From: an uncultured Colwellia sp.
GTDB taxonomy: Bacteria; Pseudomonadota; Gammaproteobacteria; Enterobacterales; Alteromonadaceae
DNA length: 34,478 bases
Assembly: GCA_913061365.1 (NCBI GenBank)
Contig: CAJXUT010000009.1
Location: 1 to 34,478 of the forward strand
Direction of reading: 5' to 3'
Below are positions 1 through 34,478 of this stretch, piece by piece (the stretch's first letter is position 1; every line of letters starts with the position of its first letter). A program made the position numbers and the translations under genes. The notes beneath the pieces are model-generated. The model did not search any database. It was not told the DNA's origin and saw nothing but the letters and a program-made list of their open reading frames with translations.

Positions 1-52
1 GAGATCTACACTATCCTCTTCGTCGGCAGCGTCAGATGTGTATAAGAGACAG
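1..52 (+). other. Nextera i5 sequencing adapter (artefact)
   Basis: This is not genomic sequence. Positions 1-11 match the end of the Illumina P5 adapter, 12-19 read TATCCTCT as an i5 index, and 20-52 are the Nextera read-1 adapter. The last part ends with the 19-bp Tn5 mosaic end at 34-52. The genome begins at 53. Confidence 0.98.
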
Positions 53-137
53 TTTCAGGGAGTTCTTGCTCTCGGTTTTGTAAAGCTAAACTTAACTCTA
101 GATCTGTTTCTTTTTGTGCTCTGTCGGCATCATCCAT
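53..137 (-). CDS. TraR/DksA-type zinc-finger protein, N-terminus only
   Basis: An open frame starts at the ATG at 137 and runs off the contig at the adapter junction. Only 28 residues are present. An in-frame stop lies upstream, and AAGGA stands about 10 nt before the ATG, which fixes the start. The N-terminus (MDDADRAQ, then an acidic helix ending LALQNREQELPE) resembles phage and plasmid TraR/DksA-family proteins. In those proteins such a helix precedes a C4 zinc finger, and they bind the RNA polymerase secondary channel. The zinc finger itself would lie beyond the contig, so the family call is an inference from a short stretch. The gene diverges from the one at 221. Confidence 0.5.
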
Positions 138-220
138 TTCAAACTCATCCTTTACTTGTGGTTAGTTTTGGTTTTGTTAATATTGCAAAAAGATTATTAT
201 CAACAAGGAAGTGAAATATA

Positions 221-451
221 GTGAAAAAACCAAAAACAGCTAAAGGGCAAATATTCTCACCAGGTGGTTTTTTGCTTATGGGGTTTTGCCTGTTTTTAAT
301 CATGGGATTTATGCTAGTAAAAACCCAAGACGAACTAGATAAAGCTGAGCGATACATAACGTTTATGCACGCAAACATGCCAGATAGCTTGATTAGAAAA
401 ATAAACAAACAATACAACCAAGAGCAAGCAGATAGGTACGATAACCAATAG
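221..451 (+). CDS. Small single-pass membrane protein, unknown
   Basis: A 76-residue protein starting at GTG 221, with AAGGAAG at 205-211 as the ribosome binding site. Residues about 14-34 form one hydrophobic helix after a basic N-terminus (KKPKTAKG). The rest is a charged, probably cytoplasmic or periplasmic tail. It diverges from the TraR-like gene at 137 and converges with the gene ending at 468. I do not recognise a family. Small membrane proteins are common in prophage accessory regions, but nothing here shows a specific role. Confidence 0.6.
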   Translation: MKKPKTAKGQIFSPGGFLLMGFCLFLIMGFMLVKTQDELDKAERYITFMHANMPDSLIRKINKQYNQEQADRYDNQ

Positions 452-467
452 TTAGAATGGCTAAGCA

Positions 468-692
468 TTACGCTGCAGCCTTTTCAAAGTACTCTACAAC
501 ATCCATACTTCTCTCTAACGAAGGATTGATTGCATCGCTAGCAACTTTATAAAACCAAGATTCAATATTTTTAATATTTTGTTTTTTATTTTCAAAAACA
601 ATAGCTGCTGCTATCTCAGGAATTTTTTTATCTTTTTTGGCTTGTTTAATAAGCCTTACCGCTTCACTTTTAATTTTTCTTTTTGTATTCAC
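468..692 (-). CDS. Small basic protein of the element's regulatory module, unknown
   Basis: The frame is open from an ATG at 752, but I place the start at the GTG at 692 (74 residues). A good sigma-70 promoter (-35 at 758-763, -10 at 736-741) and an operator-like palindrome (712-727) lie inside the longer version. A transcript from that promoter would not include codon 752. GTAGG precedes the GTG. The protein is rich in Lys in its first half and helical, and it ends in Ala-Ala-Ala. No family is recognised. It diverges from the XRE-type gene at 871, the usual layout of a phage immunity or switch region, so a regulatory role is possible but unproven. Confidence 0.55.
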   Translation of the reverse strand: MNTKRKIKSEAVRLIKQAKKDKKIPEIAAAIVFENKKQNIKNIESWFYKVASDAINPSLERSMDVVEYFEKAAA

Positions 693-711
693 TATGCACC
701 TACGATCTGAT

Positions 712-727
712 ATGGATAATCGTCCAT
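712..727 (-). promoter_or_regulatory. Operator-like palindrome O1
   Basis: In the direction of transcription (minus strand) the core reads TGGACGATTATCCA at 726-713, flanked by A and T so that the 16-mer has TGGA/TCCA arms. It begins exactly 9 nt after the -10 box of the promoter for 468-692. It is one of four copies with the pattern TGGACNATNATCCA at the same promoter position. Confidence 0.7.
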
Positions 728-735
728 TAAATTGG

Positions 736-763
736 ATCATAAACCAATACACGGTAAATGCAA
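736..763 (-). promoter_or_regulatory. Sigma-70 promoter for the gene at 468-692
   Basis: On the minus strand the -35 is TTGCAT (763-758), the spacer is 16 bp, and the -10 is TATGAT (741-736). The predicted transcript start is near 729, just before operator O1. This argues for the GTG start at 692 rather than the ATG at 752. Confidence 0.65.
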
Positions 764-780
764 TAAATAGTTCACATTTA

Positions 781-844
781 TTGACATAAAAATACTGTAT
801 ATATAAACAGTATGGTATCTATTTGTTTACTGGACTATAATCCA
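781..844 (+). promoter_or_regulatory. Promoter region of the XRE gene at 871 with operator O2
   Basis: Two promoters can be read. One is TTGACA (781-786) with TATAAA (802-807), a short 15-bp spacer. The other has -10 TATCTA at 816-821 and a weak -35 (794-799) inside the LexA box. The second fits the shared design: operator TGGACTATAATCCA (831-844) starts 9 nt after TATCTA. LexA and the operator-binding protein could thus both act on this promoter. Confidence 0.6.
793..812 (+). promoter_or_regulatory. LexA (SOS) box
   Basis: The 20-mer TACTGTATATATAAACAGTA differs at one position from the enterobacterial SOS consensus TACTGTATATATATACAGTA and keeps the CTGT-N8-ACAG core. It sits between divergent genes (468-692 and 871-1317) and overlaps the promoter region of the latter. 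The host LexA would be expected to repress here and release on DNA damage. Confidence 0.85.
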
Positions 845-870
845 TAGACACACAACTTACGCCTGATACC

Positions 871-1317
871 ATGAACCCAAGTCAAGCTTTTACAAAGAAT
901 TTTTTGAAGTTATATAGCGAAAGCAACATTAAAAATGCCACGGCCTTAATGGAGCTCATTAATCAGAGATCTGGTGAAAAAGTCATTGATAATAGCTATA
1001 TTTCAAAAATGCTCAAAGCAGCAAAGAACGGGGAAACACTAAACCCATCAATTGATAAAGTTGCAGCCATAGCTGTTGGGTTTAATGTCACATTAACATC
1101 AATGATCACGGAAGATGTGAATAGTGGTTACGCTGAGTTAGACGTAAAAAAATTAGAAGCTGCGTATAGGCATACTGACAGCTTTTGTGAAAGTGCTAAC
1201 ACTGACAGTAGCGAATTCAAAGCTAGAGCTTTTAAATTACAATACGAAGCATTACTTTTCGGTAACAACAACCTTGCGTTTAAAATGCATCAATTAGCTA
1301 AAGAATTTGGTATTTAG
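871..1317 (+). CDS. XRE-type helix-turn-helix regulator, LexA-controlled
   Basis: A 148-residue protein. Residues about 20-80 read as a lambda-repressor-like HTH: a helix with LMELINQ, the turn and recognition segment SYISKMLKAAKNGETLNP, then a helix-rich stretch ending TLTSMI. The C-terminal half is helical and shows no S24 self-cleaving peptidase motif, so this is not a CI/LexA-type autoproteolytic repressor. No good Shine-Dalgarno precedes the ATG. A LexA box and operator O2 lie upstream. It could be an SOS-induced switch protein, by analogy with phages that use a LexA-controlled antirepressor, or the lysogeny repressor itself. Its 3' end overlaps the convergent gene at 1298 by 20 nt. Confidence 0.75.
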   Translation: MNPSQAFTKNFLKLYSESNIKNATALMELINQRSGEKVIDNSYISKMLKAAKNGETLNPSIDKVAAIAVGFNVTLTSMITEDVNSGYAELDVKKLEAAYRHTDSFCESANTDSSEFKARAFKLQYEALLFGNNNLAFKMHQLAKEFGI

Positions 1318-1576
1318 ATTCAGCTATATCATTTGCTATATGTGTTTCAATATCAGCTAAATGCTTCTCAACTTCCAATTCAACCTCCGCTAAACGCGCT
1401 ATCTTTTCAGCTTTATCTATATGCATCCGTCTAATATCTCGCTGCTTCATTAATAATGAAGTACTTAAATCAAAGTTATATGTTTTTTCCTGCAACATCT
1501 TTTTTGTTACTTTTATGATCGCTATTATGGCGAGCATGAAAAGAACTATCATCATCACTACTACTAAAGTTTTCAT
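1298..1576 (-). CDS. Single-pass membrane protein with charged helical tail, unknown
   Basis: A 92-residue protein starting at the ATG at 1576, behind AAAAGGA. Residues 3-22 are a strongly hydrophobic helix. The rest is a highly charged amphipathic helix with heptad-like spacing (KAEKIARLAEVELEVEKHLADIE is its core, around residues 55-77), probably a coiled coil. The first 101 nt overlap the end of the upstream membrane-protein gene in another frame. It is the last gene of the minus-strand operon 2147-1298. No family is recognised. The overlap and shared promoter suggest it works with the polytopic protein. Confidence 0.65.
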   Translation of the reverse strand: MKTLVVVMMIVLFMLAIIAIIKVTKKMLQEKTYNFDLSTSLLMKQRDIRRMHIDKAEKIARLAEVELEVEKHLADIETHIANDIAESKYQIL

Positions 1577-2057
1577 TAAATATCCTTTTAAAAAATGCCA
1601 AGAGCATAACTATTATTGGTACATAACCAATAATTACTCTTAAAGTGTTACTAAACCTTGGTAGTGTCGTGATTATTTCGTATGCAAGAGGTAAATCAAA
1701 AATATGCCTGTCTACAACACGATATAGCAAAGCAAACATGCTGATCGCGATAAGAACACTGAAAGCTACCGATAGCGTTTTATTTATTTGGTTTTTTACG
1801 AACGATAGATAAACAACAATAGTCATCAAAGAAAACTCTGAAAAACTCCATATCAAATACCTATAAATCTTTTCTGGATCAATTGATTTTATATAACCAT
1901 GAATAGTAGATGTGTATATAAAATCTAAAGAGATAATAAAAAAATAAAGCGCTAATTTTTTATCCCTTAACGAATAGGCAAGACCTACACCAAACACAGA
2001 CATAGTAATAAAATAGTTATATGTTACCAATGCTGTAATATCTGCCCATCCGTTCAT
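1476..2057 (-). CDS. Polytopic membrane protein of the element, unknown
   Basis: A 193-residue protein starting at the ATG at 2057 behind AGGGAAA. About five transmembrane helices are visible, near residues 12-30, 34-52, 66-86, 95-112 and 139-156. A hydrophilic Ser/Asp/His/Lys tail (160-193) follows. The tail is encoded by the stretch that also encodes the membrane helix of the next gene. I recognise no family. It lies between a 21-codon ORF and a small membrane protein, under an operator shared with the element's switch genes. Prophage operons of this kind often carry exclusion or lysogenic-conversion functions; that is an inference from position only. Confidence 0.65.
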   Translation of the reverse strand: MNGWADITALVTYNYFITMSVFGVGLAYSLRDKKLALYFFIISLDFIYTSTIHGYIKSIDPEKIYRYLIWSFSEFSLMTIVVYLSFVKNQINKTLSVAFSVLIAISMFALLYRVVDRHIFDLPLAYEIITTLPRFSNTLRVIIGYVPIIVMLLAFFKRIFNENFSSSDDDSSFHARHNSDHKSNKKDVAGKNI

Positions 2058-2081
2058 TTTATTTCCCTATAAAGTTAATAC

Positions 2082-2147
2082 TTATTTTTTATCTTTCTCA
2101 TCATCGCCATTGCCATTGCCAACTGCTAAAACATTAATGTTACTCAT
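2082..2147 (-). CDS. 21-residue peptide gene leading the membrane operon
   Basis: A short frame with an ATG at 2147 and TAA at 2084-2082. AAGGA stands 7 nt before the ATG, one of the better Shine-Dalgarno sequences in the module. The peptide begins MSNINVLAV, continues with a Gly-Asn repeat (GNGNG), and ends in a charged DDEKDKK tail. It lies 24 nt upstream of the polytopic membrane protein, behind a clear promoter and operator O3. It may be a translated leader, a small partner of the membrane protein, or chance. The strong ribosome binding site and position favour real translation. Confidence 0.45.
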   Translation of the reverse strand: MSNINVLAVGNGNGDDEKDKK

Positions 2148-2174
2148 GATAAATCCTTACTTAAGTTAAAATGA

Positions 2175-2226
2175 ATGGATCATTGTCCATAAAGGTGTAC
2201 TATAGTCAATTAACAATGAAGTGCAA
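2175..2226 (-). promoter_or_regulatory. Promoter and operator O3 of the peptide/membrane operon
   Basis: On the minus strand: -35 TTGCAC (2226-2221), 16-bp spacer, -10 TATAGT (2204-2199), 9 nt, then operator TGGACAATGATCCA (2189-2176). The predicted start is near 2192, so a bound repressor would cover the initiation site. Confidence 0.7.
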
Positions 2227-2308
2227 GCTTTTTCAACGCTCCGTGTTAAATAACGAAACAAAGTAGACAATAAACAACTTATTAAATCAATAACAAGAAA
2301 TGAATTAA

Positions 2309-2343
2309 TTGTCGATGATGACCGTTTTAATGATATTGGTCAT
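2309..2343 (+). promoter_or_regulatory. Possible promoter with a different inverted repeat, upstream of 2389
   Basis: TTGTCG (2309-2314), 16 bp, TGATAT (2331-2336) form a weak promoter. The arms ATGACC (2318-2323) and GGTCAT (2338-2343) flank the -10 region and could be an operator for the downstream XRE protein. The TGGACNATNATCCA motif is absent here, so this gene appears to sit outside the four-promoter set. Confidence 0.35.
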
Positions 2344-2388
2344 ACAGTTTGACCGCGCATTGCATTTACCACGTAAGGCGAGTACATA

Positions 2389-2709
2389 ATGGTTATGGGT
2401 GCCAATTCTGTTTTAGCGAAGAAAATAACGGACATAATGCAGATGCAAAATGTTACGGTAGAATCGCTCGCCAATAAAACAGGTTTAGCCAGAGGTACTA
2501 TTTCTAATATGAGAAATGGTAAAAATCACTACACCTGGCAACTACAATTAATATGCCAAGAACTTAATATTCCGATGGCATACTTCCTTGATGATCAGCT
2601 ATCAGCTGCACACCTTATCGCCATACAATCAATAATAAGTATAGATAACGAACAATTCTTACTATCAATTGCTCAAACAATAAACCTATCGAAAAATAAT
2701 GGAAAATAA
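2389..2709 (+). CDS. XRE-family helix-turn-helix transcriptional regulator
   Basis: A 106-residue DNA-binding protein. Residues about 8-65 are a classic lambda-repressor-like HTH: AKKITDIMQMQNVTVESLA, then TGLARGTISNMRNGKNHY as turn and recognition helix, then LQLICQELNIPMAYFLDD. The C-terminal 40 residues are short and helical, with no peptidase or ligand domain. AAGG lies about 10 nt before the ATG at 2389; an alternative start is ATG 2395. The gene sits upstream of the promoter for 2789 and its stop codon lies in the O4 palindrome. It is a candidate Cro- or C-type regulator for the element and possibly the protein that binds TGGACNATNATCCA. Confidence 0.8.
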   Translation: MVMGANSVLAKKITDIMQMQNVTVESLANKTGLARGTISNMRNGKNHYTWQLQLICQELNIPMAYFLDDQLSAAHLIAIQSIISIDNEQFLLSIAQTINLSKNNGK

Positions 2710-2771
2710 TCCATAAAAGCTTGACACCCCCTCAAAATAGACTATCATCACACTATCTGGACAATAATCCA
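2700..2771 (+). promoter_or_regulatory. Promoter with operators O4 and O5 for the 2789 transcript
   Basis: -35 TTGACA (2721-2726), 16 bp, -10 TATCAT (2743-2748), 9 nt, then O5 TGGACAATAATCCA (2758-2771). A one-mismatch copy, O4 (TGGAAAATAATCCA, 2700-2713), lies upstream of the -35 and overlaps the stop of the preceding gene. Two sites 58 bp apart flanking one promoter would allow cooperative or looped repression. This may be the main early promoter of the element, since no other strong promoter was seen before the recombination genes. Confidence 0.7.
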
Positions 2772-2788
2772 CTTAGTAGGTCTTAAAG

Positions 2789-3079
2789 ATGAACTGTTGC
2801 ATAACAACTAGAATTACAAACCAAGCGGAAGCCAAAGTAAACAAGCAGGCTTTAGTTGATTTGTTTGATAAAAGCCAAGGGGATTTTAGTAACGGCATGC
2901 TGAATTTATCAGATGTTATTTGCAAAGCCATTGACGAGGATCGTCAAAACACTGCAGACATACTTTGTGAATTATCGATATCAAGAGATGCCGACACAAA
3001 AAAACACATAGCACTAAAAAATTATTTAAAAAAAGTCATAAGTCATGTGGCGTTAGAGATGAATAAAGAGGCGGCTTAG
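2789..3079 (+). CDS. Small early protein, unknown
   Basis: A 96-residue protein, largely helical, with a Cys pair near the N-terminus (MNCCITTR) and the C-terminus MNKEAA. TAGG stands 8 nt before the ATG. It is the first gene behind the O4/O5 promoter. The stop codon lies in the loop of a perfect GCGGC-TTA-GCCGC hairpin (3071-3083), which begins the long structured non-coding stretch. No family is recognised. Its position is that of a phage early regulator, but the sequence shows no clear HTH. Confidence 0.6.
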   Translation: MNCCITTRITNQAEAKVNKQALVDLFDKSQGDFSNGMLNLSDVICKAIDEDRQNTADILCELSISRDADTKKHIALKNYLKKVISHVALEMNKEAA

Positions 3080-3779
3080 CCGCTAGTAAAGAATCGCGGT
3101 GTATAGCATATGCTCCACTTACGAAGATAAGCGTAATGATGCAGACAACAACCTAGTGTGTCGTAATCAAATTCGTAATCGGAATTAGTGAATGAAGTTA
3201 GCAGTGAACTCGCATGAAGCAAAAGGTAGCTTCTAATCGGGGTGTAAGCTAACCGAGTATAGAGTCAGCAAAATCTTAGCTGATGAACCAGGATACTGAG
3301 GAATGCTATTTAACAGCGGCCGCAATGCCGTAAAACTACAACCAAACTGTAAATGTAAAGAATGTTCTACATCGACCCGTAAGGGGAAAGAATAGTTAGC
3401 CGAAGATGTGAAGGCGCTCAGCCATGCCACGTATGCGCAGTGAGGAAAACTACTGCTAAAGGCCGCATGGGGTAAATACCCGATTGATTACCGTAAGTAA
3501 TTTAGTTTTAAGGTGGTAGATGGGCAAGGTGAACTAGGCGCGTACTGGCTCTTTGCGGAAATTACGATATGGGCAGGCAATTTGTAGCGAGCAGCTGCCC
3601 TAGTAAGGACTTAAAGAAGTTAGAAAACCAGTAGCAGAATCAAAAGCAACCAGACACTTAACATCAATCGAGTGGGAATCTCGTTCAAATGAAGTAGAAA
3701 AGAAAACGGCCTTCATCGTGGTGGAGAAGGCCATTAACCAGATAGCTCAATGAGCTGTCGCAAACAACCGGAGTATATC
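3080..3779 (+). ncRNA. Candidate large structured RNA (about 700 nt, no credible gene)
   Basis: No convincing frame runs through this stretch on either strand. It is richer in G+C than its surroundings (34 of 60 bases at 3421-3480, 33 of 60 at 3541-3600). It holds many short hairpins, several nested. GTTAGC 3197-3202 pairs with GCTAAC 3248-3253 around a GAAGC/GCTTC hairpin (3216-3233). CCATGC 3422-3427 pairs with GCATGG 3465-3470 around GCAGT/ACTGC (3437-3456). CCC-GTAA-GGG (3376-3385) is a GNRA tetraloop hairpin. Others are at 3265-3283, 3470-3481, 3571-3600, 3669-3683 and 3708-3732. The strand is inferred from the flanking genes. It might belong to a large phage ornate-RNA class such as GOLLD or ROOL, or be new. 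No group II intron domain V was seen. Confidence 0.5.
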
Positions 3780-4031
3780 ATGGTTTCATCAACAGCAAAT
3801 ATAAATAGCACCTTAGATAAAATTGCTAGTGCTACTGCTGCCGCAAGACGAGCAGGAATTAAGATCAGCACAGCGTTTCATGGTGATTTGTTCTGTTGCG
3901 TAGCAATGGAAAACAACATTAATCGCACAATCGATTTAAATAGCCAAAGAGCTAACCTTAAGTTAAACGCCCTTTTGAAGCATATTTATTGTGTTACTCC
4001 TTCTAAAGTTGCAATGCAAGGAGCGCACTAA
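3780..4031 (+). CDS. Small hypothetical protein before the Red genes
   Basis: An 83-residue protein. The frame is open from 3750, but the ATG at 3780 follows CCGGAG with good spacing. The upstream codons also fall in an AGCTC/GAGCT hairpin (3744-3756), so I start at 3780. The N-terminal half is Ala/Ser/Thr-rich and helical (residues about 8-25). The middle holds a GDLFCCVAMENN segment and the C-terminus is basic. No family is recognised. The stop overlaps the next start (TAATG), so it is translationally coupled to the small gene at 4031 and the bet/exo genes. Confidence 0.6.
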   Translation: MVSSTANINSTLDKIASATAAARRAGIKISTAFHGDLFCCVAMENNINRTIDLNSQRANLKLNALLKHIYCVTPSKVAMQGAH

Positions 4032-4207
4032 TGAAAAGTTTTTCCGTTACCTTTTTACCTAAAAGCTCAAAAAACTTTGCAGTTGAATATGAGGTTCAAG
4101 CTGTTAATCAAACCAAAGCCGAAGAAATGGCTGTGATTAGCATGCGTGATGAAGGTTTTAGTCGTGATAACTATAAAAGTAAAGCTCAAGTAAGGAGTGC
4201 AGCGTAA
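4031..4207 (+). CDS. 58-residue DpnD/PcfM-like small protein
   Basis: A gene too short for most ORF thresholds, wedged between two TAATG stop-start overlaps (4029-4033 and 4205-4209). The protein runs from MKSFSVTFLP to QVRSAA. It has a beta-strand, a strand ending in YEVQAVNQ, and a helix TKAEEMAV. The same pattern occurs at the C-terminus of the exonuclease encoded at 5058 (FTVQVEW, YEVEAFSEEDAKENY), so the two look like the same small domain, once free-standing and once fused. The layout resembles the DpnD/PcfM-like family of phage and conjugative elements, whose function is not established. Confidence 0.6.
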   Translation: MKSFSVTFLPKSSKNFAVEYEVQAVNQTKAEEMAVISMRDEGFSRDNYKSKAQVRSAA

Positions 4208-5058
4208 TGTCTAATCAAAACCAGCAAGATACTCAAGTATTAACTTGGGAACAACAAAATACATATTTAGTTGAGCGCGGTATTAGCCAAGCAGTTTGGA
4301 GTGTTCTTTGTAATACGCTTTATCCTTCAAGCAAACCTGAATCAGTAATGCTCGCTTGGGACTATTGTGAAGCGCGTGAGCTAGATATCATGATGAAGCC
4401 TATTCATCTTGTGCCTATGCAAGTAAAAAACCCACAAACAGGCAATAAAGAGTGGCGCGATGTTCCTATGCCTGGCGTTGGTCTTTATCGCATCCAAGCA
4501 TCAAGAAGTGGTGATTATGCCGGAGCTGATGAACCAGAATTTGGCAAGACTATCGAAGCAACTTTTACTGATGCTTACAACGCCAACAAAAGCATAACCG
4601 TTCGCTATCCTGAGTGGTGCAAATACACCGTTTACAAAATGATAGGTGATCGCATAGTTAAATTTTCAGCTAAAGAATACTGGCTTGAGAATTACGCCAC
4701 AATGAAAGCCCAATCTGATTGCCCTAATGCTATGTGGAAAAAACGCCCTCATGGTCAACTTGCTAAATGTTGTGAAGCACAAGCATTACGTAAAGCATGG
4801 CCTGAAATCGGCCAAGAGCCAACAGCTGAAGAAATGGAAGGTAAGGAGCTTTTCGTAGGTGAAAAAGAAGTTAATCCTATCGAAAAAATAGAATCCTCTG
4901 AAAACGAAAAGTTAACTGAAATATATGAACGTGGCATCAAAGCTATTGAATCAGGCAAGCAAACCGCAGAACAAATTTTAGGATTTATCAATAAAAAAGG
5001 CTTGTCAATTTCACCAGAAAAAGAAGCAACGCTTCGCAATATTAAGGTAGCAGCATAA
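4207..5058 (+). CDS. bet: RecT/Redbeta-family single-strand annealing protein
   Basis: A 283-residue recombinase of the phage Bet family. These proteins anneal complementary single strands exposed by the partner exonuclease and form rings on ssDNA. Family landmarks visible: an N-terminal segment for large-scale oligomerisation (SVMLAWDYCEARELDIMMKP), the VGLYRIQASRSGDYAGADEP core, and the WKKRPHGQLAKCCEAQALRKAWPE block near residues 178-201, typical of RecT/Bet. The C-terminal 70 residues are acidic and variable. The gene is coupled to both neighbours by TAATG overlaps and is followed directly by its exonuclease. It ends in KVAA. Confidence 0.9.
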   Translation: MSNQNQQDTQVLTWEQQNTYLVERGISQAVWSVLCNTLYPSSKPESVMLAWDYCEARELDIMMKPIHLVPMQVKNPQTGNKEWRDVPMPGVGLYRIQASRSGDYAGADEPEFGKTIEATFTDAYNANKSITVRYPEWCKYTVYKMIGDRIVKFSAKEYWLENYATMKAQSDCPNAMWKKRPHGQLAKCCEAQALRKAWPEIGQEPTAEEMEGKELFVGEKEVNPIEKIESSENEKLTEIYERGIKAIESGKQTAEQILGFINKKGLSISPEKEATLRNIKVAA

Positions 5059-6836
5059 TGAAAATATTAAATTTAGTTCAAGGTACGAAAGAGTGGTTAG
5101 AGGTTCGCTTATCTCACTTTACAGCTAGTGAAGCCCCTATGATGATGGGTGACTCAAAGCACTTCACTCGAAACCAATTGCTTGATCATAAAAAAGGTTG
5201 GATAACTTCGGTTGACGAGTTTACACAAGAATTATTCGACAAAGGACATGCAGCTGAAGAAGCAGCAAGAGCTTTTATTGAGCTAGAAGAGTTTCAAGAC
5301 TTCTCACCAATAGTTATAAGTAATGATGTAGAAGGACTGCCGTTATTAGCTAGCTTAGATGGTCAACGAGAAGATGGTCAATTGAATTGGGAGCATAAGC
5401 TTTTCAATAAAACTTTAGCTGAAAACGTTTCTAATAATATTTTAGGTCCTAGTCATTACTGGCAATTAGAGCATCAAGCTATTGTTACAAGCGTTAATGA
5501 AGTGTTATTCACTTGTTCTGATGGTACTGAAGAAAATGCAGTGTCAATGATTTATGTATCCATACCAGAGCGTAGGGCGCAACTAATTGCAGGCTGGAAG
5601 CAATTTGCTAGCGATTTAGCTAATCATGAAATAGTAGCTAAAGAAGAAAAGGTTGTAGCGCAAGAATTACAAGCGCTACCAAAACTTGAAATATCGTTAA
5701 TAGGAAACGTTAGCAACAGTAACCTGGTTGAGTATAAAAGCACAGCTTTAGCATTTATTCAGTCGGTTAATACTGACTTACAAAGTGATCAAGATTTCGT
5801 TAATGCTGACAAAGCAGTTAAGTTTTTCTCATCTGGTGAAAAGGAGCTTGAAGCAGTAAAAGAACGCGCTCTATCCGATACAGCAGACATAAAAGCTTTA
5901 TTCTCAACTATTGATGAGCTTAAAGAAGAAATGCGCCAAAAACGCTTAACACTAAGTAAATTGGTAAAAAGCCGTAAAGATGAAATTCGCAATGATATTT
6001 CATTCAAGGCAAAAACTGAATTTAGTGAGCTACTTATCACCACCAGTAAAAACCTTAACGGTGTACAAATTACGCAAGTTATTGCTGATTTTGACGGTGT
6101 AATGAAAGGTAAACGTACTGTTGAATCATTACAAAACGCTGTAGACACTGAATTAGCTAGAGTAAAAATTGAAATATCTGAAATATCTGAACTAGTTCGC
6201 ACTAACTTGAATTCATTAACTGAGTTAGCCGGTGAGCATAAGTTCTTATTTAACGATTACGTTCAAATCATCTTCAAAGACAGTGACGATCTAACCAATT
6301 TGATTAAATCACGCATTGCTGAACATGAACTAGCAGAAGCAGAGCGAAAAGCCGCAGAAAAAGCGCAAATGGAAGCTGATGCGAAAGCCGAAGCTGAACG
6401 TGAAGCAGCAGAAAAGCTTGAACTCGAAGCACAGGCTATTCGTGATGAAGAACGAGCGAAAGTGGAAGCAGAGCAAGCCGAAGCCGCTCAAGCAACCGCC
6501 CTTTCATTAGCTAAACAAGTCGTAGCAGATAAGCCAGTCATTAAAGAATCGTTAACTAGCGAAGGCAAGGAAGCCGCTCCTCTTAAATCTAGCAATTCAG
6601 TAACAAGCCGTTTAGCTAAAACATTCGCTGACGTTCCTAGCACAAAAAAATTCACCGTACAGGTTGAATGGTCCGGTTATTCGCGCGGCTATACAGTTTA
6701 TGAAGTCGAAGCATTTAGCGAAGAAGATGCTAAAGAAAACTACTACGAAGGTAATGAAATTAGCCGTGAAGTAGTTCGCGATGATACCGAACGTAACGAA
6801 GTAAATATTATCAACGCTGATAGCGAAGCAGCTTAA
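5058..6836 (+). CDS. YqaJ/lambda-exonuclease-family nuclease with long coiled-coil extension
   Basis: A 592-residue protein. Residues 1-190 are a lambda-exo/YqaJ nuclease: QGTKEW (8-13), GHAAEEAA (63-70), catalytic Asp101 in LLASLDG, and Glu112-x-Lys114 in WEHK, giving the D-x10-E-x-K arrangement. It would resect double-stranded ends 5' to 3' for the Bet partner. Unlike lambda Exo (226 residues), it has a long helical extension (about 200-420), an Ala/Glu-rich coiled coil (about 425-485), and a C-terminal domain (about 530-592) like the 58-residue protein at 4031. The extension may hold the partner proteins or oligomerise the enzyme. It ends in SEAA. Confidence 0.9.
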   Translation: MKILNLVQGTKEWLEVRLSHFTASEAPMMMGDSKHFTRNQLLDHKKGWITSVDEFTQELFDKGHAAEEAARAFIELEEFQDFSPIVISNDVEGLPLLASLDGQREDGQLNWEHKLFNKTLAENVSNNILGPSHYWQLEHQAIVTSVNEVLFTCSDGTEENAVSMIYVSIPERRAQLIAGWKQFASDLANHEIVAKEEKVVAQELQALPKLEISLIGNVSNSNLVEYKSTALAFIQSVNTDLQSDQDFVNADKAVKFFSSGEKELEAVKERALSDTADIKALFSTIDELKEEMRQKRLTLSKLVKSRKDEIRNDISFKAKTEFSELLITTSKNLNGVQITQVIADFDGVMKGKRTVESLQNAVDTELARVKIEISEISELVRTNLNSLTELAGEHKFLFNDYVQIIFKDSDDLTNLIKSRIAEHELAEAERKAAEKAQMEADAKAEAEREAAEKLELEAQAIRDEERAKVEAEQAEAAQATALSLAKQVVADKPVIKESLTSEGKEAAPLKSSNSVTSRLAKTFADVPSTKKFTVQVEWSGYSRGYTVYEVEAFSEEDAKENYYEGNEISREVVRDDTERNEVNIINADSEAA

Positions 6837-6871
6837 CCCAACCCTAACAAAATTATTAAGTGAGAATAAAA

Positions 6872-7447
6872 ATGAATACATTACTACTTGGTTACGATAC
6901 AGAAACTACTGGACTACCTGTTTGGAAAGAACCGTCAGGCAGCGAAAACCAACCACATTTGGTTCAACTTGGCGCAGTACTAGTTGATTCGGTAACTAAA
7001 AAAGTCGTTCAAAGCATGGACGTTATTATCAAGCCTGATGGCTGGGTAATCCCTGATGAAGTTGCTGCAATTCACGGTATCACTACTGAGAAAGCTTTAG
7101 CTGTTGGTATTCCAGAAAAGTTAGCCTTAGAAATGTTTTTAGCTATGCGCGGTGATGCTGAACGTGTTGCTTTCAATAAAACCTTTGATCAACGAATCAT
7201 CCGTATTGCAGCAAAGCGTTATTTAGATGAAGCAGCTCAAGATAAATGGGCAGTAAAAGAAGATCATCATTGTGCAATGAGAATGGCTAGAGCTGATATA
7301 GGTGGCAAACAACCTAAGTTAGTTGATGCTTATCGTCATTATACGGGTAAAGAATTAGTTGATGCTCATTCTGCTATGGCTGACACCAAGGCGTGTATGG
7401 ACGTTTATTTTGGCGCACTGAAATCATTAGATAGCCAAGCAGCTTAA
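6872..7447 (+). CDS. DnaQ-like DEDDh 3'-5' exonuclease
   Basis: A 191-residue exonuclease of the DnaQ superfamily. From the ATG at 6872, Exo I is YDTETTG (Asp9, Glu11), Exo II is FNKTFDQR (Asp106), and Exo III is HSAMADTKA (His166, Asp171). All five DEDDh residues are therefore present and it should be active on 3' ends. An in-frame GTG at 6860 gives four more residues, but the ATG puts the DTETTG strand at the usual distance. It follows the Red exonuclease by 35 nt and probably trims ends or replicates its proofreading role during element recombination. It ends in SQAA. Confidence 0.9.
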   Translation: MNTLLLGYDTETTGLPVWKEPSGSENQPHLVQLGAVLVDSVTKKVVQSMDVIIKPDGWVIPDEVAAIHGITTEKALAVGIPEKLALEMFLAMRGDAERVAFNKTFDQRIIRIAAKRYLDEAAQDKWAVKEDHHCAMRMARADIGGKQPKLVDAYRHYTGKELVDAHSAMADTKACMDVYFGALKSLDSQAA

Positions 7448-7456
7448 CGACCACCA

Positions 7457-7486
7457 GGCGGCTTTTGTTCTCCGGCAGAAGTCGCC
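7457..7486 (+). other. Intercistronic hairpin
   Basis: GGCGGCTTTTG (7457-7467) pairs with CAGAAGTCGCC (7476-7486) over 11 positions, two of them G-U, around an 8-nt loop. No U-tract follows, so it is not a normal terminator. It may protect or process the mRNA between the exonuclease and rdgC-like genes. Confidence 0.5.
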
Positions 7487-7513
7487 ACCCTTAATTTATT
7501 ACAGGATTAAACA

Positions 7514-8674
7514 ATGAAAAACATTCACGTATTTGCAACAGAATTACCAACGTTAGCCATCCTTGAGGAAAAAATTGTTGAAGCTGAAGGTATGTTATTT
7601 GCGCCTTTACTCGAAAGCCAATCGGCTAAGTTTGGCTTTTACCCTGATGAACCATTAGTTAAATTAAGTAATGGCTATAAAGTCAATTTCGTTTTTAGCT
7701 GGAAAAAACTTCCTATGTCAGCAATAAACGAAGAAGCAACCCGAAGAGTTCAAGCAACACTTGATGAATATGTTGATTTAATTGGTGATGAAGAGGCTAT
7801 CCAGTTACTAACTGAAGGTATGGTATCAAGTGTTCTCGCTGAATATTGCGGCAAAGTATTGCCTGAAACCGCTTATTTCAGCGCTTACTATCACACCAAG
7901 TCTGAAAAATTTATCGTTGATGCAAAAGAAGATTTCGCCAAACGCGCTATTGGTATGCTTTGTCAGTTATTGGGCTCACTTGAAACAACCACTTTGCATT
8001 GTAGTGGCATATCAAACTCATTAACCACCAATCTATTGGAAAGCTTAAATGACGACCAGGAACGCTTGAACGGTTTAACTTTCGCAGGGTTTAACGCTGG
8101 TGACTTATTGGTTTTAGCTAATAAAGATAAAGATATCGCCCGTTTCAAAGGTGATTATCCGCTTGATAATATCAAAGAGCTTTTAGAGTCTGGTTACGAA
8201 GTTAAGCAAATTAACTTATCTAAAGATGGCTTAGCCTTCACGCTAACTGAAAAATTCAAAATAAAACAAATTAAATCAACGTTCGATATTGATGATCATG
8301 AATCATTGAATGATGTAAATGACTTTAATTTACATCACGAAGCGGTAGAGCTTGAATTGATAGTTGCTCATTGCGACACACTTAAAACCTTCTTTGATCA
8401 AAGCGAAGAAAGTATAGGTGATGATCAACCACCAACAGATGAAACTAAAACATCACAACCTTCTAATGATGAAAATGAATACGCACCTGAATCACTTTAT
8501 GACGATGCCGTTGAATTTGTAACAGAAACTCGTCGTGCTTCTATCTCATCAATTCAACGTAAGTTCCGCATTGGTTACAACCGAGCAGCTCGAATTATGG
8601 ACCAACTTGAAGCTAATGACGTTGTATCTGAAGTTAGCAGCAACGGTTCAAGAGAAGTTTTAAAAGCAGCATAA
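7514..8674 (+). CDS. RdgC-like recombination protein fused to an FtsK gamma domain
   Basis: A 386-residue protein. Residues 1-290 resemble RdgC, a ring-shaped DNA-binding protein that modulates RecA (an F-x-P-L-L-E-S-Q-x-x-K-x-G-F start, KKLP, a [13 protein letters not shown] block, [26 protein letters not shown], and [20 protein letters not shown]). An acidic linker follows (about 295-327). Residues 328-383 are a clear FtsK gamma winged helix: [24 protein letters not shown] in the recognition region and SNGSREVL at the end, as in chromosomal FtsK. That domain reads KOPS motifs and activates XerD. The fusion could steer the protein to the terminus or dif. Good RBS (CAGGA). It ends in LKAA. 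Confidence 0.85.
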
Positions 8675-8683
8675 CTAATTATT

Positions 8684-8706
8684 GCGCTGGTAAACGATAC
8701 CAGCGC
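8684..8706 (+). other. Perfect intercistronic hairpin
   Basis: GCGCTGGTA (8684-8692) and TACCAGCGC (8698-8706) form a perfect 9-bp stem with loop AACGA, followed by only TTTA. It lies in the 56-nt gap before 8731. It may act as a weak attenuator or an mRNA processing or stability element, like the hairpin at 7457. Confidence 0.6.
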
Positions 8707-8730
8707 TTTACTCAATCTTTGGTGGAAGAT

Positions 8731-9588
8731 ATGAATACTCAATTAGCAGAACAACAAACAGAGCAAGCATTACCGTTAGAGCAAGCAATCGAGCAGTTAA
8801 TTGCCTCTTATCATGCAGATAATGAAGATGTACAAAAAACATTAAGTATGGCTAATAATTTAGCTGAAGAAAATAGTTTTCTAAATCTTCAAATTAAAAC
8901 ATTAACAGGCCGTATTAATGATATTACTGCCCAAAACGAACAATTATTGGAAGCACGAAAACGTGATGAAGCTAAAGAAAAAGATTTCAACAAGAAAGCG
9001 GAACTGGTTCGCGCTAACGCAGAAAAGCACATGCAGCAGCTCAACCAAGCATTGCGCCAAGAACAGCAACATAAAAACAAGCTAGATGATGCTTTAATTA
9101 CCATCGCCAGCTATAAAGCAATCGGCTCACCTAAGCAAATTCGTGAAAAGATTAAAAAGTACCAAGCGACTATTGCCACTCTTCAAGCTGAAAAAGTGCA
9201 AACCAAATTAGCAGTAAAAAATTATCGCCATGACTTAACCGTTAAAGATAAAAAAATTGACGAGCTAATTCGTGAAGTTGACGAAATACGCTTTCAAAAA
9301 GTTTATAAGAAAAACGGTGACAACTTAATTATCTACCCTCTTCTATGTGAAGCCCTTAATGAAGATGGGGCAGAAAAGCAAATACCTATATGGTATTCAA
9401 CTGATGAAGGTATCGGTGCGCTTTATATGCTTAATGAAGATGGTGAACCAGCACGCTCTCCAACACCACGAACAGGCATTAAACCTAAAGCTGAAACCTT
9501 GGAGGTTATGGGTGATTTACTACGTAAATTTAAGCGTAACGGTAACGTAGTTCATTCAGAAGATTTAATGATGTTGGAGTGTGAATAA
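8731..9588 (+). CDS. Coiled-coil phage protein, unknown
   Basis: A 285-residue protein. The ATG at 8731 follows GGTGGAAG, so I prefer it to the in-frame TTG at 8719. Residues about 45-195 are almost continuous charged helix with many Gln, Lys, Glu and Asn, a probable long coiled coil. The C-terminal 90 residues form a compact region (YKKNGDNLIIYPLLCEAL, PIWYSTDEGIGALYML, LEVMGDLLRKFKRNGNVV). The function is unknown. It lies between the RdgC-like gene and the methyltransferase, and its stop overlaps the next ATG. It does not end in Ala-Ala, unlike most neighbours. Confidence 0.7.
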   Translation: MNTQLAEQQTEQALPLEQAIEQLIASYHADNEDVQKTLSMANNLAEENSFLNLQIKTLTGRINDITAQNEQLLEARKRDEAKEKDFNKKAELVRANAEKHMQQLNQALRQEQQHKNKLDDALITIASYKAIGSPKQIREKIKKYQATIATLQAEKVQTKLAVKNYRHDLTVKDKKIDELIREVDEIRFQKVYKKNGDNLIIYPLLCEALNEDGAEKQIPIWYSTDEGIGALYMLNEDGEPARSPTPRTGIKPKAETLEVMGDLLRKFKRNGNVVHSEDLMMLECE

Positions 9589-10181
9589 TGGCTATCTTAG
9601 TAAAAAGCACTTCAAAAGCTAACGAAAAAAACCGTTGGGGTACTACTTGGCGCTGCAATAATCACGCAGCTTTATTAACCGGCTATGCATTTATGCTTGA
9701 TGTTTGTGCAGAAAAACAAACTGCTAAATGCGCTAATTTTATCAGTCCCGAAGAAAACTCATTCAATGTAGATTGGAAACATCGATTATCTCAAATTGAA
9801 AAAAAGGTAACGAACATTGAAACAGTTCGTCATCCATTCAGGCCAACTGCAGCTTGGTGTAACCCTCCATTTGATAACAAGTTTGCTTTTATAAATGAAT
9901 GTCATAAGTACAGCAAACAAGGCGTTACCAGTGTGATGTTATTGCCATGGGAAAGAACGACTGGCTGGTGGCGAGATTTAATCAATAACAAAGCTAGTCG
10001 TGTTTTTGTGCCAGATGGCCGTTACCCGTTTTTAGATATTGACGGTAAAACACAAAAGCCTGGTGTTAATTTCTCAAGCTGTTTTGTTGAATTTTCACCA
10101 ACTCATTTTAATAGAACTGAATATATTGATTTTGAGCGTTCATCATTAGATAGAAAAATTGTATTAGGGAGAGCTGCGTAA
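9588..10181 (+). CDS. Phage-type DNA N6-adenine methyltransferase
   Basis: A 197-residue protein of the small bacteriophage Dam family. Visible motifs: RWGTTWR near the N-terminus, AFMLDVCAE (34-42, the AdoMet-binding segment), and the catalytic motif NPPF (92-95) in AWCNPPFD, of the D/N-PP-Y/F type that transfers methyl groups to the adenine amino nitrogen. LLPWERTTGWWRDLI and FVPDGRYPFLD are also typical of the family. It would methylate element DNA, either against host restriction or for regulation; the recognition site cannot be read from the sequence. TAATG overlaps couple it to both neighbours. It ends in GRAA. Confidence 0.9.
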   Translation: MAILVKSTSKANEKNRWGTTWRCNNHAALLTGYAFMLDVCAEKQTAKCANFISPEENSFNVDWKHRLSQIEKKVTNIETVRHPFRPTAAWCNPPFDNKFAFINECHKYSKQGVTSVMLLPWERTTGWWRDLINNKASRVFVPDGRYPFLDIDGKTQKPGVNFSSCFVEFSPTHFNRTEYIDFERSSLDRKIVLGRAA

Positions 10182-10720
10182 TGAAAGTTGAACAATCAAA
10201 AGTCACCAAGTTACAAATCACCGAAGTTGAGAGTTTAGACTCGTTACATGTATTCGTGGAAGATATAGGTATTGGTCAGGGCAAGATTACAATGGAGACT
10301 TCTAGCGAGTCTTGGTCAGCTTATTGGGGCGGTTGTGGTAGTAAAGGCGTTATGGCGTTCTTTTTAAGTTGTAACAATCCCTATCTGGTCAATTGCTTTA
10401 GTCGTGGAATTAACTCAGAAGTTACTGATTATGACAACTTAGATAGGTGGCTTAAAAGAGCTATTATAAAAAATAGGCGCGAAGGTGATTTTGATAAAGA
10501 AGATGCGCTTAAGCACTGGAATAGCGTAGAGCTTTATTGCCAAAACGAAGAATCGTTTCTGCACACTGACAGAGGTAATGAACTTTGCAATGAAATTATT
10601 GGTTGTGAATGGTGGACTGACTTACCCACTTGTAAAAACGGTGAGTATATTTATCTTGAACGCGTTGTTCATGCAATTCGTGAAGCGTTCACCGAAATAA
10701 ACATCAAGGTAGCAGCATAA
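10181..10720 (+). CDS. Conserved-looking phage protein, unknown
   Basis: A 179-residue soluble protein with a mixed alpha/beta pattern. The N-terminal part (KLQITEVESLDSLHVFVEDIGIGQGKITM) and SWSAYWGGCGSKGVMAFF resemble hypothetical proteins found near recombination genes of temperate phages. No catalytic motif can be identified; Trp and Cys are frequent. TAATG overlaps couple it to the methyltransferase upstream and the broken gene downstream. It ends in KVAA with the same nucleotides as bet (GTAGCAGCATAATGA). Confidence 0.65.
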   Translation: MKVEQSKVTKLQITEVESLDSLHVFVEDIGIGQGKITMETSSESWSAYWGGCGSKGVMAFFLSCNNPYLVNCFSRGINSEVTDYDNLDRWLKRAIIKNRREGDFDKEDALKHWNSVELYCQNEESFLHTDRGNELCNEIIGCEWWTDLPTCKNGEYIYLERVVHAIREAFTEINIKVAA

Positions 10721-10907
10721 TGAACTTATTAAAAAAACGAGGCAAACCTTTATTAACTGACGATCAAAAGCGCTGGATTTTGCAAAACCACAAATTTTAC
10801 CCGTTGAGCAAATGGCAGAAGTACTCAACATAAAAGTTAGTCAGGCTATTACTCAATGCACACATATGCCATGTAGTTATTTTAGCAGGAAAGAAAATGT
10901 GGGTTAG
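10720..10907 (+). pseudogene. Small protein gene with an apparent -1 frameshift
   Basis: The frame starting at ATG 10720 reads MNLLKKRGKPLLTDDQKRWILQNHK and then stops after 38 codons. In the next frame, from about 10795, ILPVEQMAEVLNIKVSQAITQ continues a plausible HTH-like sequence and stops at 10907, where it overlaps the next ATG (10897) neatly. Adding one base in the AAATTTT run near 10793-10799 would join the halves into about 62 residues. This may be a mutation, an assembly error, or recoding; the run is not a canonical in-frame X_XXY_YYZ slippery site. Confidence 0.55.
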
Positions 10908-11088
10908 ACATAAAAAATACGCTCCTATAAATATGAATTTCATAGCAACATTTGAAGTAGATAAAAAAAATTTAGCCTTCAAGAATTCTGAAGGAAAAAT
11001 TATCACTGAATGGATTTTTGCTAACGAAAATCAAGCCAATGAAGCTTCAACAATTTTAATGAACAAAATAAAGGTTTTTAAAATCTAG
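10897..11088 (+). CDS. Small hypothetical protein
   Basis: A 63-residue protein beginning MWVRHKKYAPINMNF, with alternating strands (FIATFEVDKKNLAFKNSEGKIITEWIF) and a C-terminal helix. AGGAAAG is 3-4 nt upstream of the ATG. It overlaps the end of the frameshifted gene by 11 nt, the compact spacing used throughout this operon. No family is recognised. After its stop there are 128 nt with no gene. Confidence 0.55.
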   Translation: MWVRHKKYAPINMNFIATFEVDKKNLAFKNSEGKIITEWIFANENQANEASTILMNKIKVFKI

Positions 11089-11144
11089 AGGGAATTATCT
11101 TTAGCATAAACAACTAGGCCTTGGCACAACGAACAAAACGAGAC

Positions 11145-11180
11145 TTAATAGAGATTGTTAGCTGTATTTATCTCTATTAA
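11145..11180 (+). other. Inverted repeat, 11-bp arms
   Basis: TTAATAGAGAT (11145-11155) and ATCTCTATTAA (11170-11180) are perfect complements around a 14-nt loop, 37 nt before the gene at 11217. It could be an operator or a weak transcription stop for the leftward part of the operon. No other signal was found in 11089-11216. Confidence 0.45.
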
Positions 11181-11216
11181 TGCAAAAGTAAACTTAAACA
11201 GAAAAAGGAATGAATA

Positions 11217-11453
11217 ATGCCCAAGAGTAATTTTAGTAAAAAGGTTAATGAGTCACTAGCTAATACTTTTAATTCAGAGTTGGTTCAAAAGCTGAGTAAT
11301 GAAGAATACAAGGAATACATAACAGCAGTTGCATCGCTAACGCTTGGTACGCTCATTAAGAATGAGGGTCACGAATTTGTACGTGATTTTTGCCAAGGAG
11401 TATTAAACGAAAAAGGCGATTTACCAATTGTTCAGCAAGTTAAGCAACATTAA
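11217..11453 (+). CDS. Small helical protein, unknown
   Basis: A 78-residue, largely helical protein (MPKSNFSKKVNESLANTF, then EEYKEYITAVASLTLGTLI, then FVRDFCQGVLNE). AAAAGGAATGAATA precedes the ATG and gives a good ribosome binding site. No DNA-binding motif or family is recognised. It sits directly upstream of the excisionase-like gene, where phages often keep small regulators of excision; this is a positional inference. Confidence 0.6.
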   Translation: MPKSNFSKKVNESLANTFNSELVQKLSNEEYKEYITAVASLTLGTLIKNEGHEFVRDFCQGVLNEKGDLPIVQQVKQH

Positions 11454-11541
11454 TTTTTAAAGTAGAGTTTAATAAAATAAAGAACATGGGTTCAAGTCCT
11501 GAACAGGGACCACGACCCCCACGGAGTAAAAAGGATTAATT

Positions 11542-11751
11542 ATGAGCAAAAGTAACGTAATTAAGTTAGGTTGGTGCCATACCAGAGCGTTCGAAGTAAA
11601 AGGTATTACACGCGATCAACTTGACGGCAGAAGAAAAACAGGAAAATTTGTAGAAGGTTATCATTACATAAAAGATCCATCAGGTGGCTTTATGTATCAT
11701 TGGGAACGGTTTAATGAATGGTGTGAACATGGACTTGAAAAAACTGGATGA
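11542..11751 (+). CDS. Excisionase-like protein (recombination directionality factor)
   Basis: A 69-residue protein whose pattern fits small excisionases next to tyrosine integrases: LGWCHTRAFEVKGITRDQLDGRRKTGKFVEG, then YHYIKDPSGGFMYHWERFNEWCE. That is a winged-helix/MerR-like fold with a beta hairpin and an aromatic-rich end. AAAAAGGA stands before the ATG. Its 3' end overlaps the integrase start at 11729 by 23 nt. The role is to bend attachment-site DNA and favour excision by the integrase. The family is judged from pattern and context. Confidence 0.75.
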   Translation: MSKSNVIKLGWCHTRAFEVKGITRDQLDGRRKTGKFVEGYHYIKDPSGGFMYHWERFNEWCEHGLEKTG

Positions 11752-13000
11752 GTTAAAGGAATACTGTAAGCAATTCTCTGGAGTATCGCTCCACGGGAAT
11801 TGCATAAGAATATCATTTTATTATCGGTCTGTGCGTTGTTTAGAAAGCCTGAAAGGGGTAAAGGTTACAAAGGCAAACATTAAGTTTTCAGACAATAAAC
11901 GACGTGCAATTTTACATGAAATAGCAACCGACAAATTTGATTATCGCCAACACTTCCCCGACTCTAAAAGAGCGAGTCTTTTTAGCAAAACTATTGTTAT
12001 CCCCAAAATTGGCGACTTGCTTAATGATTTTTTAGCGTTATCTTTAGCAAAAGATCGCACAAGTACATATAGAGCGCATAAATACCGCATAGATAATCAC
12101 ATCAGGCCTAAATTTGAAAACGATCGCATAAGTGATGTAACTCAATCAGATATTAAAAAATGGATGGTTATGGAGCTATCAGGGCTTGCAAACAAAACAA
12201 TTAACGAGGTATTGATTCCTTTGCGCGGTTGTTTTTCCAGTGCTCATGCTGATCGGTTAATAGAATTTAACCCGATGGATCATATTAAAAATTTAAAGCG
12301 TGCAAAATCAACCAATGCAGATCCATTTACCAAAGATCAAATAATAAAACTTTCCAATATTGACACATACAGAAACTCAGAATTAAATGCTTTTATATTT
12401 GCCTGTTGGTCTGGTGTGCGCATATCTGAATTATTGGCTTTATCTTGGAGTGATATTGATCTTGATGCTCGCCAGGTAACTATTAGACGAGGCATCGTTA
12501 GCAATATTTGGGCGGCAACTAAAAACGATGGAAGTAACCGAACTATAGATTTATTAGATGATGCTTATTATGCACTACTTAGGCAGCGAGAAATTAGCCA
12601 GAGATTAACCCCAATTACAGTTGACGTGGTTCAAGCTGATAACAGAACAATTGAACAAGAAGAAGTAACAGTTGTTTTTATCAACTCAAACAATCAGTCG
12701 TTTTGGTCCAGTAGTGAATCATTTAACAAAGGCTTTTTTAAAACGCATTTAGAAAAAGCAAAAATAAGACATAGAGGCGCAAATCAAGCTCGACATACTT
12801 TTGCTAGTCAGTTAATTACGGCTGGAGTTAATGAAAGGTGGATCGCAAAACAAATGGGTCATACTTCAATAGCGATGCTAGAAAAGCATTATGGAAAGTG
12901 GATGAGTGAAGAAATACCAGATATGGCAGAAAGAGTATCAAAAATATTAAAAAACAGTTCAAATGGATCCGGTGGTGATCCAAATAAAAAAAGAGCTTAA
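11729..13000 (+). CDS. int: Tyrosine recombinase integrase
   Basis: A 423-residue site-specific recombinase. The N-terminal 80 residues match the arm-type DNA-binding domain (GVSLHGNCIRISFYYRSVRC, FDYRQHFPDS). Residues about 95-190 are the SAM-like core-binding domain and 200-395 the catalytic domain: Arg231 (SGVRISELLAL), Lys265, Arg355 in NQARHTFAS, His378 (MGHTS) and nucleophile Tyr388. The position of the first conserved His in HxxR is Asn352, a variation that also occurs in phage and ICE integrases. The frame is open from 11684, but the ATG at 11729 gives the usual start. It adjoins tRNA-Leu(GAG), the inferred target. Confidence 0.95.
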   Translation: MDLKKLDELKEYCKQFSGVSLHGNCIRISFYYRSVRCLESLKGVKVTKANIKFSDNKRRAILHEIATDKFDYRQHFPDSKRASLFSKTIVIPKIGDLLNDFLALSLAKDRTSTYRAHKYRIDNHIRPKFENDRISDVTQSDIKKWMVMELSGLANKTINEVLIPLRGCFSSAHADRLIEFNPMDHIKNLKRAKSTNADPFTKDQIIKLSNIDTYRNSELNAFIFACWSGVRISELLALSWSDIDLDARQVTIRRGIVSNIWAATKNDGSNRTIDLLDDAYYALLRQREISQRLTPITVDVVQADNRTIEQEEVTVVFINSNNQSFWSSSESFNKGFFKTHLEKAKIRHRGANQARHTFASQLITAGVNERWIAKQMGHTSIAMLEKHYGKWMSEEIPDMAERVSKILKNSSNGSGGDPNKKRA

Positions 13001-13015
13001 ATAAGCTCTTGTTTT
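12991..13015 (+). terminator. Rho-independent terminator of int
   Basis: AAGAGCTTA (12991-12999) and TAAGCTCTT (13002-13010) form a stem that overlaps the int stop codon and is followed by GTTTT. A run of A before the stem means it could also stop transcription coming from the tRNA on the other strand. Confidence 0.8.
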
Positions 13016-13029
13016 ATAAAACAATTTAG

Positions 13030-13065
13030 TGGTGCGGATGGGGGGACTTGAACCCCCACGACCTA
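13030..13065 (-). other. Inferred attachment site (tRNA-Leu 3' end)
   Basis: The integrase ends 29 nt from the 3' end of the tRNA, and the tRNA is intact including CCA. This is the arrangement left when an element integrates into a tRNA 3' end and restores it. The second att copy should lie at the other end of the element, beyond the contig; no duplicate was found in 53-13000. The exact crossover cannot be set from one junction. Confidence 0.5.
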
Positions 13066-13114
13066 AGTCACCAGCCCCTCAAGCTGGCGCGTCTACCAAT
13101 TCCGCCACATCCGC
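13030..13114 (-). tRNA. leuU: tRNA-Leu(GAG)
   Basis: An 85-nt class II tRNA on the minus strand with encoded CCA (13032-13030). The acceptor arms GCGGATG/CATCCGC pair. The anticodon stem-loop is CCAGC-TTGAGGG-GCTGG with anticodon GAG (13080-13078), a variable arm follows, and the T arm is GGGGGTTCAAGTCCCCC. It lies 33 nt downstream of secG on the same strand, as leuU follows secG in E. coli, so it is probably made from the secG transcript or a near promoter. Confidence 0.97.
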
Positions 13115-13147
13115 GCAATACTAAATAATTTTAATCAGTAAGCTAAC

Positions 13148-13540
13148 TTACTTTGGCACATCGCCATCGTTAGCGGCAGGAGCATCAGCAGCAGGAACAT
13201 CACTATTCCTAGTCGACTCTACACTCTCATCAGGAATTGCATCTGTTGCAATGGTTTGCTCAGTTACTGGAGCACTAATATTATTCCATTCATCAACTGC
13301 TTTAGTTCTATTCGCAGTTAAGTTACCTAAAACTAAACTAATTACGAAGAAGCCTACAGCTAACCAAGTTGTCGCTTTAGTTAAAAAGTTACCTGAACCT
13401 CCTGAACCAAAAACAGTTGCTGAAGAGCCTGCACCAAAAGATGCGCCCATATCAGCCCCTTTACCTTGCTGAATTAACACTAAACCAATTAATGCCAAAG
13501 CAATAAGTACATAGGCAACGATTAAAACTTGATACAACAT
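13148..13540 (-). CDS. secG: Protein translocase subunit SecG
   Basis: A 130-residue inner-membrane subunit of the SecYEG channel. Helix 1 spans about residues 4-22 (VLIVAYVLIALALIGLVLIQ), followed by the conserved cytoplasmic loop QQGKGADMGASFGAGSSATVFGSGGSGNFL. Helix 2 spans about 55-75. The C-terminal 50 residues are Ala/Asp-rich and variable. It starts 2 nt after the tpiA stop, so it is co-transcribed, and leads into tRNA-Leu. Confidence 0.97.
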   Translation of the reverse strand: MLYQVLIVAYVLIALALIGLVLIQQGKGADMGASFGAGSSATVFGSGGSGNFLTKATTWLAVGFFVISLVLGNLTANRTKAVDEWNNISAPVTEQTIATDAIPDESVESTRNSDVPAADAPAANDGDVPK

Positions 13541-13542
13541 TT

Positions 13543-14313
13543 TTACTTTCCTTTAGCTGTTGAACAGATTTGTTTAAATTGTTCAACTTGTAAACTAGCA
13601 CCACCAATAAGACCACCGTCAATATCAGCTTGTGCAAATAATTCTTCACAGTTCGACGCGTTCACGCTACCACCGTATAATAAAGATATTTTAGCCGCCA
13701 CATTAGCATTAGCTTTTGCTAAAAACTGGCGAATAAACTTATGTGTTTCTTGTGCCATCTCGCTTGATGCTGTTTTACCAGTACCAATAGCCCAAACGGG
13801 CTCATAAGCGATAACAATGTTAGCAAAACTTTCAATACCAACTTCATCAATTACTGGTTGTAATTGCGAGGCTAATACTTTTTCAGTTTGCTCTTCAGCT
13901 CGCTCAGATTCACTTTCACCTATACACAAAATAGGTGTTAAACCTGCCTTAAGCGTAGCACTGATCTTGTCAGCAACTTCAACAGAGGTTTCGTTATAAT
14001 AGCTTCTACGTTCTGAGTGGCCAATGATAACAAATTTCACTGATAATTCCTGCAACATTTGCGTAGAAATTTCACCAGTGTAAGCTCCGCTTTCATGTGC
14101 ACTCACATTTTGAGCACCCACATGAATTGCTTCATTTAACTTATTTTCTGTTATCTGAGAAGTAAGTTCAGATAGAAAAGGAAAGCTTGGGCAAATAACA
14201 ACATCAACATTGTCTTGAAGTTTAACTGATGTTAAACCACTAACTATCGTGTTAACTAACGCTAAGCCGCCATTCATTTTCCAATTAGCAGCAACGATTG
14301 CACGTCTAGCCAT
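13543..14313 (-). CDS. tpiA: Triosephosphate isomerase
   Basis: A 256-residue cytoplasmic TIM-barrel enzyme that interconverts dihydroxyacetone phosphate and glyceraldehyde 3-phosphate. Lys is in AANWKMNGG, the catalytic His in VIIGHSERR, the catalytic Glu in AYEPVWAIGTGK, and the phosphate-binding loop is LYGGSVNASN. The frame opens at 14331, but the ATG at 14313 gives the usual N-terminus (MARRAIVAANWKMN) and has AAGGGG upstream. It lies between glmM and secG; in E. coli tpiA is elsewhere, while this order occurs in several other gammaproteobacteria. Confidence 0.97.
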   Translation of the reverse strand: MARRAIVAANWKMNGGLALVNTIVSGLTSVKLQDNVDVVICPSFPFLSELTSQITENKLNEAIHVGAQNVSAHESGAYTGEISTQMLQELSVKFVIIGHSERRSYYNETSVEVADKISATLKAGLTPILCIGESESERAEEQTEKVLASQLQPVIDEVGIESFANIVIAYEPVWAIGTGKTASSEMAQETHKFIRQFLAKANANVAAKISLLYGGSVNASNCEELFAQADIDGGLIGGASLQVEQFKQICSTAKGK

Positions 14314-14478
14314 TTTCATTCCCCTTGCCATTCTTCAAAACATTGTAAAATAAAGCCGCGAGATATTAACTAACATAAGATTAACTTACAAGTAATAAGT
14401 TAAAATCAATCTATTATCTCGTTAATATCTTGCTTAAGTGCTGTTTTTTCCAACACTAAAATTAAAACTATCGCGCTT

Positions 14479-15816
14479 TTAACTCGCTAATTTTACTGAA
14501 TCAGCAATTTCATTAGCTAAACGAGTTACTTCCTCAACTTCAGGGCCTTCTACCATGACTCGAATTAGCGGCTCTGTTCCTGATTTACGTAACAGCACTC
14601 TTCCTCGTCCAGACAGTAAGTTACTTACTTTATCTACGCAAGCTTTTACACTTGGATCATTGACTGGATCGCCACCACCAGAGAAACGTACATTCACAAG
14701 TATTTGAGGTAGCATGGTCATCCCTTCTCGTAATTCAAACAATGACTTTTTACGCTGACAAACAGCCGTTAATACATTGAGTGCAGCTATAATGCCATCG
14801 CCTGTAGACGTGTGATTCAGGTTAATGATATGGCCAGAATTCTCAGCGCCTAAGCTCCAACCTTTTTCTCTTAACATTTGCATAACATATCTATCGCCAA
14901 CATTACTGCGAGCAAAAGGTATATCAAGCTTTTCTAAAGCTAATTCAAGTCCCATATTACTCATCAATGTACCAACAACGCCACCTTGTAAATTACCAGA
15001 CTTCAAATCATTACAGGCAATAATGTAAACCGCTTCATCACCATCAATTACATGACCTGTGTGATCAACCATCATCAATCGGTCACCATCACCGTCAAGT
15101 GCTATACCTAAATCGGCTTTATTCTCTAATACGGCAGCTTTCATCATATCAGTTGAAGTAGCACCACAACCGTCATTAATATTAGTGCCATTAGGTGAAG
15201 TACCAACTTCTATTACATTAGCTCCTAACTCTCGAAATACATCTGGTGCAATATGGTAAGTAGCACCGTGAGCACAATCAACAACGATCGTTAAGTGTTG
15301 TAATGATAATTGACTTGGGAAGTTACTCTTACAAAATTCAATATAACGCCCTGCTGCATCTCCCACACGGTTTGCCTTCCCTAGATGATCTGATTTTACA
15401 CAGCCCATAGGTTTGTCTAACTCAGCTTCTATCGCTATTTCGACCTCATCAGGTAATTTTTGACCATCTTGTGAGAAAAATTTAATACCATTATCATAAA
15501 AAGGATTATGAGAAGCACTAATGACAATACCCGCTTCTGCTCGAAATGTTTTAGTTAAGTAAGCAATGCCTGGCGTAGGCATAGGCCCTAATAAACCAAT
15601 ATCAATACCAGCAGCAGAAAAACCAGCTTCAAGTGCAGATTCAAGCATATAACCAGATATACGTGTATCTTTACCAATAAGGACTTTTTTAGTACCTTGA
15701 GCCGCTAATACTTTTCCTGCGGCATAGCCTAGTTTCATAACAAACTCAGGCGTAATTGGATATTCTCCTACTAAGCCACGCACACCATCGGTACCAAAAT
15801 ATTTACGATTAGACAT
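14479..15816 (-). CDS. glmM: Phosphoglucosamine mutase
   Basis: A 445-residue enzyme that converts glucosamine 6-phosphate to glucosamine 1-phosphate for UDP-GlcNAc, hence peptidoglycan and LPS. It has the N-terminal FGTDGVRG, the active phosphoserine in [16 protein letters not shown], the Mg-binding loop [17 protein letters not shown], and the C-terminal phosphate-binding [12 protein letters not shown]. Length and motifs are standard. It follows folP, as in E. coli. About 165 nt separate it from tpiA, with a loose inverted repeat (GATATTAAC/GTTAATATC) but no clear terminator. Confidence 0.98.
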
Positions 15817-15898
15817 ATTTTTCTTCCTTTAATATCTGATAAAAGTATTTCACTTTAATGTTTTTGTACCGCACGTATTATGAACACGCACGAATAAT

Positions 15899-16750
15899 CT
15901 ATTCTGTTTTATATTGAGCAACTGCTTTTAAAATATTCACGGCATCAGCACTTTCTTGTACATCATGTACTCGGATAATTTGAGCGCCTTGTTGAACGGC
16001 AATAATTGCAGCGGTCAAACTACCGGCTAAACGTTCATCAACATCTCTATTCAATAAGTTACCTATCATTGATTTTCGTGATATGCCAGCTAGAACAGGT
16101 AACCCCAAGGTACTAAATTGAGAAAACTTCGCTAGTACTTCATAATTATGTGCTAATGTTTTGCCAAAACCAAAACCAGGATCTAATACTAAACGATTTT
16201 TATTAATGCCTTTTTGCTCACAGCAATGAATACGCTCTTTAAAGAATTTTATTATATCATTAATAATGTGATTATATTGAGGGTTTTCTTGCATCGTACG
16301 AGGCATACCTTGCATATGCATAAGGCAAATAGCAACCTCACTTTGCACGACAACATCAACGCAACCTTCATTTTGAAGAGCACGAACATCATTAATCATA
16401 TCAGCGCCATAAGTAATTGCTTCACTCATCACTTCTGCTTTTGATGTATCAATAGACACATTAATATCAAACCGTGATTTAATCGCTTTAAGTAATGGAA
16501 TAACACGAGATATCTCATCTTGAACGTTAACATCTACTGCACCAGGACGTGTTGATTCGCCTCCAATGTCAATAATATCAACACCATTGACAATCATACT
16601 TTCAACTTGCTTTAACGCATTATCAAAGCAGTTAAACTTTCCACCATCGGAAAATGAATCTGGCGTAACGTTTAAAATTCCCATCACCTGAACTTTATTT
16701 AAGTCAGTCAATTCTGTCGTGAAATTTTCATTTTGTATTATTTTTGACAT
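15899..16750 (-). CDS. folP: Dihydropteroate synthase
   Basis: A 283-residue TIM-barrel enzyme of folate synthesis that joins p-aminobenzoate to 6-hydroxymethyl-dihydropterin pyrophosphate, the target of sulfonamides. Landmarks: VMGILNVTPDSFSDGG, IDIGGESTRPGA, SIDTSKAEV, INDVRAL, LMHMQGMPRTMQ, LDPGFGFGKT, LAGISRKSMIG and the final IIRVHDV. All belong to the chromosomal FolP rather than the plasmid Sul type. It stands between ftsH, from which a terminator separates it, and glmM. Confidence 0.98.
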   Translation of the reverse strand: MSKIIQNENFTTELTDLNKVQVMGILNVTPDSFSDGGKFNCFDNALKQVESMIVNGVDIIDIGGESTRPGAVDVNVQDEISRVIPLLKAIKSRFDINVSIDTSKAEVMSEAITYGADMINDVRALQNEGCVDVVVQSEVAICLMHMQGMPRTMQENPQYNHIINDIIKFFKERIHCCEQKGINKNRLVLDPGFGFGKTLAHNYEVLAKFSQFSTLGLPVLAGISRKSMIGNLLNRDVDERLAGSLTAAIIAVQQGAQIIRVHDVQESADAVNILKAVAQYKTE

Positions 16751-16791
16751 AGTTTTGTATTTTAGCGCTGATTTACAATAAATTTAATAAA

Positions 16792-16829
16792 ATAAAACCT
16801 CGATACTTTAAAAGACATCGAGGTTTTAT
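16792..16829 (-). terminator. Terminator after ftsH
   Basis: ATAAAACCTCGAT (16792-16804) and ATCGAGGTTTTAT (16817-16829) form a 13-bp stem with a 12-nt loop. On the minus strand it is followed by TTTTATT. It lies 40 nt after the ftsH stop and before folP, so folP-glmM probably needs its own promoter or read-through. Confidence 0.85.
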
Positions 16830-16868
16830 GTATAAGTGATTATCACGACTTACGGTGAAGTAATCTAA

Positions 16869-18833
16869 CTACTTATTTGGTGTTTCACCACTTGGCTCAG
16901 ATAAGTCAGGATTTGGTTTATCTTGAGCAGTGTCTTCTTTTTTAGCTGAACTATTATCACCATTACTTGAATTACTACTTGAGTTTGAACCACTGTCATC
17001 CCAACCTGCTGGTTTACGAACATCAGTTCTTGCCATCAAGTCATCTATTTGCAATGCATCAATAGTTTCATATTTCATCAATGCGTCTTTCATTGCGTGA
17101 AGAATATCTATGTTGTCATTAATGATTTTTTCCGCACGATCATAGTTACGAGTAACAACATTTTTGATCTCTTCATCAATTAGATTAGCTGTTTCGTCAG
17201 ACATATGCAGTGACTTAGACGAGGTACGACCTAAAAACACTTCACCTTCTTCTTCAGCAAAAAGCATAGGACCTAATTTTTCAGAAAGACCCCATTGCGT
17301 AACCATTTTACGGGCAATATTAGTGGCTCGTTCAATATCATTTGATGCACCTGTTGATACTTTGTCACTACCGTAAATTACTTCTTCGGCAATACGACCA
17401 CCATATAAAGAAGAGATATTACTTTCTAAATGTTGCTTAGAATGACTAAATCTATCTTGTTCTGGTAAATACATAGTTACACCAAGTGCGCGACCACGAG
17501 GAATAATACTGACTTTATAAACTGGATCATGATCTGGCACTAATCGACCAATCAATGCATGACCAGCTTCATGATAAGCAGTCATTTCTTTTTCAGATTC
17601 AGACATCACCATAGATTTGCGTTCAGAACCCATCATGATTTTATCTTTAGCTTTATCAAATTCATTCATGCTAACAACACGACGTGATGTACGTGCAGAG
17701 CATAATGCAGCTTCGTTAACTAAGTTAGCTAGATCTGCACCTGAGAAACCAGGTGTACCACGTGCTATAACTTCTGCTTTTACATCATCACCTAAAGGTA
17801 CTTTACGCATATGAACTTTTAGTATTTGTTCACGACCACGAATATCCGGTAATCCTACGGTAACTTGACGGTCAAAACGACCTGGTCTAAGTAAAGCTGG
17901 ATCTAATACATCAGGGCGGTTAGTTGCAGCAATAACAATAACGCCTTCATTACCTTCAAAACCATCCATTTCTACTAGCATTTGGTTCAATGTTTGCTCA
18001 CGTTCATCGTGACCACCACCCATACCTGCACCACGCTGTCGACCTACGGCATCAATTTCATCGATAAAGATAATACAAGGAGCCGCTTTTTTGGCTTGCT
18101 CAAACATATCTCTAACGCGTGAAGCACCTACACCAACAAACATTTCAACAAAATCTGAACCTGAAATAGTAAAAAATGGTACTTTTGCTTCACCTGCAAT
18201 GGCTTTAGCTAATAATGTTTTACCAGTACCTGGTTGACCAACTAATAAAATACCTGATGGAATACGACCACCTAACTTTTGAAATTTAGTAGGTTCTCTT
18301 AAATAATCAACTAGCTCAGCTACATCTTCTTTAGCTTCGTCACAACCAGCAACATCAGCAAATGTTGTTTTTATTTGTTCTTCACTTAATTGACGTGCTT
18401 TAGACTTACCAAAAGACATGGCGCCTTTACCGCCACCGCCTTGCATTTGACGCATAAAGAAAATCCACACGCCAATCAGTAAAATCATAGGGAACCACGA
18501 AACAAAAATAGTGGTTAAGAAACTAGTTTCTTCTGGAAGCTTGCCTTTTGCACGAACTCCCTGTTTCACTAAGTCATTAATCAAGTCACTATCATATCCA
18601 CCTGGAATAACAGTTTTATAGCTTTCACCACTTCGTTTTTCACCAGTAATTACACCATTTCTATCAACACTTGCATCTCGAATTTGTCCTTGGCGAACAT
18701 CGGTGATAAATCGTGTATAGTCTGTTTCATTTTCAGTGGCTGTATTAGGAGAAAAGCTCTGAAAAACAGACATTAAAACAACGGCTATAACTAACCATAA
18801 AATAATATTTTTTGCCATATCACTCAACTTCAT
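16869..18833 (-). CDS. ftsH: ATP-dependent zinc metalloprotease FtsH
   Basis: A 654-residue inner-membrane AAA protease. It has two membrane helices (about residues 9-26 and 107-126) around a periplasmic domain. Walker A is GQPGTGKT, Walker B is [12 protein letters not shown], the second-region-of-homology motif includes [20 protein letters not shown], and the zinc site is HEAGH. The C-terminal tail is Ser/Asn-rich. It degrades SecY, LpxC, and sigma-32-type clients in relatives. The start is at 18833 (MKLSDMAKN); MAKN (ATG 18818) is the E. coli-like alternative. It follows rlmE as in E. coli. Confidence 0.98.
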
Positions 18834-18981
18834 GACCTCTTTGGGGTTGATAAACTTATTAATATAATATTGTAAACGTTATTGTGACTAATCTACTATA
18901 ATTCAAGGGTAGTAGCTATTTAACTTTAATCACAATTTACAACTGGTAACATTTTAACCAATAAACTTGCACACTAAACGC

Positions 18982-19608
18982 TTATTTAAAGTTAGTAGCA
19001 ACAAGATATACTTCTCGAGAACGTGCTCGAGATGATTCAGGCTTACGGGTTTTAACATTTTTAAAAACAGCACGCACCGCTTTCATATATTCTTCAAAAC
19101 CAGCACCTTGGAATACTTTTACAACAAAAGAGCCATTAGGCTTTAATACTTGATGACACATATCCAATGCTAACTCTACTAAATACATGCTTCGCGCTGA
19201 ATCAGCACTTTCATTACCTGTCATATTTGCAGCCATGTCAGACATTACAACATCAATGTTTTTTCCATTAATACGATTAAGTAAAGCATCAAGGACAACT
19301 TCTTCACGAAAGTCACCTTCCAAAAAATCAACGCCAGCAATAGCATCCATAGGTAAAATATCACACGCTATAACTTGCCCTTTGTCTCCAACGGCTTTAA
19401 CTGCATATTCAGACCAACCACCTGGAGCCGCACCTAAATCAACAACCTTCATTCCCGGTTTAATTAATTTATCTTTATTATTTATTTCTTCAATTTTGAA
19501 CACTGCGCGAGAGCGTAAACCTAGTTTTTTAGCTTTTTTAACATATTCATCTTCAAAGTGCTCATCAAGCCAACGCTGCGAACTTGCTGTATGTTTTTTA
19601 TTTGCCAT
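18982..19608 (-). CDS. rlmE: 23S rRNA 2'-O-ribose U2552 methyltransferase RlmE
   Basis: A 208-residue AdoMet-dependent enzyme (FtsJ) that methylates U2552 in the A loop of 23S rRNA late in 50S assembly. The N-terminus [35 protein letters not shown] holds the catalytic Lys, [15 protein letters not shown] the AdoMet site, [10 protein letters not shown] the catalytic Asp, and SFVVKVFQG the second Lys; [17 protein letters not shown] closes the fold. It is divergent from yhbY (gap 86 nt), as in E. coli. Confidence 0.98.
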
Positions 19609-19694
19609 GTTTATTTTCGACTATTTATAGATATTAGGAGTTAGATAAGGGTAAAATAGCGATAATTCAAGTTACCAACTATCGAAATTTATTA

Positions 19695-19991
19695 ATGAAC
19701 TTAAATAAAAAACAAATTCAATACCTAAAAGGTGTTGCTCACTCACTAAAACCTATTGTTTTATTAGGAAATAATGGCTTAACTGAAGCTGTTGTCGCTG
19801 AAATAGATTACTCACTTAATCACCATGAATTAATAAAAGTAAAAATTCCAACAGATGATAGAGAAACGAAAGGCTTAATTGTAGAAGCCATTTGTCGCGA
19901 AACTCAAGCAACAAAAGTACAAGTGATTGGTAAGACTTTAGTTATTTATCGTCAAAGTGAAGAACGTAAGATTCGTATTCCTAAAATATAA
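19695..19991 (+). CDS. yhbY: YhbY, CRM-domain RNA-binding protein
   Basis: A 98-residue single CRM domain that associates with pre-50S ribosomal particles. Family landmarks: KKQIQYLKGVAHSLKPIVLLGNNGLTEAVVAEID with the GxxG-like RNA-binding loop, ALNHHELIKVKI-type segment here as YSLNHHELIKVKI, and VIGKTLVIYRQSEERKIRIP. It is divergent from rlmE and ends at a bidirectional terminator before the convergent ihfA. Confidence 0.97.
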   Translation: MNLNKKQIQYLKGVAHSLKPIVLLGNNGLTEAVVAEIDYSLNHHELIKVKIPTDDRETKGLIVEAICRETQATKVQVIGKTLVIYRQSEERKIRIPKI

Positions 19992-20070
19992 TTTTAGTTA
20001 ATAAATGATAAGTTGTTCTAGGTTTATATAACAAAAATTAACTTATTATTTTAATCTTCTTCATAAAAAT

Positions 20071-20103
20071 AAAAAGCCCGCACATTACTGAGCGGGCTTT
20101 TTT
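20071..20103. terminator. Bidirectional terminator between yhbY and ihfA
   Basis: AAAAAGCCCGC (20071-20081) and GCGGGCTTTTTT (20092-20103) form a GC-rich stem around a 10-nt loop, with A- and T-tracts on its two sides. It can stop both convergent transcripts. Confidence 0.95.
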
Positions 20104-20200
20104 AATTTCAGTTTACTGAAATACCATTATCTAGAGAATAAAAAGCTATTAGCTGAACAATAAGTCATTCAGCTTAATAGTAGATTTCACAACATTTATA

Positions 20201-20494
20201 TTAGTCGCTATTCCCGTCTTCAACACGGCTTTTCAGTTTCTGTCCGGGTCTAAAAGTAACAACCTTACGCGCAGAAATTGGAATATCTTCACCTGTTTTT
20301 GGGTTACGTCCAGGACGTTCGCTTTTAACGCGCAAATCGAAATTACCAAAACCAGAAAGCTTAACCTGTTCACCGCTCTCTAAAGTTTCGCGAATATCTT
20401 CAAAAAAGATTTCAACCATTTCTTTTGCGTCGCGCTTGCTCAGCCCAACTTTTTCAAATAAATGTTCTGCTACTTCTGCTTTGGTAAGCGCCAT
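20201..20494 (-). CDS. ihfA: Integration host factor subunit alpha
   Basis: A 97-residue DNA-bending protein. It has the HU/IHF signature [24 protein letters not shown] with the proline that intercalates in the minor groove, and starts [28 protein letters not shown] as IHF-alpha does. Its partner is IHF-beta. It helps integrases of elements like the one at the left of this window, recombination and transcription. It follows pheT by 3 nt, so it belongs to the pheST-ihfA operon. Confidence 0.98.
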
Positions 20495-20497
20495 TGC

Positions 20498-22936
20498 TTA
20501 GTCCCTCAGTGATGCATTTAACTCAGTTTTTAAGGCTTCAACAACTCGATCGATAACTTCTGTAATGTCTTTATCTTCAAGTGTTTTATTTCTATCTTGT
20601 AATACTAAGGCAATCGCGAGACTTTTGTAACCGTCTTCAACGCCTTGACCTTGATATACATCAAACAAGTTTAGATCAATTAAATAACTTCCGCCAACCT
20701 TTTCAATAAGTTGTAGTACATTTTTTGCATCAACATCTTCTTTTACAACAACTGCAAGGTCTCTTCTGTTTGCAGGAAAACGAGAAATATCAGACACTTC
20801 TGGTATTTTTTGCGTTAAGACTTCTGATAGCAATAGTTCAAAAGTTAATGTTCTGCCGTTAAGTCCTAATTTTCGTTCTAATTCAGGATGTAACGCACCA
20901 ACATAGCCAACCAAAACACCATTACGTGTAATTTTTGCCGTTTGTCCTGGATGTAATGCTGCAATTTCGGCTTGTGAAAATTCATAACTTTCCGCATCAG
21001 CAGTTAACGAAAGTAGCGCTTCAACATCCCCTTTAATATCATAAAAGTCTGTTGCTGCTTTTTCTATACCCCAGTGTTCATCATTTCTGTTGCCGCCAAT
21101 AACACCAGCAATCATGTTTTGTTGACGAACACCATTTTCAGCCGTTTCATCAGGAACAAAACGTAGACCACATTCAAATAAACGTACTCTAGCTTGTTGA
21201 CGATTTTGGTTATATACCACTGATTGTAATAAACCAGTAAATAAGCTTAAACGCATTACTGACATTTCAGAAGAAATAGGATGAGGTAAAGTCATCACTG
21301 CTTCATCAGGATGCAGCAAACCTTGTATTTTAGGATCTACAAAACTGTAAGTGATGGCTTCTTGATAATCACGATTAACCAATGTACTTTTCAATTTACT
21401 AACACTAATATTCGCTTCTTGCTGTGCCACCATTTTCAATGTTGCTTTTGGTGAAATATTAGGGATATTGTTATAGCCAAATATACGCGCAACTTCTTCA
21501 ATTAAGTCAACTTCAATTTTAATATCAAAACGGTAAGCAGGAACAATAACATCCCAAACCTTATCACTTTCTGAACCTTGCTCTGTTACTTCAAATCCAA
21601 GGCGCGTTAATATTTCAGATACTTTTTCATCCGCAATAAAATGACCAATACGCGAATCTAACTTTTCACGACGTAAGCTAACATTTTTAGTTTGCGGAAT
21701 ATTGTCGTCTGATTTTGCTTCAGTAATTGGTCCAGCTTCACCGCCAGCAATCTCTAATAACAGTGCAGTAGCACGTTCCATTGCATCATGTTGCAATGTA
21801 GGGTCAATACCACGTTCATAACGATGTGATGCATCAGTATGTAAACCGTATTGACGTGCTTTGCCAAGAATGGCTAAAGGGGCAAAAAACGCGCTCTCTA
21901 AAAAGATATCAGTAGTTTCCGCGGTAACACCCGAATGTAAACCACCGAAAATGCCAGCAATGGCTAACGCTTTACCTTCACCTGTAGAGTTCTTATCAGC
22001 AATAACTAATGTTTCTTTATTTAACTTAACTTCTTTTTCATCAAGTAATGTAAGTTCTTCATTAGTATTAGCAAAACGAACATTAATACTGGTGTCAATT
22101 TTTGCCAAATCAAACGCATGCATTGGATGCCCAAGCTCTAATAACACGTAGTTAGTCACATCAACAACAGGATCAATAGAACGCGTACCACAACGGCGTA
22201 GCTTTTCCACCATCCACAGTGGTGTTTGTGCATTAAGGTTAATACCTTTAATAACACGACCTAAATAACGAGGACACGCTTCACCAGCTTCAATAGTAAT
22301 ATCTAAAGTGTCATCAATCGTTGGTTCAACGGCTTTAATATCAATTTCATTAACAGATTGAGAGTTTAAAACGCCTACTTCGCGAGCCAAACCTTTAATG
22401 CCTAAACAATCACCACGGTTAGCTGTTAAATCAACGTCAATGGTCACATCATCTAAATCTAAGTATTCACGTACACAAGTACCTAAAGGTGCATCTTGTG
22501 CTAATTCCATAATGCCGTCTGAACTATCACTTAAACCAATTTCAGATTCACTACACAGCATGCCATTTGACACGACACCACGTAATTTGGCTTTTTTAAT
22601 TTTAAAATCACCCGGTAGCACAGCACCAACAGTAGCTACAGCTACTTTTAGACCTAAACGACAGTTTTTAGCGCCACAGACGATATCAACTAACTGACCT
22701 TTTTCAACATGGGCAGAGCTATATTCGCCAAGGCTTATTTTTGTTACTTGCAGTTTGTCCGCATCAGGATGAGGGCCACATTCAACAACTTCACCAACAA
22801 TAACATTGCTAAATTCGCCAGCAACAGGGTCTACGCCGTCTACTTCGAGACCAGCCATAGTTATTTGATGCGCTAAGTCATCAGATGATAATGCAGGATT
22901 TACCCACTCACGTAACCAAGATTCACTAAATTTCAT
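20498..22936 (-). CDS. pheT: Phenylalanine-tRNA ligase beta subunit
   Basis: An 812-residue cytoplasmic subunit of the alpha2-beta2 PheRS. The N-terminal tRNA-binding (EMAP-like) domain includes [20 protein letters not shown] and IVCGAKNC. The B3/B4 editing region follows ([14 protein letters not shown] and [14 protein letters not shown]-type segment here as [14 protein letters not shown]). Then come B5, the catalytic-like core, and the C-terminal anticodon-binding ferredoxin fold ([14 protein letters not shown]). Length is normal (795 in E. coli). It lies 10 nt after pheS. Confidence 0.98.
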
Positions 22937-22946
22937 TTGTGGTTTC

Positions 22947-24060
<1,114 letters not shown>

Positions 24061-24139
24061 ATGAAACTATGATTTAGCCTATTATGCTCTACATCAAAAA
24101 AGATAAAAGTGACATAATTCTCACTTTCTCTAATAATTT

Positions 24140-24421
24140 TTATTCTGCTTGTGGCATTTTTTCTTCTGAAGTAGATTGTTTTTCTTTTTCAGCCGCTTTT
24201 AAATCAGCTTCTCGCTTAACCAAAAGAAAGGTTAAATACATTTTAGTAGGCAATGAAAAAATCAATCCTAAAGCAATACAAACAGCACTGATAATAATTC
24301 CAGTAACCCCAAGTGATTCCATATACTCACTGAAATTATGAAAATAAATTCCTAACAATAATAAACATAGCCCAATAGTAATACAAACCTTCAATAGCTT
24401 AATTAAATTTTGTTCCGTCAT
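24140..24421 (-). CDS. Small two-helix membrane protein, unknown
   Basis: A 93-residue protein with two hydrophobic helices (about residues 10-27 and 39-58) joined by a short loop (FHNFSEYMESLG), and a charged, probably cytoplasmic tail (KREADLKAAEKEKQSTSEEK). No family is recognised with confidence. It stands alone between the large YdiJ-type dehydrogenase and the pheS operon, on the same strand. A frame on the opposite strand (24084-24341) appears to be only its shadow. Confidence 0.7.
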   Translation of the reverse strand: MTEQNLIKLLKVCITIGLCLLLLGIYFHNFSEYMESLGVTGIIISAVCIALGLIFSLPTKMYLTFLLVKREADLKAAEKEKQSTSEEKMPQAE

Positions 24422-24508
24422 AATAAAATCCTATTAAAATAATACTATAAGAAACTATACGCCTGTCAGATTATCTATTACTTGAGCTACATCAAAATTA
24501 CATCAAAA

Positions 24509-27500
24509 CTAGGTCAATACAGAAAGCAATGCTTCAACTGGGTGTCTTGCTTTTAATTCAGTGAGTCGTTTTACTTGTGAACGACAAGAGAAGCCCGTAG
24601 CTAATATTTGCGTACTATCAAGTTCTGCTAATTTCGGCTGCCAGCTTAAATCAAACAAACCTTTTGAGTTGTCTAAGTTAACTTTTTCATGACCGTAAGT
24701 CCCCGCCATACCACAACAGCCAACACTTACTTTTTCTAACGTTAACCCAAAATGATTAAAAATTGATAACCATTCATTTTCACTATTCACTAAAGCTGTT
24801 TTTTCAGTGCAATGAGCAAATAGTTTAAAAGATTTTAATTGCTCACTTACATCAGTCTGTTCGTTAAGGTTTGACTTGGCATTTGTTTTAATAAACGACA
24901 ATAACCATTCATGAGCTAGTAACACATTAAAACTGCCGCGTTTATCGCCTAAAATTTTTGTATACTCATCGCGATAACAAAGAACCATAGAGGCATCCAT
25001 TCCCACCATTGGTATATTTAATTGTGCAATTTGATTTAAAAAGTCACTACTAGATTTAGCTGTTTTAGCAAAACGAGAAAGAAAGCCTTTTACGTGCTGA
25101 GCTTTACCGTTAGGTTTAAATGGCAATAGAATAGGCTCTAAACCTAATTTTCTAATTAATGCCATCATACTTTCTACCGTATTAGCATCATAAAATGAAG
25201 TGAAAGGGTCTTGCACGATTAATACATAACCTTCACGTTGCTTATCTGTTAAGTACTGTAACTTGGTAAGATCAAAGCCTGAGTATCCTGCTTTCTTCGT
25301 TTGGGTTTTCAATGTTGGAACACTCAGTAATGGTGTATCAACATAACCAATAGTTTTTTCAGATAAGGAATTGTAAGCTTTTAAACTTAAAATATTGTTA
25401 ATGAGCTTTGGTGCTTTTGCCATAAATGGAGCTAAAAGTTCAACATTAGCGACCACATGATCTTTTAACGGTCTTGGATAACGAGAATGATAAAGATTAA
25501 TAAAGCGACTTCTAAAGTCTGGCACATCAACTTTGATTGGGCATTGACTAGCACAAGCTTTACATGCCAAACACCCTTGCATTGCTTCCATCACTTCATG
25601 AGAAAAATCATCTTTATTTTCTTCTTTACTTAAAAAAGTTACTTTAAATTTAGCAATACTGGTATCAAGTAGTCTTTTAACGGTCCAGTTATTAACATCT
25701 TGCTCAAGCGATAAAATATCTACGCCCTGCTTTTCTAGCAATCGTAACCATTCACGCATTAAGCCTGCTCGCCCTTTTGGTGAGTGGCGTCTATCTTTGG
25801 TGATTTTGCTCGACGGGCACATAGGGCTATTTGCGTCATAATTAAAGCATAAACCATTGCCATTACAATCCATCGCCGCAGTAAAAGACTCTTTAACCGT
25901 CACAGGTATTTGTCTGTCATAAAAGCCACGTTTAGTGCTATCAACACTAACAAGCTGATCGGTAGACTCAATAGGAGTACAAATTTTACCTGGATTCATT
26001 TTATTTAATGGATCAAATGCCCCTTTAATTTTTCTCAGCTCGGCAAATAATTGCTCACCAAAAAACTCAGGGCCGTATTCAGAGCGGTAACCTTTACCGT
26101 GCTCTCCCCACATCAGGCCACCATACTTTGCAGTAAGTTTCACCACTTCATCTGATAAAGTTCTTAATAATTTTTCTTGTTCAGGATCGCACATATCAAG
26201 TGCCGGACGTACATGCAAAACACCCGCATCAACATGACCAAACATGCCGTAATGTAAGTTGTAGCCATCAAGTAACTGACGAAACTCATCAATAAAATCT
26301 GCTAAATTTTCAGGAGGAACGGCAGTATCTTCAGCAAAGGCTAACGGCTTTTGACTACCGTCAGTGTTTCCTAATAGCCCTACTGCTTTTTTACGCATCG
26401 CATATAATTTATTTATGCTGGCTAAATCAGAAGTCACTTGATAACCGATAACACCACCCGTATTGTCACTAGCAATGGTTTCATCTAGGCCTTTTGTTAG
26501 TAGTGCAACTTGATCCGCTAATGCTTCAACAGTAGTGCCATTAAATTCAACAATATTGATGCCATCCATTATCTTATCAGGCACATCAGTAATTAAATCA
26601 CTTACGCTATTCCAAATAATATCTTGCTTAGCTAGATTTAATACTTTGCTATCAATTGTTTCAACAGAGGTTGCTTTAGCTTTAACTAAAAAAGGAGAAT
26701 GACGAAGCGCTGAATCAAAACTATCATATTTAATGTTGATTAGGGTTTTAGCTGGGCTAACAGGCGTTATGTTAAGTTTTGCCTGACAAACAAATGCTAA
26801 TGAGCCTTCAGAGCCTGTAATTAAACGGCTTAAATCAAAAGTTTTTTCATCATTTTGTAATACGTTCTCTAAATCATACCCCGTTAGAAATCGGTTTAAA
26901 CGAGGAAATTTTTCCAAAATCAGTTGACGATTACCAACACTAGATTCCAGCACTTGTTTAACTATTTGGCCATGACTCGTTTCTTCTTTTGCTAATAATT
27001 CTGCTTGAGCAATCGTCATAGGTTCTGTGCTGAGTATGTCACCATTTGCTAAAACTGATTCAAGTGCTAAAACATGATTAGAGGTTTTTCCATACACCAG
27101 TGAGCCCTGTCCTGAAGCATCAGTATTAATCATACCACCAACGGTTGCGCGATTTGAGGTTGATAAATCAGGAGCAAAGAAAAAACCATGGGGGCGTAAA
27201 TAATCATTCAGCTGATCTTTAACAACACCTGCTTCTACTTTTACCCATTTCTCTTCAATATTAATTTCAAGTACTTTATTCATGTACTTTGACAAGTCAA
27301 CAATAATACCTGGCGTTAAACTTTGTCCATTAGTGCCCGTACCACCGCCACGAGCACTAAAGGTAATATCTGAATATTGATCTTCACTGGCCGTTTTAGC
27401 TAATACGGTAATATCTTGCTGAGTTCTCGGATGAATTACCAATGTGGGTAATTGCTGATAAACACTGTTGTCAGTAGCAACAGCTAAACGAGCACTGTAA

Positions 27501-27601
27501 CTAGCATTTACATCACCAGTAAAATTATTACTTTTGAGTGAAGAGATAAAACGTTCATAAAGAGGAGAAAGCTGCGTTTGATGATCAATACGGGGTAACA
27601 T
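24509..27601 (-). CDS. ydiJ: YdiJ-type FAD/4Fe-4S D-2-hydroxyacid dehydrogenase
   Basis: A 1030-residue fused flavoprotein and iron-sulfur protein. The N-terminal PCMH FAD-binding domain shows ARGGGTGTNGQSL and FAPDLSTSNRATVGGMINTD. An FAD-oxidase C-terminal domain follows (GHVDAGVLHVRPALD, WGEHGKGYRSE, NKMNPGKI). An Fe-S region has CNGNGLCFNYDANSPMCPS and CLACKACASQCPIKVDVP. The C-terminal CCG domain contains VGCCGMAGTYGHE. E. coli YdiJ (about 1018 residues) starts MIPQIS; MLPRID at 27601 matches, rather than six residues earlier. It likely oxidises D-2-hydroxyglutarate or a similar acid and passes electrons to the respiratory chain. Confidence 0.9.
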   Translation of the reverse strand: MLPRIDHQTQLSPLYERFISSLKSNNFTGDVNASYSARLAVATDNSVYQQLPTLVIHPRTQQDITVLAKTASEDQYSDITFSARGGGTGTNGQSLTPGIIVDLSKYMNKVLEINIEEKWVKVEAGVVKDQLNDYLRPHGFFFAPDLSTSNRATVGGMINTDASGQGSLVYGKTSNHVLALESVLANGDILSTEPMTIAQAELLAKEETSHGQIVKQVLESSVGNRQLILEKFPRLNRFLTGYDLENVLQNDEKTFDLSRLITGSEGSLAFVCQAKLNITPVSPAKTLINIKYDSFDSALRHSPFLVKAKATSVETIDSKVLNLAKQDIIWNSVSDLITDVPDKIMDGINIVEFNGTTVEALADQVALLTKGLDETIASDNTGGVIGYQVTSDLASINKLYAMRKKAVGLLGNTDGSQKPLAFAEDTAVPPENLADFIDEFRQLLDGYNLHYGMFGHVDAGVLHVRPALDMCDPEQEKLLRTLSDEVVKLTAKYGGLMWGEHGKGYRSEYGPEFFGEQLFAELRKIKGAFDPLNKMNPGKICTPIESTDQLVSVDSTKRGFYDRQIPVTVKESFTAAMDCNGNGLCFNYDANSPMCPSSKITKDRRHSPKGRAGLMREWLRLLEKQGVDILSLEQDVNNWTVKRLLDTSIAKFKVTFLSKEENKDDFSHEVMEAMQGCLACKACASQCPIKVDVPDFRSRFINLYHSRYPRPLKDHVVANVELLAPFMAKAPKLINNILSLKAYNSLSEKTIGYVDTPLLSVPTLKTQTKKAGYSGFDLTKLQYLTDKQREGYVLIVQDPFTSFYDANTVESMMALIRKLGLEPILLPFKPNGKAQHVKGFLSRFAKTAKSSSDFLNQIAQLNIPMVGMDASMVLCYRDEYTKILGDKRGSFNVLLAHEWLLSFIKTNAKSNLNEQTDVSEQLKSFKLFAHCTEKTALVNSENEWLSIFNHFGLTLEKVSVGCCGMAGTYGHEKVNLDNSKGLFDLSWQPKLAELDSTQILATGFSCRSQVKRLTELKARHPVEALLSVLT

Positions 27602-27671
27602 GAATATTTTTCTATACAAAGATGAATTATTTCAAGTATATCATGAGCGAATTAAATTTTGTGCGCCTTAT

Positions 27672-27740
27672 TAGCCATAGTAATAGGTTATTTTAAGAAC
27701 ATTTTATTACTATGGCTATTGCAATAGGAATAACCCTATT
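27672..27740. terminator. Inverted repeats after the cytochrome gene
   Basis: TAGCCATAGTAATA (27672-27685) and TATTACTATGGCTA (27705-27718) are perfect 14-bp arms 19 nt apart. A second pair, AATAGG (27723-27728) and CCTATT (27735-27740), lies alongside. They follow the end of the efflux operon on the minus strand and may end it; the T-tract is poor, so a stability element is also possible. Confidence 0.45.
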
Positions 27741-27778
27741 TTTCTAAAAACATTTTAACTATTTGTTAACTTTTTTAA

Positions 27779-28255
27779 TTATTTAAAGAGAGCCGATACT
27801 TTATTTTTAAATGCGCTATGACAAGATACACATCCACCAATCATTTGATTAAACTGCTCCCCTATTTCTTTGATATTTTTCTGTTCAGCATTAATCACTA
27901 TATTCATAGCGGCATTATGCACAATCCCATCATTGGCTTTGAACTGAATCATATCAGGCCCCATAGCCTTCATGATTTTCTTACGAATAGCCATACTGGG
28001 CTTTGGATGTTCCGCGATATTTTTGGCACTAATCGCAATCCGCGTAAAGTCTTCTTTAAGCATTGCTTCTGTTAATTGTTGAGTATCAGTTAATAGACCT
28101 TGCATCACTGACTTTAGGCTAGCTTCTTTAGCCTTATCACTTACAGCTTTGGAGTTATTTATATTCAAGTTGTCAGTATCATGTGCAAAGACAAAGTTGG
28201 CCATCGTTAAAGCTAACAATGGCATGGCAAGTAAATATTTTTTCTTAAAGAACAT
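27779..28255 (-). CDS. Periplasmic c-type cytochrome (cytochrome c'/class II-like)
   Basis: A 158-residue exported protein. Residues 1-24 are a signal peptide (MFFKKKYLLAMPLLALTMANFVFA, cleaved after VFA). The mature part is a helical bundle with a single heme site CVSCH near the C-terminus (IGGCVSCHSAFKNKVSALFK), the position used in cytochrome c' and class II cytochromes. Those bind NO or CO or carry electrons. It starts 16 nt after the RND pump stop, so it is the last gene of the TetR-MFP-RND transcript. Why a heme protein travels with this pump is unknown. Confidence 0.85.
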   Translation of the reverse strand: MFFKKKYLLAMPLLALTMANFVFAHDTDNLNINNSKAVSDKAKEASLKSVMQGLLTDTQQLTEAMLKEDFTRIAISAKNIAEHPKPSMAIRKKIMKAMGPDMIQFKANDGIVHNAAMNIVINAEQKNIKEIGEQFNQMIGGCVSCHSAFKNKVSALFK

Positions 28256-28271
28256 TTTCTTTCCCTATTTT

Positions 28272-31200
28272 TTAATAGTTTATATTGTTTTCTATTAATT
28301 CTCGTTCAACAGGTTCATGGACATTCGCTTTAGCAATACCAAAATCGTCCAAAACGCAGTACAAACATGGAATAACAAAAAGTACTAACAAGGTAGACGT
28401 AGCGATGCCAAAAACGATACTGGTTGCTAAAGGAATCAAAATTTGCGCTTGTGTACTGGTTTCAAATAACAAGGGCGTCATACCCGCAATGGTAGTGACT
28501 GATGTGAGTAATACGGCTCTAAAACGATCATGACTCGCTTTTGCTGCGGCTTCATGTACGTTTAATCCTACTTTCACATGTTTCTTAACAAATTCAACTA
28601 ATAGAATAGAGTCATTAACAACAATACCCGCCAAGGAAATAAATCCCATCATTGACGGCATAGTAAATTGTAATCCCATCACTAAATGTCCCCAAATAAC
28701 GCCAATCATTGCTAAAGGAATAGCTACTAAAACCACTACAGGTTCAAAGTAACTTTTAAACTGAAATGATAATATTACAAAGACGCCAAACAATCCCATT
28801 ACAAAAGCTTTCATCATAGACAATTGAGTTGTGCCTGCATTTTTTACTTCCCCTTCAAAATTCAGCGATAATGTTGGATAACGCTGATAAAACTGCGGTA
28901 ACCAGCGGGCACGAAGATCAGCAAGTACTTTGTTTGTATTATTTTTATCTGCATCAATATCCCCATACACAGTAACACTTCTTTGGTTATTAACTCGGCT
29001 AATTCGTGCATAACCTCTTGATGGTTCAATATTAGCGACACTTGATAAGGGAATAATTGCTTTTGTTTGTGGGTGTATTATAGAGAAGCTATCAAAGTCT
29101 TGAAATTCATCCCTTGAAGCGGCATCAAGCTTTACTGTCACTTCAAATGTATTTAAACCTACATTGGTTTCTAAAACTTTAGTTCCTTGAAAAGCACTAC
29201 GCATTTGACTAGCAATTGTTTGTGCGTCAATGCCTAAACTTGATGCACCAGCTTTTAGTGTCATTGAGAATTCTGGCTTACCTGGGCGTAAATCATCAAA
29301 AATATTATCAACCCCTTCGTAGCCAGCTAACCAAGATTGTAAATCAACAGAGGCTTGTGATAATTGAGAAAAATCATCGCCACTCAACCTAATTTCAATG
29401 GCTTTACCACTAGGGCCAATAACAGGCTCTTTAAAGGAAATAGATTTTGCTCTGGCAACAATTCCAGTACTTTCGCGCCAATAATTAATAAATGGCTGAG
29501 TACTGGTTTGACGAGATTCTGCGGTGAGTAAATCAACTTTAATTGTAGCTAAATGAGGGCCTAATTCATAAGCATCTTCATTTTCATTGTAACTAACACT
29601 AATTGCTTTAATTAGTTTTTCTTGCTCATTTTTTTGAAAGTGATCTGCCGTTTTATCTAGCGCTTCTAATAGTTGTTGAACAACCGCCTCGGTTTGCTTT
29701 AATGGTGTACCTGATGGCATTAAAACGCGAGCTTGTACCATATCCCCTTCAATATTTGGAAAAGCAGAAAATTTTAAAAAACCCGAAGCTAACATAGAAA
29801 CTGATAATAAGAATAACGCAACAACGCTACCTAAAAAAGCATAGCGAAAGCGAATAAGGACTTCGACTAAATCACCTACTTTACTTCTAAAACGCTCAAA
29901 CTTTTGTTCAAATATCACTCTGAATTTAGAAACACTTTTATCCTTTGCATGTGACAACGAATGGTTCAAGTGATGAGGAAGAATTAAGAAAGCTTCTACT
30001 AAGGACACACTAATCACAGTAAGTAAAACAATAGGAATAACCTTTAAAACTTGCCCTAAATCGCCTTCAATAAAAATTAAACCTGTAAAAATACATGCTG
30101 TTGTCAAAAAAGAAGAAATCACTCCTCGGGCAACTATTTTGGTACCCTCAATTGAAGCCATTAAAGGTGATAAACCTTTTTTAATCTGACTACCAATAGA
30201 TTCAGAAATAACAATGGCATCATCCATTAATATGCCTAAAGATAGCAGTAATGCCACCATAGAAAACATATTTATAGAAATACCAAAAACATTTAAAAAG
30301 TACATGCTGGCAAGAAATGAAACAGGTAATCCCATCACTACCCAGAATGCGTACCGAAAGGTAAAAAACAACCACATTACAGCAAAAACGAGTATCAAAC
30401 CTTGCCATGCATTCGTGGTTAATAAGTTTATTCTATCTTTAACAATGCTAGTAGCATCTTGGGTGAGAACTAAGTTCACTCCTTTGGGTAGTTTAGCGCG
30501 TTCCGTTACAAGCATTTTTTCAACTGCTTGTAATACACGTAAACTATCATCGGTAGTATTTTTACTGATTGCTAAAATAGCCGCATCGTTACCAGCAAAA
30601 GTCAGCTTATCTTCAGGTAATTCAAATGTGTCGGTAATATTAGCAACATCACCCAGAAGCACATCGTTACCATTATCACCACTCATCACCACAATGTCGG
30701 CTAAGTCACTTACGGTTCTTCTTTCATCAGAAAAGCGTAATTGAGCTTCTTGAAAATTAGTTTCAATGGTGCCTACAGGTAGGTCTACGTCCTGTTTAGC
30801 AATAATATTTGCAATATCTTGCAAGCTAAGTCCATAGCGCCTGATATTATAGCTAGGTACTTCAACCAGTAGTTGTCGATCAGAAAAGCCTTGCACATCT
30901 ACAAGAGGAATATCAGGATGACGTAATAATCGTTGCTTAATTTCTTCGGCTAAATTTTTTAATTCGACACGGGGAATATAAGCCGTTAATGCAATAGAGA
31001 TAACACTTTGCACACGTCCAACTTCGCTAACCGTGGCTTTTTCTGACTCTGTTGGAAAGTCACTGATACTATCAACTGCGCTATTAACATCATCTAAGAA
31101 CTTATCAAAATTGCCTTGCTCGAACATTTTGACCGTCATAATGCCAGCGCTTTGTCTTGCTTGACAAACTTTCTCTTCTACAAAGCTAATACCGTCTAGT

Positions 31201-31403
31201 GCATCTTCTAACGTTAAACAAATTCCTTGTTCAACATCAAGAGGTGTAGCTCCAGGATATGGCACTTGTATTTGTACCGAATAAGCTTCAACTTTAGGAA
31301 AAGTTTCTCGCTTTATTTGTGGAAGCGTCATTAAACCAATAACTAACATGGCTAACATTAATAAGTTAGCTGCCGTTGGGTGAGCCGAAAAAAAGCGGAT
31401 CAT
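28272..31403 (-). CDS. RND-family efflux transporter, inner-membrane pump
   Basis: A 1043-residue proton-driven pump of the HAE-like RND superfamily. It has an N-terminal helix (FFSAHPTAANLLMLAMLVIGLMTLP), two large periplasmic loops, and twelve expected membrane helices. The proton relay is present as LGILMDDAIVISESI near residue 400. The second half repeats the pattern with IVVNDSILLVEFVKKH. Substrate cannot be read from the sequence; the family covers drugs, bile salts and metals. Start and stop overlap the fusion-protein gene by one base. No outer-membrane channel gene is in the operon, so a TolC-like protein elsewhere is expected. Confidence 0.93.
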   Translation of the reverse strand: MIRFFSAHPTAANLLMLAMLVIGLMTLPQIKRETFPKVEAYSVQIQVPYPGATPLDVEQGICLTLEDALDGISFVEEKVCQARQSAGIMTVKMFEQGNFDKFLDDVNSAVDSISDFPTESEKATVSEVGRVQSVISIALTAYIPRVELKNLAEEIKQRLLRHPDIPLVDVQGFSDRQLLVEVPSYNIRRYGLSLQDIANIIAKQDVDLPVGTIETNFQEAQLRFSDERRTVSDLADIVVMSGDNGNDVLLGDVANITDTFELPEDKLTFAGNDAAILAISKNTTDDSLRVLQAVEKMLVTERAKLPKGVNLVLTQDATSIVKDRINLLTTNAWQGLILVFAVMWLFFTFRYAFWVVMGLPVSFLASMYFLNVFGISINMFSMVALLLSLGILMDDAIVISESIGSQIKKGLSPLMASIEGTKIVARGVISSFLTTACIFTGLIFIEGDLGQVLKVIPIVLLTVISVSLVEAFLILPHHLNHSLSHAKDKSVSKFRVIFEQKFERFRSKVGDLVEVLIRFRYAFLGSVVALFLLSVSMLASGFLKFSAFPNIEGDMVQARVLMPSGTPLKQTEAVVQQLLEALDKTADHFQKNEQEKLIKAISVSYNENEDAYELGPHLATIKVDLLTAESRQTSTQPFINYWRESTGIVARAKSISFKEPVIGPSGKAIEIRLSGDDFSQLSQASVDLQSWLAGYEGVDNIFDDLRPGKPEFSMTLKAGASSLGIDAQTIASQMRSAFQGTKVLETNVGLNTFEVTVKLDAASRDEFQDFDSFSIIHPQTKAIIPLSSVANIEPSRGYARISRVNNQRSVTVYGDIDADKNNTNKVLADLRARWLPQFYQRYPTLSLNFEGEVKNAGTTQLSMMKAFVMGLFGVFVILSFQFKSYFEPVVVLVAIPLAMIGVIWGHLVMGLQFTMPSMMGFISLAGIVVNDSILLVEFVKKHVKVGLNVHEAAAKASHDRFRAVLLTSVTTIAGMTPLLFETSTQAQILIPLATSIVFGIATSTLLVLFVIPCLYCVLDDFGIAKANVHEPVERELIENNINY

Positions 31404-32899
31404 TAGTTTTCCTCAACAGCTAGTGAAGACTGCGAGGAAGTAGGTTTTGTCTTTGTTTCAGTTTCTCCTACCGCGATTGAATTATTCTCTATCAGATCAT
31501 TTTTTAGCGATAACATCATTTGTTTTGTCACGGTATCATCTAATATCGGTGTTAGTTCCATACCGTTTACAGCAGGAAAAACATCTGAGGTGATTACTTT
31601 ATCATTTTCATTTATTGATTGATTGTTAGCAGAGTCTATCAAGAGTAAATCCCCTTGATGTTGTAATTCACCTACCGAAACACGCTGCAATAAATTATTT
31701 TCACTAATAGTAAACACTTGTTTGTTATGAAGGGTAAAGCGCGGCAATACCAACATATCTTTAGGTTTGCCTGTTAATATTACCTTCATATACATACCTT
31801 CAAGCAAAGGAGGTTTAGTGCCAGGCAGTACTTGTTTATAACTATCACTAACACTTACCATAACGCCTACAGTACGACTTTTAGCATCTAAATTATCACT
31901 AAAGCGCTCTACTTTCGCAGTCCAAGCTCGAAATACTCCACGAGAATCTTGTACCTTTACCGTTAAGCCAAGTGACTGTACTACATCTTTCATTTCTGGA
32001 GATTTACTGTTACGGGTAAAAACTTGCTTATTAAAATTTTGCGCAAAACGTCGAAATTGTTCTATTGGAAATTGCGCATTAATGATGACTTTATTGAGGC
32101 TAAAAGCATCAAAGAGTTGGCCTGCACTTGCTAGTCCTCCAGCAGTAACATACTCATTTAATTCGGTATAAACATCACTTATTCTGCCATCAAAAGGCAT
32201 GGTTATTTGAGTACGCGCTAGATCTCGTTCACTTTTTTCTAGCTTAGCCTTTGAAATATCAAGTTGAGCCTTCATTACAGCTAATGTAGAAGGTAAAAGT
32301 GTTTTCTTATTTTGGAGTTGTTGCACTTCTTGTTTTTGTTTTAATAAATTTTGTTTTTCACTATTCAATGAAGATTTAGAAATAACACCGGTTTTACTCA
32401 ATTTCAACATACGAGCATATTCTGTATTTCTTACCTGTAATTTATCTAACGCTAAAGCTAGCTCTAATTCAGTGTTATCAATACTTAATGTCATTTCTTG
32501 AAGGTTAGCTTTATTTACTAATAGGTCAGCTTTCGCTTGCTTTAATTGCAATAAGTAATCTTTGTCATCAATAGTTAAAAGTAAAGTTCCTTGTGAGAAT
32601 ATTTCTCCTTTTTTCAACTTGGGATGAATATAAGTAATTCGCCCTGAAACTTCTGGCTTAGCCTCCAAAACCATATCAGGCTTTACTACCCCGTAACCAA
32701 TAATTTCAGGCCTAACAAGGTGTGACTTTACCGTGACATAATTTACAGGAGTAATTAAGCTACTTGCCTGTTGGTGCTTAATTTCAGGTTGTGACTTAAC
32801 AATCAAAATCATCAGTAGCATTCCTGCTAACGCGATAATAGGAAGGGCATATTTTGTTTTTAACCAAGCAAAAATATTTATTTTTTTAATAAAGCCCAT
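31403..32899 (-). CDS. RND efflux periplasmic adaptor (membrane fusion protein)
   Basis: A 498-residue adaptor that links the inner-membrane pump to an outer-membrane channel. The N-terminus has one membrane helix (about residues 17-36). Next come the lipoyl half-motif VSGRITYIHPKLKKGEIFSQGTLLLTID, a long alpha-hairpin (about 120-215), and the second lipoyl half (MPFDGRISDVYTELNEYVTAGG). Beta-barrel and membrane-proximal domains follow, then an unusual acidic tail (ENNSIAVGETETKTKPTSS) of about 40 residues. It is coupled by one-base overlaps to tetR upstream and the pump downstream. Confidence 0.92.
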   Translation of the reverse strand: MGFIKKINIFAWLKTKYALPIIALAGMLLMILIVKSQPEIKHQQASSLITPVNYVTVKSHLVRPEIIGYGVVKPDMVLEAKPEVSGRITYIHPKLKKGEIFSQGTLLLTIDDKDYLLQLKQAKADLLVNKANLQEMTLSIDNTELELALALDKLQVRNTEYARMLKLSKTGVISKSSLNSEKQNLLKQKQEVQQLQNKKTLLPSTLAVMKAQLDISKAKLEKSERDLARTQITMPFDGRISDVYTELNEYVTAGGLASAGQLFDAFSLNKVIINAQFPIEQFRRFAQNFNKQVFTRNSKSPEMKDVVQSLGLTVKVQDSRGVFRAWTAKVERFSDNLDAKSRTVGVMVSVSDSYKQVLPGTKPPLLEGMYMKVILTGKPKDMLVLPRFTLHNKQVFTISENNLLQRVSVGELQHQGDLLLIDSANNQSINENDKVITSDVFPAVNGMELTPILDDTVTKQMMLSLKNDLIENNSIAVGETETKTKPTSSQSSLAVEEN

Positions 32900-33606
32900 T
32901 ATTTATTTTCCTTAGGTAAAACATTATTAGCATTTTGTAGATTGTTGTCATGCGACACTAATACTTCAGTTGTGGAACTTAATTGGTTATTGCAACCAAA
33001 TAAAAACTGTTGGTGAATGTGTTCAGCCCAAGTAGAGCTTTGTAATTCTTCATCACTAATTTGCCATGCTTTTTGTCGAATAGAACGATTAATGAAAGGA
33101 GTAATCAGCATAGTAATTAAAGAAAATGCTGCGTACTTTGCTTTATGTTCATCATTAATAGAAGTGTTGTTTTTAATGAGCAAAGGTACAAAAACAGCCA
33201 TCTTTTTTGGAAATCGCTCAATAAATACATCACTTAATTTTGAGTTTTCCATTAGAAATTCATTATGAATTAATCGGGCTAAACCGTGGTTTTGATTCAA
33301 CATAGACAAGATTTTTTCAATAAAGCTTCGAATAGGATCTGCAGCGTGTTGAATGTTTTTCATTACGGCGAAATGTTTTGTTGAAATATCATCAAGCAGT
33401 GCAATAAACAGACCTTCTTTGTTAGTAAAGTAATAGCTAATCATTGCAGAGTTTATACCGGAGTGCTGTGCAAGTTCTCTTATGGTTATATTTGTATAAG
33501 ATTTTTCAGCCAAGAGCTGTTCTGCTGATGCTAATAACTTAGCTTTCTGCTCTGCTTGCTTCTCTTGATTTACTGGCCTCCCTTTTACTTGCTTTACATT
33601 ACCCAT
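32899..33606 (-). CDS. TetR-family transcriptional regulator of the efflux operon
   Basis: A 235-residue repressor. The HTH lies at about residues 38-62: YTNITIRELAQHSGINSAMISYYFTNKEGLF is the standard TetR signature. The C-terminal helical domain, for ligand and dimer, ends in a 30-residue polar tail. It is the first gene of the operon, so it probably represses itself and the pump from the inverted repeat at 33609-33668. AGAAG stands before the ATG at 33606. The ligand is unknown. Confidence 0.93.
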   Translation of the reverse strand: MGNVKQVKGRPVNQEKQAEQKAKLLASAEQLLAEKSYTNITIRELAQHSGINSAMISYYFTNKEGLFIALLDDISTKHFAVMKNIQHAADPIRSFIEKILSMLNQNHGLARLIHNEFLMENSKLSDVFIERFPKKMAVFVPLLIKNNTSINDEHKAKYAAFSLITMLITPFINRSIRQKAWQISDEELQSSTWAEHIHQQFLFGCNNQLSSTTEVLVSHDNNLQNANNVLPKENK

Positions 33607-33608
33607 TA

Positions 33609-33668
33609 AAACGCTTCTTTTACCATTTATTTAATCGCTTGATTAATTAAATAATAAAAGAAGCGTTT
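33609..33668 (-). promoter_or_regulatory. Likely TetR operator region: nested inverted repeats
   Basis: AAACGCTTCTTTTA (33609-33622) and TAAAAGAAGCGTTT (33655-33668) are perfect 14-bp arms 32 nt apart. Inside them TTAATC (33632-33637) and GATTAA (33642-33647) form a shorter palindrome around GCTT (33638-33641). Both pairs stand just upstream of the tetR start and are the obvious autoregulatory sites. Confidence 0.65.
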
Positions 33669-33888
33669 AAGCAAGAAATAATTCAAATAACAAAATAATT
33701 TTTCATCTTGAAACAGAGTAAGCTAGAGATAATTTTTTGCATAAACAGTCTCTATTTTAAACGTAATATCCTTTGTATCATCATTATTTAAAATAAAGTT
33801 ATAAGGTAAAAAATAGCCTATTGAAACGATTACTACGTTTATATAAATAATGAATTTCATAAAGCCACATAATTACTGGGGATGATAT
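33669..33888. other. AT-rich intergenic stretch without a gene
   Basis: Between the tetR operator region and the FNR-type box there is no credible frame or RNA gene. The sequence is AT-rich and probably holds parts of both divergent promoters; I see no other clear site. Confidence 0.6.
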
Positions 33889-33929
33889 TTGATTTAAATC
33901 AAGTATATTTTGAGATTATTTCGTATGCT
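33889..33929 (+). promoter_or_regulatory. FNR-type box and promoter of the universal stress gene
   Basis: TTGATTTAAATCAA (33889-33902) is a perfect TTGAT-N4-ATCAA palindrome, the FNR/Anr consensus. A -10 box TATGCT (33924-33929) puts the box centre near -41, the class II activator position. The gene is therefore probably switched on at low oxygen. Confidence 0.75.
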
Positions 33930-33966
33930 TATTTTAATTCTTCAAGAATAAATAAAGGAAACCGTT

Positions 33967-34428
33967 ATGACAGAAATCAATACAATATTATACGCCACCG
34001 ATTTAGGTAAGCATACAAGACCAGCTTTTCGTATGGCCGTTAGTCTAGCTAAGCAAAACAATGCGAAAATTCATTTTTTATATGTCATAGAACCAATGAA
34101 CGCTAATACCGCATCAATGGTAAACTCTTATCTTACCGAGGGAACCGTAGAAGATTTATATAAACGTTCAATTGATGAATTACATCAAAAAGTTAAAGAT
34201 CGTATCGATAATTTTTGCCTAGAAGAATTAAAAGGTGAAGAGTTTCCGGGAGGAAAACCTGTTGCAGATATTATTGAAGGCTCACCAGCCAATACAATCA
34301 TTAAATTAGCAAAGGATAGAGAGGTTGATCTTATTGTTATGGGTAGTCATGCACATAGTGCGCTGAACAATCTATTTATCGGCTCTGTTGCTGATAAAGT
34401 CGTTAACAGATCATCGACACCTGTATTG
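33967..34428 (+). CDS. Universal stress protein, C-terminus cut by contig end
   Basis: 154 codons of a UspA-family protein are present before the adapter. The N-terminus (MTEINTILYATDLGKHTRPAFRMAVSLAKQNNAKIHFLYVIEP) and the end (ADIIEGSPANTIIKLAKDREVDLIVMGSHAHSALNNLFIGSVADKVVNRSSTPVL) are typical, so only a few residues are missing. In the nucleotide-binding pattern GxxGx9G(S/T) the second Gly is Ala (GSHAHS), so ATP binding is uncertain. AAAGGAA stands before the ATG. The FNR-type promoter upstream suggests a role at low oxygen or in stasis. Confidence 0.92.
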
Positions 34429-34478
34429 CTGTCTCTTATACACATCTCCGAGCCCACGAGACGTAGAGGAATCTCGTA
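34429..34478 (-). other. Nextera i7 sequencing adapter (artefact)
   Basis: Positions 34429-34462 are the reverse complement of the Nextera read-2 adapter, starting with the Tn5 mosaic end (34429-34447). Then follow an i7 index GTAGAGGA (34463-34470) and the start of P7 (34471-34478). This is not genomic sequence. Confidence 0.98.

Follow-up and report, generated by a model that had tools for sequence, protein, structure and literature searches.

A palindromic operator repeated in tandem pairs across the probable immunity region of a recET prophage

A 14-bp palindrome, in full or altered form, occupies eight places over four gene start points in the window, the whole 34,478-nt stretch of Colwellia sp. 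DNA analysed here. The motif is real, and it is well supported that its sites are operators for one DNA-binding protein governing several promoters of the element. Most likely, they make up the OR/OL-type immunity operators of a recET prophage, a set that also takes in an accessory membrane operon and a gene preceded by a LexA box. The likeliest binder is the putative short repressor encoded at 2389.

The first-pass annotation had placed exact copies of TGGACNATNATCCA at four coordinates and a one-mismatch copy at a fifth, and all five are present:

713-726, minus strand: OR1-like operator, exact (TGGACGATTATCCA), set 9 nt after the -10 box of the leftward promoter
831-844, plus strand: single operator, exact (TGGACTATAATCCA), downstream of a LexA-boxed promoter
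2176-2189, minus strand: operator, exact (TGGACAATGATCCA)
2700-2713, plus strand: OL-like operator, one mismatch (TGGAAAATAATCCA), spanning the stop codon of the 2389 gene
2758-2771, plus strand: OL-like operator, exact (TGGACAATAATCCA)

The rarity of TGGA-N6-TCCA, also claimed there, holds: five are found versus 0.26 expected, and at least five occur in none of 100 shuffles. Across the whole 3.79-Mb assembly, which is 90% complete, TGGANNATNATCCA matches five times, every time within 713-2771, and its backwards control gives no match. The sites are restricted to 2.06 kb of that assembly. When one mismatch to TGGACNATNATCCA is allowed, seven matches appear elsewhere in the assembly; we take them as chance, because the backwards control yields 11. 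Under free competition of 4-bp arms with gaps of 2-10 in positions 1-4200, a five-member palindrome family arises in two of 100 shuffles. This control slightly weakens the motif statistics.

A degenerate second site, overlooked in the first pass, is centred exactly 20 bp upstream of each of the good sites at 713, 2176 and 2758, over the -10 box:

733-746, minus strand: second operator (TGGTTTATGATCCA), one mismatch to TGGAYNATNRTCCA, covering the -10 box TATGAT (741-736), 20 bp upstream of 713-726
2196-2209, minus strand: second operator (TTGACTATAGTACA), two mismatches, covering the -10 box TATAGT (2204-2199), 20 bp upstream of 2176-2189
2738-2751, plus strand: second operator (TAGACTATCATCAC), three mismatches, covering the -10 box, 20 bp upstream of 2758-2771

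At this shift, the three good promoters total six mismatches; the 92 shifts average 24.9, and the next best of them has 16. Triples resampled from the 447 TATNNT-centred 14-mers give P = 0.00017 for the second sites. Taken alone, the 2738-2751 site is weak, as 36 places in the window have three mismatches. The 831 site has no partner at 20 bp.

A plausible -10 box had been described as ending 9 nt before each exact site. This is borne out at 713 (TATGAT), 2176 (TATAGT) and 2758 (TATCAT), each agreeing with TATAAT at 5/6 positions counted by eye, but the box at 831 (TATCTA) is weak, at 3/6 by the same count. Better signals at 831 are the TTGACA at 781-786 and the LexA box at 793-812. Of the three clear -35 boxes proposed with a 16-nt spacer, only the perfect TTGACA at 2758 stands; TTGCAT at 713 and TTGCAC at 2176 reach 3/6 each, again by eye. 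The tandem operator pairs account better for the fixed 9-nt spacing: with members 20 bp apart, the upstream one lies on the -10 box. The predicted promoter elements are:

736-763, minus strand: PR-like leftward promoter, TTGCAT (763-758), 16 nt, TATGAT (741-736), read from the sequence and absent from the generic scan list
781-786, plus strand: TTGACA, the -35 box of the rightward promoter of gene 871, read from the sequence
793-812, plus strand: LexA (SOS) box (TACTGTATATATAAACAGTA), the best match in the assembly for the 20-base pattern used
2199-2226, minus strand: accessory operon promoter, TTGCAC (2226-2221), 16 nt, TATAGT (2204-2199), absent in this form from the generic scan list
2721-2748, plus strand: PL-like rightward early promoter, TTGACA, 16 nt, TATCAT (11/12), found by the generic scan

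That scan, over positions 400-4000, lists among the promoters stated only the one at 2758 in its claimed form (11/12), and promoter-like matches are not enriched there (13 versus 14.7 in shuffles).

Could the palindrome have clustered by chance in AT-rich phage DNA? The two shuffles that produced a five-member family speak for it, but the internal agreement of the copies, their genome-wide confinement and the 20-bp pairs oppose it, and we regard it as extremely improbable. It is also very unlikely that the sites serve a regulator of the host, or that they act as RNA elements at transcript 5′ ends. The exact sites do fall at the very start of the predicted transcripts. However, the lack of copies elsewhere in the 90%-complete host assembly makes a host regulon unlikely, and a hairpin of 4-bp arms with a 6-nt loop would, by inspection, be weak. 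In addition, the 2700 copy is away from any predicted transcript start, and the second sites over the -10 boxes fall outside the predicted transcripts.

The genes around the sites are the following:

468-692, minus strand: 74-aa protein in the cro position, with an inferred GTG start at 692; no convincing family match, fold model uninformative (pLDDT 59)
871-1317, plus strand: 148-aa protein proposed as an SOS-inducible antagonist, its gene following the LexA box and an operator; HTH suggested by weak matches only
1298-1576, minus strand: 92-aa protein whose N-terminus looks hydrophobic by eye; its gene is the last in the leftward accessory operon
1476-2057, minus strand: 193-aa product of the accessory operon, probably a membrane protein (hydrophobic by eye); no family
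2082-2147, minus strand: 21-aa peptide ORF (translation MSNINVLAVGNGNGDDEKDKK), first in the accessory operon
2389-2709, plus strand: 106-aa short CI-like repressor (HTH_26) without an S24 match, proposed binder
2789-3079, plus strand: 96-aa product of the first gene of the early rightward transcript; no convincing family match
4207-6836, plus strand: RecT-like annealing protein (4207-5058) and RecE-like exonuclease (5058-6836), downstream in the early operon

The same operator is repeated at both early promoters (713/733 and 2738/2758), and the HTH repressor gene at 2389 sits between the two operator clusters. The first-pass annotation spoke of a new operator regulon. Its shared operators are well supported, but "new" is overstated: with OR-like sites next to a divergent pair and OL-like sites ahead of the recET operon, the arrangement and order of genes match the immunity region of a temperate phage, and RecT-related phages show the same with operators of other sequence.

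Between the two XRE candidates named earlier, the proteins at 871 and 2389, the evidence favours the latter as binder, by its HTH_26 match and its repressor-type relatives; gene 871 is LexA-boxed and its product has no HTH family match. The 2389 protein scores 29.6 bits with HTH_26, above the cut-off of 22 bits, and Peptidase_S24 (Pfam) matches neither protein. Both were aligned locally to the 3,170 ORFs of 70 aa or more in 68 RecT relatives, and the matches were ranked. The ten best matches of 2389 all lie on the recT strand, upstream of recT, and all are HTH proteins (HTH_3 in 10/10, HTH_26 in 9/10, S24 in 4/10), several of them near-duplicates. Six of these ten are also without a Pfam S24 match, yet they are 207-232 aa long. 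The protein would be a short repressor of the CI-N-terminal kind: it has an HTH and no S24 match, and it resembles the repressor-type proteins of the RecT relatives compared. Homologues were found in none of viral_contigs, genome_contigs, phages and plasmids, and among 196 family genomes the search returned only the protein itself. Matches in 24 other genomes of the 394 order genomes (E 1.3e-5 to 8.7e-4, 24-35% identity) cover mostly the HTH part and were set aside; PDB sequences give weak XRE matches, the best at E 0.023. We found neither an operator nor a strong promoter at the start of the 2389 gene, which leaves its expression in a lysogen unexplained and counts against the explanation we prefer.

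Behind its near-perfect LexA box, gene 871 probably encodes an SOS-inducible antagonist, or alternatively a LexA-activated repressor. The next-best match in the assembly to the LexA pattern lies just before a dinB-like gene. Counting against the box, the 16-base core by itself has an expectation of 0.49 in the window and occurs at least once in 38 of 100 shuffles. An HTH in the 871 protein is only suggested. Pfam returns no match; the fold model is too poor (pLDDT 61), and a PDB fold search with it gives nothing at E 0.001; PDB sequences give one unrelated weak match. Neither viral_contigs nor phages holds a homologue, and the 196 family genomes hold only the protein itself. The plasmids collection has 14 records, all from Burkholderia, at 28.8-30.0% identity, 12 of them annotated as helix-turn-helix regulators. 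The 394 order genomes give 30 matches besides its own (E up to 0.05). Of three such loci opened, L149 and L142 look unrelated by eye; the third, L154, encodes an XRE-cupin-like protein with a pairwise z of 10.7, having been preselected from these very matches. Likenesses of 871 to 2389 and, by eye, to the 468 product are unsupported by pairwise scores.

Gene 871 could itself encode the lysogenic repressor acting at the TGGA sites. LexA would then activate its promoter, for which PMC3121763 provides a precedent in rstR, the repressor gene of CTXphi; SOS would lower repressor synthesis, and 2389 would be a secondary regulator. Gene 871, not 2389, adjoins the cro-position gene, where examined relatives carry cI; it is divergent from this small leftward gene with operators between, and this position counts against 2389. 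One relative, L067, offers a parallel, a 168-aa gene without a Pfam match in the cI position, and the 148 aa of 871 are near the 150-aa range given for non-cleavable repressors in PMC3121763. Among the ten best matches of 871, three (L048, L057 and L058; score 48) resemble HTH repressors by eye, but the others are unrelated (top score 57, a RecE), whereas all ten of 2389 are HTH repressor types. The LexA box overlaps the spacer and likely -10 box of a promoter whose -35 is a perfect TTGACA. Repressors usually sit there, and judged by eye the position fits repression better than activation. We consider a repressor role for 871 unlikely.

CI/Cro-style sharing seems quite unlikely too. Here 2389 would share the operators with either 871 or the 74-aa 468 product, each with its own preferences, and the switch would be set by their competition at the weak and strong members of the pairs. 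The strong and degenerate sites at three promoters would suit it, as would the operator cluster beside the divergent 468/871 pair; against it, Pfam detects no HTH in either 468 or 871, and pairwise scores among the three proteins do not rise above chance.

The first pass had set as its own test that the exact motif be conserved in related elements, and such conservation was not found. In the collections searched, no relative shares the motif or has a close counterpart of 2389 or 871, which counts against our pairing of binder and site. The exact motif with a -10 box and 9 nt occurs in 30 stretches of viral_contigs, one match each, taken as chance; a further TGGA-N6-TCCA is present in 5/30, with a different centre, and in none of the other 25. 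A -35/-10/operator pattern gives two single matches in genome_contigs, about chance by our own estimate.

Palindromes of other sequence lie on both sides of the cI-position gene in four RecT relatives: GTAAGC-N3-GCTTAC in L011, with only one site on the OR side, TTACAAG-N5-CTTGTAA in L017, and TAGC-N5-GCTA in L067 and L068. These four were chosen from a screen that had no shuffle control of its own, and some other relatives reach equal or higher counts there. L011 has one operator overlapping the predicted -10 box and a next one that begins 8 nt after it; in L017, one begins 3 nt after. The operators of L067 and L068 count against our preferred explanation, being upstream of the -35 box and across spacer and -10 box, not after it. 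A fifth relative, L016, shows no recognisable operator array. The cI-position gene has S24 in three of the four array-bearing relatives, and in four of five with L016.

The explanation that we find best as a whole, and hold to be probable, is that the 2389 repressor occupies immunity operators and that 871 is its SOS-made antagonist. The sites would be the repressor operators of a temperate recET phage integrated next to tRNA-Leu(gag), and the 106-aa CI-like protein would bind the 14-bp palindrome TGGAYNATNRTCCA as a dimer. At the leftward early (713/733), membrane-operon (2176/2196) and rightward recET (2738/2758) promoters, the strong site would cover about +3 to +16 and the weaker one, exactly 20 bp upstream, the -10 box. 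The pair of bound dimers, separated by about two helix turns and perhaps cooperative, would block RNA polymerase. The 2700 site would assist the repressor at the rightward recET promoter, and the single 831 site would also restrain gene 871 with its LexA-boxed promoter. As the self-cleaving S24 domain is absent, the repressor would not be inactivated in the lambda way. Rather, DNA damage would remove LexA and 871 would be made; by binding the repressor or competing for the same operators, it would antagonise repression and open both early operons.

In immunity of the lambda/434/P22 type, CI binds palindromic operators (OR, OL). The lambdoid region shares with ours a single palindromic operator that recurs in tandem, both at the divergent early promoters and ahead of the recombination operon, an HTH repressor gene between the clusters, and, as proposed here, repression by covering promoter elements. 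It differs in that the repressor here has no S24 match, that two further units under putative operator control, the membrane operon and the LexA-boxed gene, lie between the clusters, and in the 20-bp centre spacing with a site at about +3 to +16.

The Gifsy prophages are also close. According to PMC3121763, these recE-carrying phages have non-cleaved short repressors (GfoR/GtgR, with relatives DicA and RacR) that match only the CI N-terminal domain, as here, and LexA-controlled antirepressors (GfoA/GftA) that couple induction to SOS. There the antirepressor lies outside the immunity region; gene 871 is between the operator clusters, so inside it, and carries the phage operator as well. At 106 aa, 2389 is shorter than the 150-aa range of that source. 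The same paper names Tum of phage 186 and AntC of N15 as LexA-controlled antirepressors, and the 146 aa that it gives for Tum are close to the 148 aa of 871. Tum has a DinI-like half, whereas 871 shows no significant family match. CTXphi RstR/LexA, as given there, likewise has a LexA box at the promoter of a switch-region gene; unlike in CTXphi, LexA here probably represses a putative antagonist gene.

Only tentatively do we extend this to a double lock. A 14-bp operator in 20-bp pairs and a non-cleavable short repressor might silence both early operons and the peptide/membrane operon while restraining the LexA-boxed antagonist, so that LexA and the phage repressor must both yield before the antagonist fires, a threshold against accidental induction. 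The collections searched contain no close relative of this phage's switch proteins; if the double lock is true, the phage would keep an SOS antagonist inside its immunity region, under its own operator. A short repeated motif thereby leads to a testable switch model, naming a likely repressor and a likely induction trigger where the self-cleaving domain is missing.

The four exact copies of TGGACNATNATCCA (713-726, 831-844, 2176-2189 and 2758-2771) and the one-mismatch copy at 2700-2713 lie where the first-pass annotation had placed them. TGGA-N6-TCCA was found five times against 0.26 expected. Under a stricter control, in which any 4-bp arm with a gap of 2-10 could compete (window 1-4200), a five-member family arose in 2 of 100 shuffles. 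The arm count by itself is moderately strong evidence; the operator case is strong because internal agreement and confinement add to it. The assembly containing the window (373 contigs, 3.79 Mb, 90% complete) has five occurrences of TGGANNATNATCCA, all within 713-2771, and none of its backwards control. One-mismatch matches outside the window region (seven) are not above the backwards control (11). The motif set at 713-2771 is a genuine feature, and its sites are very probably operators of a phage repressor. The same region holds the following additional features:

733-746: operator-like site, one mismatch to TGGAYNATNRTCCA
2196-2209: operator-like site, two mismatches to TGGAYNATNRTCCA
2738-2751: operator-like site, three mismatches to TGGAYNATNRTCCA, a number found at 36 places in the window
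2176/2196: third operator pair, on a leftward operon running towards gene 871
2082-2147, minus strand: 21-aa peptide ORF, first in this accessory operon
793-812: near-perfect LexA (SOS) box at the gene 871 promoter

Each exact site was said to follow a plausible -10 box by 9 nt, three of them with a clear -35 at 16-nt spacing. The distance is exact, a -10-like hexamer ending 9 nt before every exact site. With hexamer matches counted by eye, the -10 stands at 713, 2176 and 2758 (5/6) but is weak at 831 (3/6); the -35 is clear at 2758, where it is perfect, but not at 713 and 2176 (3/6 each). A generic promoter scan recovered the proposed form at 2758 only (11/12), and over 400-4000 there is no excess of promoter-like hits (13 versus 14.7). 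The promoter of gene 871 (871-1317, plus strand) appears better described by TTGACA at 781-786 together with the SOS box.

Searching for pairs with the symmetrised motif TGGAYNATNRTCCA, we found at most two mismatches at eight places in the 34.5 kb, seven of them within 713-2771. Each of the sites at 733-746, 2196-2209 and 2738-2751 covers the -10 box and precedes a strong site by exactly 20 bp. For the three promoters together, a shift of 20 leaves 6 mismatches (mean of 92 shifts, 24.9; next best shift, 16). A -10 box is itself similar to the centre of the operator, so triples were resampled from the 447 TATNNT-centred 14-mers of the window; the true sites were kept in the pool, a conservative choice, and P is 0.00017. 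The best reading of the fixed 9-nt distance from -10 to motif is thus that it reflects paired operators separated by some two helix turns. For the 831 and 2700 sites there is no partner at 20 bp.

The element encodes RecT (Pfam PF03837; PHROG single-strand annealing protein), a RecE-like exonuclease and a tyrosine integrase, with a tRNA-Leu(gag) gene ~30 bp from the end of the integrase gene. We regard it as a prophage's early region and the sites, most probably, as immunity operators belonging to a new recET prophage. At base 1 the contig breaks off, and its start (window 1-52) resembles a sequencing adapter, presumably a Nextera-type transposase adapter. Such a start also occurs in 26 phage records; among the 20 listed, matches are confined to bases 1-59, so assembly truncated the element at this point and its left portion is absent. 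Between genes 2789 and 3750, ~700 nt (3080-3779) have almost no rightward coding, no Rfam match, no blastn match among 68 RecT relatives and a fold barely better than shuffles (z -1.07). The protein of 7514-8674 joins an RdgC-like N-terminal part to a C-terminal stretch that aligns with 59 positions close to the end of FtsK, both under curated whole-protein cut-offs; it matches 254 phage records (175 of Vibrio phages), 102 of them covering at least 80% of the protein. A string like a tRNA 3' end (GGTTCAAGTCC...GGGACCA; 11489-11513) lies directly 5' of a small possible excisionase gene, and ARAGORN calls no tRNA there.

Viral_contigs contains 68 RecT relatives, five of which were examined: L016, L017 and L068 by sequence and ORF tables, L011 and L067 by script. 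All but L016 were chosen for repeated palindromes in a screen run without shuffle control for the relatives, and counts are equally high in some others (e.g. L043, L050, L063, L065, L070). In these four, palindromes of other sequence flank a repressor-position gene, one group adjoining a divergent leftward gene and the other preceding the rightward early genes; L011 has just a single left-hand site, and L017 carries extra copies within genes. At the L011 rightward promoter, one site overlaps the predicted -10 (TACTAT, 4683-4688) and the next begins 8 nt after it, a layout much like that of the window but with sites 26 bp apart. The L017 site begins 3 nt past the -10, and in L067 and L068 sites are placed ahead of the -35 and over the spacer and -10. 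No array was recognised in L016. Since four relatives show palindromes around the repressor-position gene, the operator layout is nothing unusual in such phages. Of the conservation that the first-pass annotation proposed to check in related elements, the general layout recurs, whereas the exact motif was not found in relatives among viral or genome contigs. Searches for the operator gave single hits only (30 in viral_contigs, two in genome_contigs), and the operator sequence itself was found nowhere else in the searches made.

The accessory operon encodes, besides the 21-aa peptide, proteins of 193 and 92 aa that are hydrophobic by eye; none of its proteins has significant family hits. It would be silent in the lysogen and switched on at induction. 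The peptide has a Gly/Asn-rich charged tail, and its ORF is directly behind the repressor-type operator pair.

In the domain search, gene 2389 (2389-2709, plus strand; 106 aa) passes the curated cut-off for HTH_26 and gives no hit to S24, the self-cleaving peptidase domain of CI-type repressors. In alignments with the 3,170 ORFs that reach 70 aa or more in the 68 relatives, its ten best scores run from 74 to 60 (mean 24, s.d. 6). All ten matches (L016, L017, L036, L037, L040, L043, L049, L056, L059, L075), several near-identical mutually, share the strand of recT and lie upstream of it. HTH_3 is present in ten, HTH_26 in nine and S24 in four (L016, L017, L037, L040); six (207-232 aa) are without S24. 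Since these are HTH repressor-type matches upstream of recT, 2389 is taken as the CI equivalent, apparently cut down to about the DNA-binding part, and we somewhat favour it as the predicted binder of the operators. Against this count its lack of an operator and of a strong promoter of its own, and the location of 871 in the position of cI in the examined relatives. That position also speaks for a serious rival, in which 871 itself is the repressor and its gene is activated by LexA; PMC3121763 gives LexA activation of rstR in CTXphi as a precedent. The top alignment scores of 871 among the relatives' ORFs are mostly with unrelated proteins (best 57, a RecE), and three repressors that look HTH-like by eye (L048, L057, L058) match it at 48. 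Matches of gene 468 (468-692, minus strand) look unrelated by eye except one HTH-like ORF (L020, 43). No close relatives of 2389 or 871 occur in the collections and genomes searched; order-level and plasmid hits are weak.

The 16-base core of the LexA box is unremarkable alone (0.49 expected; present in 38 of 100 shuffles). Its 20-base form is the assembly's best match to a pattern drawn up with this box already in view; the second-best match (one mismatch) is just 5' of a gene with impB/mucB/samB (IMS) domains, named dinB-like from these Y-family polymerase domains. AT-rich LexA-box-like sites (CTGT-N8-ACAG) occur in two of the 68 relatives (L025, 12005-12020; L021, 4312-4327).

With 2389 as repressor, a different trigger is required because S24 is missing. 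According to PMC3121763, the likeness of Gifsy repressors to lambda CI is confined to its N-terminal domain, these repressors are uncleaved, and induction works through LexA-controlled antirepressors encoded outside the immunity region, with 186 Tum and N15 AntC as earlier cases. Unlike in that account of Gifsy, the LexA-boxed gene 871 is inside the immunity region, and one phage operator lies downstream of its promoter. Gene 871 would then be an antagonist of the repressor, triggered by SOS through the LexA box, a tentative assignment that we place slightly below an even chance. The tandem pairs and the LexA-boxed gene are the parts that deserve experiment.
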